Below are positions 1-64,000 of a DNA stretch of 64,000 nt, in pieces. Location of the stretch: positions 1-64,000 of the forward strand of contig NZ_WQNH01000004.1 in the NCBI RefSeq assembly GCF_009812055.1, given 5' to 3'. A program made the translations under genes and the position numbers. The notes under the pieces are model-generated. The model was not told where the DNA came from and did no database searches. It saw nothing but the letters and a program-made list of their open reading frames with translations. This stretch comes from Chelativorans xinjiangensis. GTDB lineage: Bacteria; Pseudomonadota; Alphaproteobacteria; Rhizobiales; Rhizobiaceae. Positions within the stretch are counted from its first letter, which is position 1; the number at the start of each line of letters is the position of its first letter.

Positions 1-387
1 TGAGGGGGCGGGAATTTGTCCCCGCGCAGGCGAGGCATTGCCGGCTGAGGTGAAGGGCGCCCGCCGCCTTTCCAACGCGCGTCATCCCGGAAGTCGGAGC
101 GAAGCGGAGACTGTCCGGGACCCATTCTCGCCTCGCTGAAGCTCCGGCGAAGCGGGCCGGAAGGTGGACGAGTCACGGAATGGGTCCCGGACAAGCCTTC
201 GGCTTTCCGGGATGACGCGCGCTGGTGGGCCGGAAGGGCTGCACCGCTCTTCCAAACGCGTGTTTGAGGGCACCCTTGGCACGCATTGCAGCCAGACAGC
301 ATCGGCCGACCTCCATAATCCCATTTTTGGCCTTGACGACGGGCTTGCCCACTTGCCGCGAATCGTCTGCTGGTCTAACCGGAAGCC
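1..387. other. Left-edge intergenic region upstream of parC
   Basis: No credible coding frame is seen here. Positions 72-225 are a long palindromic repeat described separately. Positions 226-387 form the presumed promoter and leader of parC. The window opens with TGA, which could be the stop of a gene lying to the left, but that cannot be tested from this window. Confidence 0.5.
72..225. repeat. Palindromic repeat, family B, copy 1
   Basis: The ends are CCAACGCGCGTCATCCCGGA at 72-91 and its near-perfect reverse complement at 206-225. The inside also carries GTCCGGGACCCA and TGGGTCCCGGAC as an inner inverted pair. Copies occur at 42596-42661 (short form) and 50803-50974 (long form, central segment in the opposite orientation). 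It looks like a non-coding dispersed intergenic element. Confidence 0.75.
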
Positions 388-2643
<2,256 letters not shown>

Positions 2644-2667
2644 GCGGCTTTCGCTCCCTTGCTGGAG

Positions 2668-2836
2668 GGCTATCGCATATGGACGGAGTCTTTGTTCGGC
2701 CTCGCCGGGACCCCCACCCCTCACCCCTCCCCTCAAGCGGAGGGGGATTCTGAGGCGTCGGCGCCCCCCTCCCCCTTGAGGGGAGGGGTAAGGGGTGGGG
2801 GTACCATCAGGGACTCAAAATCCACATGCGATAGCC
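2668..2836. repeat. MITE-like inverted-repeat element, family A, copy 1
   Basis: This 169-bp non-coding element has terminal inverted repeats GGCTATCGCATATGG (2668-2682) and CCACATGCGATAGCC (2822-2836). Inside are C-rich and G-rich arms around CCCCTCCCCT and AGGGGAGGGG. The left part (TCTTTGTTCGGC followed by TCGCCGG) is shared with the larger element at 38981-39465. No transposase is encoded, so any movement would need one supplied elsewhere. It could also act as a transcription terminator after parC. Confidence 0.75.
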
Positions 2837-2922
2837 CCGCCGCTTGACGAAAGGGAAGGGGCGTGTCGGATTTGCCCTCGTGCTATCGTCCTCGGCACGG
2901 AAAGCAACCCAAGGAGGACACG

Positions 2923-3399
2923 ATGACCAACCAGGACACCCCTGCCAACGATCGCGAACTCGTGCTGACGCGCGTTTTCGATGCGCCGCGCGAGAAGGTC
3001 TTTCGCGCCTGGACCGACCCGGAGATCATGAAGCAATGGTTCGTGCCGAGGCCGTGGACCATCGCTTCAGTCGAGCTCGACGTGCGGCCGGGCGGTGCCA
3101 GCCGCTTCACTATGCGCGATCCCGACGGCAACGAGTACCCCAATCAGGGCGTCTATCTGGAGGTGGTGGAGAACGAGAAGCTGGTCACGACCGATGCCTA
3201 TTCGGAGGCCTGGCAGCCTTCCGAGAAGCCCTTCTTCACCGCCATCCTCACCTTCGAAGAGGAGGGCGGCAAGACGCGCTACACCGCGCGGGCCCGGCAC
3301 TGGACGGTCGAGGACCGCAAGGCGCACGAGGAGATGGGCTTCCACGAGGGCTGGGGGCAATGCGCCGACCAACTCGCCGAGCTTCTGGCCAAGATGTGA
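2923..3399 (+). CDS. SRPBCC (AHSA1-type) family protein
   Basis: This 158-residue protein has the START/Bet v 1-like fold of the AHSA1 (activator of Hsp90 ATPase C-terminal) family. Visible hallmarks are the N-terminal LTRVFDAPREKVFRAWTDPE segment, MKQWF, DVRPGG, the central FTMRDPDGNEYP and the C-terminal GWGQCADQLAELL helix. Such proteins bind hydrophobic ligands in a cavity and most lack a known function. The start at 2923 is chosen because AAGGAGG lies at the right distance upstream. The gene is flanked by repeats on both sides and has no obvious partner. Confidence 0.85.
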   Translation: MTNQDTPANDRELVLTRVFDAPREKVFRAWTDPEIMKQWFVPRPWTIASVELDVRPGGASRFTMRDPDGNEYPNQGVYLEVVENEKLVTTDAYSEAWQPSEKPFFTAILTFEEEGGKTRYTARARHWTVEDRKAHEEMGFHEGWGQCADQLAELLAKM

Positions 3400-3407
3400 G
3401 GGCGGTA

Positions 3408-3453
3408 GAGCAATTCCAGAAAAGTGGAAACCGGTTTTCCGTCCGGAATTGCG
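3408..3453. repeat. Palindromic repeat, family C, copy 1
   Basis: A 46-bp imperfect palindrome beginning GAGCAATTCC and ending GGAATTGCG, with AAAAGTGGAAACC opposite GGTTTTCC inside. A close copy lies at 58284-58329. From memory, very similar elements are common between genes in Mesorhizobium-like genomes. Here it sits between convergent genes. Confidence 0.75.
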
Positions 3454-3544
3454 AAGAGACAGAGACCTGGATCGGATCATCGATTCGGGGAAATAGGCGG
3501 CGATTCGTTACCCACGACCGCCGCCCACCCCTATGACACCGCTC

Positions 3545-6500
3545 CTACCGGCCGATCTCGATGCGCGATTCGATCTCCAGGCGGTAGCGGGCCGGCACCG
3601 CCTTCCACATTTCGGCAACCGTACGGCGCATCTGTTTGACGCGCTCGGCGGCGAGGCGCCGGTCGCCGGTGGCTTCGACATAGGCGATGCGCAGGACCGA
3701 CGGCTCTTGCTCGAGCAAGGCGATGAGGCCCGGAAGCTGCGTGTGCCATTCAGGCAGGAGCACGGTCGTTCCGGGCGCGAATGCCGCGTCATTCACGTCG
3801 ACGCGCACGAGGCGGCCGAGCGCGGCGGCAAAATTGAGACGCTGGGCCTTGCCTGCCGTGAGCCGGACGGCGCGCGGGTTTTCGCTGACGATCCGGTAGC
3901 CCGCAGGCAGCGTGCGCGGGTCGAGCTTCATGATGAAGTTCGAGCCTGCCCGCGCGGGCAGGTCCGCGCAGGCGACATGAAAGCGGCCGCGCGCGTCGGT
4001 GGTCACCAAAAGGCCGGCGACGGTGGAAACGCGGACGCCGCCCAGGCCCACCTCGCCCGGATCCTGATAGCCGTTGCGGTTGATATCGTCGAAGACCCTT
4101 CCGATGATGTCGCCGCAATCGAAGACCGGGTCGACCGTGATCTCGACCCTCGCTTCCGCCTGCGTCACGACTTGGCGGCCGCGCACATCGAAGAGGCCGG
4201 CGCGGTTCACATATTCGCCGGGCTCAATGGAGGCGAGCGCCTGCAGGCTAAGCTGGACCTCCAGTTCCCCATTGGCGTCGATCGATTCGATGGAAAATTG
4301 CAGCGAACGGCCTTCGACGGTTGGAGTGACGGGCTTGCCGGCGATGGTGGCGGAACCTTCCATGAAACGGAAGCCGGGCGGGATCGTGTCGATCAGCGTA
4401 AGATCCCGCATCGGCGCGCCGGCATTGTTGACGGCCCGGATCGTGAACGGCACCGTCTCGCCCCTTCGCACTTCAGTCTGGCCGGCGGTCTTGGTGAGCG
4501 TCAGGTTCACGGTATCGGCAACGACACAGGCTCCGGGATTGACCGCGCAGAAGTTCGCGGGCAACGCCTTGCCTTCCGCATACGCCAGGTTGCTGACGGT
4601 CTTTACGTCGAGCGGCAGGTCGTCGGCGACCTTCATCTTATATCTGACGACCAGCGGCTTTCCGACCGGCACCGTGATGGCGCGCCACACCAGCGGTCTC
4701 GTGCTCGCCGGCTCGCCGGCATTTGCCGAGCCCTTGATATATGTGAGGTGGGGATCGGCCCGGTCCTCGAGATTATAAGGGGAGGGGGCATTGCCTTCGT
4801 TGATGAGCGCGATCTCGAATGTCAGGATCTCGCCCGGCTCCACCAGATCGTCCTGCGCGCCGCCCTCTTCCTCCACCACCGCCTTTTTCGTCGTGACCTT
4901 GCCGGCTGCGGCTATCTCGACGCAGACGCCCGGGCCGGCGCAATTGCGGATCATCTCGACACCGTCGGGGATCGGGTCGGCGACCTTCACCTTGTATCTG
5001 ACGGCCACCTGGCCACGGGCGGGAACCACGACATCCTTCCATTCCAAGGGGTCGATATTGCTCGGCTCGCCCAGTCCCGCGCCGCCTTCGGCCAGCCCGA
5101 TATAGCTGATGCTGTCATCCATGTCGTCGACGAGGTCATAGAGGCCGTCGACATCGCCGTCGTTGGTGAGCGTCAGGGTGTAGATCAGCGTCTCCCCGGG
5201 TTCGGCGACGTCGGCGAGCAGGCCGCCCTCTTCCTCGGGCCCCGTCTTTTCGAGCCGGATATCGTCGTTGGTGATGGTGCACACCGCCACGTCGTTGGCC
5301 GCCAGCGTCAATGTATTGCCCTCGACGGCGGCAGTGTTGTTGACGACGCAACTGTAGAGGCTCGAGCCATAGCCCGAGGGCCCTTCCTCGCCCAGCGTAT
5401 AGGCTCCGAGCGGCACTTGCGCTTGTGTCACGTCCGCATGCCCCTCGGGCCCTCGCTTTTCGACCGGGCCACTCGCCGTAAGCACGAAGTCTCCTTTCAC
5501 GGCGGTCCCTCCATCGTCGTTCACCAATGCCTTCAAGAGCGTCAGCGTAGCCGCCTGGTCGAGGTTCGTAACGGTGCAGACGGTCGTGGTGCCCGGGCCG
5601 AGCGTGACCGTGTTGGCCGGCGAAAGGGCGGTGCCGTCCTGCTCGCATCCATAGGGACCGATGGCCGAATAGCCAGGTACATTATCGGCTTCCGACAACG
5701 TGTATTCGCCCGCCTTCACCGAAGCGCCGGTGACGTCCGGACTCCCATGGTTTCCCTCGATTGGCGTGGGACCAGCGGTGGCGAGGATGAAATCCTCCGC
5801 TTTTGCGGTGCCGACCTTCTCGTTGCGCACGACCTTCCTCAGCGTCAGCGTCGCCGCCTGGTCTTGGTAAACGATGGTGCAGACGGCCTCATCGCCGGAA
5901 TTGAGTGCGAGATCGTCGCTTGAGACCGGATTGCCGCCGTTGACCGTGCAGCTGTAGGAGCCGGTGGGAGCGTAGCCGGAGGGCGCCGTCGGCACGGAGA
6001 GGGCATAGGCGCCGGCGTCGACTTCGGCCTTCGTTACCGCCGTGCCGGTTTCAGTGCCCTCGATCTGTGTCGGCCCGTCGGCCCGCAGGGTGAAATCGTT
6101 ATCCGTGGCGGTGCCGCCGTTGTCGTTGCGGACGTCGACCAGCAGCGTCAGTTTTGCCGGCTGATCGGAATTGGTCACGGTGCACACAGCCGCGTCGCCG
6201 ACGGCGAGCGTGATTTGGTCGTTGGTAAGGGCGGCCTCGGCGCCATTGTTGATCGAACAGCGATAGGGCCCGGCCGTATAGCCGTTCGGACCGCCTGTTT
6301 CCGCCAGCACATAGGTGGCGGCGCTCACCGCCGCGCCCGTGACCGGCGGCTCGCCATGCGCGCCTGAGACGATCGGCGCCGTGGCCCCGGTGGCGGTCGC
6401 CGTCAAGGTGAAGTCCCCTCTTTGAGCCGACCCGCCATGGGTGAGGTTGAGCACTTTCTGCAAGGTGAGCATGGCCGCCTCGTCCCGGTAGGTGACGGTG

Positions 6501-8224
6501 CAGACGGCCACATCGCCGGGAACGAGCGTCAGATTGTCGCTTGCGACGGGATTGCCGCCGTTCACCGTGCAGCTGTAAGGGCCGATGGGCGCATAGCCGG
6601 AGGGCGCCGTCGGAACGGAGAGGGTGTAGGCGCCGGCGTCGACCTCTGCATCCGTTACGGCATTGGCGCCTTCCGCATCCTCGATCGTCGTCGGGCCGGC
6701 AGCCCGTAAAGTGAAATCGGCGTCCGTGGCGGTGCCCCCGTTATCATTCTGCACGGTCACCTGCAGCGTCAGGGTGGCCGGTTGGTCGTCGTTGGTTACG
6801 GTGCACACCGCCTGATCGCCGCTCGCGAGCGTTATCTGGTCGGCGACGGCGGCGGCGCCGTTGACCGCGCAGATGTAGGGGCTGGCCGTATAGCCGTTCG
6901 GGCCGTTGGCCTCCGACAAGGTATAGGATCCTGCGCTCACCTCGGCGTTCGTCACCGTCTGGCTGCCGTGGGCGCCTTGGATCGACGTCGGCCCCGTGGC
7001 GACGAGCGTGAAATCGGCCGGCGCGGCCGACCCGCCATTGTCGTTGGTGACCAGCTTCTGCAACGTAAGCTGTGCCGGCTGGTCGTCGTTGGTGATGGTG
7101 CAGACGGCGATATCGGCGGTGTGGAGCTCAACGTTTTGATCGTCGTCGTCGATGACGGTTTGTGACGTGCCATCTTCGGAAAAGCGTTGGATCTCGCAGC
7201 TATAGCTGGGCGTATATCCGGCTACGGGAACCACCTCCGAGAGTTGGTATTCGCCCGTCGCGACCAGTTGCTCGGTTATGGCCGGGTTGGCCGGATCCGT
7301 ATATTGCCCCGAAATCGTTATGGGTGCTGCCGCGCCTTGCGGCCCCGTTGCGCTAAGCGTAAAGCCGTCGGTCGCACTCGCCGTGCCGCCGTTGTCGTTT
7401 ATCACGGCTTTTTGCAGCGTCAGTACCGGCTGGCAAAGCCCACCTGGATCAAACTGCGAAAGCAACCCCTGGAAGCCACCGACCGACTTGATATGGACGA
7501 CTATTTCGTTGAGATCGCCGGGATCGGTGCCGGTTTTCCATCCGCCGGGCAAAACACCGACTGCGCCGTTTTCTTGAAGAAACCCCGGAAAGTCGTACTC
7601 CTGGCCCGCTGGAAAAGGAGATTTGACGTTTTGCGCGGTGCCATTTACCCACGTCTCGAAGATGTTGTCGTCAGCCCAGAACGCCATATCCATGGCGAGG
7701 CGATCCGTTTGGACTTGTGGATCGAGGTAGAAGCTGAACCGGTAAAATATGTCGAGGTGCCCAGCGGGGTTTTGCTGATGCAGCCCGTTGGCTTGGATCG
7801 ATATCCAGTCCGCATTGGCGTAGGGAGATACGGCCCAGCCCGGCGCGGGCGCTTCGATGACAACCGCTCTTTGATATGTCAGGTTCGTTGGCGGCTGGCC
7901 TCTGACATCCTCGGTGGTTTCAGCCACTTCCCAATAAGCATCGTTCCCACTGTCGAGCGTACCTCCCGTTGCCGCGTTATACGCCGTGTTAAAGATAGCG
8001 CCATCGGTGAAGCAGGTGACGACAGGCGGCTGAACCTGCGCCTGAGCGGGGGAACCAAGGCCGGCGAGCAGGGCCAGGGCCCCTACCACGCCGCATACCA
8101 GCTTTTGCCCACGCTCGCGCGCGGCCTTGAAAAGAAGGGGCGGAAGGCCGCGGACTGTTCTGCGTGGCTGCGCATGCCGGTTTTTATGCACCGGCCTCAT
8201 TTCCCCGACCTGGTTTTGAACCAT
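3545..8224 (-). CDS. Giant secreted multi-repeat surface protein (prealbumin-like, DUF11, SdrD-like and OmpA-like modules)
   Basis: The predicted product is 1559 residues. The start at 8224 is preferred to the longer frame (8275) because GGGAGA lies upstream. A signal segment ends around AQA at residues 60-62. Residues 63-264 are a cysteine-containing N-terminal module I do not recognise. Residues 265-988 are seven tandem prealbumin-like repeats of about 100 residues, each with DNGG-type starts, YTLSE-like strands and two cysteines (YxC and VCT). Residues 989-1365 are three DUF11-like domains. Residues 1370-1472 are an SdrD B-like domain with DINRNGYQDPGE, and 1473-1559 are a shortened OmpA-like tail. 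It probably sits in or beyond the outer membrane; adhesin or scaffold roles are inference. It appears monocistronic, with no secretion partner nearby. Confidence 0.8.
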   Translation of the reverse strand: MVQNQVGEMRPVHKNRHAQPRRTVRGLPPLLFKAARERGQKLVCGVVGALALLAGLGSPAQAQVQPPVVTCFTDGAIFNTAYNAATGGTLDSGNDAYWEVAETTEDVRGQPPTNLTYQRAVVIEAPAPGWAVSPYANADWISIQANGLHQQNPAGHLDIFYRFSFYLDPQVQTDRLAMDMAFWADDNIFETWVNGTAQNVKSPFPAGQEYDFPGFLQENGAVGVLPGGWKTGTDPGDLNEIVVHIKSVGGFQGLLSQFDPGGLCQPVLTLQKAVINDNGGTASATDGFTLSATGPQGAAAPITISGQYTDPANPAITEQLVATGEYQLSEVVPVAGYTPSYSCEIQRFSEDGTSQTVIDDDDQNVELHTADIAVCTITNDDQPAQLTLQKLVTNDNGGSAAPADFTLVATGPTSIQGAHGSQTVTNAEVSAGSYTLSEANGPNGYTASPYICAVNGAAAVADQITLASGDQAVCTVTNDDQPATLTLQVTVQNDNGGTATDADFTLRAAGPTTIEDAEGANAVTDAEVDAGAYTLSVPTAPSGYAPIGPYSCTVNGGNPVASDNLTLVPGDVAVCTVTYRDEAAMLTLQKVLNLTHGGSAQRGDFTLTATATGATAPIVSGAHGEPPVTGAAVSAATYVLAETGGPNGYTAGPYRCSINNGAEAALTNDQITLAVGDAAVCTVTNSDQPAKLTLLVDVRNDNGGTATDNDFTLRADGPTQIEGTETGTAVTKAEVDAGAYALSVPTAPSGYAPTGSYSCTVNGGNPVSSDDLALNSGDEAVCTIVYQDQAATLTLRKVVRNEKVGTAKAEDFILATAGPTPIEGNHGSPDVTGASVKAGEYTLSEADNVPGYSAIGPYGCEQDGTALSPANTVTLGPGTTTVCTVTNLDQAATLTLLKALVNDDGGTAVKGDFVLTASGPVEKRGPEGHADVTQAQVPLGAYTLGEEGPSGYGSSLYSCVVNNTAAVEGNTLTLAANDVAVCTITNDDIRLEKTGPEEEGGLLADVAEPGETLIYTLTLTNDGDVDGLYDLVDDMDDSISYIGLAEGGAGLGEPSNIDPLEWKDVVVPARGQVAVRYKVKVADPIPDGVEMIRNCAGPGVCVEIAAAGKVTTKKAVVEEEGGAQDDLVEPGEILTFEIALINEGNAPSPYNLEDRADPHLTYIKGSANAGEPASTRPLVWRAITVPVGKPLVVRYKMKVADDLPLDVKTVSNLAYAEGKALPANFCAVNPGACVVADTVNLTLTKTAGQTEVRRGETVPFTIRAVNNAGAPMRDLTLIDTIPPGFRFMEGSATIAGKPVTPTVEGRSLQFSIESIDANGELEVQLSLQALASIEPGEYVNRAGLFDVRGRQVVTQAEARVEITVDPVFDCGDIIGRVFDDINRNGYQDPGEVGLGGVRVSTVAGLLVTTDARGRFHVACADLPARAGSNFIMKLDPRTLPAGYRIVSENPRAVRLTAGKAQRLNFAAALGRLVRVDVNDAAFAPGTTVLLPEWHTQLPGLIALLEQEPSVLRIAYVEATGDRRLAAERVKQMRRTVAEMWKAVPARYRLEIESRIEIGR
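5261..7432 (-). repeat. Seven tandem coding repeats within the giant surface protein
   Basis: The repeats begin at about protein residues 265, 384, 483, 584, 690, 791 and 891 and are mostly 98-107 residues long; the first is longer (about 119). Repeats 3 and 5 are near copies (both share DAGAY and PTAPSGYAP), and repeats 2 and 4 resemble each other (both have GPNGYTA), so a two-repeat unit was probably duplicated. Each repeat ends with a VCTxxNxDQ-like linker. The DNA copies are diverged, not exact, which argues for an old expansion. Confidence 0.85.
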
Positions 8225-8372
8225 CGAGACAGTCTCCCTACGTTTACGGCAAACGCACGGTAATCGCGCTCGCAACTAAACGCGTCTGCAACCGTATCGC
8301 TGTGTAGGGAAGCTGGAGGTGATAAAGAAATATCGGCGGCATGCCGTCCGGCCCGCCGTTACGGCCGTGAGG

Positions 8373-9119
8373 CTATTCGAAGCGCTCCCAGCCGTTCGGC
8401 CCCAGATGCTCCTGCGGCTTGAAGCGCACCTTATAGGCCATCTTGCGGGCGCCGTTGACCCAGTAGCCGAGATAGACGTGGGGAAGGCCCGCCGCCGTGG
8501 CGCGGCGGATGTGGTCGAGGATCATGAAGGTGCCGAGCGAGCGGTCCTCGACGGCCGGATCGTAGAAGGAATAGACCATGGACAGGCCGTCGGTCATCTG
8601 GTCGGTGAGCGCCACCGCCAGGAGCGGGCCCTCGCCGCGGCCGGTGATGAAGGAATCGGGCCCGCGCCGGCGGTATTCGATCACCTTGGTGTCGACGTGG
8701 GTGTCCTCCACCATCATGGCGTAGTCGAGCACCGTCATGTCCGACATGCCGCCGCGCCGGTGGCGGGCATCGAGATAGGCGCGGAAGAGGGTGTATTGCT
8801 CGGTCGACGGCTCGGCGTCGTGGGCGGTGCCGATGAGGTCGGCATTGCGCTTCATGATGCGCTTCATGCTCTTCGTCGGCTGGAACTCCTGCGCCAGGAT
8901 GCGCACCGACACGCAGGCCCGGCAGGTCTCGCAGGCCGGCCGGTAGGCGATGTTCTGCGAGCGGCGGAAGCCGCCCTGGGTCAGAAGGTCGTTGAGCTCG
9001 GGCGCCTTGTCGCCGACAAGGTGCGTGAACACCTTGCGCTCGTACTGGCCCTCCAGATAGGGGCAGGGCGAGGGCGCGGTGAGGAAGAATTGCGGCGATT
9101 GTGTCTGATGATGCGTCAT
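8373..9119 (-). CDS. bpt: Aspartate/glutamate leucyltransferase
   Basis: Bpt transfers leucine from leucyl-tRNA to proteins with N-terminal Asp or Glu, marking them for ClpS/ClpAP degradation (N-degron pathway). The 248-residue length is typical. Visible signatures are the N-terminal [16 protein letters not shown] segment, the cysteine motif [11 protein letters not shown] and the C-terminal [15 protein letters not shown] stretch of the ATE/Bpt superfamily. An AGGAG-like site lies upstream. It is 23 bp downstream of the SLC13-type permease on the same strand and continues the hemB-RDD-bpt neighbourhood I associate with Rhizobiales. Confidence 0.95.
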
Positions 9120-9142
9120 TTTTTGTGGGCGTCGCTCCTTTG

Positions 9143-10987
9143 TCAAAGCCCATAATACCATGGACCGACGAGGGAAAACGTCAACCACATTATTGCCACC
9201 AGCGGCGCACCGGCCTTGATGAAATCGCGGAAGGAGTAGTGGCCGGGCCCCATCACCAGGAGATTGGTCTGATAGCCGATGGGGGTGGCGAAGGAGGCGT
9301 TGGCGGCGAAGATGGTGGCGGCGACGAAGGCCATCGGCGGCGCGCCGATGGCCTGCGCGATGCCGACGGCGATGGGGGTGAACAGGACGGCGGTGGCGTT
9401 GTTGGACAGGAAATTCGTCAGCACCGCCACCACGGCGAAGAAACCCGACAAGACGACAGCCGGGCTTTGGCCGTCCATCAGCGCCACCGCCGCATCGGCG
9501 ATGAGCTGAGCGCCGCCGGTGCGCTCGAGCGCCGTCGCGGCGGCGATGGAGGCGCCGACGAGCACGAATATCTGCCGGTCGAAGGCGCGGCCCGCCTGCG
9601 GCAGGGTGAGGCAGCCCGTGGCGATCATGGCGACGGCGCCGATGATAGAGGTTGCCACGATCGGAAGCAGGTCGAGCGCCGCCGTGATCACGATGAAGGC
9701 GAATATGGCGATGGCGATGCCGGCCTTGCGGCGCTGCGGCACCGGCTCGGCCGACCATTCGAGCACCAGGAGATCGTGGCCCTCGCGCAACTCCTCGAAG
9801 GCCCTGTCGGTGCCGCCGATGAGGATCGTGTCGCCGGGCTCCAGGCGGATTTCCGACATCGGCGTGCGGCCCATCCGGTGCTTGCGCTGCACGCCGAGCA
9901 TGTGGATGCCGTGGGTGGTGTCGATGCCGGCATTGCGGATGGTGCGCCCGGCATGGCGCGAGGCGGGCGCGATGACCGCCTCGGCGAGATGGTAGTCGGG
10001 GCCCAGCGGCTGCGAGGGATCGCCGGTGCCTGCAAGATGCTCGTCGGCGCCGTCGGAGACGATGCTGGCGCCGCCGCTCGAAAGAGCGTGCAGGAAGGCG
10101 CGCCGCGTCGCCGTCACCACCAGCCGGTCGCCCTCCGAAAGGGTGACGTTCTCGAAAGGCGGAAAGAAATTCATGCCGCGCCGCACGATGAGGCGCGGGG
10201 TCAATTCGCCGAGGCCGGGAAACAGGCCGGCGCGCGATTCGACGCCGATGAAGGGATGACCCGCCGTCAGCCGGATCTCGCCGATGAACTGCGTGCCGGA
10301 GACCGTCTGCTGATAGCTGGTCTCGCTGCTCACCCCGCGCAGGATGCGCGGCATCACGCCGAGCACATAGACCGCCCCGACGGCCGCGAGCAGCGCGCCC
10401 GGGACGGTGATGTCGAAAAAGCCGATGCCGATGCCCGACTTGGCCGCCACGCCTGCTACCAGAAGGTTGGTGGAGGAGCCGATCAGCGTCGTCATGCCGC
10501 CCAAGATGGTGAGGAAGGAGAGCGGCATCAGCGCCTTGGAGGCGGCGAAGCCGCGATGCGCCGCCATCACCGTGAGCACGGGAATGAAGATGACCACCAC
10601 CGGCGTGTTGTTCAAAACGGCGCTCAGGGCGGCGGCGGCCAACAGCGTGATAACGATGGCGCGGGTGCTGGAGCGGCCGCCCAGGCGCGAGATCATGCGC
10701 GCCGGCCTGTCCATGGCGTCGGTGGCGAAGAGGCCCTGGCCGACGATGAGAAGCGCCAGCACCGTGGCGAGTGCCGGGTTGGCGAAGCCGGTCAAGAGCT
10801 CTTCCGGGTGCAGGCTGCCATAGGCCTCGTTCTCGTAAGGGAAGACGGCGAACAGGAAGAGGAAGGCGGCCAAGCTCGCCAGCGCCACCAGCTCCAGCGC
10901 GAAGCGCTCGCTCGTGTAGGCGACGACGGTTACGAGGATGATCGCATAGGTCATCCAGAGGTGGAAATCGGCCATCGCGTCCCGCAT
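9143..10987 (-). CDS. SLC13-family (ion transporter superfamily) permease with two RCK C-terminal domains
   Basis: This is a 614-residue inner-membrane transporter. Hydrophobic segments fill roughly residues 1-190 and 400-614. The two hairpin motifs typical of the divalent anion:Na+ symporter/ArsB superfamily are visible ([10 protein letters not shown] with IGSSTNLLV, and SNNATAVLF with [10 protein letters not shown]). Between them lie two TrkA-C (RCK_C) domains, suggesting regulation by a bound ligand. Substrate is unknown; sulfate, dicarboxylate and citrate are all seen in the family. A start at 10975 (MADFHLW) is possible. It lies between the RDD and bpt genes on the same strand and may be an insertion in an otherwise conserved order. 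Confidence 0.9.
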
Positions 10988-11134
10988 TCAACTGCACGCG
11001 GGCCGAAATCGCTGCCCGCAGGTGCGCCAGAGCATAAGCACGGCGCCTGCCGCCGCAAGCATGGATTTGCCTGCGCTGCCTTCTCACGCGCAACTTTGCA
11101 CCACGCCTTCGCCTCGGCGTGGTACGCCGTTCCG

Positions 11135-11617
11135 TCAGTCAGCGCGCACCACCACCGTGCCCAGAAGCAGGTCGTGCACGGCGCGCTTGTAGCGAAGGAT
11201 GAGGGTGGCGAGCAGGATAAGAGGCGTGAGGATGGCATTGCCGGCCCAGAAAAGAACCGTGTGGACGACCGCCAGAAGCGGGTCGACGCGCCCGCCGTCG
11301 AGCCTTTCAAGGCGAATGCCCATCATCCGCATGCCGAGGGTGGACTGATGCCGTCCCCCGAGTGTGGCGGCGACATACAGAAGGGCCGTCACCGGCCCGA
11401 GAATGCCGAAGAGCAGCCAGCCGAGGCCGATGGTGAGGACGCCGAACAGGAACACCAGGAGCCCGACGGGGATGAGAAGCAGGCCGATCAGGAGGTAGTC
11501 GACGAAAAAGGCGATGACGCGCCGCGTGCGCACGCCCTGAAGGGTGCGCCAGTCGTCGAGGCGCGCGGCGATAGCCTCGCCGTCGAGCGTCCTTGAATGT
11601 GCGTCAGTGTGTGCCAT
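11135..11617 (-). CDS. RDD family membrane protein
   Basis: This 160-residue protein shows the RDD family pattern: an arginine-rich entry to the first helix ([19 protein letters not shown]), a second helix pair, the [19 protein letters not shown] loop and a final helix followed by [16 protein letters not shown]. Three to four membrane segments are predicted. RDD proteins are inner-membrane proteins of largely unknown role; some are linked to ion homeostasis. It sits about 400 bp downstream of hemB on the same strand, separated by a repeat-rich spacer. Confidence 0.9.
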
Positions 11618-11641
11618 TGGGCTCCTGCCTTTATGGGAACG

Positions 11642-11698
11642 CTAGTGGTCTGACCCAAACAGATGGTACCCATCTGTTTGGAAAAGTCAGCCCACAAG
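11642..11698. repeat. Palindromic repeat, family D, copy 1 (variant)
   Basis: It starts CTAGTGGTCTGA and contains a perfect 12-bp stem, CCAAACAGATGG (11655-11666) and CCATCTGTTTGG (11670-11681), around the loop TAC. The CTAGTGG start and CAGAT/ATCTG core match two other copies at 11707-11763 and 29525-29581. Confidence 0.65.
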
Positions 11699-11706
11699 CT
11701 ATTAAT

Positions 11707-11763
11707 CTAGTGGGGCGATTTGTCCTGACAGATGGGTACCATCTGTCAGGACCGCACCACTGG
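11707..11763. repeat. Palindromic repeat, family D, copy 2
   Basis: It starts CTAGTGGGGCGATTTG. The core arms TCCTGACAGAT and ATCTGTCAGGA surround GGGTACC-type bases, and the element ends CGCACCACTGG. It is almost identical to the copy at 29525-29581, 18 kb away, and lies in tandem with the variant copy just to its left. Confidence 0.75.
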
Positions 11764-11807
11764 TCACATGCAGATGGGGATGGCGGGCGGGGTTTCAAGA
11801 TTTCGAG

Positions 11808-12001
11808 ATGCCGGCGCCCTTCGCGCCCCCCTCTGTCCTGCCGGACATCTCCCCCGCGAGGGGGGAGATTGGCTGTCGCGTATGGCTTCACTAATCATCG
11901 GCGTAGCAGGACAGGTCCCAGAGCAAGCGGCCAGCGTAATCTCCCCCCATGCGGGGGAGATGTCCGGCAGGACAGAGGGGGGCGCGAAGGGGCGCCGGCA
12001 T
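11808..12001. repeat. Long inverted-repeat element, family E, copy 1
   Basis: The left arm starts ATGCCGGCGCC and the right arm ends GGCGCCGGCAT. Both arms are about 60 bp with CTGTCCTGCCGGACATCTCC-type sequence, separated by a loop containing GAGCAAGCGGCCAG. The same loop word occurs in the element at 20743-20910. No coding capacity is seen. It lies 15 bp beyond the hemB stop codon and could serve as its terminator. With the two family D copies it accounts for most of the 399-bp gap between RDD and hemB. Confidence 0.75.
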
Positions 12002-12016
12002 TTCCATTGTGGCCCG

Positions 12017-13051
<1,035 letters not shown>

Positions 13052-13230
13052 GGGCTTTTCTCCAGTATGCCCCGGTATTTATCACGCGCCGGCACGCCTG
13101 AACAACATGGAGTGCGGGCGTATCGCCCCCGATGCGGCCCGTGGCGGCGGGAAAGGCGGGCATGCCGCCATTGACGCGGCGCCATGCCGCACATAATCAC
13201 CAACTGAGCGTTTCGCGAGGGGAGGCTCGA

Positions 13231-14292
13231 TTGGAAGGCGATTTCGGCGGTGGCGGCGACATCCGTTTCGCGCAGCAGGGCCGTGCCGGCGTCATTGTGC
13301 TTGACCGGCCGGCAGCGCTCAACGCGCTCACCCATTCCATGGTCAAGGCGATGGTCCGGGCACTTGCCGCCTGGCAGGCCGACGAGAAGGTGCGCGTCGT
13401 CCTCATCAAGGGGGAGGGCAGGGCCTTCTGCGCCGGCGGCGACATTCTCGACATCTATGAGGCCGGCCGCGCCGGTCGGCCGCCGATCGGCTTCTTCGCC
13501 GACGAATATCGCCTCAATGCGGCTATCGCGCGCTTCTCGAAGCCCTATGTGGCGCTGATCGACGGGGTGGTGATGGGCGGCGGGGTGGGCGTCTCCGCCC
13601 ACGGCTCGCACCGGGTGATGACGGAGAAGGCGCTTTTCGCCATGCCGGAGGTCGGCATCGGCTTCTTCCCTGATGTCGGCGGCAGCCACTTCCTCTCACG
13701 CCTTCAAGGCCACTACGGCATGTATCTGGCACTGACCGGCGAGCGCATCGGGCAGGGCGAGGCGTTTGCGGCGGGGCTTGCCACCCACGCCGTCGATTCG
13801 GCGGCGCTTGCGGGGCTTGCGGACGAGATCGCCGAGACCGGCGACGTGGACGCCGCCCTTGCCGCCCTTGCCGCCCGTGCCCGCGACGTGCCCCGGGAAA
13901 AGGATGCGGCGAGCCTTGACGCCATCGCCCGGCATTTTTCCCTTTCAACGCTGGAAGAGTGCGTCGCCAGCCTTTCGCAAGCCGCGGAAGAGGGGGATGG
14001 ATTCGCGGCCGCGACACTCAAGACAATCGCCAAGCGCTCGCCGACCAGCCTTCACGTCGCCTTCCGGCAACTGCGCCTCGGCGCCGCGCTCACCATGGAC
14101 GAGTGCATGCGCATGGAGTTCCGGATCGTCAACCGCATGCTGGCCAACGGCGACTTCTACGAGGGCATCCGCGCCGCGGTGATCGACAGGACGAAGGCGC
14201 CGGAGTGGCGGCCGGCATCGCTCGACGCGGTGGATCCGGCGGCGATCGACGCCTTTTTCGCGCCGCTTCCCGACGGGGAGCTTAAGCTGTGA
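13231..14292 (+). CDS. 3-hydroxyisobutyryl-CoA hydrolase (enoyl-CoA hydratase/isomerase family)
   Basis: The product hydrolyses 3-hydroxyisobutyryl-CoA in valine degradation; this is inferred from the HIBCH-type crotonase pattern. Visible are the oxyanion-hole segments FCAGGDI and VMGGGVG, the catalytic region FAMPEVGIGFFPDVGG with its glutamate, and a long C-terminal domain ending MEFRIVNRML...FYEGIRAAVIDR. A TTG start at 13231 is chosen over the longer frame from 13132 because GGGGAGG lies 5-7 bases upstream and homologous proteins begin near this point; this gives 353 residues. Its stop overlaps the DUF6163 start by four bases, suggesting co-translation. Confidence 0.88.
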   Translation: MEGDFGGGGDIRFAQQGRAGVIVLDRPAALNALTHSMVKAMVRALAAWQADEKVRVVLIKGEGRAFCAGGDILDIYEAGRAGRPPIGFFADEYRLNAAIARFSKPYVALIDGVVMGGGVGVSAHGSHRVMTEKALFAMPEVGIGFFPDVGGSHFLSRLQGHYGMYLALTGERIGQGEAFAAGLATHAVDSAALAGLADEIAETGDVDAALAALAARARDVPREKDAASLDAIARHFSLSTLEECVASLSQAAEEGDGFAAATLKTIAKRSPTSLHVAFRQLRLGAALTMDECMRMEFRIVNRMLANGDFYEGIRAAVIDRTKAPEWRPASLDAVDPAAIDAFFAPLPDGELKL

Positions 14293-14711
14293 CGAACGAC
14301 GCGGTCACGCAGATGCCGGTGCGCCAATCCCCCCTCGAATATGCGCTGGAGATGTTGCAGCGCGCCGTGGCACTCTTCTGCCTCGTCCAGGGCATCGGCT
14401 ACTGGGTCAGGCTCCTGGGCTTCTTCGAGGGGCCGGAATGGCGCTTCGACCTGATGCCGTTCTACTGGCAGGCGACGGCCGCCCCGCTTGCCGTCCTTTT
14501 TCCCTTTGCCGCGGTCGGGCTTTGGATGCTGGCCTCCTGGGGACCGGTGGTCTGGTTCCTGTGCGCGGCCGCGGAAGCCGTCATGTACGGCTTCTTCCCC
14601 CAGCTCTTCGGCGCCTGGCCCTGGCTCATCGTTCTGCACGGCGCGGTGGCCGCCCTTTATACCGTGCTGCAGACCCTGCTTCATCTCGCCCGGCGCCGCG
14701 CCGCGCATTAA
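14289..14711 (+). CDS. DUF6163 family membrane protein
   Basis: This is a 140-residue hydrophobic protein with about four membrane segments, of the family I recall as DUF6163. It has a conserved aromatic-rich region (GYWVRLLGFFEGPEWRFD) between the first two helices. The GTG start overlaps the upstream stop in a GTGA junction. From memory, members lie upstream of the ldtR regulator in many Rhizobiales, so an envelope-related role is possible, but the function is unknown. Confidence is high that it is a real gene and moderate for the family name. Confidence 0.8.
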   Translation: MTNDAVTQMPVRQSPLEYALEMLQRAVALFCLVQGIGYWVRLLGFFEGPEWRFDLMPFYWQATAAPLAVLFPFAAVGLWMLASWGPVVWFLCAAAEAVMYGFFPQLFGAWPWLIVLHGAVAALYTVLQTLLHLARRRAAH

Positions 14712-14865
14712 CCGAAGTTAACGCCTTTTTAGCCCTAAATGCAGGGTTTCCTGCGCAAGGTGTTGTTAAGCCTGACGTTTAAGTCGAATTTTAGGTGCAT
14801 TCGATACGGTTGCCTCCAAGGTGAAAACAAAAAACTCACCGGCGTCAAAACGAAAGGCACCAGTC

Positions 14866-15381
14866 ATGATCAACACGCGATCCGCGACACAGAAGACGTC
14901 TACCCATGAAGAGAGCGAGGCTCCGCTGCGCTCCCTCTATCTCGAATCGTTGCAGCTCGTCGAGCGGCTGCACCGCCGCCTGCTCGACGTCATCAAGGAC
15001 GAGTTCGAGCGCCAGGGCCGCAGCGACATCAACGCCATCCAGGCGCTGCTCCTGTTCAATATCGGCGATGCCGAGCTGACGGCGGGCGAACTGCGCACGC
15101 GCGGCTACTATCTCGGCTCCAACGTCTCGTACAACCTGAAGAAGCTCGTCGACCAGGGCTTCGTCCACCACCAGCGCTCGCGCATCGACCGCCGCTCGGT
15201 CCGCATCAGCCTGACGCCGAAGGGCACGGAGATCGCCAAGGTCGTCTCCAAGCTCTACGACCGTCACATCGGCTCCATCGAGCAGGTCGGCGGCATCAAG
15301 GCCGACGAGTTCCGCCAGATGAACCGTGCCCTGCAGCGGCTCGACCGCTTCTGGAACGACACCATCGCCTATCGCATGTGA
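14866..15381 (+). CDS. ldtR: MarR-family regulator LdtR
   Basis: A 171-residue winged-helix MarR regulator. The recognition region reads LRTRGYYLGSNVSYNLKKLV, followed by the wing with RSRIDRRSVRISLT, a signature of LdtR. In Candidatus Liberibacter and Sinorhizobium, LdtR controls an L,D-transpeptidase gene and osmotic or cell-wall stress tolerance. The target transpeptidase gene follows here on the same strand after 301 bp. ATG at 14866 is chosen; it has a weak AAAGG upstream and matches the expected protein length. The AT-rich 14712-14865 leader, with several TTAA motifs, is the likely promoter. Confidence 0.9.
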   Translation: MINTRSATQKTSTHEESEAPLRSLYLESLQLVERLHRRLLDVIKDEFERQGRSDINAIQALLLFNIGDAELTAGELRTRGYYLGSNVSYNLKKLVDQGFVHHQRSRIDRRSVRISLTPKGTEIAKVVSKLYDRHIGSIEQVGGIKADEFRQMNRALQRLDRFWNDTIAYRM

Positions 15382-15682
15382 GCAGTGCCGTTTTGACTGC
15401 TGGGGGCGGCCGGCGAAGGCCGACCGGAATGGCTGGTATCCCTGACGGGGTGCCGGCCATTACGGTATTGTGATGGGGGTTCCTGTTGTAACCATAAGCG
15501 CCACGCTAATAACATAATTGCGGTGGAATGGATGATGCGACATCGCCGCTGCCAAGGCCGTATTCCGGCCGGAGAGGGCAAGTCGGTCACGCTTCGAGCG
15601 GCGCTTTGGCGAAAAATTAACGCTGTTTCGTGCACGTTCGAAAGCCAGACAATCCGGGTTTTACGTTGAGGGTTCGGTAAAC
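15382..15682. promoter_or_regulatory. Intergenic region between ldtR and the L,D-transpeptidase gene
   Basis: No ORF of interest is seen. Positions 15427-15459 can form a hairpin (AATGGCTGG with CCGGCCATT), perhaps ending ldtR transcription. Positions 15484-15523 are AT-rich with TAACATAATT and are the best candidate for a promoter or LdtR operator upstream of the transpeptidase. A GAGGG ribosome site precedes the next ATG. The regulator-binding role is inference. Confidence 0.4.
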
Positions 15683-16942
15683 ATGAAATCCAACCGCCGC
15701 CTTTTCCTTACCGGAGCCGGTGCTGCAGCGGCCGCTGCGGCCCTTGCAGGCTCCGCCAGGGCACAGAATGCAATCGATGCCATCATCAATTCCCCGCGGC
15801 GGGGCAGTTGGGGTGACCGGTTCGACGCCCAGGCGGCGCAAGTCGGCAACGTCTCTTCCACCCAACCCATTCTCAGCCAGCAGACGGCGAGCAATGTCGA
15901 GCGTGCCATCGCCCGGTATTCGGACATCGTCGGGCGCGGCGGCTGGCCCATGGTGCCGGCCACCAAGAAGCTGCAGCTCGGCGTCGTCGATCCGGATGTG
16001 GAAATCCTGCGCCGCCGGCTGATGATCTCCGAGGACCTGTCCCAGCAGGCAGGCATGTCGCCTGCCTTCGATTCCTACGTCGATGCGGCGCTGAAGCGGT
16101 TCCAGGCCCGCCACGGCCTGCCCGCCGACGGCGTTACGGGCCAGTACACCTATTCCGCGCTCAACGTCTCGGCGCCGATCCGTCTCGGCCAGCTGCAGAC
16201 GAACCTTGGGCGCTTGCGCGAGATGACGGCGAATCCCCTCGACGGCCGCCTGGTGACGGTCAACATCCCCGCGGCCTCGATCGAGGCGGTGGAGAATGGC
16301 CGCGTCTTCCTGCGCCACACGGCGATCGTCGGCAAGGTCGACCGGCAGACGCCGGTGCTGAACTCCAATATCAACGAGATCATCCTCAACCCGTACTGGA
16401 ACGCGCCGGTGTCCATCGTCCGCAAGGACATCATCCCGAAGATGCGCGAGGATCCCAACTACCTGACGGACAACAGCATCCGCCTGATCGCGCCGGACGG
16501 CACCGAGGTCGATCCGTTGAGCGTCGACTGGTCGACGGACGACGCGGCCAAATACCGCTTCCGCCAGGATCCCGGCCGCATCAACGCCATGGCCACCGTC
16601 AAGATCAACTTCCCCAACGAGCATGCGGTCTACATGCACGATACGCCGCAGCAGCAGCTGTTCGGCGATCAGGCGCGCTTCCACTCCTCCGGCTGCGTGC
16701 GCGTGCAGAACGTGCGCGACCTGGTGACGTGGATCCTGCGCGACACGCCCGGCTGGGACCGGCGCACGATCGAGACGACGATCCAGACCGAGGAAGACAA
16801 GCGCATTCCCGTCGCCAGTCCGGTGCCGGTCTACTTCACCTACATCTCGGCCTGGTCGACGGGCGACGGCGCGATCCACTTCCGCGACGACATCTACGGC
16901 CGCGACGGCCAGCAGGAGCTGCAGATTTCCACCGCGCTGTAG
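15683..16942 (+). CDS. L,D-transpeptidase (LdtP-type, YkuD domain)
   Basis: This periplasmic enzyme forms 3-3 peptidoglycan cross-links or attaches proteins to peptidoglycan. The 419-residue precursor starts with a Tat-like signal (NRRLFLTG followed by an alanine-rich core and ARAQ). Residues about 95-175 form a peptidoglycan-binding domain (DGVTGQYTYSALN). The YkuD catalytic domain covers about 190-345, with the signature HDTPQQQLFG and HSSGCVRV, catalytic Cys338. It follows ldtR, matching the regulator-target pair known from Liberibacter. A rho-independent terminator follows at 16968. Confidence 0.93.
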   Translation: MKSNRRLFLTGAGAAAAAAALAGSARAQNAIDAIINSPRRGSWGDRFDAQAAQVGNVSSTQPILSQQTASNVERAIARYSDIVGRGGWPMVPATKKLQLGVVDPDVEILRRRLMISEDLSQQAGMSPAFDSYVDAALKRFQARHGLPADGVTGQYTYSALNVSAPIRLGQLQTNLGRLREMTANPLDGRLVTVNIPAASIEAVENGRVFLRHTAIVGKVDRQTPVLNSNINEIILNPYWNAPVSIVRKDIIPKMREDPNYLTDNSIRLIAPDGTEVDPLSVDWSTDDAAKYRFRQDPGRINAMATVKINFPNEHAVYMHDTPQQQLFGDQARFHSSGCVRVQNVRDLVTWILRDTPGWDRRTIETTIQTEEDKRIPVASPVPVYFTYISAWSTGDGAIHFRDDIYGRDGQQELQISTAL

Positions 16943-16967
16943 CGACCCTCACCTGGGAGTTCCGTTC

Positions 16968-16995
16968 AAAGGCCGCTCCTTCGGGGCGGCCTTTT
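16968..16995 (+). terminator. Rho-independent terminator after the L,D-transpeptidase gene
   Basis: AAAGGCCGC and GCGGCCTTTT arms form a stable GC-rich hairpin ending in T residues, 25 bp after the stop codon. Confidence 0.8.
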
Positions 16996-17151
16996 CGCAT
17001 TCCCAGCCTATCCGCGCCGCGGCATGTCGCCCTCTATGTCGCACCGGCTCAAAAAATCGGCACAAGACGTGGTGGCGGTCCTGGAAAAGTGCTAAGGGCG
17101 CGCGGGTTCCGCCACGCATCATGAGCTTCCAGCGCAAGGGGTGATATCGCC

Positions 17152-18465
17152 ATGGCACATGCGTCCGCCGCCGCCGTCGAGACCGAGACCTTCTTCTCAA
17201 GGCCGCTCGAGGAAACCGACCGCGACATCTTCGACGCGATCCGCAACGAGCTCGGTCGCCAACGCGACGAGATCCAGCTGATCGCCTCGGAAAACATCGT
17301 CTCCCGCGCGGTGATGGAAGCGCAGGGCACCGTGCTCACCAACAAATACGCCGAGGGCTATCCCGGCAAGCGCTACTATGGCGGCTGCCAGTTCGTCGAC
17401 GTGGTGGAGGAGCTGGCGATCGCCCGCGCCAAGGAGCTCTTCAGCTGCAACTTCGCCAATGTGCAGCCCAACTCAGGCAGCCAGATGAACCAGGCGGTGT
17501 TCCTGGCGCTGCTGCAGCCCGGCGACACCTTCATGGGGCTGGACCTGAATTCCGGCGGCCATCTCACCCACGGCTCGCCCGTCAACATGTCCGGCAAATG
17601 GTTCAACGTCGTCTCCTACGGCGTGCGCCAGGACGACCATCTCCTCGACATGGACGAGGTGGAGCGGCTGGCGCACGAGAAGAAGCCGAAGCTGATCCTG
17701 GCCGGCGGAACGGCCTATTCGCGCGTCTGGGACTGGAAGCGCTTTCGCGAGATCGCCGACAGCGTCGGCGCTTACCTGATGGTCGACATGGCGCACATCG
17801 CCGGCCTGGTGGCGGGCGACGCGCATCCTTCGCCCCTGCCGCATGCCCATGTGGTGACGACCACCACGCACAAGTCGCTTCGCGGTCCGCGCGGCGGCAT
17901 GATCCTGGCCAACGACGAGGCCATCGCCAAGAAGCTCAATTCCGCCGTCTTCCCCGGCCTGCAGGGCGGGCCGCTGATGCACGTCATCGCCGCCAAGGCG
18001 GTGGCGCTGGGCGAGGCGCTGCAGCCCGAGTTCAAGGCTTACGCGCACCAGGTGGTGGCAAACGCCCGGGCGCTTGCCGCGAGCCTCCAGGAGACCGGCC
18101 TCGATATCGTCTCCGGCGGCACGGACAACCATCTGATGCTGGTGGACCTGCGCCCCAAGAACGCGACGGGCAAGCGCGCCGAGGCAGCCCTTGGGCGGGC
18201 CAACATCACCTGCAACAAGAACGGCATCCCCTTCGACCCGGAAAAGCCCTTCGTCACCTCCGGCATCCGCCTCGGCACCCCCGCCGGCACGACGCGCGGC
18301 TTCGGCGTCGCCGAGTTCGCTCAGGTGGGCCAGTTGATCGCCGAGGTGCTGGACGGGCTGAAAGCGGCCAATTCCGACGAGGGCAACCTGGCCGTCGAGG
18401 AGGCGGTCAAGAAGAAGGTTGAAGGCCTCCTCGACCGCTTTCCGCTCTACCCCTATCTGGGGTAA
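17152..18465 (+). CDS. glyA: Serine hydroxymethyltransferase
   Basis: GlyA converts serine and tetrahydrofolate to glycine and 5,10-methylene-THF, the main one-carbon source, and needs pyridoxal phosphate. The protein is 437 residues. The PLP lysine is in [14 protein letters not shown] (Lys241). Other hallmarks are [28 protein letters not shown] and [11 protein letters not shown]. The first 16 residues are a short lineage-specific extension; the ATG follows AAGGGGTGAT. It heads a same-strand run with nrdR and the rib genes. Confidence 0.97.
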
Positions 18466-18504
18466 GGCTGACGCGACAAGCAAACCTGCCAAGAAAAGGC
18501 TGCC

Positions 18505-18969
18505 ATGCGCTGCCCATACTGCCAGTCCGAGGACACCCAGGTGAAGGATTCGCGGCCCGCCGAGGACGGTGCCGCCATCCGCCGCCGCCGCGCCTGCCCC
18601 GATTGCGGCGGCCGCTTCACCACCTTCGAGCGCGTGCAGCTGCGCGATCTCGTGGTGGTCAAGCGCTCGGGCCGGAAGGTGCCGTTCGACCGCGACAAGC
18701 TGATGCGCTCCTTCGACATCGCGCTGAGAAAGCGCAATGTCGACCCCGAGCGCGTGGAGCGCGCGGTGACCGGGATCGTGCGCCAGCTCGAGAACTCGGG
18801 CGAGAGCGAGATTCCTTCCGACCAGATCGGCCTCCTGGTCATGGAGGCGCTGAAGTCGCTCGACGACGTCGCCTATGTCCGCTTCGCTTCCGTCTACCGG
18901 AATTTCCGCGAGGCGAAGGACTTTCAGGACGTGTTGGGCGAGCTCAAGGGCGAGCCGGACCTGGAGTGA
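18505..18969 (+). CDS. nrdR: Transcriptional repressor NrdR
   Basis: NrdR is the ATP/dATP-responsive repressor of ribonucleotide reductase genes. The 154-residue protein has the N-terminal zinc ribbon with Cys3, Cys6, Cys31 and Cys34 (CPYC and CPDC) and an ATP-cone domain starting around residue 48 ([16 protein letters not shown]). The gene is 39 bp after glyA and 3 bp before ribD, so it is likely co-transcribed. The order glyA-nrdR-ribD is common in alphaproteobacteria. Confidence 0.97.
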
Positions 18970-18972
18970 GCG

Positions 18973-20097
18973 ATGCCGGACAAGGGCGCTCCCACCCCGC
19001 TTGCCGGTCTTGAGGAGACCGACCGGCGCTTCATGGCCGCCGCCATCCGCCTGTCGCGCCGCCATCTCGGTCTGACGGCCGCCAATCCCTCCGTTGCCAC
19101 GCTTATCGTGCGTGACGGCCGCATCGTCGGGCGCGCGGTGACGGCCGTGGGCGGCAGGCCGCATGCCGAGGCGCAGGCGCTCGAGGAGGCGGGGGCGTTG
19201 GCGCGGGGCGCGACGGCCTATGTGACGCTGGAACCCTGCGCCCATCACGGGCGCACCCCGCCTTGCGCGGAGGCGCTCGTGACCGCCGGCGTGAAGCGCG
19301 TGGTGGGCGCTGCGAGCGACCCGGACCCGCGCGTCAGCGGCAAGGGCTACGCCATCCTGCGCGCGGCCGGCATCGAGGTGGTGGAGGGCGTTTTGGCCGA
19401 TGCGGCCGCCGACCTGATGAAAGGGTATCTCATACGGTCCTTGAGAAAGCGGCCGGAAGTGATTCTCAAGCTTGCCCTTTCCGCCGACGGCAAGATCGGC
19501 GTTGGGGGGGAGGGGCAGGTGCCCATCACCGCCGAGATTGCCCGCCGCCAGGTCCACCTGATGCGCGCCGAGGCCGATGCCATCCTCGTCGGCATCGGCA
19601 CGGCATTGGCCGACGACCCGGCGCTGACCTGCCGTCTGCCGGGGCTGGAAGCCCGCTCGCCGGCGCGCATCGTGCTCGACCGCCGTCTGCGCCTGCCGCT
19701 CGATTCTGAGTTGGCCCGCACCGCGCGCGACATGCCGGTGCTCCTTACCGCCGCGCGGGATGCGGATGCGGCGCGCCGGGCGGCTCTGGCCAAGGCGGGC
19801 GTCGACTTCCTTGCCGTCGAGGCGGTAAACGGCCAGATCGCCCTGCCGGAGCTTCTGGAAGACCTTGCCGCGCGCGGCATCTCGAGCCTTCTCGTGGAAG
19901 GCGGCGCCTACACGGCAGAGGCGTTTCTGGCCGAGAACCTTGTCGACCGCCTTTGCCTCTTCATTGGCCCCGGCGAAATAGGCCCGCACGGCATTGCATC
20001 GCCCGTTAATCCCGACCATATCCCTGACGGCTTCACGAAGCTCCGCGAAGCCCGCTTCGGCGACGACGGCTATCTCGAATATGCGAGGGCACACTGA
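18973..20097 (+). CDS. ribD: Bifunctional diaminohydroxyphosphoribosylaminopyrimidine deaminase / 5-amino-6-(5-phosphoribosylamino)uracil reductase
   Basis: RibD performs two early steps of riboflavin synthesis. The N-terminal deaminase domain (about residues 15-140) shows the zinc motif RPHAEAQAL with TLEPCAHHGRTPPCAEAL. The C-terminal reductase domain (about 150-374) has LKLALSADGKIG and LLVEGGAYTAEAFL. At 374 residues it is the expected length. Its stop overlaps the ribE start by one base (TGATG), indicating translational coupling. Confidence 0.96.
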   Translation: MPDKGAPTPLAGLEETDRRFMAAAIRLSRRHLGLTAANPSVATLIVRDGRIVGRAVTAVGGRPHAEAQALEEAGALARGATAYVTLEPCAHHGRTPPCAEALVTAGVKRVVGAASDPDPRVSGKGYAILRAAGIEVVEGVLADAAADLMKGYLIRSLRKRPEVILKLALSADGKIGVGGEGQVPITAEIARRQVHLMRAEADAILVGIGTALADDPALTCRLPGLEARSPARIVLDRRLRLPLDSELARTARDMPVLLTAARDADAARRAALAKAGVDFLAVEAVNGQIALPELLEDLAARGISSLLVEGGAYTAEAFLAENLVDRLCLFIGPGEIGPHGIASPVNPDHIPDGFTKLREARFGDDGYLEYARAH

Positions 20098-20708
20098 TGT
20101 TCACGGGGATCGTCACGGACGTGGGAACGGTGCAGGCGGTCCGGCCCCTTGCGAAGGGCGCGCGGCTGCGCATCGAGACGCGCTACGATCCGGCGACCAT
20201 CGACATCGGCGCCTCCATCGCCTGCGCCGGCGTGTGCCTGACCGTCGTCGCTCTGCCGGAGGCAGGCTCCAACCGGCACTGGTTCGAGGTGGAAGCGTGG
20301 GAGGAGGCGCTGCGGCTGACGACGGCCGCCGCGTGGGGCGAGGGCACGCGGGTCAACCTGGAGCGGCCGCTGAAGGTCGGCGACGAATTGGGCGGCCACA
20401 TCGTCTCCGGCCACGTGGACGGCACGGCGGAGATCGTCGAGCGGCTGGAAGAGGGCGAGGCAGTGCGCTTCGTGCTCGAGGCGCCGGCGGAACTGGCCAG
20501 GTACGTCGCGCCCAAGGGCTCGGTGGCGCTCGACGGCACGTCGCTGACGGTCAACCGTGTCGACAAGAATCGCTTCGACGTGCTCCTCATCCATCACTCG
20601 CTTGCCGTGACCACCTGGGGCGAGCGGCAGGTGGGGGATAGGGTCAATATCGAGGTGGACACGATGGCCCGCTATGCCGCGCGGCTTGCGGAGGCGGCGG
20701 ACGCTTAG
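20097..20708 (+). CDS. ribE: Riboflavin synthase alpha subunit
   Basis: This enzyme dismutates two 6,7-dimethyl-8-ribityllumazine molecules into riboflavin. It is 203 residues with two lumazine-binding repeats: the first starts MFTGIVTDVGTVQAV and the second around GHIVSGHVDGTAEIV. The SLTVNRV region near residue 158 is also typical. It is coupled to ribD and separated from ribH by a 336-bp gap occupied mainly by a repeat element. Confidence 0.96.
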   Translation: MFTGIVTDVGTVQAVRPLAKGARLRIETRYDPATIDIGASIACAGVCLTVVALPEAGSNRHWFEVEAWEEALRLTTAAAWGEGTRVNLERPLKVGDELGGHIVSGHVDGTAEIVERLEEGEAVRFVLEAPAELARYVAPKGSVALDGTSLTVNRVDKNRFDVLLIHHSLAVTTWGERQVGDRVNIEVDTMARYAARLAEAADA

Positions 20709-20742
20709 GTTCCGCGCTGGCTTTTTTATGCCGGCACGCGGG

Positions 20743-20910
20743 CGCCACCACCCCCCTCCGCCTGCCGGCACCTCCCCCACAAGGGGGGAGGAAAGCCGTC
20801 GCGACGGCCTTCGCCAATCGCCAGCGTTGCAAAAGAAGCGCCGGAGCAAGCGGCCAGCCTTCCTCCCCCCTTGTGGGGGAGGTGCCGGCAGGCGGAAGGG
20901 GGTGGTGGCG
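20743..20910. repeat. Long inverted-repeat element, family E, copy 2
   Basis: The arms begin CGCCACCACCCCC and end GGGGGTGGTGGCG, continuing inward through CTCCGCCTGCCGGCACCTCC-type sequence, with about 60 bp between them. The loop holds GAGCAAGCGGCCAG, shared with the element at 11808-12001. It fills half of the 336-bp ribE-ribH gap. The rest (20911-21044) shows only the ribH leader. A T-run at 20721-20726 may mark the end of the ribE transcript. I searched the gap for FMN riboswitch core words and found none. Confidence 0.75.
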
Positions 20911-21044
20911 ACGTGTGCCGGCTCCTTCAATGCTATTCCATCGTGTTCGGCGCAGTCTTGCGTGCCGCCCATGCCCCTATCCCAACGAACCGCTTGCTAA
21001 GCAGAAGGCTTCGGCCTAAGTCACCGACGATCCCGGAGAGACTG

Positions 21045-21515
21045 ATGGCCGATACGACTTCCCCAAAAATTCTCATCGTCGAAGCGCGCTTCTACGACCA
21101 CCTGGCCGACGGCCTTCTCGCCGGCGCCAAGGCGGCGCTGGAAGCGGCGGGTGCCAGCTACGATGTTGTCACCGTGCCCGGCGCGCTGGAGGTTCCGCCG
21201 GCGGTTGCCTATGCGGTTTCGGCGGCGGGGAAGGGCGGCACGGTCTATGACGGTTTCGTGGCGCTGGGTTGCGTGATCCGCGGCGAGACCTATCATTTCG
21301 ACATTGTCGCCAACGAATCGAGCCGTGCCCTGATGGACCTGGCCGTTAAGCATTCGCTGGCGGTCGGCAACGGCATCCTGACGGTCGAGAACGAGGCGCA
21401 GGCGCTGGCGCGAATCGAGAAGAGCGAAGGTTCGAACGCCACCGGCGGAAAGGGATATGCAGCAGCGCAAGCGGCGCTGCGCATGATCGAATTGAAAGAG
21501 CGATTGGGGGCCTGA
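21045..21515 (+). CDS. ribH: 6,7-dimethyl-8-ribityllumazine synthase
   Basis: RibH condenses the pyrimidinedione intermediate with 3,4-dihydroxy-2-butanone 4-phosphate to give lumazine. The 156-residue protein has [11 protein letters not shown] and the active-site segment [11 protein letters not shown] with the conserved histidine. The start at 21045 is chosen for the GGAGAG ribosome site and agreement with family length; the longer upstream frame has no support. nusB follows after one base. Confidence 0.95.
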
Positions 21516-21516
21516 G

Positions 21517-22020
21517 GTGGCGCATCCTTCAGGAGCCGGCGAGCCGGTCAACTTCCGCCCGGCCAACAAGCGGGGCGCCGCGCGGCTGGCCGCCGTGCAG
21601 GCGCTCTACCAGATGGATGTGGGCGGCACGGGCCTTCTGGAGACGACGGCGGAATACGAATCATTCCGTCTCGGCAAGGAGGTCGACGGCGATCTCTACC
21701 GCGAGGCGGACCCGCAATGGTTCCGCGCCATCCTTGCAGGCGTGGTCGAGAACCAGAAGACGATCGACCCGGTCATCCGCCGCTCGCTGCTTGAGGACTG
21801 GCCGCTCTCCCGCCTCGATTCGACGCTGCGCGCCATCTTACGCGCCGGCGTCTACGAGCTGACCGAGCGGGCGGACGTGCCGGTCGCCGTCATCATCTCC
21901 GAATATGTCGACATCGCCAAGGCGTTCTACGAGGAGGACGAGCCGAAGGTGGTCAACGCCGTGCTCGACCGCGTGGCGCGCGCCAGCCGCAAAGAGGGCA
22001 GGGGGAAGGATGTCTCGTGA
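21517..22020 (+). CDS. nusB: Transcription antitermination factor NusB
   Basis: NusB binds boxA RNA with NusE (S10) and supports antitermination of rRNA operons. The 167-residue all-helical protein has the [17 protein letters not shown]-terminal helix and the C-terminal [12 protein letters not shown] and [13 protein letters not shown] stretches. It starts at GTG directly after ribH and overlaps the following MFS gene by four bases (GTGA), so ribH-nusB-MFS is probably one transcript. Confidence 0.95.
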
Positions 22021-23234
22021 GCGATGAGGCACTCTACCGCGAGGCCAAACGCACGGCACTGATTCTCGCCGCCGCGCAGGCCATCGTCGGTGCCTCGGCG
22101 CCCATCGCCATCTCCATGGGGGGCCTTGCAGGAAGCTACCTGCTCGGCGCGGACAAATCGCTCGCCACCGCGCCGGTCACCGGCTTCAATGTCGGCGTGG
22201 CGCTCGCCGCGCTTCCGGCGGCGATGCTGATGCGCGCGATCGGCCGGCGCTACGGCCTGGTCGCCGGGGCCGGGGCAAACGCGCTGGGCGGCGCCGTCGC
22301 CGCATTCGCGCTGTTTCAGGCCGATTTCTGGCTGTTCGCGTTCGGCATGCTCCTGGTCGGCGCCGGGACGGCCTTCACACAGCAGTATCGCTTCGCGGCC
22401 GTCGACAACGCGCCGGCCGATTTCAAGCCGCGTGCCATCGCCTGGGTGCTGAGCGGCGGCATCTTCTCCGCCGTCATCGGGCCGCAGACGGCCATCCACA
22501 CGCGCGAGATGTTCGCGCCCGTCATGTTCGCCGGCGCCTTCGTGGGGATCATCGGCCTTGCCGCCATCGGCGCCCTGATCCTGTCGCTGCTTCGCCTGCC
22601 CAAGGACGCGCCTTCGGCGGCGCTCGACGACCATCAGCCGGCGCGGCCGTTGTTGGAAATCATGTCGCAGCCGCGCTTCATCGTCGCGCTCCTGTGCGGC
22701 GTCAGCGCTTTCGCGCTGATGAGTTTCGTGATGACGGGGGCGCCGCTTGCCATGGTGGGCTGCGGTTTTTCGCCCGACGAGGCGACGCTCGGCATTTCCT
22801 GGCACGTGCTGGCGATGTTCGCGCCCAGCTTCTTCACCGGCCGCCTCATCGCGCGATTCGGCAAGGAGCGGATCGTGGCGACCGGGCTCGCGCTCCTCAT
22901 CGGCTGCGGAGTGGTGGCGCTGTCGGGCATCGAGCTCTGGCAGTTCTGGCTGGCGCTCATCCTTCTCGGCGTGGGGTGGAACTTCGGCTTCATCGGCGCC
23001 ACGGCCATGGTCGCCGACTGCTATCATCTTTCGGAGAAGAACAAGGTGCAGGGCGTGCACGACCTCGTGCTTTTCTCCACCGTCGCCTTCGCCTCGCTCA
23101 TGTCCGGCCGCGTCTACAACGCCTTCGGCTGGGAGATGCTGAACTGGGTGATCTTCCCCGTGGCTGGCGCCGGGCTCCTGGTGCTGGGCCTGCTGGCGCT
23201 GGGGCGGCGGCGGGCGCGCGCGGCGCTGCGGTGA
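22017..23234 (+). CDS. Major facilitator superfamily transporter
   Basis: A 405-residue inner-membrane permease with about 12 hydrophobic segments. MFS-like features are the early loop [15 protein letters not shown] between helices 2 and 3 and its counterpart [18 protein letters not shown] in the second half. Substrate cannot be told from sequence. The GTG start overlaps nusB, so expression is coupled to it even though a functional link is not evident. A promoter for hppA lies downstream of its stop. Confidence 0.9.
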
Positions 23235-23255
23235 AGCCCAAAAGCCGGCAAAACC

Positions 23256-23284
23256 TTGACGTTCGGCGGTGTGTTTCGCATAAG
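23256..23284 (+). promoter_or_regulatory. Candidate sigma-70-type promoter of hppA
   Basis: TTGACG (23256-23261), 17-bp spacer, CATAAG (23279-23284). The placement 95 bp before the hppA start and just after the MFS gene makes it a reasonable promoter; it is a motif match only. Confidence 0.5.
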
Positions 23285-23295
23285 CCATAGTTTAA

Positions 23296-23322
23296 GGCTG
23301 CGGGAATATTCTTCCCGCGGCC
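23296..23322 (+). promoter_or_regulatory. Leader hairpin upstream of hppA
   Basis: GGCTGCGGGAA and TTCCCGCGGCC pair over 11 positions (one G:U) around TATTC, followed by TTTCTCT. It begins about ten bases after the predicted -10 box, so it would sit at the very 5' end of the hppA mRNA. It could stabilise the message or terminate readthrough from the MFS gene. Confidence 0.5.
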
Positions 23323-23378
23323 TTTCTCTAGGCCCGGGAGGGGTTCCAGCGGGCCGAAATCAGAGGGATTGATTGGCA

Positions 23379-25508
23379 ATGACCATGCTTTACGTCGTCA
23401 TCGCCTGCGGCCTGCTTTCTGTCCTTTACGCCATCTGGGCGACGCAATCGGTCCTTGCGGCCGATCAGGGCAATGCGCGCATGCAGGAAATCGCCGGTGC
23501 CATTCGGGAGGGTGCACAGGCCTATCTTACGCGTCAGTACACGACCATCGCCATCGTCGGCGTCGTCGTCTTTGCGATCGCCTGGTGGCTTCTGACCGCC
23601 GCCGCAGCCTTCGGCTTTCTGATCGGCGCGGTGCTTTCGGGCACGGCGGGCTTCATCGGCATGCATGTTTCCGTGCGCGCCAATGTGCGCACCGCGCAGG
23701 CGGCTTCATCGAGCCTGGCCGCCGGCCTCGACATCGCCTTCAAGTCCGGCGCCATCACCGGCCTTCTGGTTGCCGGCCTGGCGCTGCTCGGCGTGTCGGT
23801 CTATTTCTGGGCGCTGACGGGCCCGATGGGCTACGGGCCGACCGATCGCACGGTCATCGACGCGCTGGTGGCGCTCGGCTTCGGCGCCTCGCTGATTTCC
23901 ATCTTCGCGCGCCTTGGCGGCGGCATCTTCACCAAGGGCGCGGATGTCGGCGGCGACCTCGTCGGCAAGGTGGAAGCCGGCATTCCCGAGGACGATCCGC
24001 GCAATCCCGCGACGATCGCCGACAATGTGGGCGACAATGTCGGCGACTGCGCCGGCATGGCGGCCGACCTCTTCGAGACCTACGTGGTGACGGTCGTCGC
24101 CACCATGGTGCTGGCCTCGATCTTCTTTACCGGCGCGACGGCGTTGACGCTGATGCTGTTCCCGCTGGTCATCGGCGCGGCGTGCGTGGTGACCTCGATC
24201 GCCGGTACGTTCTTCGTCAAGCTCGGCTCCAACAACTCCATCATGGGCGCGCTCTATAAGGGCTTCCTGGCCACGGCCCTCCTTTCCGTGGTGGCGCTGG
24301 CGCTGATCGTCTGGCTCTGGCTCGGCGGCTCGACCGAGTTCGAGGCCGGCGGCGCTTCCTTCACGGGGGCGAGCCTGTTCTTCTGCGGCGTGGCCGGTCT
24401 TGTGGTGACCGGCCTCATCATCTGGATCACCGAATATTATACCGGCGTCGGCTTCCGCCCCGTGCGCTCCATCGCCCAGGCCTCGGTCACCGGCCATGGC
24501 ACCAACGTCATCCAGGGCCTCGCCGTCTCGCTGGAGGCGACGGCGCTGCCGGCGCTGGTCATCATCGCCGGCATCCTGGTGAGCTACACGCTCGCCGGCC
24601 TGTTCGGCATCGCCATCGCCGTCACCACGATGCTGGCGCTCGCCGGTATGGTCGTGGCGCTCGACGCCTTCGGCCCGGTCACCGACAACGCCGGCGGCAT
24701 CGCCGAGATGGCGGATCTGCCGGCAGAGGTGCGCCAGACGACGGATGCGCTCGACGCCGTCGGCAACACCACCAAGGCGGTGACCAAGGGCTATGCCATC
24801 GGCTCGGCCGGCCTCGGCGCGCTGGTGCTGTTCGCGGCCTATACGGAGGACCTGAAGTTCTTCGCCGCCAATGCGGAGCCGGGCTCCTTCTTCGAGGGCG
24901 TGATGGTCGATTTCGCGCTGTCCAACCCCTATGTGGTCGTCGGCCTCCTGTTCGGCGGTCTCTTGCCCTTCCTGTTCGGCGGCCTGTCGATGACCGCCGT
25001 CGGCCGCGCCGCCGGCTCCATCGTCGAGGAGGTGCGCCGCCAGTTCCGCGAGAAGCCGGGCATCATGCAGGGCAAGGAGAAGCCGGACTACAGCCGCGCG
25101 GTCGACCTTCTGACCAAGGCGGCGATCAAGGAGATGATCGTCCCCTCGCTCCTGCCGGTGCTCTCGCCGCTCGTCGTCTTCGCCGTGATCTACCTGATCG
25201 GCGGCAAGAACGAGGCCTTCGCCTCCGTCGGCGCCATGCTTCTGGGCGTCATCGCAACGGGCCTCTTCGTCGCCATCTCCATGACCGCCGGCGGCGGCGC
25301 CTGGGACAACGCCAAGAAGTCCTTCGAGGACGGCTTCGTCGACAAGGACGGCGTGAAGCACGAGAAGGGCTCGGAGGCGCACAAGGCCTCCGTCACCGGC
25401 GACACGGTGGGCGATCCCTACAAGGACACCGCCGGACCGGCCGTGAACCCGATGATCAAGATCACCAACATCATCGCGCTTCTGCTTCTGGCCGTGCTGG
25501 CGCATTGA
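23379..25508 (+). CDS. hppA: Membrane-bound proton-translocating pyrophosphatase
   Basis: HppA couples pyrophosphate hydrolysis to proton pumping across the inner membrane. The roughly 709-residue protein has about 15-16 hydrophobic segments and the substrate-site motifs [19 protein letters not shown] and [19 protein letters not shown]. The segment [15 protein letters not shown] has Lys and Thr at the positions that mark the K+-independent subclass. A TTG start six bases earlier (23373) is better placed relative to AGAGGG and remains possible. A strong terminator follows. Confidence 0.96.
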
Positions 25509-25528
25509 AGTAGGCGGAAAACGATAAG

Positions 25529-25560
25529 AGGCCGGCGGGGAGGGATCCTCGCCGGCCTTT
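25529..25560 (+). terminator. Rho-independent terminator after hppA
   Basis: AGGCCGGCG (25529-25537) pairs with CGCCGGCCT (25550-25558), followed by TT. It lies between the convergent hppA and bamE genes. Confidence 0.75.
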
Positions 25561-25566
25561 GCGTCT

Positions 25567-26088
25567 TTAGGGAAATGTCGGCGCCCCCAGCGGGTTGGAG
25601 GGCGGGCCGCCGCGGGCGACGCCGGCGATCATCTGGGTGAGGAAGTTCTGGTCCTTGCCGCCGGTCGGCGTGGTGCGCGAGACGAAGTCGAACAGCTTGC
25701 CGTCCTGCATGCCGTAGTGCGCAACCTGCGTGACGCGCTGGTCGTCGCCGAAATAGACGGCCAGCACCTGCTGGTCGACAAGTTTCGGCCTCATGAAGGC
25801 GGCGCCGCGCACGCGCTTCTGCGAGATGTAATAAAAGACCTCGTTGTCGAAGGTCGCCGTCGTCGACGGCGTGCCGAGCGCCAAGAGCACCTGCTCGCGG
25901 CTGGAGCCCACCGGCACCAGCTCCAGCGCCTGCTCGTCGATGACGTAGCCCTGGGTGAACGTCTCGCGTGCATTCAGCGTCGAGGCGGCGTTGCATCCCG
26001 AAAGCGCCAGCGCGGTGCCGCCGAGGGCGGCGGCGAGGACGTACCGACAGGCATGGTTGGTCTTGATTTTCCGCACCTGCAACGACAT
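25567..26088 (-). CDS. bamE: Outer membrane assembly lipoprotein of the BamE/SmpA family
   Basis: BamE is an accessory lipoprotein of the BAM complex that inserts outer-membrane beta-barrels. The 173-residue precursor has a lipoprotein signal ending LALSGC (lipobox). The SmpA/OmlA domain follows, with LELVPVGSSREQVLLALGTPS and FDNEVFYYIS. The C-terminal tail is proline-rich. The ATG at 26088 has GGGAG immediately adjacent, so translation may instead begin at a TTG or GTG two to four codons later; the signal peptide would survive either way. Confidence 0.9.
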   Translation of the reverse strand: MSLQVRKIKTNHACRYVLAAALGGTALALSGCNAASTLNARETFTQGYVIDEQALELVPVGSSREQVLLALGTPSTTATFDNEVFYYISQKRVRGAAFMRPKLVDQQVLAVYFGDDQRVTQVAHYGMQDGKLFDFVSRTTPTGGKDQNFLTQMIAGVARGGPPSNPLGAPTFP

Positions 26089-26238
26089 CTCCCTTGAACG
26101 ATTGCACCGGATCGGCCCGGTCGTCACCTTGCACGCGACGGCAAAACCGGTAAACCAGCTTGCGCGCCGATGCAACCGGACCTCGCGGCGGGCCCGGTGC
26201 GATATGCGATCCGAACCAGCCTGAAGGAGGGCAACCCC

Positions 26239-26796
26239 ATGTTCCAGTGGCTTTCCGGCGCGCGCCGGCGCAGCCGCCGCCTTGTCGTGGACGCTCTCTA
26301 CGGGGAAATCGTGGCAGCGGCGCGGCGGCCGCAGCTTTATTCCGACTGGCGGGCGCCGGACACGCCGCTCGGCCGCTTCGAGATGATGGCCCTGCATTTT
26401 TTCCTGCTTCTGCACCGCTTGCGCGGCAAGGAGGGCGCGTTGAAGGAGATCGCGCAGGAGTTGACGGATCATTTCTTCCTGGAAGTGGACCATTCGCTGC
26501 GCGAACTGGGCGTCGGCGATCTCGGCGTGCCGAAGCGGATAAAGAAGCTTGCCCGCATGTTCTACGGCCGGTTGTCGGCCTATGGCGCCGCCGTGGACGC
26601 CGGCGACGAGACGGCCCTTGCCGCCGCCCTTAGGCGGAACATTGCGCCCGACCGCGCGGTATGGATTGAGGCGGACGCCCTTGCCGCCTATACGCTGGAT
26701 GCCCATGAAGCGCTTCAGGCGCTTTCGGACGAGGATCTGCGCGCCGGCAGGCTGCGCTTCGCGCCCCTGCCGCAGGAAGGGATGGACAATGGCTGA
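26239..26796 (+). CDS. Ubiquinol-cytochrome c chaperone family protein
   Basis: This 185-residue protein belongs to the CBP3/UQCC1-like family (ubiquinol-cytochrome c chaperone), which in mitochondria aids cytochrome b synthesis and bc1 assembly. Visible hallmarks are LYGEIVAAARRPQLYSDWR, DTPLGRFEMMALHFFLLLHRL, ELTDHFFLEVDHSLRELGVGD and PKRIKKLARMFYGRL. The start follows GAAGGAGG. It overlaps the downstream DUF177 gene by eight bases, a pairing that recurs in Rhizobiales. Whether the bacterial protein acts on bc1 is inferred from the family. Confidence 0.9.
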   Translation: MFQWLSGARRRSRRLVVDALYGEIVAAARRPQLYSDWRAPDTPLGRFEMMALHFFLLLHRLRGKEGALKEIAQELTDHFFLEVDHSLRELGVGDLGVPKRIKKLARMFYGRLSAYGAAVDAGDETALAAALRRNIAPDRAVWIEADALAAYTLDAHEALQALSDEDLRAGRLRFAPLPQEGMDNG

Positions 26797-27346
26797 TCCG
26801 CTTCGCACGCAAAGCCCGGTCTCCTACCCGCTTCAGGTCAACCGGCTGCCGCAGAAGGGAACGACGGTGACGATCGAGGCCGATGCGGCGCAGCGCGCCG
26901 CTCTTGCCCATGCTCACGATCTGCTCTCGGTCCAGCGCTTTTATGCCGAGCTTGGCGTGCGGCCCTGGAAAGGCGACGGCGTGCGTGTGACGGGCCGTGT
27001 CGAGGCCGACATCACGCAGGCTTGCGTGGTGACGCTGGAGCCGCTGATCGCGCGAATCGACGAGGAGATCGCAGCACTTTTCGTGCCCGACGGCTCGCGG
27101 CTCGCCCGCGCCGACCACGAGAGCGGCGAAATCCTCGTCGAAGCGGAGGGTGAGGATCTGCCTGAAGCCTTCACCGGCGACAGGATCGACCTCGGCGCGC
27201 TCGCGGAGGAGTTTTTCGCCCTCGGCATCGACCCTTACCCCAGGAAGAGCACCGCCACGCTGGACCTTCCGGCCGAGGAGGAAGGAAAGGAGGAGGGATC
27301 CGGCCCCCTCCATGAAGGGCTCAAGAAGCTGCGTGAAAAGGGTTGA
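26789..27346 (+). CDS. DUF177 (YceD-like) domain protein
   Basis: A 185-residue YceD/DUF177 family protein. The C-terminal region has the conserved IDLGALAEEFFALGIDPYPRK segment, and the acidic tail is rich in Glu. In plants and bacteria this family is linked to 23S rRNA accumulation and usually precedes rpmF and plsX. Here plsX follows after 107 bp without rpmF between them. The ATG lies inside the end of the preceding gene. Confidence 0.9.
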   Translation: MADPLRTQSPVSYPLQVNRLPQKGTTVTIEADAAQRAALAHAHDLLSVQRFYAELGVRPWKGDGVRVTGRVEADITQACVVTLEPLIARIDEEIAALFVPDGSRLARADHESGEILVEAEGEDLPEAFTGDRIDLGALAEEFFALGIDPYPRKSTATLDLPAEEEGKEEGSGPLHEGLKKLREKG

Positions 27347-27347
27347 G

Positions 27348-27391
27348 TTTGCACGGAAACCTGCGGAATCGAGGTTGTGCCGCCGTGCAAA
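27348..27391. promoter_or_regulatory. Inverted repeat upstream of plsX, possible operator
   Basis: TTTGCACGG (27348-27356) and CCGTGCAAA (27383-27391) are perfect 9-bp complements separated by 26 bp, starting one base after the DUF177 stop and ending 62 bp before plsX. A weak promoter-like pair (TTGTGC and TATTTT) overlaps the right half. It may bind a lipid-synthesis regulator or form an RNA stem; neither is shown. Confidence 0.4.
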
Positions 27392-27453
27392 AACGCTATT
27401 TTCGCCGCACTTCGCGAAGGGCCCGTTCGCTCAACAACCGAGGCATATAACGC

Positions 27454-28509
27454 GTGATACGCATTTCGATTGACGCCATGGGCGGAGACCACGGCCCTGA
27501 GGTCACACTTCCAAGCCTCCTCCGGGTCGCCGAGCGCCGGCCGGATGCGCGTTTTGTGATCTTCGGTCATGAGGACGCGGTCCGCCCGGTGCTCGACGGA
27601 CTGCCGCGGCTCAAGGACATCAGCGAATTCGTGCATTGCGACGTGGCCGTGCGCATGGACGACAAGCCGAGCCAGGCCTTGCGCCAGGGGCGCTGGAAAT
27701 CCTCCATGTGGAAGGCCATCGAGGCGGTCAAGGCAGGTGACGCCGACGCCTGCATCTCGGCCGGCAATACCGGCGCGCTGATGGCCATGTCGAAATTCTG
27801 CCTGCGCACCATGGCCGACATCGAGCGCCCGGCCATCGCCGCCATCTGGCCGACGATCCGTGGCGAGAGCATCGTGCTCGACGTCGGCGCCACCATCGGT
27901 GCCGATGCGCAGCAACTCGTCGATTTCGCCATTCTCGGCGCGGCGATGGCCAACGCGCTGTTCGATATCGAGCGGCCGACGGTGGGTCTGCTCAATGTCG
28001 GAGTGGAGGAGATCAAGGGCCAGGAAGAGGTCCGGGAGGCCGGCCGCATGCTGCGGGAGGCGGCGCTCGACACCATGCAGTACCAGGGTTTCGTCGAGGG
28101 CGACGACATCGGCAAGGGCACGGTCGACGTGGTGGTCACCGAGGGCTTTTCCGGCAATATCGCGCTGAAATCGGCCGAGGGCACGGCACGCCAGATCGCC
28201 GAATATCTGCGCGAGGCCATGAGTCGCACCCTTCTGGCGCGCATCGGCTATATATTGGCACGTGGCGCCTTTGAGCGCCTGCGTGAGAAGATGGACGTGC
28301 GCAAGATCAACGGCGGGGTGTTCCTCGGGCTGAAGGGCATCGTCGTCAAAAGCCATGGCGGTGCCGACGAGGAGGGCTTTGCCGCCGCCGTGGAACTGGG
28401 CTATGAGATGGTGAAGAGCGGCGTCTTCGACAGGACGCGCACCACTCTCGACCTTTTCCATGCCCGCAAGCCCGCCGGAATGGCAGGCCAGATGGCTTCC
28501 AACGCGTAG
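27454..28509 (+). CDS. plsX: Phosphate acyltransferase PlsX
   Basis: PlsX converts acyl-ACP to acyl-phosphate, the acyl donor for PlsY in phospholipid synthesis. The 351-residue protein begins [17 protein letters not shown], the family signature, and has [14 protein letters not shown], the central [12 protein letters not shown], and the C-terminal [20 protein letters not shown]. It starts at GTG. fabH follows six bases later, the classic plsX-fabH arrangement. Confidence 0.96.
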
Positions 28510-28515
28510 GATAGA

Positions 28516-29490
28516 ATGATGATCAGGTCCGCCGTGCGCGGCGTCGGCTCAGCGTTGCCGCGCCGCATCATGACCAACAAGGAGTTCGAGGAGTTGGTGG
28601 ACACCTCGGACGAGTGGATCGTCCAGAGGACGGGCATCCGCCAGCGCCACGTCGCCTCCGACGACGAGACCACCGCCTCGCTGGGCGAGGCTGCCGCCCG
28701 TCACGCCCTGGAAAACGCCGGACTGGAGCCGGCCGATATCGACCTCATCATCCTGGCGACCTCTACCCCCAACAACACCTTCCCCGCCACCGCGGTCGAT
28801 ATCCAGGCCAGGCTCGGCATCCATCACGGCTATGCCTTCGACATGCAGGCGGTGTGCAGCGGCTTCGTCTACGCCATCACCACCGCCGACCTCTACATTC
28901 GCGGCGGGCTTGCCAAGCGCGCGCTGGTCATCGGCTCGGAGACCTTTTCGCGCATCCTCGACTGGAGCGACCGCACCACCTGCGTCCTGTTCGGCGACGG
29001 CGCGGGCGCGGTGGTCCTGGAAGCGGTGGAAGGCGAGGGGACCATCGCCGACCGCGGCGTTCTCGCATCTTCGCTGCGCTCCGACGGCGCGCAGAAGGAC
29101 AAGCTCTATGTCGACGGCGGCCCGTCGACCACCGGCACGGTGGGCCATCTGCGCATGCAGGGCCGCGAGGTCTTCAAGCACGCGGTCGGCATGATCACCG
29201 ACGTGATCGAGGATGTTTTCGCCAAGGCCGGCGTGACGGCGGACGACCTCGACTGGTTCGTGCCGCACCAGGCCAACAAGCGCATCATCGACGCCTCGGC
29301 GAGAAAACTCGACATCGCCGAGGAGAAGGTTATCATCACCGTCGACCTGCACGGCAACACCTCGGCCGCCTCCGTTCCCCTGGCGCTCGCCCACGGAGTG
29401 GCGGAAGGCAAGATCAAGCGCGGCGACCTGGTGCTTCTGGAGGCGATGGGCGGGGGGTTCACCTGGGGCGCGGTGCTTTTGCGCTGGTGA
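28516..29490 (+). CDS. fabH: Beta-ketoacyl-ACP synthase III
   Basis: FabH starts fatty acid synthesis by condensing acetyl-CoA with malonyl-ACP. The 324-residue protein has catalytic Cys114 ([11 protein letters not shown]), the histidine in [11 protein letters not shown] and the asparagine in [13 protein letters not shown]. The N-terminal GVGSALPRR and [13 protein letters not shown] are also typical. It is coupled to plsX. The intergenic stretch to ihfA contains a palindromic repeat. Confidence 0.97.
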
Positions 29491-29524
29491 ACGCTCTTGA
29501 GCATTTGCAGCCGGGTGGAAACAT

Positions 29525-29581
29525 CTAGTGGGGCGATTTGTCCTGACAGATGAGTGCGATCTGTCAGGATCGCACCACTAG
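29525..29581. repeat. Palindromic repeat, family D, copy 3
   Basis: CTAGTGG at 29525 and CCACTAG ending at 29581 are terminal inverted repeats. The core arms TCCTGACAGAT and ATCTGTCAGGA pair perfectly around GAGTGCG. It differs from the copy at 11707-11763 mainly in the loop. It lies 34 bp after the fabH stop codon and may terminate fabH transcripts. Confidence 0.8.
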
Positions 29582-29745
29582 TGTCGCAAAAATGCTGCAA
29601 AAACAAATAAAAGGAGCGAATGCGGGCGCATCCCGCTCTTAGCCCTAAGACTAGCCTCTCCGGTTCTTGACCTTTGCAGGCCAATTTTTGTAACGTCCGT
29701 GGCGTCGCTTTGTATTTTCAATAGTTTCGAAGGGTTGGTTGGCCG

Positions 29746-30069
29746 ATGGGGGGAAAGACAATCACACGCGCCGACCTCGCGGAAGCCGTCTACCGAAAGG
29801 TGGGGTTGTCGCGCACCGAATCGGCCCAGATCGTCGAGATGGTCCTGCAGGAGGTCTGCGACGCGGTGGTGCGTGGGGAGACGGTGAAGCTGTCTTCCTT
29901 TGCCACCTTCCAGGTGCGCCAGAAGAACGAGCGCATCGGCCGCAACCCCAAGACCGGCGAGGAAGTGCCGATCCTGCCGCGCCGGGTGATGACCTTCAAG
30001 GCCTCCAACGTGCTCAAGAACCGTATCCTGCGCGCACACCAGGAGCGCAAGGCGCGCAAGGCGGGTTAG
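29746..30069 (+). CDS. ihfA: Integration host factor subunit alpha
   Basis: IhfA pairs with IhfB to bind and sharply bend DNA. The 107-residue protein has the HU/IHF fold: [17 protein letters not shown] at the N-terminus, the KLSSFATF beta segment, and the DNA-intercalating arm [17 protein letters not shown] with its proline. The C-terminal [11 protein letters not shown] and basic tail RKARKAG complete it. The C-terminal tail and the plsX-fabH neighbourhood favour IhfA over HupB, whose gene lies separately at 57498. Confidence 0.93.
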
Positions 30070-30206
30070 CTCGCAGGTAAATTGCCAGCCAGACTGCGCG
30101 CGCTTTTCCCGTGCTCTTCAAATGCAACGGCAATGCTGGGGCTGGCCCATTCGATGTTGCGTCTATAGGTTCGGCCTTATGGAACCCATTTTTCTCGGGG
30201 GACGTG

Positions 30207-30575
30207 ATGGCAGTGCGCGGGATCGGGTTTGTGGGCATGCGAAGCGACCGGCTCGATGAGACGGTGCGGCTGTTTCGCGACGTGATCGGAGTTCCGGTCA
30301 CGCGGCAAGCTGGCGATCTCGTGGGATTCAGGCTTTCCGATGGAACCGTGTTGGAGCTTTACGGTCCCGGCGACGCGTTTCACGCCTTCTTCAAGACCGG
30401 ACCGGTTGTCGGGTTCCGGGTGGATGATTTCGATGCGACACGCCAGGCGATGATCGCAGCAGGGGTTGGCTTCATCGGTGATGTTCAACATGCCGATGGC
30501 GAAAGCTGGCAACATTTCCACAGCCCGGACGGCACGATTGCGGAAATCATCGGCCCTGGAGCGCCGCCGGCATAG
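30207..30575 (+). CDS. VOC (glyoxalase/bleomycin resistance) family protein
   Basis: A 122-residue single-module vicinal-oxygen-chelate protein with two beta-alpha-beta-beta-beta halves: GIGFVGMRSDRLDETVRLFRD at the start and FRVDDFDATRQAMIAAGVGF in the second half, then HFHSPDGTIAEII with likely metal ligands. Substrate is unknown. It separates ihfA from the MerR gene, which are adjacent in the Rhizobiales order I recall, so it may be a lineage-specific insertion. GGGGGA precedes the start; a GTG one codon earlier is possible. Confidence 0.85.
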   Translation: MAVRGIGFVGMRSDRLDETVRLFRDVIGVPVTRQAGDLVGFRLSDGTVLELYGPGDAFHAFFKTGPVVGFRVDDFDATRQAMIAAGVGFIGDVQHADGESWQHFHSPDGTIAEIIGPGAPPA

Positions 30576-30681
30576 CGGTAGCCTTCTGCCGTGATATGCT
30601 CGCTGTTCCTCGCAGGCCTTGTCAGGAAGCGCGCCAGCCTGTTGAAATGGCGGGCGTCGAGTCGCAGGAGGTGAAGAACGG

Positions 30682-31200
30682 ATGGACAAGAGCCCCGACG
30701 CTTTCCGCACCATCAGCGAGGTGGCGGAGGAACTCGACCTTCCCCAGCATGTGCTGCGCTTCTGGGAGACGCGCTTCTCGCAGATCAAGCCGATGAAGCG
30801 CGGCGGCGGGCGCCGCTATTACCGGCCGCAGGATGTCGAGCTCATCAAGGGCATCCGCCACATGCTCTACGACCAGGGCTACACCATCAAGGGCGTGCAG
30901 AAGCTCCTGCGCGAGAACGGCAACCAGTTCGTCGTCGCCATCGGCCGCGGCGACATGGCCGCCGTCGAGGCCATCACCCAGCAGAAGCTCGCCGAGGCGA
31001 AGGAGAAGGGCGCCGACGACGAGATGCTCGTCGGCAAGCCGAAGGCCAAGCCGAGCCGCCGTTTCTTCGGCATGGGGATGGAGGAGGACGGGCCGGTTTC
31101 CGCCGACGACGGGCGGCTTTCGCGCGACAATCGTGCGCTCCTGCAGGAGACGCTGTTCGACCTCCTGGAGTGCAAGCGCCTGCTCGACCAGGTGCGTTAG
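30682..31200 (+). CDS. MerR-family transcriptional regulator
   Basis: A 172-residue regulator with an N-terminal MerR winged helix: [25 protein letters not shown], the wing [12 protein letters not shown] and the dimer-helix start. The C-terminal half has no metal-binding cysteines. It ends in a helix-forming [20 protein letters not shown]. Homologues sit downstream of ihfA in many Rhizobiales; their targets are not known to me. GCAGGAGG precedes the start. Confidence 0.9.
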
Positions 31201-31243
31201 AGCGCCGCGCCCATCTGGGGCGAGGCACCGGCGGTCCAAGAAA

Positions 31244-31265
31244 AAGGGGCGCCGAAGCGCCCCTT
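31244..31265. terminator. Bidirectional terminator between merR and the small lipoprotein gene
   Basis: AAGGGGCGC and GCGCCCCTT pair around CGAA. On the minus strand the hairpin is followed by TTTTTC after the arm, a good terminator for the lipoprotein gene; on the plus strand it follows merR by 44 bp. Confidence 0.75.
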
Positions 31266-31285
31266 CTCGACTACCCTGCGACTGC

Positions 31286-31432
31286 TTACTGCGTCGGCTC
31301 GGCCGGCTCTTCCGGGGTCGTGGTCATCTGATCCGTAGCCGCGTCGCCCTCGGGCGCTGTGCCGCCACTGTCGCAGGCGGCAAGGGCGAAAAGAGCCACG
31401 GCCGACGCCATGGAAAGCAGTATCTTCAGCAT
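31286..31432 (-). CDS. Small lipoprotein
   Basis: A 48-residue precursor. The signal peptide (MLKILLSMASAVALFALAAC) ends at a lipobox cysteine at residue 20. The mature part is only about 29 residues, acidic and rich in Thr, Pro and Glu (TTTPEEPAEPTQ). GAGGAA lies at good distance from the ATG. Small acidic lipoproteins of this kind are common in alphaproteobacteria and mostly uncharacterised. The longer in-frame reading from 31762 is not supported. Confidence 0.7.
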   Translation of the reverse strand: MLKILLSMASAVALFALAACDSGGTAPEGDAATDQMTTTPEEPAEPTQ

Positions 31433-31947
31433 TGGTTGTTCCTCATTGGTTGTCCGGCCGGCGATGGCGGCGCGTTTCTCTTGGGGGAGATCGCCACTTC
31501 CATCCATACCGGCGGCGGTGAAGGCCTCCTCCGTCACATCCGGAACCACCCTTGCAGCTCCTCGAACGTAACCGTTCCGCTCTGGTCGATATCGACAGAA
31601 CCGAGCGCTGCAAGAAGATGTTTCATCAGGATGGCCCTCCACCTGTTGACGGCAGACCGATACGATTACCTGCCGCTTCCACCCCCGCGCAAAGACGGTA
31701 GAAGGGAAAGTGAGGGGGAAATTCGGCCGAGAATCCTCTAATTTATTTTTATAAGTAATCATTTGTTTCAGTGGGAAATAATCTATTCCTCGTGAGTGCT
31801 TGCGATCAGGGAATAAAAATCGCCGTAATATTCATTTGAGTGGTTGAACGAGAGCCTTCCAAACGCCTGTGGCCGCCTGCTTTTGTTCCAGGGAACGGAT
31901 TTTGCCCTTGCGTCGGCAGCCCGGAGAATATAGGGCTTTGCGCGGTT
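31433..31947. other. Mostly non-coding region with an EF-hand relic, upstream of tRNA-Pro
   Basis: Apart from the short EF-hand frame at 31534-31626, nothing coding is supported. Positions 31735-31840 are unusually AT-rich for this genome (TTATTTTTATAAG and similar). This is the probable promoter area of tRNA-Pro and perhaps of unlisted short transcripts. Confidence 0.45.
31534..31626 (-). pseudogene. Short EF-hand fragment, probably a decayed EF-hand protein
   Basis: A 30-codon frame contains a textbook EF-hand loop, DIDQSGTVTFEE, with all calcium ligands in order (positions 1, 3, 5, 12). A GGAGG site lies nine bases before the ATG. The frame stops at TGA, but in the next frame the DNA continues as EEAFTAAGMDGSGDLPQEK, which resembles a second EF-hand loop with ligand positions 1 and 12 lost (Gly and Lys). 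The simplest reading is a two-EF-hand gene broken by a frameshift. A genuine 30-residue peptide cannot be excluded. Confidence 0.5.
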
Positions 31948-33299
<1,352 letters not shown>

Positions 33300-33303
<4 letters not shown>

Positions 33304-34832
33304 TAGGCGTTTTCCGTGTCGAGAAGGCGGATCGGCGTCAGGAACAGGATCCTGAGGTCGAACAGAAGCGACCAGTTCTCGATGTAGTGGAGGTCGTACT
33401 CGGTGCGCTTCCTGATCTTTTCTTCCGTATCGAGCTCGCCGCGCCAGCCGTTGATCTGCGCCCAGCCCGTCACGCCGGGCTTCACCCGGTGGCGGGCGAA
33501 ATAGCCGTCCACCACCTCGTCGAACAGACGATTATGCGCCTCGGCCGCCACCGCATGCGGGCGCGGGCCGACGAGCGAAAGGCTGCCGAAGAGCGCGTTG
33601 AAGAACTGCGGCAGCTCGTCGATGGAGGTCCTGCGGATGAAGCGGCCGACGCGGGTCACGCGCGGGTCGCCCTTCGTCACCGCCTTCCTTGCCGTCGGGT
33701 CGCACTGGTCGGCATACATGGAGCGGAACTTGTAGACCTCGATCTCCTCGTTGTTGAAGCCGTGCCGCCTCTGCTTGAAGAGGACGGGGCCCTTGCTGTC
33801 GAGCTTGATGGCGATGGCCGTCGCCAGCATCACCGGCGAGAAGACGGCGATGCCGATGAGGCTGAAGACGATGTCGAAGGCGCGCTTGGCGACCTTGTCC
33901 CAGTCGTTGATCGGGCGGTCGAAGATGTCCAGCATCGGCACCGAGCCGATGTAGGAATAGGCGCGCGGGCGGAAGTGCAGGTGGTTCGAGTGCGCCGACA
34001 GCCGGATGTCGATGGGCAGCACCCACAGCTGGCGCAGCATCGCTAGGACACGCGCCTCCGCGGTGATCGGCAGCGACACGATCATCATGTCGATGCGGGC
34101 GATGCGGGCGAACTCGATCAATTCGGCCACCGTGCCGAGCTTCGGGTAGCCGGCGACGACGGGCGGCGAGCGCGAGTCGTCGCGGTCGTCGAAGATGCCG
34201 CAGATGCGGATGTCGTTATAGGGCTGCTGCTCGATGGCGCGGATGAGGGTCTCGGCGTTCTTGCCGCCGCCGACGATGACGGCACGGCGCTCGATACGCC
34301 CGTTGCGCGCCCAGCGGCGGAAGAGGTGCGCGGCCGCCAGCCGCAGGACGATGATGATGATGAGCCCGCTGACATACCAGGTGCCGAGCCAGAAGCGCGA
34401 GAACTCCGAGGAGATCTTCAGGAAGAACAGCGCCACGGTCAGAAGCGCGAAGGTGCCCGACCAGATGATGAAGATGCGCCCGGCCTGGGAAAGCGGGCTG
34501 CGCAATGCCGACAGCTGGTAGCAGTCGGACACCTCCATGAGCAAGACGGCCACAAGAGCCACGCCGACGATGATGAGCGGATACTGCACGAACAGATGCG
34601 TCGTCAGCCCCACATGGCCGGCATAGAGCTGCAGACCGGCAAGGAGGAGCACGGCGAATTCGATCAGCCGCATCACGCCGCTCACCATGACCGGGGACAA
34701 GGTGTCCTGGCGGTATTGCTGCGCTACCTGCCTCGCCACGGGGCCGAGATTCGGCTTCTGCCGCTGGCGCGGCCCTTCCGCCTGGCCGCGCGCGCCGTTC
34801 CTGTAGCGGTGGATGGGGTCGATGTTGTTCAT
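33300..34832 (-). CDS. Undecaprenyl-phosphate sugar phosphotransferase (WcaJ/ExoY-like)
   Basis: This enzyme starts exopolysaccharide repeat units by moving a hexose-1-phosphate, often glucose or galactose, to undecaprenyl phosphate. The 510-residue protein has an N-terminal group of about four to five membrane helices (residues about 45-165), a middle nucleotide-binding-like domain (VIVGGGKNAETLIRAIEQQ) and the catalytic C-terminal domain, with KRAFDIVFSLIGI, GPVLFKQRRHGFNN, VYKFRSM and SIDELPQFFNALFG. ATG at 34832 is chosen over a TTG 12 bases earlier. It couples to the ligase gene. Confidence 0.93.
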
Positions 34833-34948
34833 GGGGCATAACAACCGGTTTATAGGCGGATAGCACCAAGGGCCCTAAGATTCCCTTGATGCGCTTCGCT
34901 GTTGTTGAAGGATCGGAGGATTGGCTTGCGGGGTCGGGGACTTATCCC

Positions 34949-36079
34949 TCAGCGCCCGAGCGTCTCGCGGTAGATCGCCTCGATCCTGCCGGTCATGACG
35001 TCGACGCCGAAGCGGGCCTTCAGTTCCTCGCGCGACGGCATCTTGCAGCGGTAGGCCGCCTCGTCGGCGAGCACGGCTGTCATCTTCGCGGCGAGCGCGG
35101 CGGTGGCGGGGGCACACAGGGCGGGTGAACCTTCCCCCAAGATTTCCGGAATGCCGCCGACGGCGGTGGCGATGAGGGGTTTGCCCGCCGCCAGCGCCTC
35201 CAGGACGATATAGGGCATCGCCTCCGCCCGCGACGGGACAACCATGGTGCGGCCGAGCGCGAAGGCCTGGCGCACCGGCATCGCCGGGCGGAAGGTGATC
35301 CTTGTTGAAAAGCCGAGCGCGTCCGCCTGGGCGGCATACCTGTCGCGCCCGTCGCCATCCCCCACCATCACGGCCGAAAGCGTCCGCCCGGTCTGCTCTT
35401 CCGCCGTCTTGAGCGCATCGATGAAGAGGTCCGGCCCCTTCAGATCGCGCATCATGCCGATATAGACGAAGTCCGCCGCCTGCGGCGCGTCGACGACCGG
35501 CGCGAACTCCCCGGCGCGCAAGCCGTTGTAGACGAGGCTCGTCGGCGCGCGCGGACCGCCGATCTTTTGCTTATAGGCGCGCCGCTCGTAATCCGAGACG
35601 AACAGGATGTGGTCGGTCAGCCGCTCCATGAGCGCCTCGAGCGCGAAGAAGAAGCGGCCTACCGGCGTCTCGGCGTCGTAGTGCAGGCTGCCGCCATGGG
35701 GCGAATAGAGGCGGGCGACCGGGCGGCGGCTGACGCGCATCGCGGTGCCGAAAAGCCGTGCATAGGCGCCGCCCTTGGCGCCGTGCCCGTGCAGGACGTC
35801 CGGCCGCAAGCGCCGGACGATCCTCAGCGACCGCAAGGCCGCGCCGAGATCGCCGGGTCCGATGTGGCGCTGTATCGGCGTGCGGGTGACGCCGAGCGCC
35901 AGGATATCCTGGATCTCGGCGAAGAGCCGATCCTCGAAAGCGCCGCCGGTGGTGGAATCGCAGACGATGCCGACCTCGTGGCCGGCGGCGACCTGCGCCT
36001 CGCACAAATCCCGCACATGGCGGAAGATGCCGCCGACCGGCGAGCGGAAGCAATGGACGATGCGCAGGCCGTGGGTCAC
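34949..36079 (-). CDS. Glycosyltransferase family 4 protein
   Basis: A 376-residue GT-B-fold retaining glycosyltransferase, likely cytosolic, adding a sugar to the lipid-linked repeat unit. It shows an N-terminal GGIFRHVRDL acceptor loop, the inter-domain YSPHGGSLHY, the donor-binding FVYIGMMRDLKGPDLFIDAL and the EX7E motif (EAMPYIVLE) followed by ALAAGKPLIAT. It begins at GTG 22 bp after the export lipoprotein gene. Donor sugar cannot be predicted. It is the only ordinary glycosyltransferase in the cluster. Confidence 0.92.
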   Translation of the reverse strand: MTHGLRIVHCFRSPVGGIFRHVRDLCEAQVAAGHEVGIVCDSTTGGAFEDRLFAEIQDILALGVTRTPIQRHIGPGDLGAALRSLRIVRRLRPDVLHGHGAKGGAYARLFGTAMRVSRRPVARLYSPHGGSLHYDAETPVGRFFFALEALMERLTDHILFVSDYERRAYKQKIGGPRAPTSLVYNGLRAGEFAPVVDAPQAADFVYIGMMRDLKGPDLFIDALKTAEEQTGRTLSAVMVGDGDGRDRYAAQADALGFSTRITFRPAMPVRQAFALGRTMVVPSRAEAMPYIVLEALAAGKPLIATAVGGIPEILGEGSPALCAPATAALAAKMTAVLADEAAYRCKMPSREELKARFGVDVMTGRIEAIYRETLGR

Positions 36080-36101
36080 CGGACGCCAGACGCCGACACG
36101 G

Positions 36102-36665
36102 TCAGAACAGTCTTTCGCGCACGTAGACCGTGTCGCCGGGAAGCAGCGGATCGGACGTGACGACGCTGCCGGTCAGGATCTCGCCGTTGATCTGGCGGGT
36201 GACGTCCACCAACGCCTGGTTGGCGCGCGGGGTGAAGCCGCCGGCCGCCGCGACGGCCTTCTGGACGGTCATGCCGGGCACGTAGGAATACTGCCCGGGA
36301 GCGCCCACTTCGCCCATGATGAAGATCGGCCGGTAGCGGTCGACCTCCACCGTCACATCGGGATCGCGCAGGTAGCCCTGGCGCAGCTTCTGCGCGACCT
36401 GCTGCTCGATCTGGTTGGCCGTAAAGCCGCGCGCCGGCACGGAGCCGACCAGCGGGAAGGCGATGTAGCCCGCCTGGTCGACGCTGTAGGTGTTGGAGAG
36501 GTTCTGCTGGTCGAAGACCGTGATGCGCAGCCGGTCGCCCGCGTCCATCACATAGGGCTGGTAGAGCGCCTCGTGAAAGGCCGGCGGGGCAGGGCGGTAG
36601 CCCGAGCAGCCCGCAACGGCAACGCTCGCTGCAAGCCCGAGGAGGAATGAAGTCGGATGTTTCAT
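36102..36665 (-). CDS. Polysaccharide export outer-membrane lipoprotein (Wza/ExoF-like)
   Basis: A 187-residue lipoprotein with signal peptide ending SVAVAGC, then the Poly_export domain (YVMDAGDRLRITVFDQQNLS, YSVDQAGYIAFPLVG) and an SLBB domain (IFIMGEVGAPGQYSYVPG, VQKAVAAAGG). It would form or line the outer-membrane exit channel for the polymer. It lacks the long C-terminal region of E. coli Wza, as in ExoF-like proteins. ATG at 36665 is preferred to the GTG at 36677 because it starts the signal peptide cleanly. It heads the minus-strand cluster. Confidence 0.92.
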   Translation of the reverse strand: MKHPTSFLLGLAASVAVAGCSGYRPAPPAFHEALYQPYVMDAGDRLRITVFDQQNLSNTYSVDQAGYIAFPLVGSVPARGFTANQIEQQVAQKLRQGYLRDPDVTVEVDRYRPIFIMGEVGAPGQYSYVPGMTVQKAVAAAGGFTPRANQALVDVTRQINGEILTGSVVTSDPLLPGDTVYVRERLF

Positions 36666-36720
36666 GGCCGGATACACACTTCTCTGCCGGAGCCCCCGAT
36701 GCGCCAGAGCTTCATGACCT

Positions 36721-36820
36721 GCCCGGTTATTGGCTCATCAGGGTTAATGCAGGGTTAAGCGCCCGGTTATGGGTGGCTTGGGGCGGCACGGGGGGGCGTG
36801 CGCGATTAACCCCCTGGTTA
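36721..36820. promoter_or_regulatory. Divergent exopolysaccharide promoter region with a CtrA-type box
   Basis: An exact TTAA-N7-TTAA box lies at 36744-36758, the consensus for CtrA in alphaproteobacteria. It is embedded in paired direct repeats: AGGGTTAA at 36740 and 36751, and GCCCGGTTAT at 36721 and 36761. A further TTAACCC occurs at 36806-36812. The region separates the export lipoprotein gene (minus) from the chain-length co-polymerase gene (plus), so one regulator could govern both directions. Confidence 0.5.
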
Positions 36821-36866
36821 CCATGTGGGTTTACCTTCACGCCGGAAGACTCCGGAGTGCGGCGCA

Positions 36867-38969
36867 ATGACCAGCGGTGGGAAGATGGCTAACGACGTGG
36901 ACGTCGACCTCGGCCATTTGTTCGCGAGCCTTAGGCGCAAATGGTGGCGCATCGCCTTCTTCGCGTTTGCTATTACGGCGATCGCCTTCATGCTCGCGGC
37001 GATGGCCACTCCGCACTACCGCGCCGAGACGAGGGTGCTCATCGAGGTTGGCGAATCGGTCTACACGCGCCCGCAGGCGGCCGATACCGGCGAGCGGGCG
37101 TCGTTGGACGCAGAGAGCGTGGCCAGCCAGGTCGAGGTCATAGCCTCCACCCAGATTCTGACGCAGGTGGCACGGGAGCTCGATCTTGCCAGCCGCGAGG
37201 AGTTCGAGGCGGACGGGCAGTCGCTCCTCGACCGGGTGCTTGTCATCATCGGTCTTAAAAGAGATGCCGGCGCCATCCCGCCGGAGGAGCGGGTGCTCGA
37301 TACCTTCCGTGAGAAACTCGAAGTCTACCGCGTCGAAAATTCCCGCGTCATCGTCATCCGCTTTTCCTCGGAGGATCCGGAACTGGCGGCGCGTGTGCCC
37401 AATGCCATCGCCGACGCCTATGTGGCGAGCCAGCGCGCGGCGAAGGCGGAGTCCAACGAGAACGCCACGGAATGGCTGGAGCCGGAGATCGCCGACTTGG
37501 GCGACCGCGTAAAGGAGGCGGAGGCGCGGGTTGCCGAGTTCCGCGCCCGGTCGGACCTTTTGATCGGCCAGAACAACACGGTGCTCGCCACGCAGCAACT
37601 GTCCGAATTATCGAGCGAACTGTCGCGGGTGCGCGCCAACCGCTCGGCGGCCGAAGCCAGGGGCCAGACGGTACGCGCCGCCATAGAGCAGGGCGCGGCG
37701 CTGGAGACAGTCCCGGAGGTGCTGGCCTCCAACCTCATACAGCGGCTGCGCGAGCGGCAGGTGGAGCTCAGGGCGCAGATCGCCGACTTGTCGACGTCGC
37801 TTCTGGACAACCACCCGCATATCAAGGCGCTGCAGTCCCAGCTTGCCGATCTCGACGCGCAGATCCGCATCGAGGCGCGCAAGGTGCTGGAGGGGCTGGA
37901 GCAGGAGGCTGAAATGGCACGCCTGCGCGAGCGCGAGCTGACCGCCGATCTCAACACGCTGAAGGCCGAATCGGCCCGCGCCGACGAGGAGCAGGTGGAA
38001 CTGCGTGCGCTGGAGCGCGAGGCCGCCGCCCAGCGCCAGCTTCTGGAATCCTATCTTACGCGCTACCGCGAGGCGGCCGCCCGCGGCGACCGCAACTATC
38101 TGCCGGTGGATGCACGCATCTTCTCGCGCGCCATCACGCCCTCCGAGCCCTACTTCCCGAAGATCCTGCCCATCACCCTTGCCGCCTTCGCCGGTTCTCT
38201 CCTCCTGATGGGTATCGTGGTCTTGCTGCAGGAGCTCTTCAGCGGCCGCGCCCTGCGCCCGGCCACCGGCGACATCGAGCCGGTGCCCCAGGTGCGGATG
38301 CCTGCCACGGCCGAAGACGTGCCGCCCGCTCCGCCCGCACCGCCCGCGCCGGCCGCGCCGGCCATCGGCAGCCTCGGCGAGGTGAACGTCGAGGCCGCCG
38401 CCGAGGCACTGATCTCGACCGGCGTGGCGCGTGCCATCTTCATCTCGCCCGAGGGCGACGAGGCCGCCGCGACGGCCGTTCTCGTGGCGCGCGAGGTGGC
38501 CGACGCGGGGCTGCGCGTCCTCCTCCTGGACCTGACGGCCTCCGGCGCCGTTTCACGGCCGACACTGGAAAGCAAGATCTATCCCGGCATCACCAATCTC
38601 CTGGCGGCCGAGGCCCAGTTCGCCGATGTCATCCATGCCGACCTTTATTCGGCCTGCCACGTCATTCCCATCGGCACGGCCGAACCCGACCGCGCCATGC
38701 GCGGCATCGACCGCCTTCCCATCATCATGAACTCGCTGACCACCGCCTACGACCTGGTGGTGGCCGAGTGCGGCGCCGCCGATGCCCCGGCGATCGAGCG
38801 CCTCATGGACGACGACACCCGGGTGCTGGTGAGCGTTCTCGACCCGAAGGAAGAGAGCGTCGTCGCCGCGGCATCGGAGTTGCAGGAAGAGGGCTTCGGC
38901 ACGCCGCTTCTGGTGACGCCGGCAGGCTACATTTCCCCGGCCGCCCCTCCCGGCCGCGACGTGGCCTGA
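36867..38969 (+). CDS. GumC/ExoP-like polysaccharide co-polymerase with a degenerate kinase-like domain
   Basis: The product (700 residues from ATG 36867; MANDV at 36885 is an alternative) is a Wzz-type inner-membrane protein controlling polymer length and export. TM1 is at about 24-46. A periplasmic Wzz/GNVR region with long coiled coils fills about 140-420, and TM2 is at about 429-458. A proline/alanine linker follows, then a cytoplasmic domain (about 503-700) resembling BY-kinases. That domain lacks a P-loop: the site reads ISPEGDEAAATA with no Lys-Ser/Thr, the Walker A' position reads LLLDLTASGA, and no C-terminal tyrosine cluster is seen. It is divergent from the export lipoprotein gene. 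Confidence 0.88.
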   Translation: MTSGGKMANDVDVDLGHLFASLRRKWWRIAFFAFAITAIAFMLAAMATPHYRAETRVLIEVGESVYTRPQAADTGERASLDAESVASQVEVIASTQILTQVARELDLASREEFEADGQSLLDRVLVIIGLKRDAGAIPPEERVLDTFREKLEVYRVENSRVIVIRFSSEDPELAARVPNAIADAYVASQRAAKAESNENATEWLEPEIADLGDRVKEAEARVAEFRARSDLLIGQNNTVLATQQLSELSSELSRVRANRSAAEARGQTVRAAIEQGAALETVPEVLASNLIQRLRERQVELRAQIADLSTSLLDNHPHIKALQSQLADLDAQIRIEARKVLEGLEQEAEMARLRERELTADLNTLKAESARADEEQVELRALEREAAAQRQLLESYLTRYREAAARGDRNYLPVDARIFSRAITPSEPYFPKILPITLAAFAGSLLLMGIVVLLQELFSGRALRPATGDIEPVPQVRMPATAEDVPPAPPAPPAPAAPAIGSLGEVNVEAAAEALISTGVARAIFISPEGDEAAATAVLVAREVADAGLRVLLLDLTASGAVSRPTLESKIYPGITNLLAAEAQFADVIHADLYSACHVIPIGTAEPDRAMRGIDRLPIIMNSLTTAYDLVVAECGAADAPAIERLMDDDTRVLVSVLDPKEESVVAAASELQEEGFGTPLLVTPAGYISPAAPPGRDVA

Positions 38970-38980
38970 CCGCCGGAGCG

Positions 38981-39465
38981 GGCAGGGCTATTATCGCAAT
39001 CTTTGTTCGGCTTCGCCGGAACCCCACCCTCAATCCCTCCCCTCAGGGGCTCAGGGGCTCAGGGGCTACAGCATTCACACATCTTGCCAGAGCCAACGCT
39101 GGTGAAGACGTGCCAAGGGAGATGAAGGGCGCCCATTCCTCGCCCCCACGGAGTGGGGGAGAGGTGGATCGGCCGAAGGCCGAGACGGTGAGGGGGCCGG
39201 CTCGGGGGCGCCATTTGCGCGGTGTTGCCCACGGCCGGTGCCTTGTCGGATCGAGGCGGGAGCTGATGGAAGAGGCGGCGCCTTCGCCCCCTCACCGACC
39301 CCGCTACACGGGGCCACCTCTCCCCCACATTCGTGGGGGCGAGGAGTTGCCGGCCGCAACGCCGGCGCCTTCCCACCCTCGATGTGTGAATCCTATAGCC
39401 CTTGAGGGGGGATTGAGGGTGGGGGTCAAACAGACTGAACGAAAGCCATATGCGATAGCCCTGCC
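38981..39465. repeat. MITE-like inverted-repeat element, family A, copy 2 (interrupted)
   Basis: The outer ends are GGCAGGGCTAT (38981-38991) and ATAGCCCTGCC (39455-39465), exact complements. Inside the left end comes TCTTTGTTCGGCTTCGCCGG and inside the right end CATATGCGATAGCC, both shared with the 169-bp element at 2668-2836. The middle is split by another inverted-repeat element (39073-39391). An 8-bp unit TCAGGGGC is repeated three times at 39043-39066. Confidence 0.75.
39073..39391. repeat. Inner inverted-repeat element nested in the family A element
   Basis: Terminal inverted repeats ATTCACACATC (39073-39083) and GATGTGTGAAT (39381-39391) are exact. Sub-terminal arms carry CTCGCCCCCACG...GTGGGGG and CCCCCAC...GTGGGGGCGAG. 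The 319-bp element has no coding capacity. CTA occurs close to both boundaries and could be a short target duplication, but this is uncertain. Confidence 0.7.
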
Positions 39466-39528
39466 GTAGCGGGCGGCCGCGTCTTCGGTTAGCTTCGGGG
39501 CCGGTTCACCGTTTCGAGGAGCGAGGGC

Positions 39529-39840
39529 ATGATCGTCGAATATATCCGTTATGTCTTGAAGGACCACTCGGCCGAGGAACTGCGCACGGCCTACGAGAAG
39601 GCGGGAGCCCATTTGCGCGCCGCGCCGGAATGCCTCGGCTATGAGCTTTCCCAGTGCGACGAGGATGCCTCGAACGTCACGCTTCGCATCCTCTGGACAT
39701 CGGCGGAAGCGCATATGAAGGGCTTTCGCACCGGCCCCAATTTCCCGCCCTTTCTGGCGCTCATCCGCCCGTTCATCGGCGAGATCGCCGAAATGCGCCA
39801 CTACACGCCGACGGATGTCGCGTGGGATCGGCGTGTCTAG
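39529..39840 (+). CDS. Antibiotic biosynthesis monooxygenase (ABM) fold protein
   Basis: A 103-residue ferredoxin-like alpha/beta protein resembling the ABM family (YgiN/HmoA-like dimers). It starts MIVEYIRYVLK, has the PECLGYELSQCDED strand pair and SAEAHMKGFRTGPNF, and ends with IRPFIGEIAEMRHY. Family members act as quinol monooxygenases, heme oxygenases or unknowns. No catalytic assignment is possible. It converges with the acyltransferase gene, leaving six bases between the two stops. Confidence 0.75.
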   Translation: MIVEYIRYVLKDHSAEELRTAYEKAGAHLRAAPECLGYELSQCDEDASNVTLRILWTSAEAHMKGFRTGPNFPPFLALIRPFIGEIAEMRHYTPTDVAWDRRV

Positions 39841-39846
39841 ATCGGA

Positions 39847-41037
39847 TCAGTCGGACCGCCCGCGCGCGATCCTGCGCAGCCGTCGGACCAGGCTTGCCGC
39901 CGCGGGGTCGTTCTTGACCATGCGTTTCAGCCGCACGAGTGCGCGGTAGCCCACCGCAAGCAGCTTTCCCTTGAGAGTGAGGCCGGCGAAGACGTCCGCG
40001 TGGCTGGTTTCCATGCCGCACCAAAGCCGCTTGTAGGGCTCGTCGCCGACGCTGAGGTCGTAGACCGCCAGGCCCTCCGCACAGGCGGCCTGGATGTTCT
40101 CGTAGAAGAGGAACTCGCCGGGGCTGAAACTGACGAGCTCGTCCTGGGCGAAGGTGCTGAACTCGCAGATGATGCTGTCGCTGGTACGGCTGGAGCCGGT
40201 AACGGCGCGCAGGATTCCGCCCACCTCCAGCCCATGCAGAACGAAGGGCGGCGCCTCTTGGCCAAGGGCCGCCCGGAAAAGGGTGCGCCAGCGTGTCCGC
40301 ACCTCGGGCGCGGCGAAGACGTCGGCTATTCCCAATTCGGCAAAGCGCGCGTGCTTCAGCGTGAAGAACCTGTCGAGCAAGGCGTCGACCTCCTCCACGT
40401 TACGCGCTTCAAGGCGGCGGTAGCCTCCCGCCGCCTCGAACTTGCGGGCGTGAGCGCGGTGCTTCTTGCTCTTGCGTTTGCCGCTGGTCTGGAGCATCGC
40501 GTCGAGGCCACCGGAAAGATCGGCGGCGAGCGCGATGTTGGGGCTCATGGTGTGGGGAAGGGCGAGCGTCGGGTTCGGCAGGCCTTCGAAGGTCTTCCTC
40601 TGCCGCTCAAGCGACAGCATGTCGATATCGGGCCGGGCCTCGCGGATTGCCGTCACGAGCGCCGTCATGGCAGCGTCCGCGGTATCGAAAGCGGGACCCA
40701 CCGCCGGAAAGTTGCCGTTGGCATGCGTTCCGCCGGCAAAACGCGCGACGCGGAACGGGCCCTTGCGCCCGATCTCAAGGGCCAGCGCCATTGCCGGCCG
40801 CCCGTTCCGTTCGAGAAGGGCGATCAGCCCGTCCTCACCGGTGCCCTCAAGCCACGCGGCCGCCCACATCGGGCTCTGGGTGGGCGAATGGACGGTGTCC
40901 GCGCAGAAGGCGGCGTAGGCTTCGAGCGCCGCCCCGTCTGCAGGCAATATGCGCGCCGAGAAGGCCGAGCGCGCGGCGGCGGCGGGCCGTTCGGCGTGCG
41001 GCGTTTCCTGCTTGGAAAAGGATGCGGCGTCCACCAT
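39847..41037 (-). CDS. FemAB/BioF2-like GNAT-fold acyltransferase
   Basis: A 396-residue protein of the Acetyltransf_6 (CelD/BcsL-like) group. The N-terminal half holds an HSPTQSPMWAAAWLE segment and a MLSLERQRKTFEGLPNP region. The C-terminal GNAT-like domain has KSKKHRAHARKFEAAGG, LDRFFTLKHARFAELG and YDLSVGDEPYKRLWC, typical for the family. Such proteins are frequent in polysaccharide clusters and may acylate sugars. Its position beside the exopolysaccharide genes makes that the best guess. ATG at 41037 begins MVDAASF. Confidence 0.85.
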   Translation of the reverse strand: MVDAASFSKQETPHAERPAAAARSAFSARILPADGAALEAYAAFCADTVHSPTQSPMWAAAWLEGTGEDGLIALLERNGRPAMALALEIGRKGPFRVARFAGGTHANGNFPAVGPAFDTADAAMTALVTAIREARPDIDMLSLERQRKTFEGLPNPTLALPHTMSPNIALAADLSGGLDAMLQTSGKRKSKKHRAHARKFEAAGGYRRLEARNVEEVDALLDRFFTLKHARFAELGIADVFAAPEVRTRWRTLFRAALGQEAPPFVLHGLEVGGILRAVTGSSRTSDSIICEFSTFAQDELVSFSPGEFLFYENIQAACAEGLAVYDLSVGDEPYKRLWCGMETSHADVFAGLTLKGKLLAVGYRALVRLKRMVKNDPAAASLVRRLRRIARGRSD

Positions 41038-41113
41038 GACGAAGCCTGATTTTGCGTATTTTCCCGTACCTTACCGGCAAAAGATGAATCAAAGCTCGAC
41101 GGGAGGAGGAACG

Positions 41114-41332
41114 TCAGTCGGCCGGGCGCCGCGGCTTTCCTTCCATCCATTTGACCAGAAGCATGGCCGGCAGAACCCACAGAAGCCCCGTCACCAGATA
41201 ATAGATCAGGTGCACCAGCGCGCTCTTGTCGGCGAGCTGCGCGACGGCGACCGCCGTGGAGACGATGGCATAGACGACGACCAGCGCCACCAGCGCTACC
41301 ATGCCGACGAATTTCCTCAGGCGTGTGGGCAT
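41114..41332 (-). CDS. DUF2842 domain membrane protein
   Basis: A 72-residue protein with two membrane helices (KFVGMVALVALVVVYAIVS and LIYYLVTGLLWVLPAMLLV) and a basic tail GKPRRPAD. This is the small DUF2842 family, which I recall beside ctaA in alphaproteobacteria. Function is unknown; a link to cytochrome oxidase assembly is only suggested by position. AGAGGA lies eight bases before the ATG. It is divergent from ctaA. Confidence 0.8.
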   Translation of the reverse strand: MPTRLRKFVGMVALVALVVVYAIVSTAVAVAQLADKSALVHLIYYLVTGLLWVLPAMLLVKWMEGKPRRPAD

Positions 41333-41494
41333 CGCGAAATCCTCTCGGGCGCTGCATAGCGCAATACGCGGCCGCCCGACAGGCCAATATTGCCGCAGCG
41401 GGAGGCTCGGCGCGACCGCATGTCGCCGCGGGCAGGCTTGCAAGCCGGGCGGCTTTGCGGCACCTACCTTTTGGATTTCCGATTGGACAACGAG

Positions 41495-42577
41495 ATGGCA
41501 GCCACCACGGATCTGCGCGCTCCCGCCGCGAGCGCCGCCAGCGAACGCCGTAATCGGCTCTGGGTGCGCGTGTGGCTCTACGCCGTGGTTTTGACGCTGT
41601 TCGCGCTGGTGCTGGTCGGCGGGGCGACGCGGCTGACCGAGTCCGGCCTGTCGATCACCGAATGGAAACCCGTCCACGGCGTCATACCGCCGCTCAGCGA
41701 GGCCGAGTGGGCGGAAGAGTTTGCGAAATACCGGCAGATTCCCCAGTACGAGGAGATCAACCGGGGCATGAGCCTCCACGAATTCAAGGTGATCTTCTGG
41801 TGGGAGTGGGCGCACCGGTTCCTGGCGCGCGGCGTCGGCTTCGTCTTCGCCCTGCCGCTCGCCTTCTTCTGGCTGACGGGTCGGCTGGAGGGCCATTTGA
41901 AGCCGAAGCTCCTCGGCATCCTGGCGCTCGGCGGCCTGCAGGGCGCCATCGGCTGGTGGATGGTGGCGTCCGGCCTTGTCGAGCGGAGCGACGTCAGCCA
42001 GTACCGGCTCGCCACGCACCTCGTCATCGCCTGCATCATCTTTGTCGCCACCATGGCCGTGGCGCGCGGGCTGGCGCCGCACAGCGCCGGGCCTGCTCAT
42101 GATGGAACGCGACGCTTCGCCGGGTGGCTGGTGGCCGCCGTTCTGGCGCAGATCTATCTCGGCGGGCTGGTCGCCGGGCTCAACGCCGGCATGACCTACA
42201 ACACCTGGCCGCTGATGGACGGCGCGCTGGTGCCGGGGGGGCTTTTCGTCCAGGCGCCGGCCTGGATCAACCTGTTCGAGAACCCGAAGACGGTGCAGTT
42301 CCTCCACCGCCTCGGCGCCTATGCGCTCGTGGCGCTCGTCCTCTGGCACGCCGTTGCCGCCTGGCGCGCCGACCGAGGGTCGACGCATGCACGGCGGGCA
42401 GTCGTCCTCGTCCTCTTCGTCCTCGCCCAGGCGGCCATCGGCATCGCCACGCTGCTCATGGTCGCACCGCTCGGCTGGGCGCTCGCCCACCAGGGCGCGG
42501 CGCTCATCGTGCTGGGATTTGCGGCGGCGCACTGGCGCGCCGCGAAGGGCGCCTATCCGCTGCCTAAAGCCGGATGA
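41495..42577 (+). CDS. ctaA: Heme A synthase (COX15/CtaA type 2)
   Basis: CtaA oxidises the C8 methyl of heme O to the formyl of heme A for aa3-type oxidases. The 360-residue protein has eight helices and the family motifs [47 protein letters not shown] and [11 protein letters not shown], which contain the heme-ligand histidines. ATG at 41495 is chosen from family alignment; no clear Shine-Dalgarno is seen. The stop is followed 18 bp later by a short palindromic repeat that could terminate transcription. Confidence 0.96.
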
Positions 42578-42595
42578 AATTTTGGCCAGGGTCAG

Positions 42596-42661
42596 CCAAC
42601 GCGCGTCATCCCGGACAGCCTCCGCCCTGCGGGCTACGGCTTCCGGGATGACGCGCGTTGG
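42596..42661. repeat. Palindromic repeat, family B, copy 2 (short form)
   Basis: CCAACGCGCGTCATCCCGGA (42596-42615) and its exact reverse complement (42642-42661) surround 26 bp. It occupies the space between the convergent ctaA and argC genes and could act as a terminator in both directions. Confidence 0.85.
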
Positions 42662-42679
42662 ATGCCGCGGCGTGATGCG

Positions 42680-43609
42680 TCAGGTGGTCCTCAGCATCAG
42701 ATCCAGGTTCTGCACCGCCGCCCCCGACGCGCCCTTGCCGAGGTTGTCGTAGATGGCGAGGAGCAGCGCCTGGGCGCGCGCGTCGTTGGCGAAGACGTGG
42801 AGCCGCATGGTGTTGGTGCCGTTGAAGCGCTCGGGCTCGATCTCGGCGGAGCGCTCGATTGCCGCCAGGGGGGCGACCTCGACGGCGCTCTCCTCGAGGC
42901 CCGCGTAGTGGTCGGCTATCGCCGCATGAAGCTCCTCGCCCTTCGGCACGCGGTCGAGATGGCCGAGCTGCAGGGGCACGGCGGCGACCATGCCTTGCGC
43001 GAAATTGCCGACCGCCGGCTGCATCAGCGGGTCGCGCGAGAGCTTTGCATAGGCGCGCAGCTCCGGCAGGTGCTTGTGGTTGAGGCCGAGCGCGTAGGGC
43101 AGGAACTCCGGCGCGTCCTCGCCCTTGGCCTCGTAGTCCTCGATCATCGACCGTCCGCCGCCCGAATAGCCGGAGATGCCGTTGACCGTGACGGGGAAAT
43201 CCGCGGGCAGCAGGCCGGCGGTCACGAGCGGGCGCAGGAGGGCGATCGGCCCCTGCGGCCAGCAGCCCGGGTTGGCGACGCGCCTGGCCTGCATGATGGC
43301 CTTCGCCTGGTCGCGGTCCATCTCGGGAAAGCCGTAGGCCCAGCCCCCGGCGACGCGGTGGGCGGTGGAGGCGTCGATCACCCGTGTCGTGTCGTTCTCG
43401 ATGAGGGAGACGCTCTCGCGCGCCGCCTCGTCCGGCAGGCAGAGGATGGCGATGTCGGCGGCGTTCAGATACTCCGCGCGCGCCGCCTTGTCCTTGCGCC
43501 GCTCCACGGGCACGGAGATCAGTTCGATGTCGCCGCGCGCGGCGAGCCGCGTGCGGATCTGCAGGCCCGTGGTGCCATGTTCGCCGTCGATGAAGATTTT
43601 TGCCGTCAT
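42680..43609 (-). CDS. argC: N-acetyl-gamma-glutamyl-phosphate reductase (type 2)
   Basis: ArgC reduces N-acetylglutamyl-5-phosphate to the semialdehyde in arginine synthesis. The 309-residue length marks the short type 2 form. It has GEHGTTGLQI at the N-terminal Rossmann entry, the catalytic cysteine in VANPGCWPQGPIALLRPL, and NGISGYSGGGRSM. It lies downstream of no obvious operon partner; three direct repeats occur just upstream of its start (43669-43709). In Rhizobiales, argC usually follows rpsI, which is close here. Confidence 0.95.
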   Translation of the reverse strand: MTAKIFIDGEHGTTGLQIRTRLAARGDIELISVPVERRKDKAARAEYLNAADIAILCLPDEAARESVSLIENDTTRVIDASTAHRVAGGWAYGFPEMDRDQAKAIMQARRVANPGCWPQGPIALLRPLVTAGLLPADFPVTVNGISGYSGGGRSMIEDYEAKGEDAPEFLPYALGLNHKHLPELRAYAKLSRDPLMQPAVGNFAQGMVAAVPLQLGHLDRVPKGEELHAAIADHYAGLEESAVEVAPLAAIERSAEIEPERFNGTNTMRLHVFANDARAQALLLAIYDNLGKGASGAAVQNLDLMLRTT

Positions 43610-43668
43610 GGGTTCGCGTCCGAAAAAGAGTCCGGTTTCAAATGGTTGAAGCGCCGTCCGGAATCAAT

Positions 43669-43709
43669 CCGAAAAGTGCCTGCCGAAAAGTGCCTGGCCG
43701 AAAAGTGCC
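43669..43709. repeat. Three direct repeats upstream of argC
   Basis: The 12-mer CCGAAAAGTGCC occurs three times, at 43669, 43683 and 43698, spaced 14-15 bp. It lies between the speB-like stop and the argC start, about 60-100 bp upstream of argC. It could be a set of regulator half-sites or a slippage product. Confidence 0.7.
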
Positions 43710-43725
43710 GAGGGGCCCGCATGCG

Positions 43726-44676
43726 CTATCGTCGCTTCCTCTCTGCCAGAAGCCCCAGATAGTGCATGGCGACGGCCGCTCCGGCAATGGCCGTGATGTC
43801 GGCATGATCGTAGGCCGGGGCCACCTCGACGATGTCGGCGCCGACGATATTGAGTGGCCCGAGCCGGCGCAGGACCGAGAGCATCCTGGCGGAGGAGGGG
43901 CCGCCGGCCACCGGCGTGCCTGTGCCCGGCGCGAAGGCCGGGTCGAGGCAGTCGATGTCGAAGGTGATGTAGGCCGGCGCATTGCCGACACGCGCGGCGA
44001 TCGCCTCGGCGATCTCGGCCGCCCGCATCTCCTCCACCTCGTAGCCGTGCAGCATCTTGATGCCGCAATCCTCCGGGGCGTGGGTGCGGATGCCGATCTG
44101 GATGGAGCGGGCGGGGTCGACAATCCCCTCGCGCACGGCGCGGCCGACGAACGAGCCATGGTCGACGCGCTTTCCATCGTCCGGCCAGGTGTCCTGATGC
44201 GCGTCGAACTGGACGAGGGCCAGCGGCGCGCCGTGCCTTGCCGCATGGGCTTTGAGCAGTGGCCAGGTGACGGAGTGGTCGCCGCCGAGCGAGACGAGAA
44301 AGGCGTCCGCGCGCAGGATCTTTCCGGCCTCCCGTTCGATAGTGGCGGGCGCCCTCTGCGGATAGCCGTGGTCGAACCGGCAGTCGCCATGGTCGACGAC
44401 GGCGAGCGTCTCGAAGAGATCGAGGCCGAAGGGATATTGCGGGTCGTTGTCGAGGATCGCCGAGGCGCGGCGGATTGCCTGCGGCCCGAAGCGCGCGCCC
44501 GGACGGTTGGAGACTGCCGCATCGAAGGGCAGGCCCCACACCACCGCATCCGCGCCCTTCACATCCTTGGTGAAGCGGCGGCGCATGAAGGAGAGGGCGC
44601 CGGCATAGGTGGGATCGCCGGCGGCGCCGAGGTTTTGGCGCGCGGTGAAGGCGTGGTCGATGGATTTGGACGGCAT
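43726..44676 (-). CDS. speB: Agmatinase-type ureohydrolase
   Basis: A 316-residue member of the arginase/agmatinase family, probably hydrolysing agmatine to putrescine and urea. The manganese motifs are complete: SLGGDHS, QFDAHQDTW and TFDIDCLDPAF. The N-terminal PFDAAVSNRPGARFGPQAIR is typical of agmatinases. Guanidinobutyrase or arginase activity cannot be ruled out from sequence. It is three bases downstream of the toxin gene on the same strand, so readthrough from the toxin-antitoxin promoter is possible. Confidence 0.85.
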   Translation of the reverse strand: MPSKSIDHAFTARQNLGAAGDPTYAGALSFMRRRFTKDVKGADAVVWGLPFDAAVSNRPGARFGPQAIRRASAILDNDPQYPFGLDLFETLAVVDHGDCRFDHGYPQRAPATIEREAGKILRADAFLVSLGGDHSVTWPLLKAHAARHGAPLALVQFDAHQDTWPDDGKRVDHGSFVGRAVREGIVDPARSIQIGIRTHAPEDCGIKMLHGYEVEEMRAAEIAEAIAARVGNAPAYITFDIDCLDPAFAPGTGTPVAGGPSSARMLSVLRRLGPLNIVGADIVEVAPAYDHADITAIAGAAVAMHYLGLLAERKRR

Positions 44677-44679
44677 GTC

Positions 44680-44958
44680 CTACCGTTCCTCCCGCGTGTG
44701 CCACAGGCGCACGATGTAGATCGTTGACCTGCGGATTTCGTAGCGCATCTCATAATTGCCGACGAGGATGCGGCGAACCTCGCGTGGCTCGAACTCTTCC
44801 AACTTTTCGCCGATGCGCGGATGTTCGAGCAGCCGCGACGGGGCCGCCGTGAGTGACCGCACGATTTGCGCAGCGGCGCGAGGGTTGAGCGGCGCGAGGA
44901 AACTATGAAGCCGCGTCAGGTCGGAAAGCGCGTCACCGGTCCACTCCACCCTGATCAT
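44680..44958 (-). CDS. RelE/ParE-type toxin
   Basis: A 92-residue type II toxin of the RelE/ParE superfamily. Visible features are VEWTGDALSDLTRLHSFLAPLN, RIGEKLEEFEPREVRRILVGNYEMRYEI-type central strands and the terminal IYIVRLWHTREER. ParE toxins inhibit gyrase and RelE toxins cleave mRNA; this sequence looks more ParE-like but is not decisive. It overlaps the upstream antitoxin by four bases (ATGA), the usual coupling. Confidence 0.88.
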   Translation of the reverse strand: MIRVEWTGDALSDLTRLHSFLAPLNPRAAAQIVRSLTAAPSRLLEHPRIGEKLEEFEPREVRRILVGNYEMRYEIRRSTIYIVRLWHTREER

Positions 44959-45227
44959 TTGGGTGGAATGCTGGGTGGCGGGAGCGGGTTGTCGGTATCG
45001 AGACTATCCGCCCATGCCTGAACCGCCTCGTGTGGGATCACGCGACCGGCATCCACATCCGCCAGCCCTTCTAGGGTCAGTCGCCTTCGCTCTTCTTCCT
45101 GCTCGATCCAGGCGGTCAGTGCCTGCTTGACGATCCATCCGCGCGAGCGCTCCAGGCGCGAGGCGACTTGATCGACCCTTTCGGCAAGCTCCAGCGGCAC
45201 ATGTGCAGTGAGAACCTTGGTTTCCAT
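44955..45227 (-). CDS. Ribbon-helix-helix antitoxin
   Basis: A 90-residue antitoxin. The N-terminal ribbon-helix-helix DNA-binding domain (METKVLTAHVPLELAERVDQ, then RSRGWIVKQALTAWIEQEEE) is followed by a C-terminal tail that should wrap the toxin. It resembles ParD/RHH antitoxins encoded with ParE-like toxins. It would neutralise the downstream toxin and repress its own promoter, where an inverted repeat is present at 45242-45266. Confidence 0.88.
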   Translation of the reverse strand: METKVLTAHVPLELAERVDQVASRLERSRGWIVKQALTAWIEQEEERRRLTLEGLADVDAGRVIPHEAVQAWADSLDTDNPLPPPSIPPK

Positions 45228-45241
45228 GGGGATGCCTCATT

Positions 45242-45266
45242 TAATCGCTTCCAATCATAGCGATTA
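45242..45266. promoter_or_regulatory. Operator-like inverted repeat of the toxin-antitoxin operon
   Basis: TAATCGC (45242-45248) and GCGATTA (45260-45266) are perfect complements 11 bp apart; a further CGATT follows at 45271. The site is 15-39 bp upstream of the antitoxin start, where autoregulation by an RHH protein would be expected. Confidence 0.6.
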
Positions 45267-45296
45267 GAAACGATTGGGTCGAGCCGCATGCGCAAC

Positions 45297-45324
45297 AAAA
45301 AAGCGGGCTCGAAGGCCCGCTTTT
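45297..45324 (-). terminator. Rho-independent terminator of the rplM-rpsI operon
   Basis: On the minus strand GCGGGC and GCCCGC arms are followed by a six-base T run. It lies 23 bp after the rpsI stop codon. Confidence 0.85.
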
Positions 45325-45346
45325 CCGATCCGGAAAGTCCCAAGCC

Positions 45347-45829
45347 TTAGCGCTTGGAGAACTGGAACGAACGGCGGGCCTTGGCGCGGCCGTACTTCTT
45401 GCGCTCCACCACGCGGCTGTCGCGGGTGAGGAAACCGCCCTTCTTGAGGACCGCACGCAGCTCCGGCTCGTAATAGGTGAGCGCCTTGGAGATGCCGTGG
45501 CGCACAGCGCCCGCCTGGCCCGACAGGCCGCCGCCGACGACCGTCGCGACGACGTCGTACTGGCCGTTGCGGTTGGCCGCCACGATCGGCTGCTGCAGGA
45601 TCATCTGCAGGACGGGGCGCGCGAAATAGGCGTTGAAGTCCTTGTTGTTGACCGTGATCTTGCCGGAGCCCGGCTTCACCCACACACGGGCGATCGCGTT
45701 CTTGCGCTTGCCGGTGGCGTAGGCGCGGCCCTGTGCGTCGAGCTTCTGCACGTGCACGGGAGCTTCGGCCTCGGGCGCGACCGCCTGCGTCGCCTCGCCC
45801 AGCTCCTGGAGGGAATTGATTTCAGCCAT
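45347..45829 (-). CDS. rpsI: 30S ribosomal protein S9
   Basis: S9 reaches the ribosomal P site with its basic tail. The 160-residue protein includes an N-terminal extension of about 35 residues usual in alphaproteobacteria. It has [20 protein letters not shown] at the domain start and ends [13 protein letters not shown] with the invariant terminal Lys-Arg. It overlaps the end of rplM by eight bases, and together they form the standard rplM-rpsI operon. Confidence 0.97.
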
Positions 45830-46295
45830 GTGCCTGGACCCTTACGTTCTTCTTGCTCATCGCCGCGACATCGAGCTTTTCCGGCTGCTGGGCGACGTGA
45901 GGATGGTCGGTTCCCGCGTAGACGCGCAGGTTCTTCATCTGGCGGCGTCCGAGCGGTCCGCGCGGGATCATGCGCTCGACGGCCTTCTCAACCACGCGCT
46001 CGGGGAAACGGCCCTCGAGGATGTCGCGCGCCGTGCGCTCCTTGATGCCGCCCGGGTGGCCGGTGTGCCAGTAGTATTTCTTGTTCTGGTATTTCCTGCC
46101 GGTGAAGACCACCTTGTCGGCATTGATGATGATGACGTTGTCGCCGTCATCGACATGCGGGGTGAAGGTGGGCTTGTGCTTGCCGCGCAGGCGGTTGGCT
46201 ACGATGGTGGCGAGGCGGCCGACGACAAGCCCTTCGGCGTCGATCAGTACCCACTTCTTCTCCACCTCCGCAGGCTTCTGCGAGAAGGTTTTCAT
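45822..46295 (-). CDS. rplM: 50S ribosomal protein L13
   Basis: L13 is an early assembly protein of the large subunit. The 157-residue sequence has [48 protein letters not shown] and [28 protein letters not shown] lies before the ATG. The 208-bp upstream interval includes a GC-rich hairpin (GCCCGAGGGC) about 20 bp before the start, which might be an L13-type autoregulatory leader; this is inference. Confidence 0.97.
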
Positions 46296-46494
46296 GGTCG
46301 TCCTGTCTTATCTTGAACCCTGCCCGAGGGCGGGGCGTTTCTTGTTGCTTGAACCGATGGCCCGACAAGGACCCTCGATAAATCACGGCAATGCCACGAT
46401 CCGCGGGCTTATAGGAGGGGGGATGAAGCAAGTCAAGCGCAATTGGGGCGGGTTTGGCGATAAAAATCAATATAAAACAATAAGATAGGAAAAA

Positions 46495-46508
46495 GGTAAT
46501 ATATTACC
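46495..46508. repeat. Perfect 14-bp palindrome at the end of the thioesterase gene
   Basis: GGTAATATATTACC is fully self-complementary and overlaps the stop codon of the thioesterase gene. It sits in an unusually AT-rich patch (46455-46508) between that gene and rplM, so it could also be part of the rplM promoter region. Confidence 0.6.
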
Positions 46509-46968
46509 CCATCTTTCGGTGCCTGGGAGGCAGGGAATAGGTGCCGGTGGCGTGGGCGACGAGGGCGCGGTCGGGCCCGGCGGTGATCGCCACTTCGAAC
46601 ACCATCAGCGTCTTGCCGAGCTTGAGGATGCGGCATTTCCCGTCGATGTCGCCTGCCTCGGCCTTGCGCATGAAATTGATGTTGAGGTTGGTGGTGACCG
46701 CCAGCGCTTCGCGGCCGATATGCGACAGCGCGCAGACATAGCCGCCGATATCGGCGAGCGTAAAGAGCGCCGGGCCCGAGACTGTGTTCCCAGGCCTCAG
46801 GTGCCCCTCGCCGGCTGCAAGCCGCACGGTGCAGCCGCCGGGGCTGACGGCGACGGCGCTGTACTCGGTATGGTCCTCATTGAGCTGCGGATAGACCTCC
46901 GCCAGATAGGCGTTGACCTCTTCGACGCTCATCACCGGGGCGAGGCCCGCCGGGGCACTTGCGTCCAT
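46504..46968 (-). CDS. PaaI-type hotdog thioesterase
   Basis: A 154-residue hotdog-fold protein of the PaaI/YbgC-like thioesterase group. The central helix contains GPALFTLADIGGYVCALSH, matching the HGG...D-type catalytic region, and the following ALAVTTNLNINFMRKAEAGD is the family's second strand block. It likely hydrolyses an acyl- or aryl-CoA. It lies upstream of rplM on the same strand, an order I associate with Rhizobiales, and is divergent from the crotonase gene. Confidence 0.88.
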   Translation of the reverse strand: MDASAPAGLAPVMSVEEVNAYLAEVYPQLNEDHTEYSAVAVSPGGCTVRLAAGEGHLRPGNTVSGPALFTLADIGGYVCALSHIGREALAVTTNLNINFMRKAEAGDIDGKCRILKLGKTLMVFEVAITAGPDRALVAHATGTYSLPPRHRKMG

Positions 46969-47093
46969 ATCGGCTCCTCCATTGCGGCGCTTGACCTTTG
47001 CGTCAACGGAAGGCGACGATGGCCTTTTCCCGGCTGATCTGCAAGCCGTGCTGTGTTAGGTGAGGACAAGGTCCATCCGAGAGGAGACGAGCC

Positions 47094-47915
47094 ATGGCTG
47101 AGGCAGTTGCGACCGTCCGGGGCGAGACGCGGAGCCTTGTCGGCGGCGTGCGCACCGGCGGCATCCTGACGCTGACGCTCGACAACCCGCCGGCGAACGT
47201 GCTGTCCATATCCATGATGGAGGCGCTGAAGGCCGCGCTCGACGCGGCGCGGGACGAGGCGGCGGTGCGGGTGATCGTGCTGGCGCATGAGGGCAAGGTG
47301 TTCTCGGCCGGCCATGACCTGAAAGAGATGACGGCGCACCGCAAGGACGCCGACCGGGGAAGGGCCTTCTTCGCCGAGACCATGGCGCTCTGCGCCTCCC
47401 TCATGCAGGCGATCGTGCGCCATCCCAAACCGGTGATCGCCGCTGTCGACGGCGTGGCGACGGCCGCCGGCTGCCAGCTCGTCGCTTCGTGCGACCTGGC
47501 GGTGGCGACGGGGAATGCCCGCTTCGCCACGCCCGGCGTCAATATCGGCCTGTTCTGCTCGACGCCCATGGTGGCGCTGTCGCGCAACGTCCCGCGCAAG
47601 CAGGCGATGGAGATGCTTCTGACGGGCGAGATGATCGACGCCGACACCGCGCTCTCCTACGGCCTCGTCAACCGCGTGGTGGCGCCGGACGCGTTGAATC
47701 GCGGTGTGATGAACCTGGCCGAAGCCGTTGCGTCCAAATCGCCTTTGACGCTGAAGATCGGCAAGGAGGCCTTTTACCGGCAGGCGGAAATGGGCCTGGC
47801 CGAGGCCTATGAATATACGGCGCGCGTCATGGTGGAGAACATGATGGCGCGCGACGCGGAGGAGGGCATCGGCGCCTTCATCGAAAAGCGCAAGCCGGAA
47901 TGGAGGGGCGAGTGA
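47094..47915 (+). CDS. Enoyl-CoA hydratase/isomerase family protein, ECHDC3-like
   Basis: A 273-residue crotonase-fold protein. The oxyanion-hole segments are present (FSAGHDLKEM and AAGCQLVASCD), but both catalytic glutamates of classical hydratases are missing: AAGCQL replaces GGCEL-type sequence and ATPGVNIGLF replaces the PEI segment. The pattern, including FCSTPMVAL and VPRKQAMEMLLTG, matches ECHDC3-type proteins, so hydratase activity is doubtful. It starts after GAGAGGAG and leads a coupled run with VOC and CoA-binding genes. Confidence 0.88.
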   Translation: MAEAVATVRGETRSLVGGVRTGGILTLTLDNPPANVLSISMMEALKAALDAARDEAAVRVIVLAHEGKVFSAGHDLKEMTAHRKDADRGRAFFAETMALCASLMQAIVRHPKPVIAAVDGVATAAGCQLVASCDLAVATGNARFATPGVNIGLFCSTPMVALSRNVPRKQAMEMLLTGEMIDADTALSYGLVNRVVAPDALNRGVMNLAEAVASKSPLTLKIGKEAFYRQAEMGLAEAYEYTARVMVENMMARDAEEGIGAFIEKRKPEWRGE

Positions 47916-48340
47916 TGGAACCGCGCATCTCGATCATCACCCTCGGCGTCGACGATCTCGACCGCGCGGTCCGCTTCTACGAGGATATGGGCCTGGAGCG
48001 CAACGAGCGCATCACCGAGGGCGTCGCCTTCTTCCAGATGGGCGGCATCATCCTGGCGCTGTGGCCGCGCGACGAACTTGCCGAGGACGCCGGCATCAGG
48101 GAGAGAACGAGGGGCTTCTCCGGCGTCGCGCTCGCCTACAACACGCGCTCGGAAGCCGAGGTGGGGCTCATGATCGAGCGGGCGGAGAAGGCCGGAGGCA
48201 GCGTCGTCAAGCCCGCAAAGCGCGCCTTCTTTGGCGGGATGCAGGGCTATTTCGAGGACACCGAGGGCAATCTGTGGGAGGTTGCCCATAACCCGGACTT
48301 TCCAATCGACGAGGAAGGCCGTATTACGCTCCCCGAATGA
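47915..48340 (+). CDS. VOC family protein
   Basis: A 141-residue vicinal-oxygen-chelate protein. The first module starts ISIITLGVDDLDRAVRFYEDMGL, and the second has MIERAEKAGGSVVKPAKRAFF and GYFEDTEGNLWEVAHNP with a likely metal-binding Glu and His. Substrate is unknown. It overlaps the crotonase stop by one base and the CoA-binding gene by four, so the three are co-translated. Confidence 0.88.
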   Translation: MEPRISIITLGVDDLDRAVRFYEDMGLERNERITEGVAFFQMGGIILALWPRDELAEDAGIRERTRGFSGVALAYNTRSEAEVGLMIERAEKAGGSVVKPAKRAFFGGMQGYFEDTEGNLWEVAHNPDFPIDEEGRITLPE

Positions 48341-48858
48341 ACCACGATACCTACGACAATGCCTATATCGCCGGCATCCTGAACTCCGTGAAGTCGATCG
48401 CCATCCTCGGCGCTTCGGCCAACGACGTGCGGCCGAGCTTCTTCGTCACGAAGTATCTGATCGACAAGGGCTACCAGGTGTACCCGATCAATCCCGGCCA
48501 GGCCGGCAAGGAGATCGCCGGCGCCATGACCTACGCCTCGCTTGCCGATCTTCCCGGGCCGGTCGACATGGTGGATATCTTCCGTGCGTCCAGCGCCGTG
48601 CCGGGCGTCGCCGAGGAGATCCTGGCCATGGACCCGCTGCCCAAGGTGGTGTGGATGCAACTCACCGTGCGCGACGACGCCTCAGCAGTGCGGCTGGAGG
48701 AAAAGGGCATCAAGGTCGTCATGAACCGTTGCCCGAAGATCGAATACGGCCGCCTGTCGGGCGAGATCGGCTGGAACGGCGTCAACAGCCGCGTGATTTC
48801 CTCGAAGAAGCCGGTGATGCGGCAGGGTTTTCAGAGCTTCGGCATCCGCCAGAGGTGA
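48337..48858 (+). CDS. CoA-binding domain protein (YccU-like)
   Basis: A 173-residue Rossmann-like CoA-binding protein of the YccU family: KSIAILGASANDVRPSFFVTKYLIDKGY at the N-terminus (dinucleotide/CoA site), VDMVDIFRAS and VVWMQLTVRDD in the middle. The conserved NRCPKIEY near residue 130 includes a cysteine. Biochemical role is unknown. Its ATG overlaps the VOC stop (ATGA). metY follows after 128 bp. Confidence 0.88.
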   Translation: MNHDTYDNAYIAGILNSVKSIAILGASANDVRPSFFVTKYLIDKGYQVYPINPGQAGKEIAGAMTYASLADLPGPVDMVDIFRASSAVPGVAEEILAMDPLPKVVWMQLTVRDDASAVRLEEKGIKVVMNRCPKIEYGRLSGEIGWNGVNSRVISSKKPVMRQGFQSFGIRQR

Positions 48859-48986
48859 TTGCCGTTTGCCGTGGTCGGCCGGGTGTCGCGCGAACTTTCG
48901 TCCGTCCACCCGAAATCGGACAAATCTTCTTTGCCCTCGCTCCTCCGGCTTTGTAAGGATGGCGCCGACGAGAACGGAGGAAACCC

Positions 48987-50270
48987 ATGAACGAGCGCAC
49001 GCCCGGTTTCAACACCCTTGCCATCCACGCCGGCGCCCAGCCCGACCCCGCGACCGGCGCGCGCGCCACGCCGATCTATCAGACGACGTCCTATGTCTTC
49101 GACGACGTCGACCATGCGGCTTCGCTGTTCGGGCTGAAGGCCTTCGGCAATATCTATACCCGCATCATGAACCCGACCCAGGCGGTTCTGGAGGAGCGGA
49201 TCGCCGCGCTCGAGGGGGGAACCGCGGCGGTGGCGACCGCCTCGGGCCATGGGGCCCAGCTTCTCGTCTTCCACACGCTGATGCAGCCGGGAGCCAACTT
49301 CATCGCCGCCAGGAAGCTTTATGGCGGTTCGATCAACCAGTTCGGCCACGCCTTCAAGAACTTCAACTGGGAAGTGCGCTGGGCCGACCCGGACGACATC
49401 GCAGCCTTCGAGAACCAGATCGACGAGAACACCCGCGCCATCTTCGTGGAAAGCCTCGCCAATCCGGGCGGCACCTTCGTGGACCTCGAAAGAATAGCCG
49501 AGGTGGCGCGCCGGCACGGGCTGCCCTTCATCGTCGACAACACCATGGCCTCGCCCTATCTTCTGCGCCCCATCGAACACGGCGCCGACGTCGTCGTGCA
49601 CTCGCTGACGAAGTTCATGGGCGGGCACGGCAATTCCGTCGGCGGTGCGCTGGTCGATTGCGGCACCTTCGACTGGTCGAAATCCGGCAACTACCCGATG
49701 CTCTCGGAGCCGAGGCCCGAATATGGCGGCATGGTGCTGCACGAGACCTTCGGCAACTTCGCCTTCGCCATTGCCGCGCGGGTGCTCGGCTTGCGCGATT
49801 TCGGCCCCGCCATTTCTCCCTTCAACGCCTTCCTCATCCTCACCGGCATCGAGACGCTGCCGCTCAGGATGCAGCGTCATTCCGACAACGCGCTCAAGGT
49901 GGCGACATGGCTCGGGGAACAGCCGCAGGTGGCCTGGGTGTCTTATCCCGGCCTGCCGGGCGATGCCAACCATGAGCTCATGCGCAAATATTCGCCTAAG
50001 GGCGCGGGCGCCGTCTTCACCTTCGGGCTGAAGGGCGGCTTCGATGCCGGCGTGAAGGTGGTGGAGGGCGTGGAGCTGTTCTCGCATCTGGCCAATATCG
50101 GCGACACGAAGTCCCTCATCATCCATCCGGCCTCGACAACGCACCGGCAGCTCACCGACGAGCAGAAGGTGGCCGCCGGCGCCGGGCCGGACGTTATCCG
50201 CCTCTCGATCGGCATCGAGGACGTGGACGACATCATCGCCGACCTGGAGCAGGCGCTGGCCAAGGTGTAA
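48987..50270 (+). CDS. metY: O-acetylhomoserine aminocarboxypropyltransferase (sulfhydrylase)
   Basis: MetY makes homocysteine from O-acetylhomoserine and sulfide with pyridoxal phosphate. The 427-residue protein has the Cys/Met metabolism fold: FNTLAIHAGAQPDPATGARA, YTRIMNPTQAVLEERIAALEG, the internal aldimine lysine in HSLTKFMGGHG and the C-terminal TKSLIIHPASTTHRQL. The enzyme could also use O-succinylhomoserine or serve as cysteine synthase. ACGGAGGAAA precedes the start. I saw no SAM-II riboswitch core in the 128-bp leader. Confidence 0.95.
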   Translation: MNERTPGFNTLAIHAGAQPDPATGARATPIYQTTSYVFDDVDHAASLFGLKAFGNIYTRIMNPTQAVLEERIAALEGGTAAVATASGHGAQLLVFHTLMQPGANFIAARKLYGGSINQFGHAFKNFNWEVRWADPDDIAAFENQIDENTRAIFVESLANPGGTFVDLERIAEVARRHGLPFIVDNTMASPYLLRPIEHGADVVVHSLTKFMGGHGNSVGGALVDCGTFDWSKSGNYPMLSEPRPEYGGMVLHETFGNFAFAIAARVLGLRDFGPAISPFNAFLILTGIETLPLRMQRHSDNALKVATWLGEQPQVAWVSYPGLPGDANHELMRKYSPKGAGAVFTFGLKGGFDAGVKVVEGVELFSHLANIGDTKSLIIHPASTTHRQLTDEQKVAAGAGPDVIRLSIGIEDVDDIIADLEQALAKV

Positions 50271-50757
50271 TACCGGCTGCCTTTGTTGACTGCTGGTGGC
50301 GCGTCGGGTGCAGATTCATTGGCGCTTTCCCCGCAATCCTCGCTTTCCACAAGGGGTGCGCCATTGCGCCGCACCTTTGCGCGACGTAAGCTCAGACCAA
50401 CTCAGGAGCCCGACAGTCCGCCCGGACAGCGGAACCAACTGAAGGGATTTTCTGAGGCCGTGCTGGCCCGGTCGGGCGACGGGTTTCGATCCGGAGTTTG
50501 GGTCCGGTGCCAGGGGTCCAGCGGAGCTGTCGCAAGCGGTTCCGGAACGCAAACGGCAGACCGATGCTGCCATGAAGGCCGGTTAGTCCTTCGATGGTGC
50601 GCCTCTTGGAAGCCTTCGCGGGTGGAGAAGGGGTGGCCCGGCAGGGCGGACGCGAGCGCGCAAGCGCGAGCAATGCACCACCGGGAACCGTCAATCAGGG
50701 TCTGGAACGCGCCAGTCTTTCGGACGGTCGGACCGGGTGCCTGAATTGGACAGGGAG

Positions 50758-50784
50758 GCACTGGGAGGAATCCCAGTGCTTTCC
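50758..50784 (+). terminator. Terminator-like hairpin in the metY-P450 interval
   Basis: An 8-bp perfect GC-rich stem with a 6-base loop is followed by TTTCCTT. It is about 490 bp after metY, too far to be an ordinary metY terminator. Confidence 0.6.
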
Positions 50785-50802
50785 TTGCGTTTGGGGGGAC
50801 CC

Positions 50803-50974
50803 GCGCTCGTCATCCCGGAAGCCGGCTTGAGCGGAGCGAAAGTCGGTTGTCCGGGACCCACTCCGTGACTTTCCCACATTCCGGCCCGCTTCGCCGGAGC
50901 TTCAGCGAGGCGAGAATGGGTCCCGGACAGCCTCCGCTAACGCTCCGGCTTCCGGGGATGACGCGCGTGGCTGG
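50803..50974. repeat. Palindromic repeat, family B, copy 3
   Basis: GCGCTCGTCATCCCGGAAGC at the left and TTCCGGGGATGACGCGCGTGG at the right are imperfect terminal complements. Inner arms GTCCGGGACCCACTC and ATGGGTCCCGGACAGCC match copy 1 at 72-225. The middle (CCGGAGCTTCAGCGAGGCGAG) matches copy 1 in the reverse orientation. Confidence 0.75.
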
Positions 50975-50979
50975 CGCGC

Positions 50980-52251
50980 TCACCATCGGCACACCAACCG
51001 CTCCAGCCCGTGGAAATGATAGGTGTCACGATACAGCGGCGTCTCGGCCAGCGCGATCTCCGGCAACCGCTCGAACAACACTTTCAGCGCCACCTGAAGC
51101 TCCAGCCGGGCCAGCGGCGCGCCGATGCAGAAGTGGATGCCGGCGCCAAAGGAGACGTTCTTCTGATCCGCACGGCCGGGAAGGAAGGCACGCGGGCGGT
51201 CGAAGGCCTGAGGATCGCTGTTGGCCGCACCCAGCATGAGGCCCACCTCTTCGCCGGGCTCCAGCCACACGCCATCGGCGACCTCCACCCGCTCGTAGGC
51301 ATAACGGGTGAACATGTGCAGCGGCGGATCGTAGCGCAGGCATTCCTCGACGGCGGCTGCCGTCTCCTCCGGTGCGCGGAAGAAGCGGCGTGGATCGCCG
51401 CCCTGGGCGAGGATGGTGGCGACGGCGTTGCCGAGCTGGTGCACCGTTGCCTCATGGCCGGCATTGAGGAGCAGGATGGTCGAGGAGACGAGCTCGTCTT
51501 CCGACAGCCTGTCGTCGCTTTCATGCGCTGAAATGAGGAGGGAGAGGAGATCGTCGCCGGGTTCGCTCCGCCGCTTCGCCGCATAGGAGCGGATGAAACC
51601 GCCGAATTCGCGCGCCGCCTCGTTGGCGCTCTCCTCCACGGCCTGGCCTCGGCCGTGCATGTACATGGCGACCATGCGGTGCGACCAGTCGAGGAGCTGG
51701 CTTCCCATCTCCACCGGAACGCCCAGCATCTCGGCGATGATGGTGATGGGCACCGGCGTGGCAAAGGCGGGGATCAGGTCCGCCTCGCCGTCCGCCGAAA
51801 AGCCGTCGACGAGTTCGTGGCACAGCGCCTCGACGCGCGGGCGCAGCCGCTCCACCTGGCGCGAGACGAAGGCGCGGTTGACGAGCGTTCTGAGCCGCGT
51901 GTGCGCCGGCGGCTCCAGCTCCAGCATGGAATGCGCCTCGACCGCCGCGAACTCCCGCAGATGCGGCTCGCCATAGAGCGTCGTGCCCGCCGGCACCTGC
52001 CGGCCGAGCCGGCGGTTGCGCAGCGCGCCGTTCACCTCCTCGTAGCCCGCCAGGCACCACATGCCGTAATCCTCCCAGAAGAAGACGCGGGCGTTTTCGT
52101 GCAGGTGGGCGTAGGCCGCGTAGGGGTTCTGCACGAAGGCGGGACTGTGCGGGTCGAGCCGCAGGCGGCGGCTTTGCCGGTCGAGGGAGAGGGGCCGGTC
52201 GAGGGAGAGGGGCCGGTCGAGGGAGAGGGGAGGGGATTCGGCGGTGTTCAT
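50980..52251 (-). CDS. Cytochrome P450
   Basis: A 423-residue soluble bacterial P450. It has the I-helix LLLNAGHEATVHQLGN, the ExxR motif (ECLRY) and the heme-thiolate signature SFGAGIHFCIGAPLARLE. ATG at 52251 is preferred; an earlier frame from 52311 lacks support. The N-terminus carries three exact copies of the hexapeptide encoded by an 18-bp DNA repeat (52177-52230). No ferredoxin or reductase gene is adjacent, so redox partner and substrate are unknown. It converges on the empty interval to the left and is divergent from clpP. Confidence 0.93.
   Translation of the reverse strand: MNTAESPPLSLDRPLSLDRPLSLDRQSRRLRLDPHSPAFVQNPYAAYAHLHENARVFFWEDYGMWCLAGYEEVNGALRNRRLGRQVPAGTTLYGEPHLREFAAVEAHSMLELEPPAHTRLRTLVNRAFVSRQVERLRPRVEALCHELVDGFSADGEADLIPAFATPVPITIIAEMLGVPVEMGSQLLDWSHRMVAMYMHGRGQAVEESANEAAREFGGFIRSYAAKRRSEPGDDLLSLLISAHESDDRLSEDELVSSTILLLNAGHEATVHQLGNAVATILAQGGDPRRFFRAPEETAAAVEECLRYDPPLHMFTRYAYERVEVADGVWLEPGEEVGLMLGAANSDPQAFDRPRAFLPGRADQKNVSFGAGIHFCIGAPLARLELQVALKVLFERLPEIALAETPLYRDTYHFHGLERLVCRW
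52177..52230 (-). repeat. Exact 18-bp tandem repeat, three copies, in the P450 gene
   Basis: CCGGTCGAGGGAGAGGGG is repeated three times without mismatch at 52177, 52195 and 52213. It encodes repeats of Leu-Ser-Leu-Asp-Arg-Pro near the protein N-terminus. Perfect identity suggests recent slippage and possible length variation among strains. Confidence 0.9.
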
Positions 52252-52328
52252 AGGCTCTGTCTTAGCCCTCTTTCGCGACGGCGCAACCGGTGCGCGGGGC
52301 TTATGGAGCACGGCAATTCAATCGCGGC

Positions 52329-52358
52329 CTTGCGCAGGCGGGAGCGGGCATCCTATAT
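52329..52358 (+). promoter_or_regulatory. Candidate heat-shock (RpoH) promoter of clpP
   Basis: CTTGCG (52329-52334), exactly 17 bp, then CCTATAT (52352-52358). This fits the alphaproteobacterial sigma-32 consensus (CTTG with a CCTATAT-type -10), 70 bp before the clpP start. clpP is a known RpoH target in the class. Confidence 0.6.
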
Positions 52359-52427
52359 CGGCGTAAAGAGAACGAATCTGCCTCGCGCCCGGCAGGCCGG
52401 CGCTTCCAAGGAATAAGGTATCCCTCC

Positions 52428-53060
52428 ATGCCAAATCCCATCGAGACCGCGATGAACCTTGTGCCGATGGTCGTCGAGCAGACGAACCGCGGCGAGCGCG
52501 CCTATGACATCTTCTCGCGCCTCTTGAAGGAACGCATCATCTTCATCACGGGGCCGATCGAGGACAGCGTGGCTGCGCTGGTGTGCGCGCAGCTCCTCTT
52601 CCTCGAGGCGGAGAACGCGAAGAAGGAGATCGCGCTCTACATCAACTCGCCAGGCGGCGTGGTGACGAGCGGCATGGCCATCTATGACACGATGCAGTTC
52701 ATCCAGCCGCCGGTCTCCACCCTGTGCTTCGGCCAGGCGGCCTCCATGGGATCGCTGCTCCTGTGCGCCGGCGCCAAGGACATGCGCTTTGCAACGCCGA
52801 ACGCCCGCATCATGGTGCACCAGCCTTCCGGCGGCTTCCAGGGACAGGCTTCCGATATCGAGCGCCACGCCCAGGATATCATCAAGCTGAAGCGGCGGCT
52901 CAACGAGGTCTATGTCACGCACACGGGCCAGGACTACGAGACGATCGAGAAAACGCTCGACCGCGACCACTTCATGAACTCGGACGAGGCCAAGGAGTTC
53001 GGTCTCATCGACAGGGTGATCACGAATCGCGAACTGATCGAGGCCCCAAAGATCTCGTAA
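52428..53060 (+). CDS. clpP: ATP-dependent Clp protease proteolytic subunit
   Basis: ClpP forms the tetradecameric peptidase chamber used with ClpX and ClpA. The 210-residue protein has the catalytic triad at Ser106 ([11 protein letters not shown]), His131 (IMVHQPSGG) and Asp180 (LDRDHFM), with family spacing of 25 and 49 residues. The N-terminal [16 protein letters not shown] region is the axial loop. clpX follows after 275 bp. A heat-shock-type promoter lies upstream. Confidence 0.97.
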
Positions 53061-53335
53061 GAGGGCGGGGACGGGGAACGGGCGGCGAAAATAGCTGGGT
53101 GCTGCGTCATTTCCGTCACAATTTCCTGTTCCCTCGATGCTGGCAACCGCCTACGTTAAGCCTATGTTGAAGTTCGATACCCTAGTCTTTGCTGGGGATT
53201 GTTGCCGCGCTTTCCGATTTGTGGTTCGTTCGGAAAACGACAATGGGGCGAAGCTGCGGGGGGTCAGACCCTTTCTTCGCCCTCCGGCAGACGACCTCGT
53301 GAAGGGGCGCCGGTGGTACTGAAAGGACGTGAGAG

Positions 53336-54610
53336 ATGAGCAAGATCAGCAACAGCGGCGGTGATTCCAAGAACACGCTGTACTGCTCGTTCTGCGGCAA
53401 GAGCCAGCACGAGGTGCGCAAGCTGATCGCCGGGCCGACCGTCTTCATCTGCGATGAATGCGTCGAGCTTTGCATGGACATCATCCGCGAGGAGAACAAA
53501 TCCTCGATGGTGAAGTCGCGTGAGGGCGTGCCGACCCCGCAGGAGATCCTGAAGGTTCTCGACGACTATGTGATCGGCCAGAGCTACGCAAAGCGCGTGC
53601 TCTCGGTGGCCGTGCACAACCACTATAAGCGGCTTGCCCATGCCGGCAAGAATCCCGACGTGGAGCTGGCGAAGTCCAACATCCTTCTGATCGGCCCCAC
53701 CGGCTGCGGCAAGACGCTGCTGGCGCAGACGCTGGCGCGCATCATCGATGTGCCCTTCACCATGGCCGACGCGACGACGCTGACCGAGGCGGGCTACGTG
53801 GGCGAGGATGTGGAGAACATCATCCTCAAGCTCCTGCAGTCGGCCGACTACAACGTCGAGCGCGCTCAGCGCGGCATCGTCTATATCGACGAGATCGACA
53901 AGATTTCGCGCAAGTCCGACAACCCGTCCATCACCCGCGACGTGTCGGGCGAGGGCGTGCAGCAGGCGCTCCTGAAGATCATGGAAGGCACGGTCGCCTC
54001 CGTGCCGCCCCAGGGCGGGCGCAAGCACCCGCAGCAGGAGTTCCTGCAGGTCGACACCTCGTCGATCCTGTTCATCTGCGGCGGCGCCTTCGCCGGGCTC
54101 GAAAAGATCATCTCCGACCGCGGCCGCAAGACCTCCATCGGCTTTGCCGCCAACGTCTCTTCGCCCGAGGACCGCCGTGCCGGCGAGCTCCTGCGCCAGG
54201 TGGAGCCGGAGGACCTGTTGAAGTTCGGTCTCATTCCGGAGTTCGTGGGCCGCGTGCCGGTGCTGGCGACGCTGGAGGACCTCGACGAGGAAGCCCTGGT
54301 GCAGATCCTCAGCGAGCCGAAGAACGCCTTGGTGAAGCAGTATCAGCGGCTGTTCGAGATGGAGAACGTGGAACTCACCTTCCACGAGAACGCGCTTCTG
54401 GCGATCGCCAAACGCGCGATCGAACGCAAGACCGGCGCGCGCGGCCTGCGCTCCATCATGGAATCGATCCTGCTCGACACAATGTTCGAGTTGCCGGCGC
54501 TGGAGGGCGTCCAGGAGGTCGTGATCTCCGACGAGGTGGTCAACGGCAATGCACGCCCCCTCTACATCTATGCCGAGCGCGAGAAGGAAAAAGGCAGCGT
54601 CAGCGCGTGA
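53336..54610 (+). CDS. clpX: ATP-dependent Clp protease ATP-binding subunit ClpX
   Basis: ClpX unfolds substrates and feeds them to ClpP. The 424-residue protein has an N-terminal zinc-binding domain ([11 protein letters not shown] and CDECVELC), Walker [12 protein letters not shown], Walker [10 protein letters not shown], and the IGF-type ClpP-binding loop near KTSIGFAAN. The start is placed after GGACGTGAGAG. The 275-bp leader shows no strong promoter match that I can name. Confidence 0.97.
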
Positions 54611-54702
54611 GGAAAGCTGGCCGTCGGGACGGGGTAGCAAGGCACGGCCGGAGGGCCGATATCCCGCTTTCGCCGCCCAGGCCCGAAGGCCGGCGCAACG
54701 CC

Positions 54703-54732
54703 CTTGATCTTAGTGCCGCGCGCCTCCACTTA
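54703..54732 (+). promoter_or_regulatory. Possible heat-shock promoter of lon
   Basis: CTTGAT (54703-54708), 17 bp, then CCACTTA. The -35 and spacing fit RpoH, but the -10 is weak. It lies about 135 bp upstream of the lon start. Confidence 0.3.
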
Positions 54733-54866
54733 ATGGACATATGGTGGCGGGTTTCGTCCCCCGGGTCGGCGTTGCGTATGGCAAGCCCCACGGGCGGACG
54801 GTATCCTTCGAAAGCAAGGCCCGCGGCTGGCTCTTGAGAGCGGCTGCGGCTGACAAAGGCTGAAAG

Positions 54867-57296
<2,430 letters not shown>

Positions 57297-57330
57297 GTCG
57301 CGTAAGCGCGCGACAAGCCCCAAGAAGCGA

Positions 57331-57357
57331 AGGCCGGCCCGATTGGGCCGGCTTTTT
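57331..57357 (+). terminator. Rho-independent terminator after lon
   Basis: GCCGGCCC and GGGCCGGC form a perfect 8-bp stem with loop GATT, followed by five T residues. Confidence 0.9.
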
Positions 57358-57447
57358 GCTGAAAAAGCGCGGAAAACCGGGGATTTTCCACTTCTCCGGC
57401 TCATTTCCCGCTTGGTCGGTTCTTCACTTCTTCATAAACTGCCGACC

Positions 57448-57477
57448 TTGCCGGTTGAGTCTCTCTCCGGCCATTAT
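57448..57477 (+). promoter_or_regulatory. Possible promoter of hupB
   Basis: TTGCCG (57448-57453), 18 bp, then CATTAT (57472-57477), 20 bp upstream of the hupB start. This is a weak sigma-70-type match in the only gap between the lon terminator and hupB. Confidence 0.3.
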
Positions 57478-57497
57478 GAAGAAGGGGTTTGTTGTTT

Positions 57498-57770
57498 ATG
57501 AACAAGAACGAACTGGTTTCCGCCGTTGCCGATCAGGCCGGTATCTCCAAAGGTGATGCCCAGTCGGCAGTCGATGCGGTTTTCTCCGTCATCACGAGCG
57601 AGCTGAAGAAGGGCGGCGACGTTCGGCTTGTGGGTTTTGGCAATTTCGGCGTTTCGCGGCGCGAGGCCTCCACGGGCCGCAACCCGCAGACCGGCGCCCC
57701 CGTCCAGATTCCGGCCCGCAACGTGCCGAAATTCTCCGCAGGCAAGGGCCTGAAGGACGCGATCAACTGA
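57498..57770 (+). CDS. hupB: DNA-binding protein HU
   Basis: HU is an abundant nucleoid protein that bends DNA without strong sequence preference. The 90-residue protein starts MNKNELVSAVADQAGISKGD. It has the conserved VGFGNFGVSRREA and the arm GRNPQTGAPVQIPARNVPKFSAGKGLKDA. It is the standard neighbour of lon in proteobacteria. AAGGGG lies before the ATG; a terminator follows. Confidence 0.97.
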   Translation: MNKNELVSAVADQAGISKGDAQSAVDAVFSVITSELKKGGDVRLVGFGNFGVSRREASTGRNPQTGAPVQIPARNVPKFSAGKGLKDAIN

Positions 57771-57804
57771 TCGCCGCCGACAAGGCTGTTTCTTGTCACA
57801 TGAC

Positions 57805-57829
57805 AAAGGCCGGGCTCGCCCGGCCTTTT
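57805..57829 (+). terminator. Rho-independent terminator after hupB
   Basis: AAAGGCCGGG and CCCGGCCTTTT pair around CTCG; a strong hairpin with a short T run, 35 bp after the stop. Confidence 0.85.
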
Positions 57830-57894
57830 CTGCTTTAGGCGACGGCATCCCGGCGCGCCACCACAGACGCTTGCAGAAACTTCAAGGGATAGGG

Positions 57895-57970
<76 letters not shown>

Positions 57971-58181
57971 GTGCGTGAGGCGCCGGCGGCTGGCGGGCCG
58001 ACCCCTCAAGCCCGTCCGTTTAGGCGGTTCGCCGCCTGATCGCAAGAAGAAATCGCCCGCCGACCGGTCTTTGCTCCAGCCGTGCGAATTCAGCCAGCAA
58101 AGGGCCTTGAGCCTGCTTGACAGGCACCCGCGAAGCGCCTAAGTGACCGCCCAGACGCCGCGCAACGGCGACGTCGCAAGC

Positions 58182-58258
58182 GCGGGTGTAGCTCAGCTGG
58201 TTAGAGTGCCGGCCTGTCACGCCGGAGGTCGCGGGTTCGAGCCCCGTCACTCGCGCCA
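58182..58258 (+). tRNA. tRNA-Asp (GUC)
   Basis: A 77-nt cloverleaf: acceptor GCGGGTG with CACTCGC (one G:U), anticodon stem CCGGC/GCCGG with loop CTGTCAC (anticodon GTC), T-loop GGTTCGAGCCC, discriminator G and encoded CCA. Confidence 0.97.
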
Positions 58259-58283
58259 TTTCTCAAACATCGCCATATATTTT

Positions 58284-58329
58284 GAGCAATTCCAGGAAAA
58301 GTGGAAAGCGTTTTCCGTCCGGAATTGCG
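58284..58329. repeat. Palindromic repeat, family C, copy 2
   Basis: Begins GAGCAATTCC and ends GGAATTGCG, with AAAAGTGGAAAGCG opposite GTTTTCC. It differs from the copy at 3408-3453 by only a few bases. Both copies lie next to the 3' end of a gene encoding an SdrD-like domain. Confidence 0.8.
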
Positions 58330-58380
58330 ACAAAACAACATGTTAGACCAGTTCATCGATTCCATGAACGATGAAATGGC

Positions 58381-58758
58381 CTAACGGCCGATCGAGGCGC
58401 CGAAGTTGAGCTTCGTCGTTTTGGCCGCTGTCAGCCGCACTACGCGAGGATTCTCCGTCGTCAGGCGGTAGCCTGTGGGCAGCGTGCGCGCATCGAGCTT
58501 CATGATGAAGGCCGAGCCGATGCGCCCTGCCTCCTCGTTTGCGCAGGCGACGTGGAAGCGGCCGTGAGCATCCGTCGTGATGAGCCAGCCGCTGACGGTG
58601 GCAAGCCGCACGCCCGGCAGTCCCGGCTCTCCCGCATCCTGGTAGCCGTTGCCGTTCTGGTCGTCGAAGACGGTTCCTATGACGTCGCTGCAGCCGAAAG
58701 GCTGCGCTGCCGCGCTCGACGTTGTGAGAACGAGGATGGGTAGCGCCAAGGAGAGCAT
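58381..58758 (-). CDS. Small secreted SdrD B-like domain protein
   Basis: A 125-residue precursor with signal peptide ([15 protein letters not shown]) and a single SdrD B-like (Cna-B-type) domain, [19 protein letters not shown] followed by GRFHVACAN. By eye about two thirds of its residues match residues 1370-1472 of the giant protein at 3545-8224, including KLDxRTLPxGYR and ENPRxVRLTA. There is no membrane anchor, so it should be free in the periplasm or exported. AAGGAG lies nine bases before the ATG. It is divergent from the OmpA-family gene. Confidence 0.85.
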
Positions 58759-58950
58759 CGATCGTTACTCCTTACTGACCGACAATCGTGCCCCCACACA
58801 GGTGGAAGCGTCTAGCCTAGCCGATATAGGTGATCAATTGGTTTCCACGTCCTGCCGGCCATGATTCCCCGTCGACAACCCTGCGGGCAACGCCGGTTGC
58901 GGCGCTGTGGGGCGCCTTTATAATGGCAGGCTCACTGGTTGGGGGGTACT

Positions 58951-59928
58951 ATGCTTAAGCTGTTCGTTCTCGTCGCGGCGGGTCTGTTTTTCTCCTCCGC
59001 GGGTACCTTGCCCGCGTCCGCGCAGCAGGCCGATCTTCCCGGCGCGGCCGACCATGCGCTTGTCGGCCGCTATGACGGCTCCGCAATCGATTTCTTTGAG
59101 ACCAAGGCCTATGAGGAACTGCGTTTGCCCTTCAAGGCGCTGGAGAGCGGCGAATGGCAGAGAGAGCTTGCCGGAAAGCTCACCTCGATCCGCTACAAGG
59201 GCCCCGGCGACCGCTCCATCCTGGAGGTCATGCGCAACTATGAGACGGCCCTGAAGGCGAACGGCTTTGAGATCGTCTTTTTCTGCCGCGGCCGGGACGA
59301 GTGTTCGCCCAAGCAGTCCGTCTCGGCATTCTGGGATGCCGCACGTGGCGGCATCGGCATGCCGACGACATGGGACACCACCATCTACCTCTTGGCCGAG
59401 CGCAACGATGCGGATGGCCTGGTGACGGTCGGCATGCTCGGCGTCGAGACACAGGCGCGAGGCGACATCCCCTTGACGCCGCACGTCGCCGTCACGGTGG
59501 TGGAGAGCCAGCCGATGGAGACCGACCGGATCACGCTGGTCGAGGCGAGCGCCATGGAAGAGGCGCTCGCTAAGGACGGGAAGATCGCCATCTACGGCAT
59601 CTATTTCGATTTCGACAAGGCAGACATCAAGCCGGAATCCCAACCGCAGATCGACCAGTTGGGAGAACTCTTGAAGACGAACCAGGATTTGCAGGCGATC
59701 ATTGTCGGGCACACGGACGGGCAGGGGGCGTTCGACTACAACCTGTCCCTGTCGCAACAGCGGGCGCAGGCCGTGGTGGACGCGCTCGTCGCCTCGTATG
59801 GGATCGCGCCGGGGCGCCTGATACCGGCCGGCGCCGGCATGCTCTCGCCGGTCGCCTCGAACAGGACCGAGGAAGGCCGCGCCAAGAACCGGCGCGTGGA
59901 GATCGTCGAGCGCTACACGGGCGGTTAG
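58951..59928 (+). CDS. OmpA-family protein with an N-terminal DUF4892-like domain
   Basis: A 325-residue exported protein: signal peptide ending PASAQQ, a middle region (about 30-200) resembling DUF4892 (YEELRLPFKALE, then FEIVFFCRGRDECSPK), and a canonical C-terminal OmpA peptidoglycan-binding domain. That domain has YFDFDKADIKPES, VGHTDGQGAFDYNLSLSQQRA and GRAKNRRVEIV. It likely tethers the outer membrane to peptidoglycan. ATG at 58951 follows a GGGGGG tract. It is divergent from the small SdrD-like protein. Confidence 0.88.
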   Translation: MLKLFVLVAAGLFFSSAGTLPASAQQADLPGAADHALVGRYDGSAIDFFETKAYEELRLPFKALESGEWQRELAGKLTSIRYKGPGDRSILEVMRNYETALKANGFEIVFFCRGRDECSPKQSVSAFWDAARGGIGMPTTWDTTIYLLAERNDADGLVTVGMLGVETQARGDIPLTPHVAVTVVESQPMETDRITLVEASAMEEALAKDGKIAIYGIYFDFDKADIKPESQPQIDQLGELLKTNQDLQAIIVGHTDGQGAFDYNLSLSQQRAQAVVDALVASYGIAPGRLIPAGAGMLSPVASNRTEEGRAKNRRVEIVERYTGG

Positions 59929-59942
59929 GGGAGGCGTTCGCC

Positions 59943-61157
59943 CTACGCGGGCTGCTTCCGCGCATCCGCAAGCGCCGGCGCGAGGTCGCCGGCCGGGCAT
60001 ATCTCGACCTCGCCCAGTTCCAGCCACGAGGCCATTTCCTCAAGCGCCTGCCATAGTTCGCGGCCCGTCTCGGGCGGAGCGTTCGGTTCCCCGTGGGCCG
60101 CCTGCACCCGCAGCACCCCTTGCTGGCGGTCGGCCTTGAGGTCGACGCGGGCGACGATCTCCTCGCCCAAAAGGAAGGGGAAGACGTAATAGCCGTAGAC
60201 CCGCTTTTCCGCCGGCGTGTAGATCTCGATCCGGTAGCGGAAATCGAACAGGCGCTCGGCCCGCGACCGCTCCCACACCAGCGGATCGAAAGGAGCGAGC
60301 AGGGCGCGCGCCCGCACCTTGCGCGGCAGGCGCGCCTCGCGGTGCATATAGGCCTGCCGCGTCCAACCCTTGACGTCGACCGGGATGAGTGTGCCGGCCT
60401 CAACGAGGTCTTCGATGCGCGGGTAGGTGTCGGCCGGCGGCAGGCGGAAATAGTCGCGCAGGTCGCTTGCCGTGGCGACGCCCAGCGCGCGGGCGGCGAT
60501 CTCGATAAGGGCGCGCTGCGCGTCTTCCGGGGCGGGCGTCGGCGTGGCCAGGACGGCCGCAGGCAGAACCCGCTCGGGCAGATCGTAGAGCCGTTCGAAG
60601 CTGGGCTTGCGCGAGTGGGTGGTGATGCGGCCGGCCCAGAACAGCCATTCAAGGGCATGCTTGACCTCGCTCCACCCCCACCAGCCGCTGGTGCCCGTGT
60701 GCCCGTCGATATCGGAGGCGGTGAGCGGCCCGCGCGCCGTCACATCGGCCAGAACCTGGTCGACGAAATCGCGCCGCTCGCGCCCAAACTGGGCGAGCCG
60801 GCCGTAAATGCCCTGGCCCGCTTCCGCCCGCGCCATGCGCCAGCGCAAGAGCGGCTGCGTTTCCACAGGCAGGAGCGAGGCTTCGTGCGCCCAGTATTCG
60901 AAGAGGGCGCGCGGCCGGCGCGAGGAGGCCCGCTCGAGAATTCCGGTAGGGTAGGGCCCGAGTCGCGAGAAGAGCGGCATGTAGTGGGCGCGCGTGACGA
61001 CGTTGACCGAGTCGATCTGAAAGAGGCCCGTGTGCCCGAGCACACGCGCCATGTGCCGCCGCTCGACCGCTCCGCCCGGCGGCCGGTCGCTGAAGCCCTG
61101 TGCCGCAAGGGCAATTCGCCGCACCTGCTTTTGCGTCAGCTTTTCTCTCGCCGCCAT
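59943..61157 (-). CDS. YcaQ-like (HTH_42/AlkX-AlkZ) winged-helix protein
   Basis: A 404-residue member of the HTH_42 superfamily, whose characterised members (AlkZ, YcaQ/AlkX) are DNA glycosylases that unhook interstrand crosslinks. The catalytic-type Q-x-D motif is visible (GLFQIDSVNVV) near residue 48. A run of winged-helix modules follows, with SRRPRALFEYWAHEASLLP and LAPFDPLVWERSRAERLFDF typical of the family. The start at 61157 follows GGGAAG. It converges with the OmpA-family gene and is transcribed away from nuoA. Confidence 0.88.
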   Translation of the reverse strand: MAAREKLTQKQVRRIALAAQGFSDRPPGGAVERRHMARVLGHTGLFQIDSVNVVTRAHYMPLFSRLGPYPTGILERASSRRPRALFEYWAHEASLLPVETQPLLRWRMARAEAGQGIYGRLAQFGRERRDFVDQVLADVTARGPLTASDIDGHTGTSGWWGWSEVKHALEWLFWAGRITTHSRKPSFERLYDLPERVLPAAVLATPTPAPEDAQRALIEIAARALGVATASDLRDYFRLPPADTYPRIEDLVEAGTLIPVDVKGWTRQAYMHREARLPRKVRARALLAPFDPLVWERSRAERLFDFRYRIEIYTPAEKRVYGYYVFPFLLGEEIVARVDLKADRQQGVLRVQAAHGEPNAPPETGRELWQALEEMASWLELGEVEICPAGDLAPALADARKQPA

Positions 61158-61539
61158 GCGCTTCCCGTCCCCGTGATTTTCGTGCAAAGCTAATGGCTTG
61201 CGGCGCGGCAGGCCACCCGTTTTGCCGCGTCGCGGCAAACGCTCCTGACAAAAAGTGCTGCTTTTGGGGGCGGCAACGGTTCAAGTGGGGCTCGAATGCA
61301 CCTAAATCCGTCTGTGTCGCTGGCGTCGCGGGGTGGGCAGGCGGCTAGGGGCTTTGCCGGTGAAGGGCATCTGACGCCCCATTTTCGCCAAGGTTTGACT
61401 TGCGTCCCCTGACCGCCTGCGCTAACCCTCGCCGCGTTGCAACATGGGCTTTGCCGCGCTGCGGGTCGGTCATGCCGGCGGCTGTGCAACACGCCCCAGT
61501 ACGGAGCCTCGCATCACGCGGGCAACGGAAAGTCGGACA
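61158..61539. promoter_or_regulatory. Upstream region of the nuo operon
   Basis: No gene is seen in 382 bp. A perfect 19-bp palindrome lies at 61221-61239 (TTTGCCGCG, T, CGCGGCAAA). TTGACT at 61395-61400 is the best -35-like word, with a weak CTAACC downstream. The remainder shows nothing I can name. Confidence 0.4.
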
Positions 61540-61905
61540 ATGAACGGTCTCTTGAGTTCATATCTACCCATCGTCATCTTCCTGGCCGTGGCGCTAGGCA
61601 TCTGCGCGGCGCTGATCATCGCGCCCTTCCTGATCGCCTACCGCAACCCGGATCCGGAGAAGCTGTCGGCCTACGAGTGCGGCTTCAACGCTTTCGACGA
61701 TGCGCGCATGAAGTTCGACGTGCGCTTTTATCTGGTCTCCATCCTCTTCATCATCTTCGATCTCGAGGTGGCATTCCTGTTTCCCTGGGCGGTCTCCTTC
61801 GGCGCCATCGGCTGGCTTGGTTTCTGGTCGATGATGGTGTTCCTGGGCGTGCTGACCATCGGCTTTATCTATGAGTGGAAGAAGGGAGCGCTGGAATGGG
61901 ATTGA
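61540..61905 (+). CDS. nuoA: NADH-quinone oxidoreductase subunit A
   Basis: NuoA is a membrane-arm subunit of respiratory complex I. The 121-residue protein has three helices and the family segments [19 protein letters not shown] and [26 protein letters not shown] at 61540 matches family length. It starts the nuo operon and overlaps nuoB by ten bases. Confidence 0.97.
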
Positions 61906-62468
61906 ACGACACGCTCGTCGCGCCGAACCCTCGGGGCATCATCGATCCTAGGACAGGCAATCCGGTTGGAGAGAATGACGCCTTCTTCGGCGACGTCAAC
62001 CAAGAGCTTTCCGACAAGGGCTTTCTCGTCACCTCGTCGGAGGCGCTGATCACCTGGGCGCGCACCGGCTCGCTCATGTGGATGACCTTCGGGCTTGCCT
62101 GCTGCGCGGTGGAGATGATGCACGTCTCCATGCCGCGCTACGACGCGGAGCGATTCGGGATCGCGCCTCGCGCCTCGCCGCGCCAGTCCGACGTGATGAT
62201 CGTCGCCGGCACCTTGACCAACAAGATGGCGCCGGCGCTCAGGAAGGTCTACGACCAGATGCCGGAGCCGCGCTACGTCATCTCCATGGGCTCCTGCGCA
62301 AACGGCGGCGGCTATTATCACTATTCCTATTCGGTGGTGCGCGGCTGCGACCGCATCGTGCCGGTCGACATCTATGTGCCGGGCTGCCCGCCGACCGCCG
62401 AGGCGCTGCTCTACGGCATTCTTCTGTTGCAGAAGAAGATCCGCCGCACCGGCACCATCGAGCGGTAG
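61896..62468 (+). CDS. nuoB: NADH-quinone oxidoreductase subunit B
   Basis: NuoB carries iron-sulfur cluster N2, the last electron carrier before quinone. The 190-residue protein has the cluster cysteines in [24 protein letters not shown] and [14 protein letters not shown]. The N-terminal [19 protein letters not shown] extension is usual for alphaproteobacteria. AAGGGAG precedes the ATG, which lies inside the end of nuoA. Confidence 0.97.
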
Positions 62469-62477
62469 GAGGGCCAA

Positions 62478-63080
62478 ATGAGCGAAGCCCTGAAGGACCT
62501 TGCGGCCTACATCACCGAGAAGCTCGACGCGCAGATCCAGGACGCCATGGTCGCCTATGGCGAACTCACCCTGTTCGTGGAGGCGGGCGACATCATCGAT
62601 GTCCTGAATTTCCTGAAGACGGACGTCCAGTGCCAGTTCTTCGCCTTCATCGACATCTCCGGCGTCGACTACCCGGCGCGCGAGAAGCGCTTCGAGATCG
62701 TCTATCACTTGCTTTCGCCGCGCCAGAACCAGCGCATCCGTGTGAAGGTGTCGACGGACGAGGACACGCCGGTGCCCTCGGTGGTCGAGGTGTTTCCGGC
62801 CGCCGACTGGTACGAGCGCGAGATCTACGACCTTTACGGCGTTCTCTTCACCGATCACCCGGACCTGCGCCGCATCCTCACCGACTATGGCTTCGAGGGG
62901 CATCCGCTCAGGAAGGACTTCCCGCTGACCGGCTTCGTGCAGGTGCGTTACGACGGCGATGCCAAGCGCGTGATCTACGAGCCCGTCGACCTGCGCCAGG
63001 AGTTCCGCAACTTCGATTTCCTGTCGCCGTGGGAAGGGACGGACTACGTCCTGCCAGGGGACGAGAAGGCGAAACAGTGA
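62478..63080 (+). CDS. nuoC: NADH-quinone oxidoreductase subunit C
   Basis: NuoC (30-kDa subunit) is a peripheral-arm subunit helping form the quinone site. The 200-residue sequence has the signature [25 protein letters not shown] and [17 protein letters not shown]. It is separate from nuoD, unlike the fused NuoCD of enterobacteria. An 11-codon frame (63077-63112) bridges its end and the nuoD start. Confidence 0.97.
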
Positions 63081-63104
63081 TCAAGCTGGTTAGGAAGGTG
63101 TCGC

Positions 63105-64000
63105 GTGCCTGAGACCTCGGTCCGCAACTTCAACATCAACTTCGGCCCGCAACATCCGGCTGCGCATGGCGTCTTGCGTCTTGTGCTGGAGCTGGATGGC
63201 GAGGTGGTCGAGCGTGTCGATCCGCATATCGGGCTCTTGCACCGCGGCACCGAGAAGCTGATCGAGCACAAGACCTACCTGCAGGCCGTGCCTTATTTCG
63301 ACCGGCTCGACTATGTGGCGCCGATGAACCAGGAGCACGCCTTCGCGCTTGCCGTGGAGCGGCTTTTGGGCATCGACGTGCCGATCCGCGGGCAGTTGAT
63401 CCGCGTGCTCTACTCCGAGATCGGCCGCATCCTGAACCACCTTCTGAACGTCACCACGCAGGCCATGGACGTCGGCGCGCTCACGCCTCCTCTGTGGGGG
63501 TTCGAGGAGCGCGAGAAGCTGATGGTGTTCTACGAGCGCGCCTCCGGCTCGCGCATGCACGCGGCCTATTTCCGCCCCGGCGGCGTGCACCAGGACTTGC
63601 CGGAAAAGCTGGTGGAAGACATCGGCAAGTGGATCGATCCGTTCCTGAAGACGGTCGCCGACCTCGACGAGCTTCTGACCAACAACCGCATCTTCAAGCA
63701 GCGCAATGTCGATATCGGCGTCGTCAGCCTCGAAGATGCGTGGGCGTGGGGTTTCTCCGGCGTCATGGTGCGCGGTTCGGGCGCTGCCTGGGACCTGCGC
63801 AAGAGCCAGCCCTACGAGTGCTATCCCGAGATGGAGTTCGACATCCCGGTGGGCAAGAACGGCGACAATTACGACCGCTATCTCCTGCGCATGGAGGAGA
63901 TGCGCCAGTCGGCCCGCATCATGCGGCAATGCGTGGAGCGGCTGCTTGGCACAGAGCGCGCCGGGCCGGTGTCGAACGAGGACGGCAAGGTCGTGCCGCC
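63105..64000 (+). CDS. nuoD: NADH-quinone oxidoreductase subunit D (partial, cut by window end)
   Basis: NuoD (49-kDa subunit) lines the quinone-binding cavity. The first 298 codons are present, beginning at GTG with AGGAAGG upstream. Family motifs seen are [21 protein letters not shown], split over residues 10-30, then [29 protein letters not shown] and [20 protein letters not shown]. The frame is still open at base 64000, so the gene continues to the right. Confidence 0.96.

Follow-up and report, generated by a model that had tools for sequence, protein, structure and literature searches.

A predicted fibrillar adhesin of Chelativorans xinjiangensis with a C-terminal module genetically linked to a family of putative outer-membrane barrels

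The window analysed here is a stretch of 64,000 nucleotides from the 5.7 Mb genome of Chelativorans xinjiangensis (contig NZ_WQNH01000004.1, positions 1 to 64,000). It carries on the minus strand, at 3545..8224, a complete gene for a giant protein of 1559 residues that is predicted to be a fibrillar adhesin. The open frame runs from an ATG at 8224 to its last codon at 3548, with the stop extending to 3545. An alternative in-frame ATG lies 8 codons downstream, at 8200, and frame 1 of the plus strand is broken by four stops over the same stretch. A preliminary description of this DNA had reported a modular protein of 1559 residues here, and we recovered its modules as described, with the frame on the minus strand. 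The nearest genome compared (G001) has an ortholog with 94% identity at the same site; the ortholog is borne by a contig of Chelativorans alearense UJN715. Comparison with the G001 ortholog yields a dN/dS of 0.31 over the whole gene, 0.17 for the N-terminal module and 0.47 for the C-terminal one. The ortholog and this ratio indicate that the gene is maintained, and they argue against an antisense artefact as the origin of the frame, an explanation that was hence dropped.

Among 12 parC loci compared (two of which, in G015 and G005, lack an ate gene in the stretch covered), the giant is found at this site only in the window's genome and in G001. In G006, some 1 kb separates AHSA1 from ate, and the giant is absent between them. 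The neighbours of the gene are housekeeping genes: Pfam identifies ParC and AHSA1, and further genes, judged by their sequences, we take to be Ate, an SLC13-type carrier, an RDD protein and HemB. No export gene is present among the neighbour genes at the locus.

The protein opens with a long positively charged leader and a Sec-type signal peptide (residues 1-62, 8039..8224, minus strand), read from the sequence and likely cut after AQA. It is followed by an N-terminal module (residues 63-267, 7424..8038, minus strand), a candidate binding tip with a sequence pattern that makes an all-beta fold probable. This module also occurs in paralogs, and two Cys are invariant in its ten members. It had been described as unrecognised, and our profile searches of residues 63-267 agree: the ten members gave no convincing Pfam family (best E 0.0035) and the PDB returned nothing better than E 0.07. 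The faint matches obtained, in two of the ten members and including the one at E 0.0035, were to a glycosyl-hydrolase sugar-binding-type domain. The predicted structure of the module, up to residue 380, had a pLDDT of 33.6 (two sequences).

Residues 268-988 (5261..7423, minus strand) make up seven SpaA_2 repeats. The Pfam profile covers all seven (E 4.9e-133) and scores 434.6 bits, its cut-off being 25. A Cys pair is found in every one of them, in line with the seven Cys-paired repeats reported before. Alignment of the repeats shows an intact Lys/Glu/Asn triad in five of the seven. In the other two, repeat 3 (residues 485-585, 6470..6772, minus strand) and repeat 5 (residues 692-792, 5849..6151, minus strand), all three residues are gone together and replaced by Val/Val/Tyr. 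The same pattern was observed across the family, with 35 of 39 repeats carrying Lys/Glu/Asn, four carrying Val/Val/Tyr and none a mixture of both. The first two DUF11-like domains come next (residues 989-1232, 4529..5260, minus strand). Pfam DUF11 (E 1.9e-12) and DUF7927 (E 2.9e-8) each match the giant in two stretches; since NCBIfam B_ant_repeat gives three, the earlier count of three DUF11-like domains holds.

Both SpaA_2 and DUF11 belong to families capable of intramolecular isopeptide bonds, and such bonds may form in the giant. The residues for them are present, and isopeptide bonds are probably the main stiffening chemistry of the stalk. The disulfide-stiffened stalk proposed at the outset thus keeps its Cys pair per repeat and is amended by this second chemistry. 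Disulfides are themselves prevalent in SpaA_2, according to excerpts of PMC12617251. Taken together, the ten SpaA_2 and DUF11 domains resemble the stalk of a fibrillar adhesin, and the giant shows one feature of this class, a long secreted chain (1559 residues with a leader) with repeated stalk domains. The stalk is of a known kind, and it is not odd in Gram-negative cells.

The last 327 residues (residues 1233-1559, 3548..4528, minus strand) form a conserved C-terminal module composed of the third DUF11 domain, an SdrD_B-like domain and an OmpA-like tail. The third DUF11 (residues 1239-1363, 4136..4510, minus strand) is CLIPPER-like, with the fold and the triad Lys1245/Asp1279/Asn1340. Lys/Asp/Asn is conserved in 33 of 34 modules and changed at all three positions in the remaining one. 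Its model matches PDB 9ifr in a fold search, tied with many Ig-like folds; these filled the search of the C-terminal model, which barely probed the other parts. The model of residues 1123-1559 has a mean pLDDT of 60.4, and is usable for the DUF11 domain and the tail, with the SdrD_B-like stretch below 50. The SdrD_B-like domain (residues 1367-1472, 3809..4126, minus strand) is conserved more strongly than the rest of the module, and its Cys1370 and Cys1419 are invariant in all 34 aligned rows. It had earlier been called SdrD-like. In a profile comparison the module matches SdrD (E 1.9e-8); Pfam SdrD_B stays below its cut-off on the giant (20.8 against 29.7 bits).

This module is common to otherwise different proteins. 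Over its last 320-440 residues the giant is 47-56% identical to the further giants encoded in its genome, whose N-terminal parts and stalks differ, and the module recurs more widely in the genus. The window's genome holds six full modules, plus fragments at contig ends. In a survey of 398 Pseudomonadota genomes the module was found in 55, often as just the DUF11 domain and the first part of SdrD_B. This distribution argues against the view that such domains are unusual in Gram-negative cells, as do excerpts of PMC12617251, in which DUF11 is broadly distributed in Gram-negative surface proteins. Distant DUF11/SdrD_B-like genes were also seen on plasmid pTT27 of Thermus thermophilus HB8. The window itself encodes a second relevant protein, a secreted polypeptide of 125 residues (58381..58758, minus strand) that consists of an SdrD_B-like domain alone and is 67% identical to the giant over residues 1367-1472. 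Similar short matches were noticed in six genomes (G001, G002, G006, G011, G012 and G013). It is possible that this small protein is an accessory of the system, for example a plug, a competitor or a chaperone of the barrel described below.

Many relatives are followed, on the same strand, by a gene whose product, about 1250 residues long, we predict to be an outer-membrane barrel of no known family. Its last 663 residues lack Cys and contain 22 amphipathic strand-like stretches, against 11.3 ± 2.8 in shuffled sequences (z 3.8), and the protein ends in Phe. As controls, an autotransporter barrel scored z 2.9, SpaA repeats 0.3 and DUF11 domains 1.6. The long N-terminal non-barrel part of the protein also exceeds its shuffles (8 stretches against 4.2 ± 1.8, z 2.2), so this score is crude and only indicative. 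In the three barrel proteins scanned, no Pfam family exceeded its cut-off over the barrel part. PF03797 was absent from all three, while an autotransporter from the genome of the L063 barrel (L064) matched it at 2.7e-36 in the scan that included this barrel. The public names of these barrels include TonB-dependent receptor, outer membrane protein transport protein, OmpA family protein and hypothetical protein. The first was dropped as an identification because the plug and receptor profiles of Pfam and NCBIfam are unmatched in the three proteins. An Omp85 identity was dropped too, since the POTRA and ShlB families are unmatched in them; together with the TPS-domain families, these are absent by Pfam from the passenger as well as from the three barrels. 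Weak matches of the barrel profile to PPE proteins in the PDB (E 0.13-0.55) were taken as chance. In Eleftheria terrae the barrel protein also bears a true OmpA domain close to the N-terminus, and it matches an outer-membrane barrel weakly.

Module and barrel are genetically linked. Among the capped number of candidates scored in the 398 genomes, with models seeded by small alignments from one bacterial family, 53 genomes had both module and barrel, two the module only and four the barrel only. The barrel matches number 66. In 33 of them barrel and module share one open frame, another 24 lie within 2 kb after a module on the same strand, and nine have none near, which leaves 57 accompanied by a module. 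The genomes and the aligned rows are not independent, and the fused forms come mostly from a few families. In all 33 fused chains the barrel is at the C-terminal side of the module. In the loci that were read, 35 of 56 unfused module genes have a barrel gene within 1.2 kb. Taking the longest frames, 31 of these 35 pairs overlap or are at most 13 bases apart, 15 of them with a stop/start overlap of four bases. Such split pairs are found, for instance, in Sinorhizobium meliloti T073, Nitratireductor OM-1 and Pelagibacterium H642. Of the 32 module genes read within the genus, 15 lie at most 1.2 kb before a barrel gene and 17 do not, some of the latter at contig ends. The statement that no dedicated secretion genes are adjacent is correct for the locus of the giant, but these 15 genes do have a barrel gene nearby. 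Plasmid records match as well, 24 of them to the barrel and 36 to the module; viral contigs yielded no relative of either.

Trees of both partners agree. For 17 adjacent pairs, comparison of the module and barrel trees gave a Mantel r of 0.92. The value was 0.83 for the 15 pairs left after removal of two distant pairs from G054, and 0.82 for the 13 type I pairs; in each case 0 of 2000 permutations was as high.

Several observations were made around these genes. A distant relative on plasmid p4 of Acinetobacter haemolyticus, an annotated chain of about 2008 residues, matches both the module and the barrel models, and an OmpA-family gene comes after it. One protein family occurs beside giants at seven loci (L044, L058, L063, L064, L069, L070 and L075), and the two members checked are AraC-type regulators. 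On an S. meliloti plasmid an AraC-type gene follows the module-barrel pair. On a plasmid of Eleftheria terrae a gene of the aminoglycoside adenylyltransferase family (L120:15087-15896) is annotated near the pair.

The fused forms bear on the tail of the giant (residues 1473-1559, 3548..3808, minus strand), a degenerate OmpA-like stretch and candidate docking element. Of the 33 fused forms, 32 match the module model no further than position 246, a stretch that takes in DUF11 and at most the SdrD_B-like part. The exception is G060, in which an almost complete module leads straight into the barrel, joining its model at position 155, with the barrel leader missing. The tail may hence be dispensable. 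It was found in 19 of the 24 split pairs but in just one of the 33 fused forms, and three genomes (G326, G437 and G102) each have one split pair with a tail and one fused form without it. The preliminary description had called this tail a reduced OmpA-like one, and the evidence for this is weak: a single hhalign comparison with a profile of seven OmpA domains gave 65% probability (E 6e-5, 56 columns), and a model of moderate confidence follows a beta-alpha-beta-alpha-beta order, which fits OmpA. On the other hand, PF00691 does not match the giant by Pfam and reached only one of 30 tails (E 0.035). Neither the single sequence nor a profile of the tail matched any PDB sequence. One Arg is invariant in all 34 modules. 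The HTD loop is the ligand loop of OmpA peptidoglycan-binding domains, and the motif is absent from 30 of 30 tails, making anchoring at peptidoglycan doubtful. From the weak profile match and the loss of HTD we infer an OmpA-derived docking element, and not a working peptidoglycan anchor. The proposal that the tail anchors the giant at peptidoglycan is further weakened by the way in which the tail tracks the outer-membrane barrel.

The giant of the window is an orphan in that no barrel gene lies beside it. Its module falls in a clade that we call type II (the type I and II labels were drawn after the trees were seen). Type II pairs are found in G003 and G006, and their barrels group with solitary barrels of the window's genome (C52:67156-70935) and of G001. 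Type II modules in the tree come from six whole genomes, of which five have type II barrels (G000, that is, the window's genome, G001, G003, G006 and G013). The sixth, G004, has two type II modules and only a barrel end of 77 residues, identical to that of G003; as it lies within a contig, it appears to be a remnant. No type II barrel was seen in eight genomes of the family whose modules in the tree are all of other clades (G005, G007, G008, G011, G012, G015, G020 and G036), a count in which the pieces of G036 score almost alike for both types (301 against 278 bits) and those of G008 and G015 that are short or distant are left untyped. No barrel was found in G009 and G010, which are of the same genus and have no full module, nor in G016 (85% complete), which has a module. 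In G002, barrel ends lie at contig starts and the modules are partial, and several giants lie at contig ends. We predict from this matching of clades that the window giant uses the solitary C52 barrel in trans. Clusters of type II giants in two genomes adjoin sets of three adjacent genes (L067:1447-6297 and L043:349-5207), which from their sequences are presumably SpoVR, YeaH/DUF444 and PrkA.

We consider it likely, with a probability of roughly two in three, that the giant belongs, as a fibrillar adhesin, to a split surface display system resembling an autotransporter. The modules, their triads and the link between module and barrel genes come from the computation itself, whereas bond formation, location in the outer membrane, docking, passage through the barrel, adhesion and pairing in trans are inferred. 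The giant would be exported by Sec, and the barrel partner inserted in the outer membrane. The C-terminal module would then serve as a base that docks on the barrel, which probably either exports the passenger or holds it. The passenger would emerge with its N-terminal module outermost, as a distal binding tip, and the stalk domains would lock thereafter by intramolecular isopeptide bonds and disulfides. Isopeptide domains that had folded in the periplasm would obstruct passage through the barrel unless their folding were delayed. In many bacteria a single chain combines base and barrel, or two neighbouring genes that often overlap encode them; the window giant would use its barrel in trans. 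The arrangement of the fused forms is that of an autotransporter, a point in favour of export through or with the barrel. A broader scheme, which we put forward tentatively and at slightly less than even odds, is that of an undescribed two-component display in which the module is a portable docking and export tag and many giants, orphans included, share few barrels in trans. Module and barrel would derive from the splitting or fusing of an autotransporter-like chain, and the small SdrD_B-like protein could act as a plug or competitor.

An alternative is that the barrel is only an anchor or receptor, so that the giant reaches the outside in some other way, for instance by a type II system, and afterwards clamps onto the barrel with its base. 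This would explain the genetic link equally well, and it would suit the long N-terminal non-barrel part of the barrel protein. It would also suit the window's genome, where four giants of the clade may depend on a single solitary barrel. We nevertheless consider it unlikely, given the classical autotransporter order of the 33 fused chains. That the giant is instead a structural component of a matrix, sheath or surface layer, with its N-terminal module devoted to self-assembly, is compatible with the six full modules of the genome and with a tip whose binding role is putative. It appears distinctly unlikely, as the paralogs differ in their N-terminal and stalk parts in the way adhesins do, and homologs of the tip have the faint sugar-binding-type matches mentioned above. 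Finally, a giant held between cell wall and surface by a peptidoglycan-binding tail, with no dedicated partner, would agree with the weak OmpA match, the strand and helix order of the tail and the invariant Arg, and with a solved DUF11 domain that belongs to a Gram-negative adhesin whose anchoring domain is OmpA-like (excerpts of PMC12617251), but is made improbable by the lack of HTD, the poor yield of Pfam OmpA and the absence of a tail match in 32 of 33 fused forms.

The preferred reading, a split display system, has likenesses in several known ones. Classical autotransporters (type Va) resemble the fused forms, which have module and C-terminal barrel in one chain, but the L063 barrel lacks PF03797 and, in the present system, passenger and barrel are separate genes. 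Type Vb systems such as FhaB/FhaC comprise a large passenger and a separate outer-membrane partner encoded by one gene pair. The split pairs resemble them in joining a large passenger and a separate, predicted outer-membrane partner in one gene pair; the present system differs in that the POTRA, ShlB and TPS families are unmatched by Pfam and that its common module is C-terminal and not N-terminal. Gram-positive proteins of the SdrD/Cna type have in common with the giant the SpaA/CnaB and SdrD_B-like domains, whereas the giant ends in an OmpA-like tail instead of a sortase motif and is linked to an outer-membrane barrel. A further likeness in architecture is to B9T28_05395 of Acinetobacter silvestris (excerpts of PMC12617251; PDB 9IFR), a fibrillar adhesin with an N-terminal adhesive part, a DUF11 isopeptide stalk and an OmpA-like C-terminal domain. 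Unlike it, the window giant is dominated by SpaA_2 repeats, has a tail without HTD and possesses an SdrD_B-like base that is linked to a family of barrels. The main text of PMC12617251 nowhere uses the word barrel.

The new part is the C-terminal module and its tie to a barrel family, the stalk being of a kind already known. No description of the module-barrel pair was found in the titles and abstract openings of the open-access literature searched, a scope outside which subscription journals and most preprints fall. The pairing is widespread and apparently undescribed. In a survey of fibrillar adhesins, nearly half were without a known anchor (excerpts of PMC8286594), and Pfam finds no known anchor domain on the giant. 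The conserved base-barrel pair, which 53 of the 398 Pseudomonadota genomes in the sample possess, would give one of the missing answers on anchoring, and identification of the barrel would correct the doubtful public name of TonB-dependent receptor. The orphan giant of the window raises the direct question of whether it uses a barrel encoded elsewhere in the genome. Furthermore, the base-barrel pair would offer a natural route to display very long, chemically locked fibres on Gram-negative cells.
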